12,701 nt of DNA from Candidatus Latescibacterota bacterium (GTDB lineage: Bacteria; JAAXHH01; JACQVL01), in assembly GCA_016209865.1 (NCBI GenBank), contig JACQVL010000112.1:1-12701 (forward strand), read 5' to 3'. Below the pieces are notes generated by a model, which saw only the letters and a program-made list of their open reading frames with translations, had not been told where the DNA came from and did no database searches. Both the position numbers and the translations under genes were made by a program. Below, one piece after another: positions 1 to 12,701 of the stretch (position 1 is its first letter; every line of letters begins with the position of its first letter).

Positions 1-1
1 G

Positions 2-346
2 GCGCCCTACAAAGACTTAAGATTCGATAACGCCTATACGTTCACGAAAGTGAACGACGTCTACTACTCTGGGACGATGCACGAGGAGAACCAGCCCTGC
101 CACCTCGTCATCACGAATGAGGATATCTGTAACACCCGGTGCAAAGAAGAGTACGGGAATCCCTGCCAGCACTTCTGTCCGGCGAACGTCTACGAGATGG
201 TGGCTCAGGACGACGGGGAGACCCGTCTCCAGCTCAACCCGACCAACTGCGTCCATTGCAAGACGTGCGACATCATCGACCCGTACCAGATCATCACCTG
301 GGTGACACCCGAAGGCGGCGGCGGACCGAATTATAAAAACTTGTAG
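2..346 (+). CDS. Electron transfer flavoprotein:ubiquinone oxidoreductase, C-terminal fragment
   Basis: This is the 3' end of a gene that begins left of the window; 114 residues are visible. In the family, ETF-QO passes electrons from reduced ETF through FAD and one [4Fe-4S] cluster to the quinone pool at the membrane. The visible part is the ferredoxin-like C-terminal domain. It has a Cys in a CPANVYE context at fragment residue 59, then CVHCKTCD (Cys 83, 86, 89), matching the four cluster ligands of the human enzyme in order and nearly in spacing. The tail [12 protein letters not shown] is the family's conserved ending. Extra cysteines ([13 protein letters not shown]) precede the CP motif. 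The FAD and quinone domains lie outside the window. Its TAG stop is also the start of the heptamer repeat element that follows. Confidence 0.93.
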
Positions 347-447
347 GCAGTGGGCAGTCCCCGCACAGCCCCCCTGCCCCACCGGGCAGTAGGCAGTGGA
401 CGGGGGAACGGCTTCTACTGCCCATTGCCCACTGCCCACCTGCCCGG
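344..447. repeat. Heptamer inverted-repeat element A (unit GCAGTRG)
   Basis: The gap between ETF-QO and the PPK2 gene holds degenerate 7-nt tandem units. In the left part these are GCAGTGG and GCAGTCC at 347-360, and GCAGTAG and GCAGTGG at 386-399. In the right part the complementary units CTACTGC, CCATTGC and CCACTGC run 415-435, followed by CCACCTGCCCGG. Left and right parts are in opposite orientation and could fold into a long imperfect hairpin around a loop at about 400-414. The first unit overlaps the upstream TAG stop (344-346). No gene is supported here. Origin and function are unknown. Confidence 0.8.
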
Positions 448-473
448 TGAAGGGGCCAGGGGGAGAGGCTGCA

Positions 474-478
474 GGGAG
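474..478 (+). promoter_or_regulatory. Shine-Dalgarno that decides the PPK2 start
   Basis: GGGAG lies 7 nt upstream of a GTG at 486. The open frame runs back to a GTG at 396, but the extra 30 codons translate repeat element A and have no family resemblance. This site therefore favours the 486 start. Confidence 0.6.
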
Positions 479-485
479 CCACACC

Positions 486-1217
486 GTGCTCGAAACCCTC
501 GACCTGACGAAGAAGTTGGCGGATAAGAAAGAGTATGAAGAAGCCCTGAAGAAGTACCAGCTCCGGCTTCTGGAATGCTGGCAACGGATCAGGAAAAAAG
601 GCGTCCCCGTCCTCCTCGTCTTCGAAGGGTGGGATGCCGCCGGGAAGGGTGGGGCGATCAAGCGAGTGACCGACCCCCTCGACCCGCGCGGCTACCAGGT
701 CAGCCAGGTCGGCCCGCCGTCCCCGGATGAACTCGCCCATCACTACCTGCGCCGGTTCTGGATTCGGCTCCCCCGGCGCGGGCAGATCGTCCTGTTCGAC
801 CGGTCATGGTACGGGCGCGTCTTAGTCGAACGCGTGGAAAAGTTCGCCACGAAGGAGGAATGGAAACGCGCCTACGACGAGATCAACACGTTCGAGCGGA
901 TGCTCATCGACGGCGGGACTGTCCTGATGAAATTCTGGCTCCACATCAGCAAGGACGAGCAACTGCGCCGGCTGAAGGAACGGGAACAGAACCCGTACAA
1001 ACGATGGAAGATCACGGAGGATGATTGGCGCAACCGGAAGAAGTGGGGGAAGTACGAGGCGGCGGTCGAGGGCATGCTCGAACGGACGAACACCGACTAC
1101 GCGCCATGGACGCTCGTCGAGGGCAATTATAAATGGTACGCCCGGATCAAGGTCATCCGGACGATCACGGAGACGCTGGGCGAACGGCTGACGATGAAGT
1201 GGATGGACGAGACCTGA
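486..1217 (+). CDS. PPK2-family polyphosphate kinase / polyphosphate:nucleotide phosphotransferase
   Basis: A 243-residue cytoplasmic kinase that, by family, moves phosphate between polyphosphate and nucleotides. The P-loop reads GWDAAGKGG (residues 48-56) and the Walker B region LFDRSWYGR (103-111). The lid module PYKRWKITEDDW spans about 170-181, with a basic run just after it. The context RSWYGRVLVERV resembles class II (polyphosphate:AMP phosphotransferase-like) members more than class I or III. Many class II proteins are two-domain fusions, whereas this is one domain, so the exact acceptor (AMP, ADP or GDP) is uncertain. I chose GTG 486 for its Shine-Dalgarno; a GTG at 396 would add a repeat-encoded leader. 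A perfect hairpin follows the stop. Confidence 0.9.
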   Translation: MLETLDLTKKLADKKEYEEALKKYQLRLLECWQRIRKKGVPVLLVFEGWDAAGKGGAIKRVTDPLDPRGYQVSQVGPPSPDELAHHYLRRFWIRLPRRGQIVLFDRSWYGRVLVERVEKFATKEEWKRAYDEINTFERMLIDGGTVLMKFWLHISKDEQLRRLKEREQNPYKRWKITEDDWRNRKKWGKYEAAVEGMLERTNTDYAPWTLVEGNYKWYARIKVIRTITETLGERLTMKWMDET

Positions 1218-1221
1218 GTCC

Positions 1222-1244
1222 GCCCGCCCATCGAATGGGCGGGC
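1222..1244 (+). terminator. Hairpin after PPK2, probable terminator
   Basis: A perfect 10-bp GC-rich stem (GCCCGCCCAT at 1222-1231 with ATGGGCGGGC at 1235-1244) and a 3-nt CGA loop begin 4 nt after the PPK2 stop. No T-tract follows, so intrinsic termination is not certain; it may act as an mRNA 3'-end stabiliser. Confidence 0.55.
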
Positions 1245-1255
1245 TGATCGTACCA

Positions 1256-1270
1256 AGCCCTTGCGGGGCT
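1256..1270 (+). terminator. Second small hairpin before the M28 peptidase gene
   Basis: AGCCC (1256-1260) pairs with GGGCT (1266-1270) around a 5-nt loop, and a pyrimidine-rich stretch (CCGCTCTTTCT) follows. It is weak alone but lies 12 nt after the stronger hairpin in the only gap between two plus-strand genes. Confidence 0.3.
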
Positions 1271-1292
1271 CCGCTCTTTCTGACGGAATCTT

Positions 1293-2849
1293 ATGCGACA
1301 CACCATCCGTATCCTTGCGCTTACAGTACTGCTCCCGCTCGTCGCCTGTCGCACGGATGAACAGCATCCGTACAGCCAGGCCGGGATTACCGGGCAGGAA
1401 CTCCTGTATCACATCCGGTACCTGGCCTCTGATGAGCTGGGCGGGCGGCTGTCCGGGACGCCGGGCGCAGACCAGGCGGCGCAGTACATCGCACGGGAAT
1501 TCCAGCGGTACGGCCTCCGGCCGGCCGGGGATGATGGGGAATGGCGGCAATCGTTCGACTTCGTCGCAGGACTGAAGGTCGGCGCACACAACCACCTCAC
1601 CGTGACGGCCGGCACGCAGACGACGTACACCGCCGGGACCGACTACCTGCCCCTCGCGTTCTCGTCGACCGACACGGCGGACGGGTCGGTCGTCTTCGCC
1701 GGGTACGGCATCGTCGCGCCGGAGATGGGGTATGACGATTATCAGGACATCGACGTGAAGGGGAAGATCGTCCTCGTCCTCCGGTACGGCCCGGACGGGA
1801 CGAGCCAGCGTGGGGAGTTCGGGCGGTACATCACGCTGCGAAATAAAGCAGTGACCGCACGGATGAGAGGGGCCGCCGGTCTGCTGATCGTCACCGGCCC
1901 GGAGAGCACGGAGGCGGACGCCCTCGTCCCACTCCGGCAGGACCCGCTCTTCACCAGGGCGGGACTCCCGGCGGCGAGCATCTCGCCGAACGTGGCAGCC
2001 GAGATCCTCAGTGCGGCTGGGATGACCCTCCAGGACATCCAGCGTCACATCAACCAGGAACGGCGCGGGGCGCCGTTCGCCATCCCCTCCATGCGCGTGA
2101 CCCTCTGGACGGATATCGTCAAGGAGTGGCAACAGACGGCCAACGTCGTAGGACTCCTGCAAGGGACAGAGAAGGCACAGCAAGGCCAGGTGATCGTCAT
2201 CGGCGCGCACTACGATCACTTAGGCCTGGGCGGCCCCAGCTCGCTCGCGCCCCGGGACGGCGCGATCCATCACGGCGCGGACGACAACGCCTCCGGGACG
2301 GCCGGCCTCCTCGAACTCGCGCAGGTGTTCGCCGCCCACCGGAAGGGACTGAAACGAAGCCTGCTCTTCATCGCCTTCTCCGGTGAAGAGGAAGGTTTGC
2401 TCGGGTCGGCTCACTACGTCAAGCATCCGTCGATTCCTCTGGCAAAGACCGTCGCCATGATCAACTTAGACATGATCGGCCGGCAGCGGGGACGGACGCT
2501 GATCGTGCACGGGACGGGCACCGCGACGCAGTGGCAGGACCTGCTGAACCGGCTCAATCAGTCAGCGTTTGAGCTGCAGTTCAAGGCCGACGGGTACGGG
2601 CCGAGCGACCACACGTCGTTCTACAATCAGGATGTTCCGGTGTTGTTCTTCTATACCGGGACGCACGAGGATTATCACAAGCCGTCCGACACGCCGGAGA
2701 AGATCAACGTCCAGGGAGAACAGGGAATCGTCGAATACGTCTACCGGGTCGTGAGTGAGATCGACCGGCTTCCCGACCCTCCGGCGTTCGTACGCGTCCG
2801 GACGGGCGAATCCCCCGCCGGGACCGGCAGCGGGTCTCGGTCACCATAA
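1293..2849 (+). CDS. Lipoprotein M28-family metallopeptidase with PA-like insertion
   Basis: A 518-residue exported di-zinc aminopeptidase-type enzyme. Residues 1-18 form a lipoprotein signal ending in LVA with Cys19, so it should be lipid-anchored to an envelope membrane. Residues about 115-230 (VVFAGYGIVAPE, VKGKIVLVLRYG, GAAGLLIV) look like a protease-associated domain. The M28 core is complete. It has AHYDH (His306), HHGADDNASG (Asp330/331, bridging), SGEEEG (Glu365 general base, Glu366 zinc), NLDMIG (Asp393), and EDYHKPSDT (His462). Substrate is unknown, but peptide scavenging is typical for the family. The Shine-Dalgarno is weak (CGGAAT region), but the ATG directly precedes the signal peptide. 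It stands alone between a hairpin and repeat element B. Confidence 0.93.
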   Translation: MRHTIRILALTVLLPLVACRTDEQHPYSQAGITGQELLYHIRYLASDELGGRLSGTPGADQAAQYIAREFQRYGLRPAGDDGEWRQSFDFVAGLKVGAHNHLTVTAGTQTTYTAGTDYLPLAFSSTDTADGSVVFAGYGIVAPEMGYDDYQDIDVKGKIVLVLRYGPDGTSQRGEFGRYITLRNKAVTARMRGAAGLLIVTGPESTEADALVPLRQDPLFTRAGLPAASISPNVAAEILSAAGMTLQDIQRHINQERRGAPFAIPSMRVTLWTDIVKEWQQTANVVGLLQGTEKAQQGQVIVIGAHYDHLGLGGPSSLAPRDGAIHHGADDNASGTAGLLELAQVFAAHRKGLKRSLLFIAFSGEEEGLLGSAHYVKHPSIPLAKTVAMINLDMIGRQRGRTLIVHGTGTATQWQDLLNRLNQSAFELQFKADGYGPSDHTSFYNQDVPVLFFYTGTHEDYHKPSDTPEKINVQGEQGIVEYVYRVVSEIDRLPDPPAFVRVRTGESPAGTGSGSRSP

Positions 2850-2854
2850 CATAG

Positions 2855-2941
2855 GAACGATGAACGCGGAATGATGAACGATGAAGAAAAGGCCTTTCTC
2901 ACGAGGGTTTCTTCGTTTTCATTCATCATTCATTATTCATA
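2855..2941. repeat. Heptamer inverted-repeat element B (unit GAAYGAT)
   Basis: Five 7-nt units run 2855-2889 (GAACGAT, GAACGCG, GAATGAT, GAACGAT, GAAGAAA). They are mirrored by ATTCATC, ATTCATT and ATTCATA at 2921-2941. GAATGATGAA (2869-2878) pairs with TTCATCATTC (2922-2931), and the inner GAAGAAA (2883-2889) can pair with TTTCTTC (2908-2914), giving an imperfect hairpin. The element starts 6 nt after the M28 peptidase stop and ends against the Rieske gene's ribosome site. It is open in the Rieske frame, so gene finders may extend that protein into it. Confidence 0.8.
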
Positions 2942-2942
2942 C

Positions 2943-2949
2943 AAGGAGG
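2943..2949 (+). promoter_or_regulatory. Shine-Dalgarno of the Rieske ferredoxin gene
   Basis: AAGGAGG is followed after 8 nt by ATG 2958. This fixes the start there rather than at the ATG at 2871, which lies inside repeat element B and would add 29 non-homologous residues. Confidence 0.8.
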
Positions 2950-2957
2950 CAGACTCG

Positions 2958-3266
2958 ATGGGGCAATACGTCAAAGCAGCGACGACCGATGAACTGCAGG
3001 CAGGACAGGGGAAATTAGTGGAGATAGAAGGGAAGGAAATCGCGCTGTTTCACGTCGACGGCCAGTACTACGCGATCGAGAATACGTGCACGCATCAGGG
3101 CGGCCCGCTGTGCGAGGGGGAATTGGAGGGCACGGAAGTGATGTGCCCGTGGCACGGCGCCCGGTTCGACGTCACCAGCGGCGCGGTCCTGTCCCCGCCA
3201 GCCTACATGGGGGTGACCAGTTTCCCGGTCCGGGTCTCGGCATCGGATATTGAGATAGAGGTATAA
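2958..3266 (+). CDS. Rieske-type [2Fe-2S] ferredoxin (small, soluble)
   Basis: A 102-residue cytoplasmic Rieske protein with the ligand pattern C-x-H-x16-C-x2-H: CTH at Cys44/His46 and CPWH at Cys63/His66. GQYYAIENTCTHQGGPL and CPWHGARFDV are close to the dioxygenase-ferredoxin/NirD-like family. No signal peptide or transmembrane segment is present, so it is not the quinol-oxidase (bc1) type. Such proteins carry electrons to an oxygenase or are the small subunit of a reductase, but no oxygenase or reductase lies nearby, so its partner is unknown. A strong AAGGAGG 8 nt upstream supports this start. The gene converges with the metal transporter gene. Confidence 0.92.
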   Translation: MGQYVKAATTDELQAGQGKLVEIEGKEIALFHVDGQYYAIENTCTHQGGPLCEGELEGTEVMCPWHGARFDVTSGAVLSPPAYMGVTSFPVRVSASDIEIEV

Positions 3267-3292
3267 ACGGCACGTTCCACCACGGTGTCCAT

Positions 3293-3360
3293 GTAGGGGC
3301 GAAACATTCGCTGATCAGAACGAGCACCTTCAAAGCCATAGGCGAATGCTTCGCCCCTAC
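3293..3360. repeat. Inverted repeat between convergent genes (GTAGGGGCGA family), possible bidirectional terminator
   Basis: The left arm GTAGGGGCGAAACATTCGC (3293-3311) and the right arm GCGAATGCTTCGCCCCTAC (3342-3360) are complementary over 19 positions with a single mismatch. The loop is 30 nt. The element fills most of the gap between the Rieske stop (3266) and the transporter stop (3363-3365). A perfect 10-nt palindrome, TGTTATAACA (3361-3370), abuts it. The first ten bases of the arm recur at the end of the DUF4331 gene. The position suggests a shared 3'-end structure. Confidence 0.75.
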
Positions 3361-3362
3361 TG

Positions 3363-5588
3363 TTATAACAACATTCCCCCGATCTGCCACGCCAGAAACA
3401 GACCAAACCCCACGCTGAACACCCCCGCCAGCGCCCGGACTGTCATGTTCAGCCGGCTGAACCGTTGCGCGGTCATCGCAAACGGCAGGCCGACGAGCGT
3501 GCTCATCACCAGCATCCCGCCGATCGACCCGATTCCGAACACCCCGATGTAGATCAGCGCGAGGGTGCGCGACGGGATGGTGACGAGGACGAGCAGCATC
3601 AACGCCGCGCTCCCCGCTAACCCGTGCACCATGCCGATGAAGAACGGCTTCGTCCCCAGCCGGACCGGATGATGGGAGTGCGCGTCCGTCCCCGCCGTCC
3701 CCTCGTGCAGGTGCGGATGGACGTGCCAGTGCGCCCCGTGTTCGTGAGAATGGACGTGGAGGGTGGCCCCGCGAATGAGCTTCCGGATCAGATCCACGCC
3801 CAACACGACGAGCATCACTGCAACCGCGAACTCTAACGCGAGGGCGAGCCGATCCGGAATCCGCAGGTTCAACGCGACGACGACCAGACCGACCACCAGC
3901 AATGCCGCCGTATGCCCCAGTCCCCAGAGCGCCCCGACGAGGGATGATCCGAACACCCCCTTCCGCTCGCTCACGATCGTCGTGACGGCCACTAAGTGAT
4001 CTGCGTCGAGCGCGTGCTTCAGGCCCAGGACGAAGCCGAGGCCGAGGGTCGACCCGATGGCGGTGTGGGTGAGGCCGTCGAACACCGCCTGCGCGTTGAG
4101 CACTCCCGCCTGGACGAGGCCCTGCCCGACGATGAACAGTCCGGCGATCGAGATGACTCCAGCGCTCACGACGGGCAGTCCGCTCACGACCGGATGACGC
4201 ATGCTCATTCCGTCGAACACCCGCCGCGCGCGGACCATCACCAGCCCGATCCCGGTCAGCACCCCCGCCAGGCCGAGGCTGAACGCGACGATCAACAGCA
4301 GGCCGAAGCCGACACGATGCATGGCGATCGCGCCCAACAGGACGACGAGCGCGGATGGACACGGCAACAGTCCGCCCGACACACCCAGGGCGAGCAGGCT
4401 GCGCCAGGTCACCGGCCGGCCGTCCGCGCCGGGCGGCAGATGCGAATGTCCGTGATCATGGACATGATCGTGGTCATCGTGTGTGTGATGATGATGGTCA
4501 TGATCCTGTCCGAACAGGTTCCGCAGCCGGCTGAAGAAGAGCGAGACGCCGAGGACGGCAACGATCACACCCGACGCCACACTCAGCCACGGGTACAGCC
4601 GTTCCGGGAGGATGAATTCAGACGCGTACAGCGTGATCAGGCCGAGCGCAAACACACCCGACGTGTGCGTGGCGGTGACCGTCAGCCCCAAGAACAGCGC
4701 ATGGGTGGCCGTCCCGCGCGCGCCGACGAGGTACGCGCCGACGATCGTCTTGCCGTGACCGGGGGAGAGGGCGTGCAACGCCCCCAGGCCGCAGGCGACG
4801 AGGAGCGCCCACAGGATGAAGCGCGGGCTGAGTTTCCGCGCGGAGACCAGGTCGGCGAACGTGTCCTTCGACCGCTCCGCCGCCCGCTGGCCGAGCGACC
4901 CGATCCCACTCCACCCTCCGTTCTCCGCTCCGAACACGAACGCCACTCGGGCAGTCCGCACGTTCAGCGGGCTCGACAGCATGTCCTGAGGATACCGCCG
5001 CAGCTCGTCACTCTCGTCCCGGTCGGGCACGGTCGAGGTTTGAATCGTCACCCCCGGCATCGCCTGGACGACGATCTCCCGCCAGCCGAGCCGGTCGGGC
5101 TCGTTCTCGTCCCGGTACTCCACCTCATGCCCCGCCGTCGCGGGTTTTCCTGACGCCGAACCCGGCACGAGCGCCTCGAACACGACCCGCATCCGCAGGG
5201 TCAACAGTCCTCCCTGGCCGGGCGGAAACTCGATCTGGCGCGACCGCATCATCAGTTGAACAGGCTGCTGATCGGCCCAGAGACGGAGTCCCTGTTGAAC
5301 CTCATCCACCTTGACGGTCAAGAACAAGGTCTTCTCGTCCTCACTCGTCACCCCGTTCTCGTCTGTGTCCATCCCCTGGAGTGCCTGGAACGTCGGAATC
5401 TCCGCCATGTCGACGATGTACACGAGACGGATCGTCCCGCCCGACTGGCCGGCCGCCGGGCCGGAGAGTTCGAGCCGGCTGTACAGGTTGACGGTGAAAT
5501 TGCCGAGCGGGTGGGTGAAGGCGGGGCGTGGAATGATGAGCAAGCAGGAGAGAAGACAGCAGAGGGGGAAAGACCGAACGAGACGCAT
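3363..5588 (-). CDS. Metal (Ni/Co-type) transporter: periplasmic domain + NicO/RcnA-like half + NiCoT/UreH-like half
   Basis: A 741-residue membrane protein. Residues 1-25 are a signal peptide, with mature start near HPLGNFTVN. Residues 26-255 form a periplasmic beta-rich domain with an EF-hand-like loop (Asp74, Asp76, Asn78, Gly79, Ser82, Glu85). The NicO-like half (about 256-455) carries HALSPGHGK at 272-280 and a His/Asp-rich loop at 362-383. The second half (about 465-741) carries HALDADH at 525-531, the HX4DH signature of nickel/cobalt permeases. It also has GLGHT at 556-560, a second His-rich loop at 611-640 and GMVHGLAGS at 652-660. By family it moves Ni or Co; direction is unknown because RcnA exports and NiCoT imports. 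A GAGGAAG 9 nt upstream of the ATG lies inside the preceding TPR gene, 6 nt away, so they are one operon. I see no break, so this looks like a real fusion. Confidence 0.87.
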   Translation of the reverse strand: MRLVRSFPLCCLLSCLLIIPRPAFTHPLGNFTVNLYSRLELSGPAAGQSGGTIRLVYIVDMAEIPTFQALQGMDTDENGVTSEDEKTLFLTVKVDEVQQGLRLWADQQPVQLMMRSRQIEFPPGQGGLLTLRMRVVFEALVPGSASGKPATAGHEVEYRDENEPDRLGWREIVVQAMPGVTIQTSTVPDRDESDELRRYPQDMLSSPLNVRTARVAFVFGAENGGWSGIGSLGQRAAERSKDTFADLVSARKLSPRFILWALLVACGLGALHALSPGHGKTIVGAYLVGARGTATHALFLGLTVTATHTSGVFALGLITLYASEFILPERLYPWLSVASGVIVAVLGVSLFFSRLRNLFGQDHDHHHHTHDDHDHVHDHGHSHLPPGADGRPVTWRSLLALGVSGGLLPCPSALVVLLGAIAMHRVGFGLLLIVAFSLGLAGVLTGIGLVMVRARRVFDGMSMRHPVVSGLPVVSAGVISIAGLFIVGQGLVQAGVLNAQAVFDGLTHTAIGSTLGLGFVLGLKHALDADHLVAVTTIVSERKGVFGSSLVGALWGLGHTAALLVVGLVVVALNLRIPDRLALALEFAVAVMLVVLGVDLIRKLIRGATLHVHSHEHGAHWHVHPHLHEGTAGTDAHSHHPVRLGTKPFFIGMVHGLAGSAALMLLVLVTIPSRTLALIYIGVFGIGSIGGMLVMSTLVGLPFAMTAQRFSRLNMTVRALAGVFSVGFGLFLAWQIGGMLL

Positions 5589-5594
5589 GAGAGA

Positions 5595-6959
5595 TTACTT
5601 CCTCAGGCTGACAGACGACTTGGAACGTCCGCGGAGCCGTGCAAGCGTCCGGCCGGCAGTGTCGGCGTGCCGGACCGAGAACTGAGGGTTGATCGACAGG
5701 CACTGATCGAGGTACATCCGGGCCTGCTCGACGTCGCCCAATCGCTCACAGATCATCCCCGCATGGAACAGGAGGAGCGCGTCCTTCGTGCCCAGCCGGA
5801 GGGCTTTCCGTGAGGCGTCGAGGGCTTCACGCGGCTGGCCTGATTTGTACAGCGTCCAGGCCAGGACGTCGGCGGCGTAGATGCTCGGCCTCTGTGCCAT
5901 CGCCCGGCGCGCGCGGGCGACCGCCTCCGGGAGCCGGGACTGATGGTCGGCGTCGAACAACGCCATCTCCATGTCCATCTCGACCCCGTTCGCCCGGTAG
6001 AGCTGTTCCATCGCCCGGACGAGTTCATACTGCTGTGCGGCTTTAGCGGTCTGTCCAGCGGCCTGATAGACATCGCCGAGAGCAATCACGTATTCCGGCA
6101 GCGGGACGGACTCGACGGCTTTCGTGTACAGGATGATCGCCCCTTCGTAGTCTTTCCGGGCGGCCAGCACCCGGGCCAGGCCGGCCAGGGCGTGCACGTA
6201 GTTGGGCAGGGTCGCGACCGCCTGCTGGTACTCCGCCACCGCCTCATCGAGCTGTCCGGAATTAAAATAGAGGTGGCCGAGTTGTACCCGGCACCACTGG
6301 GTATTCTCGGCGGCCGGGCCTCCGGCGGCGACCGCGCTCTTCATCGCCTGGATAGCCCCCTCGACATCCCCGAACAACTCGCGGACGTGTGAGACCCGCG
6401 AGTACGAACTCAGGTCAGGCCGCAGGTTGACCATCCGCTGGATCGTCTCGGCCGCGTTCGGGTACTCGCCCAGTTCGACGTACGCGTCCCCGATCACCCC
6501 GTACGCGCGCGCTGAATACAGGTTCATTTTTTGTGCGCGCTGGCCCCAGTCGAGCGCCTCTCGGAACTGGTGCCGGGCTAAACACAACGTCCCCATCACG
6601 CTCATCGCGTCGTCGCGCTGTGGCTGGAGGTCGAGGGCCTTGCGGAGGACGCCTTCCGCCTTCGTGTAGTACGTCGGATCGCCCGTCTCCCGCGCCTTCT
6701 GGAGGTACACGTCCCCCAACTGCACGAGCGCCTGGGCGTCGGTCGACTTGATGCGGAGCCGTTCCTGGAGGGCGTTGATGAGTTTGTCCGTCGATGACCA
6801 CGCCGCTCCACGGGTCACGCGGCTGAACAGCTTCTCGACGAGCGGGTTCGTCCTCGCCTGCTGGCGGACACGTTCTCTCGCCCATCGAAGCCCCAGCGCT
6901 CCTCCAATTAATACCCCGATGACCGCGCACACAAGAGTAATTCTGTTTCGTCGGCTCAT
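5595..6959 (-). CDS. Membrane-anchored TPR protein
   Basis: A 454-residue protein with one N-terminal membrane segment (residues about 7-24, after MSRRNR). The remainder is tetratricopeptide repeats from about residue 73 to 430. The clearest helical pairs are near 116-183 (AMSVMGTLCLARHQFREAL; AYGVIGDAYVELGEYPNAA), 223-290 (VQLGHLYFNSGQLDEAVAEY; ALAGLARVLAARKDYEGAI) and 364-430. TPR proteins act as protein-protein scaffolds and no enzymatic motif is visible. The positively charged start suggests N-in, C-out topology, with the repeats on the periplasmic side. It lies between the DUF4331 gene (118 nt) and the transporter gene (6 nt), so a role in assembling or presenting those proteins is plausible but inferred. 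The ribosome site is weak. Confidence 0.88.
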   Translation of the reverse strand: MSRRNRITLVCAVIGVLIGGALGLRWARERVRQQARTNPLVEKLFSRVTRGAAWSSTDKLINALQERLRIKSTDAQALVQLGDVYLQKARETGDPTYYTKAEGVLRKALDLQPQRDDAMSVMGTLCLARHQFREALDWGQRAQKMNLYSARAYGVIGDAYVELGEYPNAAETIQRMVNLRPDLSSYSRVSHVRELFGDVEGAIQAMKSAVAAGGPAAENTQWCRVQLGHLYFNSGQLDEAVAEYQQAVATLPNYVHALAGLARVLAARKDYEGAIILYTKAVESVPLPEYVIALGDVYQAAGQTAKAAQQYELVRAMEQLYRANGVEMDMEMALFDADHQSRLPEAVARARRAMAQRPSIYAADVLAWTLYKSGQPREALDASRKALRLGTKDALLLFHAGMICERLGDVEQARMYLDQCLSINPQFSVRHADTAGRTLARLRGRSKSSVSLRK

Positions 6960-6995
6960 AGATGTTCTCGACGGCGTAGAAAACCGTCTGACATG

Positions 6996-7030
6996 ACAGT
7001 GGCTGCGAGCCTCTCACCCGCAGCCACTGT
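6996..7030. terminator. 12-bp perfect hairpin between DUF4331 and TPR genes
   Basis: ACAGTGGCTGCG (6996-7007) pairs perfectly with CGCAGCCACTGT (7019-7030) around an 11-nt loop. On the minus strand it follows the DUF4331 stop and a second hairpin, ahead of the TPR gene start at 6959. There is no clear T-tract, so it may be a weak terminator or a transcript processing or stabilising structure that tunes expression between the genes. Confidence 0.5.
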
Positions 7031-7055
7031 GTCTCTCCCCTTTTCGCCCCGATGC

Positions 7056-7081
7056 GGGCGACCACAGAGGGTCGCCCCTAC
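7056..7081 (-). terminator. Hairpin on the DUF4331 stop codon (GTAGGGGCGA family)
   Basis: GGGCGACC (7056-7063) pairs with GGTCGCCC (7070-7077) around a 6-nt loop. Read on the minus strand, the element starts GTAGGGGCGACC, and that TAG (7080-7078) is the stop codon of the DUF4331 gene. Its first ten bases match the arm of the inverted repeat at 3293-3360. Likely a 3'-end structure derived from a dispersed repeat. Confidence 0.55.
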
Positions 7082-8847
7082 TTCACCAACAACATCTTCC
7101 GGGCTTCGATCGTCCCGCCCGATTCGATCCGGTAGAAGTAGACGCCTGAGGCCACGCGTGCGCCGTTGTCGGTCAGGCCGTCCCACCGCACCGTGTAGTG
7201 GCCGGCAGTCTGCACGTCATCGATCAGCGTACGCACCTGCTGGCCCGCCAGGTTGTAGACGCGCAGGGTCACCTTCCCCGGCTTGTGAATCTCGTACTGG
7301 ATCGCCGTCTCCGGGTTGAACGGGTTGGGGTAATTCTGCTTCAACGACGTCTTCTTCGGCAGCCCCTGACTGCTGGAGGCCGAATTGATCCCCGTCGGCC
7401 CGCCCTCGACCCGGTGGTGCTGGTGGACGTACCCCTGGTTAGGATTGGCCATGTACGGGAAGGTCGGGAGAAATTCCTGGTCGTTCCGGTCGACCCCGTC
7501 GCCGAGTTGATTGTTGGGGGCGATGTTGAACTCCGTGGATGACGGGTTAAACGTCTTCCAGAGCACCCCCGCGACCGCCTGGAGCTCGATATCGACGATG
7601 TCGTCGAACAGACGCCGGCCGTTGGGGAAGCCGGCGTTATCCCCGGAGAGCACCCCGCGCCGCTTCGGGTTGGTGGTCGTCGGCGGGATGGCCATGTTCA
7701 GGCGCATCTGCTCCGACGGCGTCTGCGTATCCTGCGGTCGCTGATTCAACCCAGGCACCCCCGTCAGGAACACCGCCACTAAGTCGTTGCGCGACCCGGA
7801 CGGGACACTCACCCCGTAGAGAGCGTTCAGGAGTCCGGCCAATTCCGGCGTGGTCACGTAGTTGAGGAATTGTACGTGCTCCGCCGGCGTGACCGCATTC
7901 CACAGGTCTTTCTTGCTGAGCGGGATGACCACTTCGTTGACGAGCGGCATGCCCAGCTCCGATACCTGGACCCAGTTTCCCGACGCCGACCGGGTGCCAT
8001 CCGTGTTGATGACCGTCGTCGCCTTCCGGCTGGCGGTCGACCAGACGCCGATGACGGCGACAGAATCCGCCGCGCCGGACGGCGCGGCACCCGTCCGGGT
8101 GAGCTTGCTGATGGGGGTCTGGATGGCGATCGCGTGGCAGTTGTACCCGCCCAGGCCGTCGATCCCGAACCCCTGGTTGCCCGGCGCGCCCGGCCGGATC
8201 GTCAGCAGGTCGAACACCGCGCCGAGGTCGACGAAGAACGGATCATCCCGCTGCCCGGCGAAGACCTTCGTGCTGTCCGTGCTGGGTCCGATATCATACA
8301 CCCCCGCGTTGCTCAACGTCAGGTAATCGCCCGTCGATTTCGGCCCGATGTTGGCCGGGGGTACGGTCAGGCCGGAGCCGAGGACGGTCGAGGCGGTTTG
8401 CACCCCGCCCACCGAATCGATCCGCGTGACCGTATACGTCTGCTTCACGTTCCAGTCTGAGTCGGTCAACGAACCGATCGCCCCGGTGTTATACAGGAAG
8501 GTATTCCCGTTGGCCGTCGTCGTCGTGAACTCAAACCGGTAGGTGACGTGCGCGTGGGCATCACCCACGTTGTCGACTTTGATCTCATACCGGACATCAT
8601 CCCCGAATGCGTTGAAGTTCGGGCCGCCGGCGGGTTCCTCCATCGGGATGAACGTGGCGATCAACGTCACCGTATTGGGTTTATCTGGACTGACGAACCC
8701 ATAGATGTCCAGGTTGTCCGCCAGGGGGTCATTACTGATGATCGGCGCCTCGCGATGACTGGAAGCGCCCGTGAAATGGGGCGAGAGACTCACAGCCAGC
8801 ACGAACGCGACGATGGCCAGCGCGACAACAATCCCGACTCTCTTCAT
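7078..8847 (-). CDS. Secreted DUF4331 protein with T9SS/FlgD-like C-terminal domain
   Basis: A 589-residue exported protein of unknown function. A signal peptide covers residues 1 to about 28. The DUF4331 opening SSHREAP (29-35) and DNLDIYGFVSPD (44-55) follow directly, and the domain runs to about residue 480. A Ser-rich linker leads to an 85-90 residue type-A sorting domain starting QNYPNPFNP (504-512) and ending GVYFYRIESG...KMLLVK. In FCB bacteria this tail commonly directs outer-membrane secretion by T9SS or is a FlgD-Ig-like fold; the T9SS machinery itself is outside the window. The start at 8847 is set by a strong AGGAGGAG and signal peptide; the frame runs further back, but only into repeat element C. 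It is the first gene before the TPR protein and transporter. Metal binding is a guess from context. Confidence 0.9.
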   Translation of the reverse strand: MKRVGIVVALAIVAFVLAVSLSPHFTGASSHREAPIISNDPLADNLDIYGFVSPDKPNTVTLIATFIPMEEPAGGPNFNAFGDDVRYEIKVDNVGDAHAHVTYRFEFTTTTANGNTFLYNTGAIGSLTDSDWNVKQTYTVTRIDSVGGVQTASTVLGSGLTVPPANIGPKSTGDYLTLSNAGVYDIGPSTDSTKVFAGQRDDPFFVDLGAVFDLLTIRPGAPGNQGFGIDGLGGYNCHAIAIQTPISKLTRTGAAPSGAADSVAVIGVWSTASRKATTVINTDGTRSASGNWVQVSELGMPLVNEVVIPLSKKDLWNAVTPAEHVQFLNYVTTPELAGLLNALYGVSVPSGSRNDLVAVFLTGVPGLNQRPQDTQTPSEQMRLNMAIPPTTTNPKRRGVLSGDNAGFPNGRRLFDDIVDIELQAVAGVLWKTFNPSSTEFNIAPNNQLGDGVDRNDQEFLPTFPYMANPNQGYVHQHHRVEGGPTGINSASSSQGLPKKTSLKQNYPNPFNPETAIQYEIHKPGKVTLRVYNLAGQQVRTLIDDVQTAGHYTVRWDGLTDNGARVASGVYFYRIESGGTIEARKMLLVK

Positions 8848-8852
8848 AGGGC

Positions 8853-8860
8853 TCCTCCTG
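8853..8860 (-). promoter_or_regulatory. Shine-Dalgarno of the DUF4331 gene
   Basis: On the minus strand, CAGGAGGA ends 5 nt before ATG 8847-8845. It rules out the upstream alternative start at 9048, which lies in repeat element C. Confidence 0.8.
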
Positions 8861-8976
8861 TGAGGCAATGATAGAAGAAAATAAATTGGACAGGGAAGAA
8901 CGAGAAATTGCAGGCGCGTCCTGCTTATGAGTACGCAAATTTTTAGCGGACGGATTTCTGGCGGGGAATAAAACCC
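8861..8976. other. Leader/promoter region of the DUF4331 gene, no gene seen
   Basis: This stretch is visibly more AT-rich than its surroundings, as expected for a promoter. A small hairpin, GCAGG-CGCGT-CCTGC, sits at 8910-8924. On the minus strand TATCAT (about 8867-8872) resembles a -10 box, but no matching -35 is seen at 16-18 nt, so I do not call a promoter site. Confidence 0.35.
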
Positions 8977-9120
8977 GGGGTTCGGGATCCGGGGTACGGG
9001 GTTCGGGAGGAAAATCCAGGGTACGGGAGACGGGGTACGGGAAAACAAAACCAGAGGAATCTACCGTCTGCTTTCCGTTTTTCCCGTACCCCGAATCCCT
9101 AACCCCGAACCCCGAGTCTT
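8977..9120. repeat. Heptamer inverted-repeat element C (unit GGGGTWC / GGGATTC-like)
   Basis: On the plus strand, units GGGGTTC, GGGATCC, GGGGTAC, GGGGTTC and GGGAGGA run 8977-9011. A second block (AGGGTAC, GGGAGAC, GGGGTAC, GGGAAAA) runs 9018-9045. The opposing arm has GTACCCC, GAATCCC, TAACCCC and GAACCCC at 9086-9113. The inner arms CGGGGTACGGGAAAA (9031-9045) and TTTTCCCGTACCCCG (9079-9093) are perfectly complementary. The right arm touches the stop codon of the hydroxyacid dehydrogenase gene (9122-9120). Confidence 0.82.
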
Positions 9121-10175
9121 TACCCGGCCGGGACCTCACCCCGGCGCATGCGGACGTCGATCGCCTCTGGGGTGAGACGCGCGAAGGGGGGGTCTCCACG
9201 GAGGAGCCGGACGAAGTCATCGACGATGATATCCACGGCGCGCAGGTTCGCGTCCCGCGTCCGTCCGGCGATGTGGGGGACATGGATGACGTTCGGCCGG
9301 CCGCGCAGCGGGTCGTCCACGGGCAGGGGTTCGACGTCGTACACATCGAACGCCCCGGCCAGTTCGTCCGCACAGATGCGTTCCCGGAGGGCGTCCATGT
9401 CGATCCCGTGGGCGCGGGTGACGACGACCACGATCCCCCCTTTCCGGAGCCGGTACACCCGCTCGGCCGAGACGATCTTCGTCGCAGATGGGGTCGGGGG
9501 CACGGTGATGAACAGCACCTCGGCCTCGTCAACGAGCGCATCTAAGCTGACAGGGTCGGCGCCCCACTCCCGCGCGACGGCGACGGGGATGAAGGGGTCG
9601 TAGCCCACGACCGTCGCCCCGAGCGCGGCGCACCACCGGGCAACCCGCCGGCCGATCTGGCCCAGGCCAACGACCCCCACCCGCTTCGTGCCGAGGTCGC
9701 CGTTGACGAACCGCGCGTCGTCGCAGAACTGATCCGCTTCGTACTGCCACAACGTCTCGCCCGCCGCCATCCGGCCGTGCCACCACGGGACTCGTCGCAG
9801 CGCACAGAGCGCAAGACACAGGCCGAGTTCTGCCACGGACTGCGCCCAGCCGCGCGTGCTGTCGATAATCGGAATCTCCCGTGCGAAGAGCGTATCGACC
9901 GGAAGGCCGAACCCGGCGTTGTCCGTCACCGCTCCGACCATCCGGAGCTGCGGGGCCGCCGCGATACACGCCGGGGTGAGGACCGGACCTCCGAAGAAGC
10001 TGATCAGCCCGACGACCCCGCGCAGGTCGGTCTGTTCATGGACGGGCGTCTGACGGTCGGTGTTGAGGACGATCAACTCCCCCAACGCGCCGAGCCGGGC
10101 CGCCACCCGGTCGGGGACGAACGGCCAGCGTTGCTCCAGGTCGGGCGAACGGACGAAAAGGAATCGATGAGACAT
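9120..10175 (-). CDS. D-isomer-specific 2-hydroxyacid dehydrogenase family protein
   Basis: A 351-residue cytoplasmic NAD(P)-dependent oxidoreductase of the D-2-hydroxyacid dehydrogenase family, interconverting a 2-keto acid and its D-2-hydroxy acid. The Rossmann motif GLGQIG is at 170-175, and the second-strand acid Asp193 (GYDPF) suggests NAD preference. The catalytic set is Arg254 (TRAHGIDMDAL), Glu282 (YDVEPLP) and His301 (HVPHIAGRT). Arg254 is followed by Ala rather than the usual Gly. The substrate cannot be read from sequence; glyoxylate, hydroxypyruvate or a sugar-acid-derived keto acid are possible given the enolase-superfamily neighbour. AGGAG lies 6 nt before the ATG. It is separated from the upstream gene by repeat element D, so it may have its own transcript. 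Confidence 0.9.
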   Translation of the reverse strand: MSHRFLFVRSPDLEQRWPFVPDRVAARLGALGELIVLNTDRQTPVHEQTDLRGVVGLISFFGGPVLTPACIAAAPQLRMVGAVTDNAGFGLPVDTLFAREIPIIDSTRGWAQSVAELGLCLALCALRRVPWWHGRMAAGETLWQYEADQFCDDARFVNGDLGTKRVGVVGLGQIGRRVARWCAALGATVVGYDPFIPVAVAREWGADPVSLDALVDEAEVLFITVPPTPSATKIVSAERVYRLRKGGIVVVVTRAHGIDMDALRERICADELAGAFDVYDVEPLPVDDPLRGRPNVIHVPHIAGRTRDANLRAVDIIVDDFVRLLRGDPPFARLTPEAIDVRMRRGEVPAG

Positions 10176-10193
10176 AAAAGGCTCCTGTGAAAA

Positions 10194-10359
10194 TTTTGGA
10201 TTTTAGATTTCGGATTTTGGATTGGGACTGCAGAGCAGGAGCAGGAGACAGAACCGGGACGGATCGCTGATCCTCCACCATCGATCATGTTTCCGCCAAT
10301 ACCGTAGCCCTCTTGATCGTTCGATCCAAAATCTAAAATCCAAAATCCAAAATAACCCA
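10194..10359. repeat. Heptamer inverted-repeat element D (unit TTTTRGA)
   Basis: Units TTTTGGA, TTTTAGA, TTTCGGA, TTTTGGA and TTGGGAC run 10194-10228. The opposing arm TCCAAAA, TCTAAAA, TCCAAAA, TCCAAAA and TAACCCA runs 10325-10359. The arms are strongly complementary and flank a 96-nt centre containing a small GGATC-GCT-GATCC hairpin (10261-10273). No coding signal is seen in the centre. The right arm ends one base before the stop codon of the enolase-superfamily gene (10363-10361); the left arm ends next to the ribosome site of the hydroxyacid dehydrogenase gene. Confidence 0.85.
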
Positions 10360-10360
10360 A

Positions 10361-11533
10361 TCATCTCCACTCTCCCACCGCATACCGTCGTACGGCGGTG
10401 TCATCCAGCTCAACGCCGAGTCCGGGACCGGTCGGCACCTGCGCCCACTCGCCCTCAAACCGGATCGGATCGACGATCAGATCGTCCTCGCGCAGGAAAT
10501 TGCCGATCAGGTCGCTGCCGAGCGTGCAGTTGGGCATCGCCGCCGCGGCATGGACGGCGGCCATGTCCAGAATCCCCAGATCGACCTCGCTCCCGTGCCA
10601 GACGGGAATCCCGGCCATGTCGCACACCGTCGCCATCCGGATGAACGCGCTCACCCCGCCGCTGATGTTGACGTAATCGACCGCGTCCCGCTTGATGGCG
10701 GTGATCAGGTGGCGTTCCGTCCCCCCGTACGGGAGGTGGATGTGGAACGCGACGGGGATAGACAGCATCCGACGGAGACGGACGTACCAGTCGATGTTCC
10801 ATTGCGGGACGGGGCTCTCGAACATCGCGATGTTGTAGCCGTCCAGGCGTCGGGCTAAGCGGATCGTCTCCGCGGGCCGGTAGAACCGCTCGTTCGGGTC
10901 GAGGTTGAGGGCGAGGCGATGTCCGACGGCGTCGTGGATGGCCTGCACACGCTCGACGTTCGGGTCTTCCAAGGCGCACTTAAATTTGAGGCCGGTGAAT
11001 CCCTTCGCCACCGCGTCCCGGGCAATCCGTGCGATGTCTTCCGGCGTCCGCTGGCCCGTCCAGTAATCCACCCGCACCCGATCCCGGCACCGGCCGCCTA
11101 ACAGGTGATGGACGGGCACGCCGAACGCCCTGCCGAGCAGGTCGTACAGGGCGACCTCGAACCCGATGTACGCGCGGTCATACGGGAACGGCAACGCTCG
11201 CAAGTCGAGCCGTCGCGGATCGCAGCCGATGAGCGCGGCACGGTTCCGCTGGATCGACGCCCACGACGCGGCGCGGAACGTCTCCCCTACCCCAACCACC
11301 CCATCATCCGTCTCGACCCGCAGGATGAACTTCACCAGGTCGTCGAAGTCGCTCAGCAGGCCGCCCATCGCGTGCGGGCCGGTCCCCTGACTCGCCGTCG
11401 CGTCATACGCCAGTTGGCCCTGCGCCGCGTCCCGTTTCCCGGCCGCGGGAGGTTGGTCGTATTCCGGACTGTTCACCGTGTCCGGGTGCATCGGGACGAT
11501 GACGGGAATGGCGGTGATGTGCGTGATCGTCAC
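10361..11533 (-). CDS. Enolase-superfamily (mandelate racemase/glucarate dehydratase-like) protein
   Basis: A 390-residue TIM-barrel enzyme of the enolase superfamily, which abstracts a proton alpha to a carboxylate; sugar-acid dehydration is the likeliest role. The capping domain covers about 1-140. The KxK base motif is Lys183/Lys185 (GLKFKC). Metal ligands are Asp212 (LNLDPNE) and Glu239 (MFESP), with His264 (IPVAFHIHL) where an acidic residue or Asn is usual. A His313/Asp286 pair (WHGSEVD; AVDYVN), 27 residues apart, matches the mandelate-racemase dyad. I chose GTG 11533 because it forms a GTGA overlap with the SDR stop and has GGAGG 4 nt upstream; an earlier in-frame start would run through the SDR gene. 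The substrate is unknown. Confidence 0.88.
   Translation of the reverse strand: MTITHITAIPVIVPMHPDTVNSPEYDQPPAAGKRDAAQGQLAYDATASQGTGPHAMGGLLSDFDDLVKFILRVETDDGVVGVGETFRAASWASIQRNRAALIGCDPRRLDLRALPFPYDRAYIGFEVALYDLLGRAFGVPVHHLLGGRCRDRVRVDYWTGQRTPEDIARIARDAVAKGFTGLKFKCALEDPNVERVQAIHDAVGHRLALNLDPNERFYRPAETIRLARRLDGYNIAMFESPVPQWNIDWYVRLRRMLSIPVAFHIHLPYGGTERHLITAIKRDAVDYVNISGGVSAFIRMATVCDMAGIPVWHGSEVDLGILDMAAVHAAAAMPNCTLGSDLIGNFLREDDLIVDPIRFEGEWAQVPTGPGLGVELDDTAVRRYAVGEWR
11530..11533 (-). promoter_or_regulatory. GTGA start/stop overlap (translational coupling)
   Basis: The GTG start of the enolase-superfamily gene and the TGA stop of the SDR gene share bases on the minus strand, with GGAGG just upstream inside the SDR gene. 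This implies translation by re-initiation on one mRNA. Confidence 0.8.
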
Positions 11534-12324
11534 GATTCCTCCGGCGTATAATCGATGTTCCCCCAGTGCTGCTGGCCGCCGTCGACGGCCAGGGTCGCGC
11601 CGGTGATGTAGTCGCCCGCCGGGGAGGCGAGGAACACGGCGGCATACGCGATGTCCTCCGGGGCGCCGAAGCGTTGCAGGGGGATTTGAACGCGAATGTC
11701 TTCCGCCCGCGCCTCGCCGTACGCTTGTTCCCATCCGTCGGTCAGGATGTTCCCCGGCGCGATGCAGTTGACGCGGATGTTGTGCGGCGCCCACTCGATC
11801 GACAGACTCTTCGTCAGGTTGACGACCCCCGCCCGCGCCGCGCCCGTGTGGGCCAGCCCCGGCATCCCGCGCCAGAGACAGGCGACGATGTTGATGATCT
11901 TCCCTCCGCCGTGCGGGATCATCCACTGCGTCGCCACCTCCCGCGTCATGTACCACGTGCCGTTCAGGTTGGTGTTGATGACCGCGTTCCAGCCGTTCGT
12001 CGAGATGCGTGCGGATGCCGACGCGAACTGCCCGCCCGCGTTGTTGACCAGCACATCGACCCGGCCAAACCGGTCGAGCACCGTCCGGACGGTCCGCGAC
12101 ACCGCATCAACATCCCGGATGTCCGCCTGGAGGGCGAGCGACTCACCCCCGCACGCGCGGATGTCCGCCGCCGTCGCGGTCAGGTGTTCGAGCTTCCGGC
12201 TGCAGATGACGACGTTCGCGCCGAGACGGGCGAATTCCAGCGCAATCCCTCGACCGATCCCGGTCCCGCCGCCGGTCACGATGGCCGTCTGGCCTTGCAG
12301 GAGGTTGGGGGCGAAGATAGTCAT
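11530..12324 (-). CDS. SDR-family oxidoreductase, PECR-like active site
   Basis: A 264-residue classical-length short-chain dehydrogenase/reductase, cytoplasmic. The nucleotide-binding motif TGGGTGIG is at 17-24 and NNAGG at 94-98; Ser42-Arg43 after the second strand suggests NADPH. The usual catalytic YxxxK is absent. The aligned segment reads [15 protein letters not shown], so Tyr is Thr160 and Lys is Arg164, and no Ser stands at the usual place (NIVACLWRG). This GAARAGV pattern matches peroxisomal trans-2-enoyl-CoA reductase (PECR) and its relatives, which suggests an atypical reductase rather than a standard alcohol dehydrogenase. It overlaps its neighbours by 4 bases on both sides (ATGA at the start, GTGA at the end). 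The substrate is unknown; neighbours suggest hydroxy- or sugar-acid metabolism. Confidence 0.9.
12321..12324 (-). promoter_or_regulatory. ATGA start/stop overlap (translational coupling)
   Basis: The ATG start of the SDR gene overlaps the TGA stop of the P-type ATPase gene. No good Shine-Dalgarno is visible before the ATG, so SDR translation probably depends on ribosomes finishing the ATPase. Confidence 0.75.
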
Positions 12325-12701
12325 GTGCGCTCTGCGGTGAGTAGCCGTAGTCCGTTGCCGATGACGAGGAGCGACGCGCCCATGTCGGCGGCGACCGCCA
12401 TCCAGAGCGTCGCCAGACCGGCGACCGCCAGGCCTAAGAAGAGCGCCTTGATGAGCACCGCCGCGACGATGTTCTGAAGGATCACGGCTCGCGTCCGGCG
12501 GCTCAGGCGGATGGCGTAGGGCAGCATCCGGAGGTCGTCCGCCATGAGCGCCACGTCCGCCGTCTCTAAGGCGGTGTCCGTCCCCGCCGCGCCCATCGCC
12601 ACCCCGACCGTGGCCGTGGCTAAGGCTGGCGCGTCGTTTACCCCATCCCCGACCATCCCGACCGCCCCGAACCGCGCCCGCAACTCCTGGATCACCGCCA
12701 C
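12321..12701 (-). CDS. Heavy-metal P1B-type ATPase (Zn/Cd/Pb class), C-terminal fragment
   Basis: The last 126-127 residues of a metal-exporting ATPase; the rest lies right of the window. [10 protein letters not shown] (fragment 18-27) is the conserved hinge of the P domain, followed by the [13 protein letters not shown] segment. Two membrane helices then hold Lys85 and Asp106 ([17 protein letters not shown]). They are 21 residues apart, exactly as Lys693 and Asp714 of E. coli ZntA, and fit the P1B-2 class that expels Zn2+, Cd2+ and Pb2+. The GTG at the window edge is not a start. It is coupled by a 4-base overlap to the SDR gene, an odd partner for a metal pump. Confidence 0.92.

Follow-up and report, generated by a model that had tools for sequence, protein, structure and literature searches.

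Introduction

Tandem repeats with a 7-nt unit have repeatedly been noted as overrepresented, and the cause is unsettled. In many bacteria heptads are the commonest class of long simple sequence repeat (cited in PMC4679880). The GGGAATC (GGGANTN) heptads of Xanthomonas are intergenic; each genome has about 180 arrays, four units being the commonest size, and about 70-75 convergent inverted pairs, according to the sections of Rehm et al. 2015 (PMC4692102) drawn on here. Those sections describe one word family and stress its G-quadruplex potential, and unit dispersal is not described in them. In Nostoc, the P6b stem of the trnL intron is built from Class I TDNGATT or Class II NNTGAGT heptads, which replace one another (Kaasalainen et al. 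2015, PMC4476775). The cyanobacterial heptanucleotide repeats (STRR) and the TAACTGA repeats are intergenic and lie near gene boundaries (MacGregor 2015, PMC4679880).

Results

Four heptad hairpins in the window

The window, the whole 12,701-nt stretch of DNA that was analysed, holds six period-7 arrays by period autocorrelation, with TRF concurring, and every one lies inside one of four elements, A to D, all of them between protein genes. Enrichment is confined to period 7 (with 14 and 21), and periods outside the multiples of 7 give almost nothing. The parts of the elements are as follows.

343..358, plus strand: left arm of element A, G-rich, GCAGTGG heptads; overlaps the TAG stop of the upstream gene (344-346)
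384..400, plus strand: second G-rich heptad array of element A, GGGCAGTAGGCAGTGGA; a rival of the first array for the right arm
417..440, minus strand: right arm of element A, C-rich, ACTGCCC heptads
2855..2885, plus strand: left arm of element B, GAAYGAT heptads; begins 5 nt past the stop codon ending at 2849
2919..2940, minus strand: right arm of element B; ends 17 nt before the ATG of the Rieske gene (2958), immediately 5' of AAGGAGG
8976..9007, plus strand: left arm of element C, GGGGTTC-family heptads
9019..9042, plus strand: extra G-rich array of element C, within the loop
9083..9115, minus strand: right arm of element C; 4 nt separate its end from the stop (9120) of gene 9120-10175 on the minus strand
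10193..10223, plus strand: left arm of element D, GATT(TTN GATT)n heptads; lies 17 nt upstream of the minus-strand gene's start codon (10175)
10324..10353, minus strand: right arm of element D; 7 nt separate its end from the stop (10361) of gene 10361-11533 on the minus strand

An earlier note on this DNA had described heptad units followed, after a spacer, by their reverse complements. The inverted arms are present in all four elements, but A and C have three arrays rather than two. In element A 343-358 pairs with 417-432 (88% complementary), in B 2869-2890 with 2917-2938 (82%), in C 8976-9000 with 9083-9107 (92%) and in D 10193-10222 with 10324-10353 (90%). Folded as RNA against dinucleotide shuffles, the elements give z-scores of -3.2 (A), -4.2 (B), -5.4 (C) and -4.7 (D), and for each of them none of 200 shuffles folds as well as the real sequence. 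An Rfam search of the window gave no match.

Period 7 and word families across the genome

The genome survey covered 1.0 Mb of sampled stretches from an assembly that is 83% complete. It contains 258 period-7 arrays. Periods outside the multiples of 7 have 0-30 each and a Markov control has 0, and the earlier note's own refuting condition, a period 7 that is not commoner than the rest, does not apply. The strict 7-nt period proposed for the elements holds in the window but is not absolute genome-wide, because minor octamer families (AACGTTNN and AGCAGAGG) also occur. Contigs that were not chosen by content carry 204 period-7 arrays per Mb, or about 770 in the genome, and 224 of 293 array midpoints fall outside called genes.

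The four words had been thought to be specific to their loci, and here the earlier note was mistaken, as all four are dispersed families found on other contigs. Outside the window the 1.0-Mb sample has 7 arrays of word A on 7 contigs, 4 of word B on 3, 30 of word C on 21 and 63 of word D on 32. Exact matches to word D in its own genome number 138+130 compared to 6+1 for the reversed control, and with one mismatch allowed 182+166 compared to 56+68. As an inverted pair, word D is present in about ten phyla; the elements are largely absent from sister genera of the same order, g3 in that order apparently carrying no arrays at all, and one genome (G013) has heptad words of other kinds. The GATT hairpin was also seen on 10 IMG/VR contigs, which may be viral or may be host flanks. 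For the orthologous carA-STAS gap in 12 cyanobacterial genomes, alignment coordinates alone suggest widely varying lengths, with some 26 to 385 nt separating the flanking matches, and are compatible with absence of the element in 3 of the 12.

Family arms are interchangeable from locus to locus, arms of the same locus being as similar to each other as arms of different loci (0.956 in both cases for the GATT family, permutation p 0.55). The match at the own locus is no better than the family level and therefore gives no sign of compensatory change; compensatory pairing specific to each locus was rejected on this ground. Most loops are unrelated between copies. A few copy pairs show MITE-type internal homology, having a loop in common although their flanks are not homologous: in this genome L058/L130 (loop z 8.0), and elsewhere Tolypothrix L227 with Calothrix L241 and Ereboglobus L245/L250. 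In these copies whole elements, arms and loop together, have therefore dispersed, and the Calothrix element has many repeats in its own genome. Two otherwise homologous copies, L219/L253, differ by an exact 7-nt unit, and in one arm a variant unit is repeated in runs (GTG GTG GTG).

Geometry and position at gene ends

Neighbouring arrays are ordered G-rich then C-rich in 60 of 69 cases, with the opposite order in 1. An inverted partner is found on the inner side of 135 of 235 arms, against 3, 3 and 4 arms with a partner in the remaining three sides or orientations, and about 43% of the arms have no detectable partner within 260 nt. Given this fraction and the unrelatedness of most loops, the direct evidence for dispersal of the unit comes down to the few copy pairs above. 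Arm length has two peaks, near 24 nt and near 31 nt (30-33 nt); the ends are defined and variant units are interior. All 52 same-family pairs genome-wide fold below z -4.6 (median -7.3), so the expectation that the arms pair better than shuffled sequence holds for these as it does for A to D.

Most stop-side arms begin 0-8 nt past the stop or provide the stop themselves at -5/-12/-19. REPs offer a precedent for this placement, with hairpins no more than 15 nt from a stop (PMC12306157). Among gaps of at least 60 nt, 40-45% of the co-directional or convergent ones hold elements versus 22% of the divergent ones (p 0.007). Together with the fixed period, the quantised arm length and the inner-side inverted partner, this location at gene ends gives strong support to the common architecture that the four elements had suggested.

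A scan for consensus terminators gave fewer sites than shuffles and used no heptad arm, and the single site within an element belongs to B, whose loop holds a short hairpin (2901-2916). The flanks of some families look A/T-rich by inspection. Intrinsic terminators of stem and U-tract were rejected as an identity for the heptad stems, which the scan left unflagged.

Search for copying machinery

No Y1/RAYT transposase was found in the genome of the window (83% complete) or in G013, and the association with Y1 is unsupported in this genome. Of the element-bearing genomes reached from cyanobacteria and other phyla, all 18 that were tested have Y1 transposases. There was no excess of 4-8 nt flanking direct repeats that would mark a target-site duplication. 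The sample has two far-apart same-family arm pairs, and no transposase lies between the arms of either; both enclose ordinary genes (PhyH and a TrmB-like methyltransferase), and an autonomous parent element was rejected. The constant GTAG/CGTC tag, which the portion of PMC3733652 drawn on here assigns to the palindromes (20-40 nt) of most REPs, is absent by inspection from the listed arms of six families.

Discussion

The elements of this window are of a kind already known from cyanobacteria and Xanthomonas. With the Xanthomonas type they share degenerate intergenic period-7 arrays, overrepresented compared to other periods, and convergent inverted pairs making a hairpin. However, several word families share a single genome here, and the elements further differ from GGGAATC, as the consulted sections describe it, in having arms of two favoured lengths and an outer end adjoining stops. 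The earlier note did not know heptads of the STRR kind as inverted pairs, but the roughly 70 pairs per genome in those sections of PMC4692102 and the Nostoc P6b stem (PMC4476775) are such cases. Class I of that stem, TDNGATT, is a literal match of word D (TTGGATT/TTAGATT/TGCGATT) and of the GATT family; it sits at one locus within a group I intron, whereas our elements are dispersed between protein genes. The STRR and TAACTGA repeats resemble them in being intergenic heptads near gene boundaries with stop codons in all repeat frames, but are reported as direct arrays with one inverted case (the BOGUAY genome), and the TAACTGA repeats lie mostly just upstream of start codons (PMC4679880). In the literature searched we found no description of the multi-family, cross-phylum form.

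We consider it probable that A to D represent several non-autonomous hairpin families, dispersed side by side through intergenic DNA and copied in the manner of REPINs or MITEs by a putative enzyme. They share with REP/REPIN the form of short intergenic inverted repeats that converge, the hundreds of copies, the position of many copies just past stops, and likely similar effects on RNA; the differences are arms made of heptad tandems and the Y1 transposase not found in this genome. Like MITEs they are non-autonomous inverted-repeat units with some copies dispersed together with their internal sequence, but they lack a target-site duplication, the loops are mostly unrelated and no parent transposon was found. 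An element of this type has a G-rich heptad arm, a loop and a C-rich reverse-complement arm over roughly 80-200 nt. The enzyme would require the inverted heptad arms for copying to new sites, and copies would persist mainly between a stop codon and the ribosome-binding site of the next gene because insertions in coding DNA would be purged. Slippage by 7-nt units and exchange among family members may then keep the arms word-like while the loops drift. If transcribed, such a strong gene-end hairpin would be expected to work like the REPs of E. coli, blocking 3' exonucleases, stabilising or defining 3' ends and perhaps slowing ribosomes as they terminate. At most loci such an RNA effect would probably be a by-product.

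The earlier note left the choice between a common generating mechanism and selection for a hairpin. The shared architecture upholds the general idea, but hairpin selection alone leaves the recurrence of the same word across phyla unexplained. Direct selection as 3'-end structures (terminators, exonuclease blocks or ribosome stallers), with heptad tandems as an easy slippage route to a long stem and words converting among loci, seems to us unlikely. It fits the tight placement behind stop codons, the strong stems in 52/52 pairs, the scarcity in divergent gaps (p 0.007) and the exchange of two heptad words on the same P6b stem in Nostoc (PMC4476775). However, the two arms of a locus resemble each other only to the family level, with no sign of compensatory change, the terminator scan fell below shuffles with no heptad arm among its sites, and about 43% of the arms are unpaired. 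Selection on stems also does not predict one word in about ten phyla or a near-absolute G-rich-first polarity.

Ordinary REP/REPIN moved by a RAYT (Y1) transposase, missed since the genome is 83% complete, would account for convergent short intergenic repeats in hundreds of copies and is in line with Y1 in 18/18 element-bearing genomes. We regard this as quite improbable, as no Y1 was found in the window's genome or G013, Y1 proteins are common in such genomes anyway, and the heptad tandem arms differ from the tagged palindromes that the cited part of PMC3733652 gives for most REPs. Pure replication slippage, in which a heptamer expanded independently at each locus and an inversion gave the second arm, is already disfavoured and to us very improbable. 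The exact unit difference of L219/L253, the variant-unit runs and the prevalence of heptads among long repeats (cited in PMC4679880) are what slippage would give, but it does not account for few words common to the whole genome and across phyla, for quantised arm length and fixed polarity, or for the same loop in copies at unrelated sites.

Dispersed, copied hairpin families thus remain our preferred reading. A wider version is more doubtful, though conceivable: a cross-phylum class of heptad-armed hairpins with dedicated multi-word copying machinery, moved between phyla and supplying many gene-end hairpins. The isolated reports on STRR heptads, trnL P6b, Xanthomonas GGGAATC and TAACTGA seem to concern a single phenomenon, its words, polarity and geometry being common to about ten phyla. 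Unit dispersal, near-fixed polarity and two arm lengths recast the matter as a question about an enzyme, and one that can be tested. In such genomes the elements make up part of the gene ends and intergenic gaps and provide some of the stop codons, with consequences for annotation and for the interpretation of 3'-UTRs.

Results

Autocorrelation and TRF found six period-7 arrays in the window, all inside elements A to D, the four intergenic hairpins with heptad-repeat arms, and nothing comparable at any period not divisible by 7. Elements A and C carry an extra G-rich array. In each element the arms are complementary to each other, and folding against 200 dinucleotide shuffles gave -56.7 kcal/mol (z -3.2) for A, -27.9 (z -4.2) for B, -79.2 (z -5.4) for C and -57.2 (z -4.7) for D, with 0 of 200 shuffles folding as well in any case. 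The inverted heptad pairs described in the earlier note were borne out by these arrays and arms. No Rfam family matched the window. A fifth intergenic inverted repeat at 3293-3361, GTAGGGGCGAAACATTCG...CGAATGCTTCGCCCCTAC, has no heptad basis and is flanked by two convergent genes; a half related to it, GGTCGCCCCTAC, lies at about 7070-7081. A non-heptad GC-rich hairpin, CCCGCCCATCGAATGGGCGGGC, occupies 1218-1245, immediately 3' of the PPK2 stop codon.

The source genome is a draft of 3.75 Mb in 356 contigs (83% complete), of which 1.0 Mb was sampled in stretches. This sample held 258 arrays at period 7, against 0-30 at periods not multiples of 7 and 0 at period 7 in a first-order Markov control; the density on contigs chosen regardless of content, 204 per Mb, corresponds to about 770 arrays for the whole genome. 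The same note had held that each locus has its own word. This was wrong, because the words in the sample are few and common to many loci (GATTTTG 65 arrays, AGTGACG 61, GGTGGTC 24, GGGGTTC 22, AGGGGTC 21, AAGGACG 18, plus others), and those of A, B, C and D were each found again on other contigs. Degenerate intergenic arrays of period 8, AACGTTNN and AGCAGAGG, also occur in this genome (loci L039 57-135, L111 2149-2235, L076 855-897 and others), the latter as an inverted pair too, and are parallel families with a different period.

Arm lengths in the sample group near 24 nt and 30-33 nt, equal to three or four heptads with three or four extra bases. By inspection, arm ends are consistent, with outermost and innermost units mostly canonical and interior units variable, mostly by G to A (TTG-TTA-TTG-TTG in the GATT family, that of word D). 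The polarity is nearly absolute: neighbouring arrays run G-rich then C-rich in 60 of 69 pairs and in the opposite order in 1. Strong arms had an inverted partner on their inner side in 135 of 235 cases, compared with 3, 3 and 4 for the three control sides and orientations. All 52 same-family pairs fold at z < -4.6 (median -7.3). Since arms are as alike between loci as within a locus (for GATT, similarity 0.956 in both), the stem comes from family membership, without locus-level compensatory change. Families nest recurrently, a GGTGGTC arm being followed by TAARAATC-like bases and an AGTGACG arm. Loops can be long: at L125 (2623-3877) such nested half-elements form an inverted pair around a small gene and a second one for a TrmB-like methyltransferase, as if both sat inside the loop, and at L048 a PhyH gene is enclosed between GATT arms.

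Among gaps of at least 60 nt, elements are present in 40-45% of those between co-directional or convergent genes and in 22% of those between divergent genes (Fisher p 0.007). When an arm lies at the 3' end of a gene, it usually begins 0-8 nt past the stop codon, or itself provides the stop at -5, -12 or -19, that is, in 7-nt steps. The median stop-to-arm distance is 5 nt, versus 23 nt expected for random placement within the same gaps, although exact distances carry some error as gaps and stops come from our own simple gene calls. All four window elements conform to this placement:

Stop codons adjoining the window elements
Element A: stop codon at 344-346
Element B: stop codon at 2849
Element C: stop codon at 9120
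Element D: stop codon at 10361

On the opposite side the arm frequently ends immediately before a ribosome-binding site (B, D). Element-bearing loci of other phyla have weaker stop placement, with a stop-side median of 16 nt.

Most loops are unrelated, and 34 of 52 in the sample match nothing but themselves. Several of the remainder have unrelated dispersed palindromes in common, such as TGGATTCCCGCTTTCGCGGGAATGACA, a separate repeat within about one fifth of the loops (L034, L041, L049, L077, L086, L113 and others); single loops bearing it have tens of matches in the 1-Mb sample. In a few pairs the copies are alike throughout. In this genome the alignment of L058 with L130 spans about 108 nt, loop included (loop z 8.0), and Ereboglobus L245 and L250 likewise match with their loop, both pairs having non-homologous flanks. 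Tolypothrix L227 and Calothrix L241 have the whole element in common, even short outer GGGRCTA heptads, between unrelated flanks, and the Calothrix element has many copies within its own genome. Whole units therefore disperse. Loops seem to change faster than arms afterwards. The L219/L253 comparison presents exact gain or loss of a 7-nt unit. No target-site duplication was found at the elements, and no Y1/RAYT transposase in the 83% complete genome. In 12 cyanobacteria (G029-G040) the gap separating carA from a STAS-domain gene varies strongly in length, with about 26-385 nt between flanking matches.

The pattern GATTTTGGATT-N32-62-AATCCAAAATCY was searched across phyla, with taxa taken from contig names. 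The matches listed include Cyanobacteria, Chloroflexi, Acidobacteria, Planctomycetota, Nitrospira, Deltaproteobacteria, Omnitrophota, Hydrogenedentes, Lentisphaerae and Ereboglobus, a member of the Verrucomicrobia. Other heptad families are present at these loci too, and their inverted partners again favour the inner side (43 of 85, versus 10-13 for controls). Within the order of the source genome, light sampling of five sister genomes (23-95 kb each) gave no arrays, one genome (G011) has the GATT word with 51 matches and another (G013) has other heptad words. Ten putative viral IMG/VR contigs (L287-L296) carry a GATT-type inverted pair, and the loop of L288 resembles those of Ereboglobus L245 and L250.

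Discussion

Heptad hairpins as a kind are already known, given the precedents. Rehm et al. (2015, PMC4692102) report 70-75 convergent inverted pairs of GGGAATC heptads in Xanthomonas. In Nostoc, the trnL intron has a P6b stem that invariably consists of TDNGATT or NNTGAGT heptads, NNTGAGT having repeatedly been replaced by TDNGATT (Kaasalainen et al. 2015, PMC4476775). Word D matches TDNGATT literally. TAACTGA heptads were described by MacGregor (2015, PMC4679880). Passages citing work on REP hairpins state that those less than 16 nt from a stop codon can lower translation (in PMC12306157) and that they can stabilise 3' ends (in PMC13289151). In the open-licence literature we found no description of several families within one genome, near-fixed polarity across words, stop-codon registration of the arms or cross-phylum sharing.

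Independent slippage at each locus could be proposed as the origin of the arrays. Mobility fits better, because the elements are patchy among relatives and identical words occur in distant phyla. The best supported reading is that they are REPIN/MITE-like non-autonomous hairpins. The families, geometry, polarity and position were observed directly in this analysis, as was dispersal of whole units in a few pairs. We infer that an enzyme would act on them and that arms may be exchanged. As REPIN/MITE-like elements, the hairpins would be dispersed as units by this putative activity and tolerated at gene ends, where a REP-like effect on RNA would probably be a by-product.
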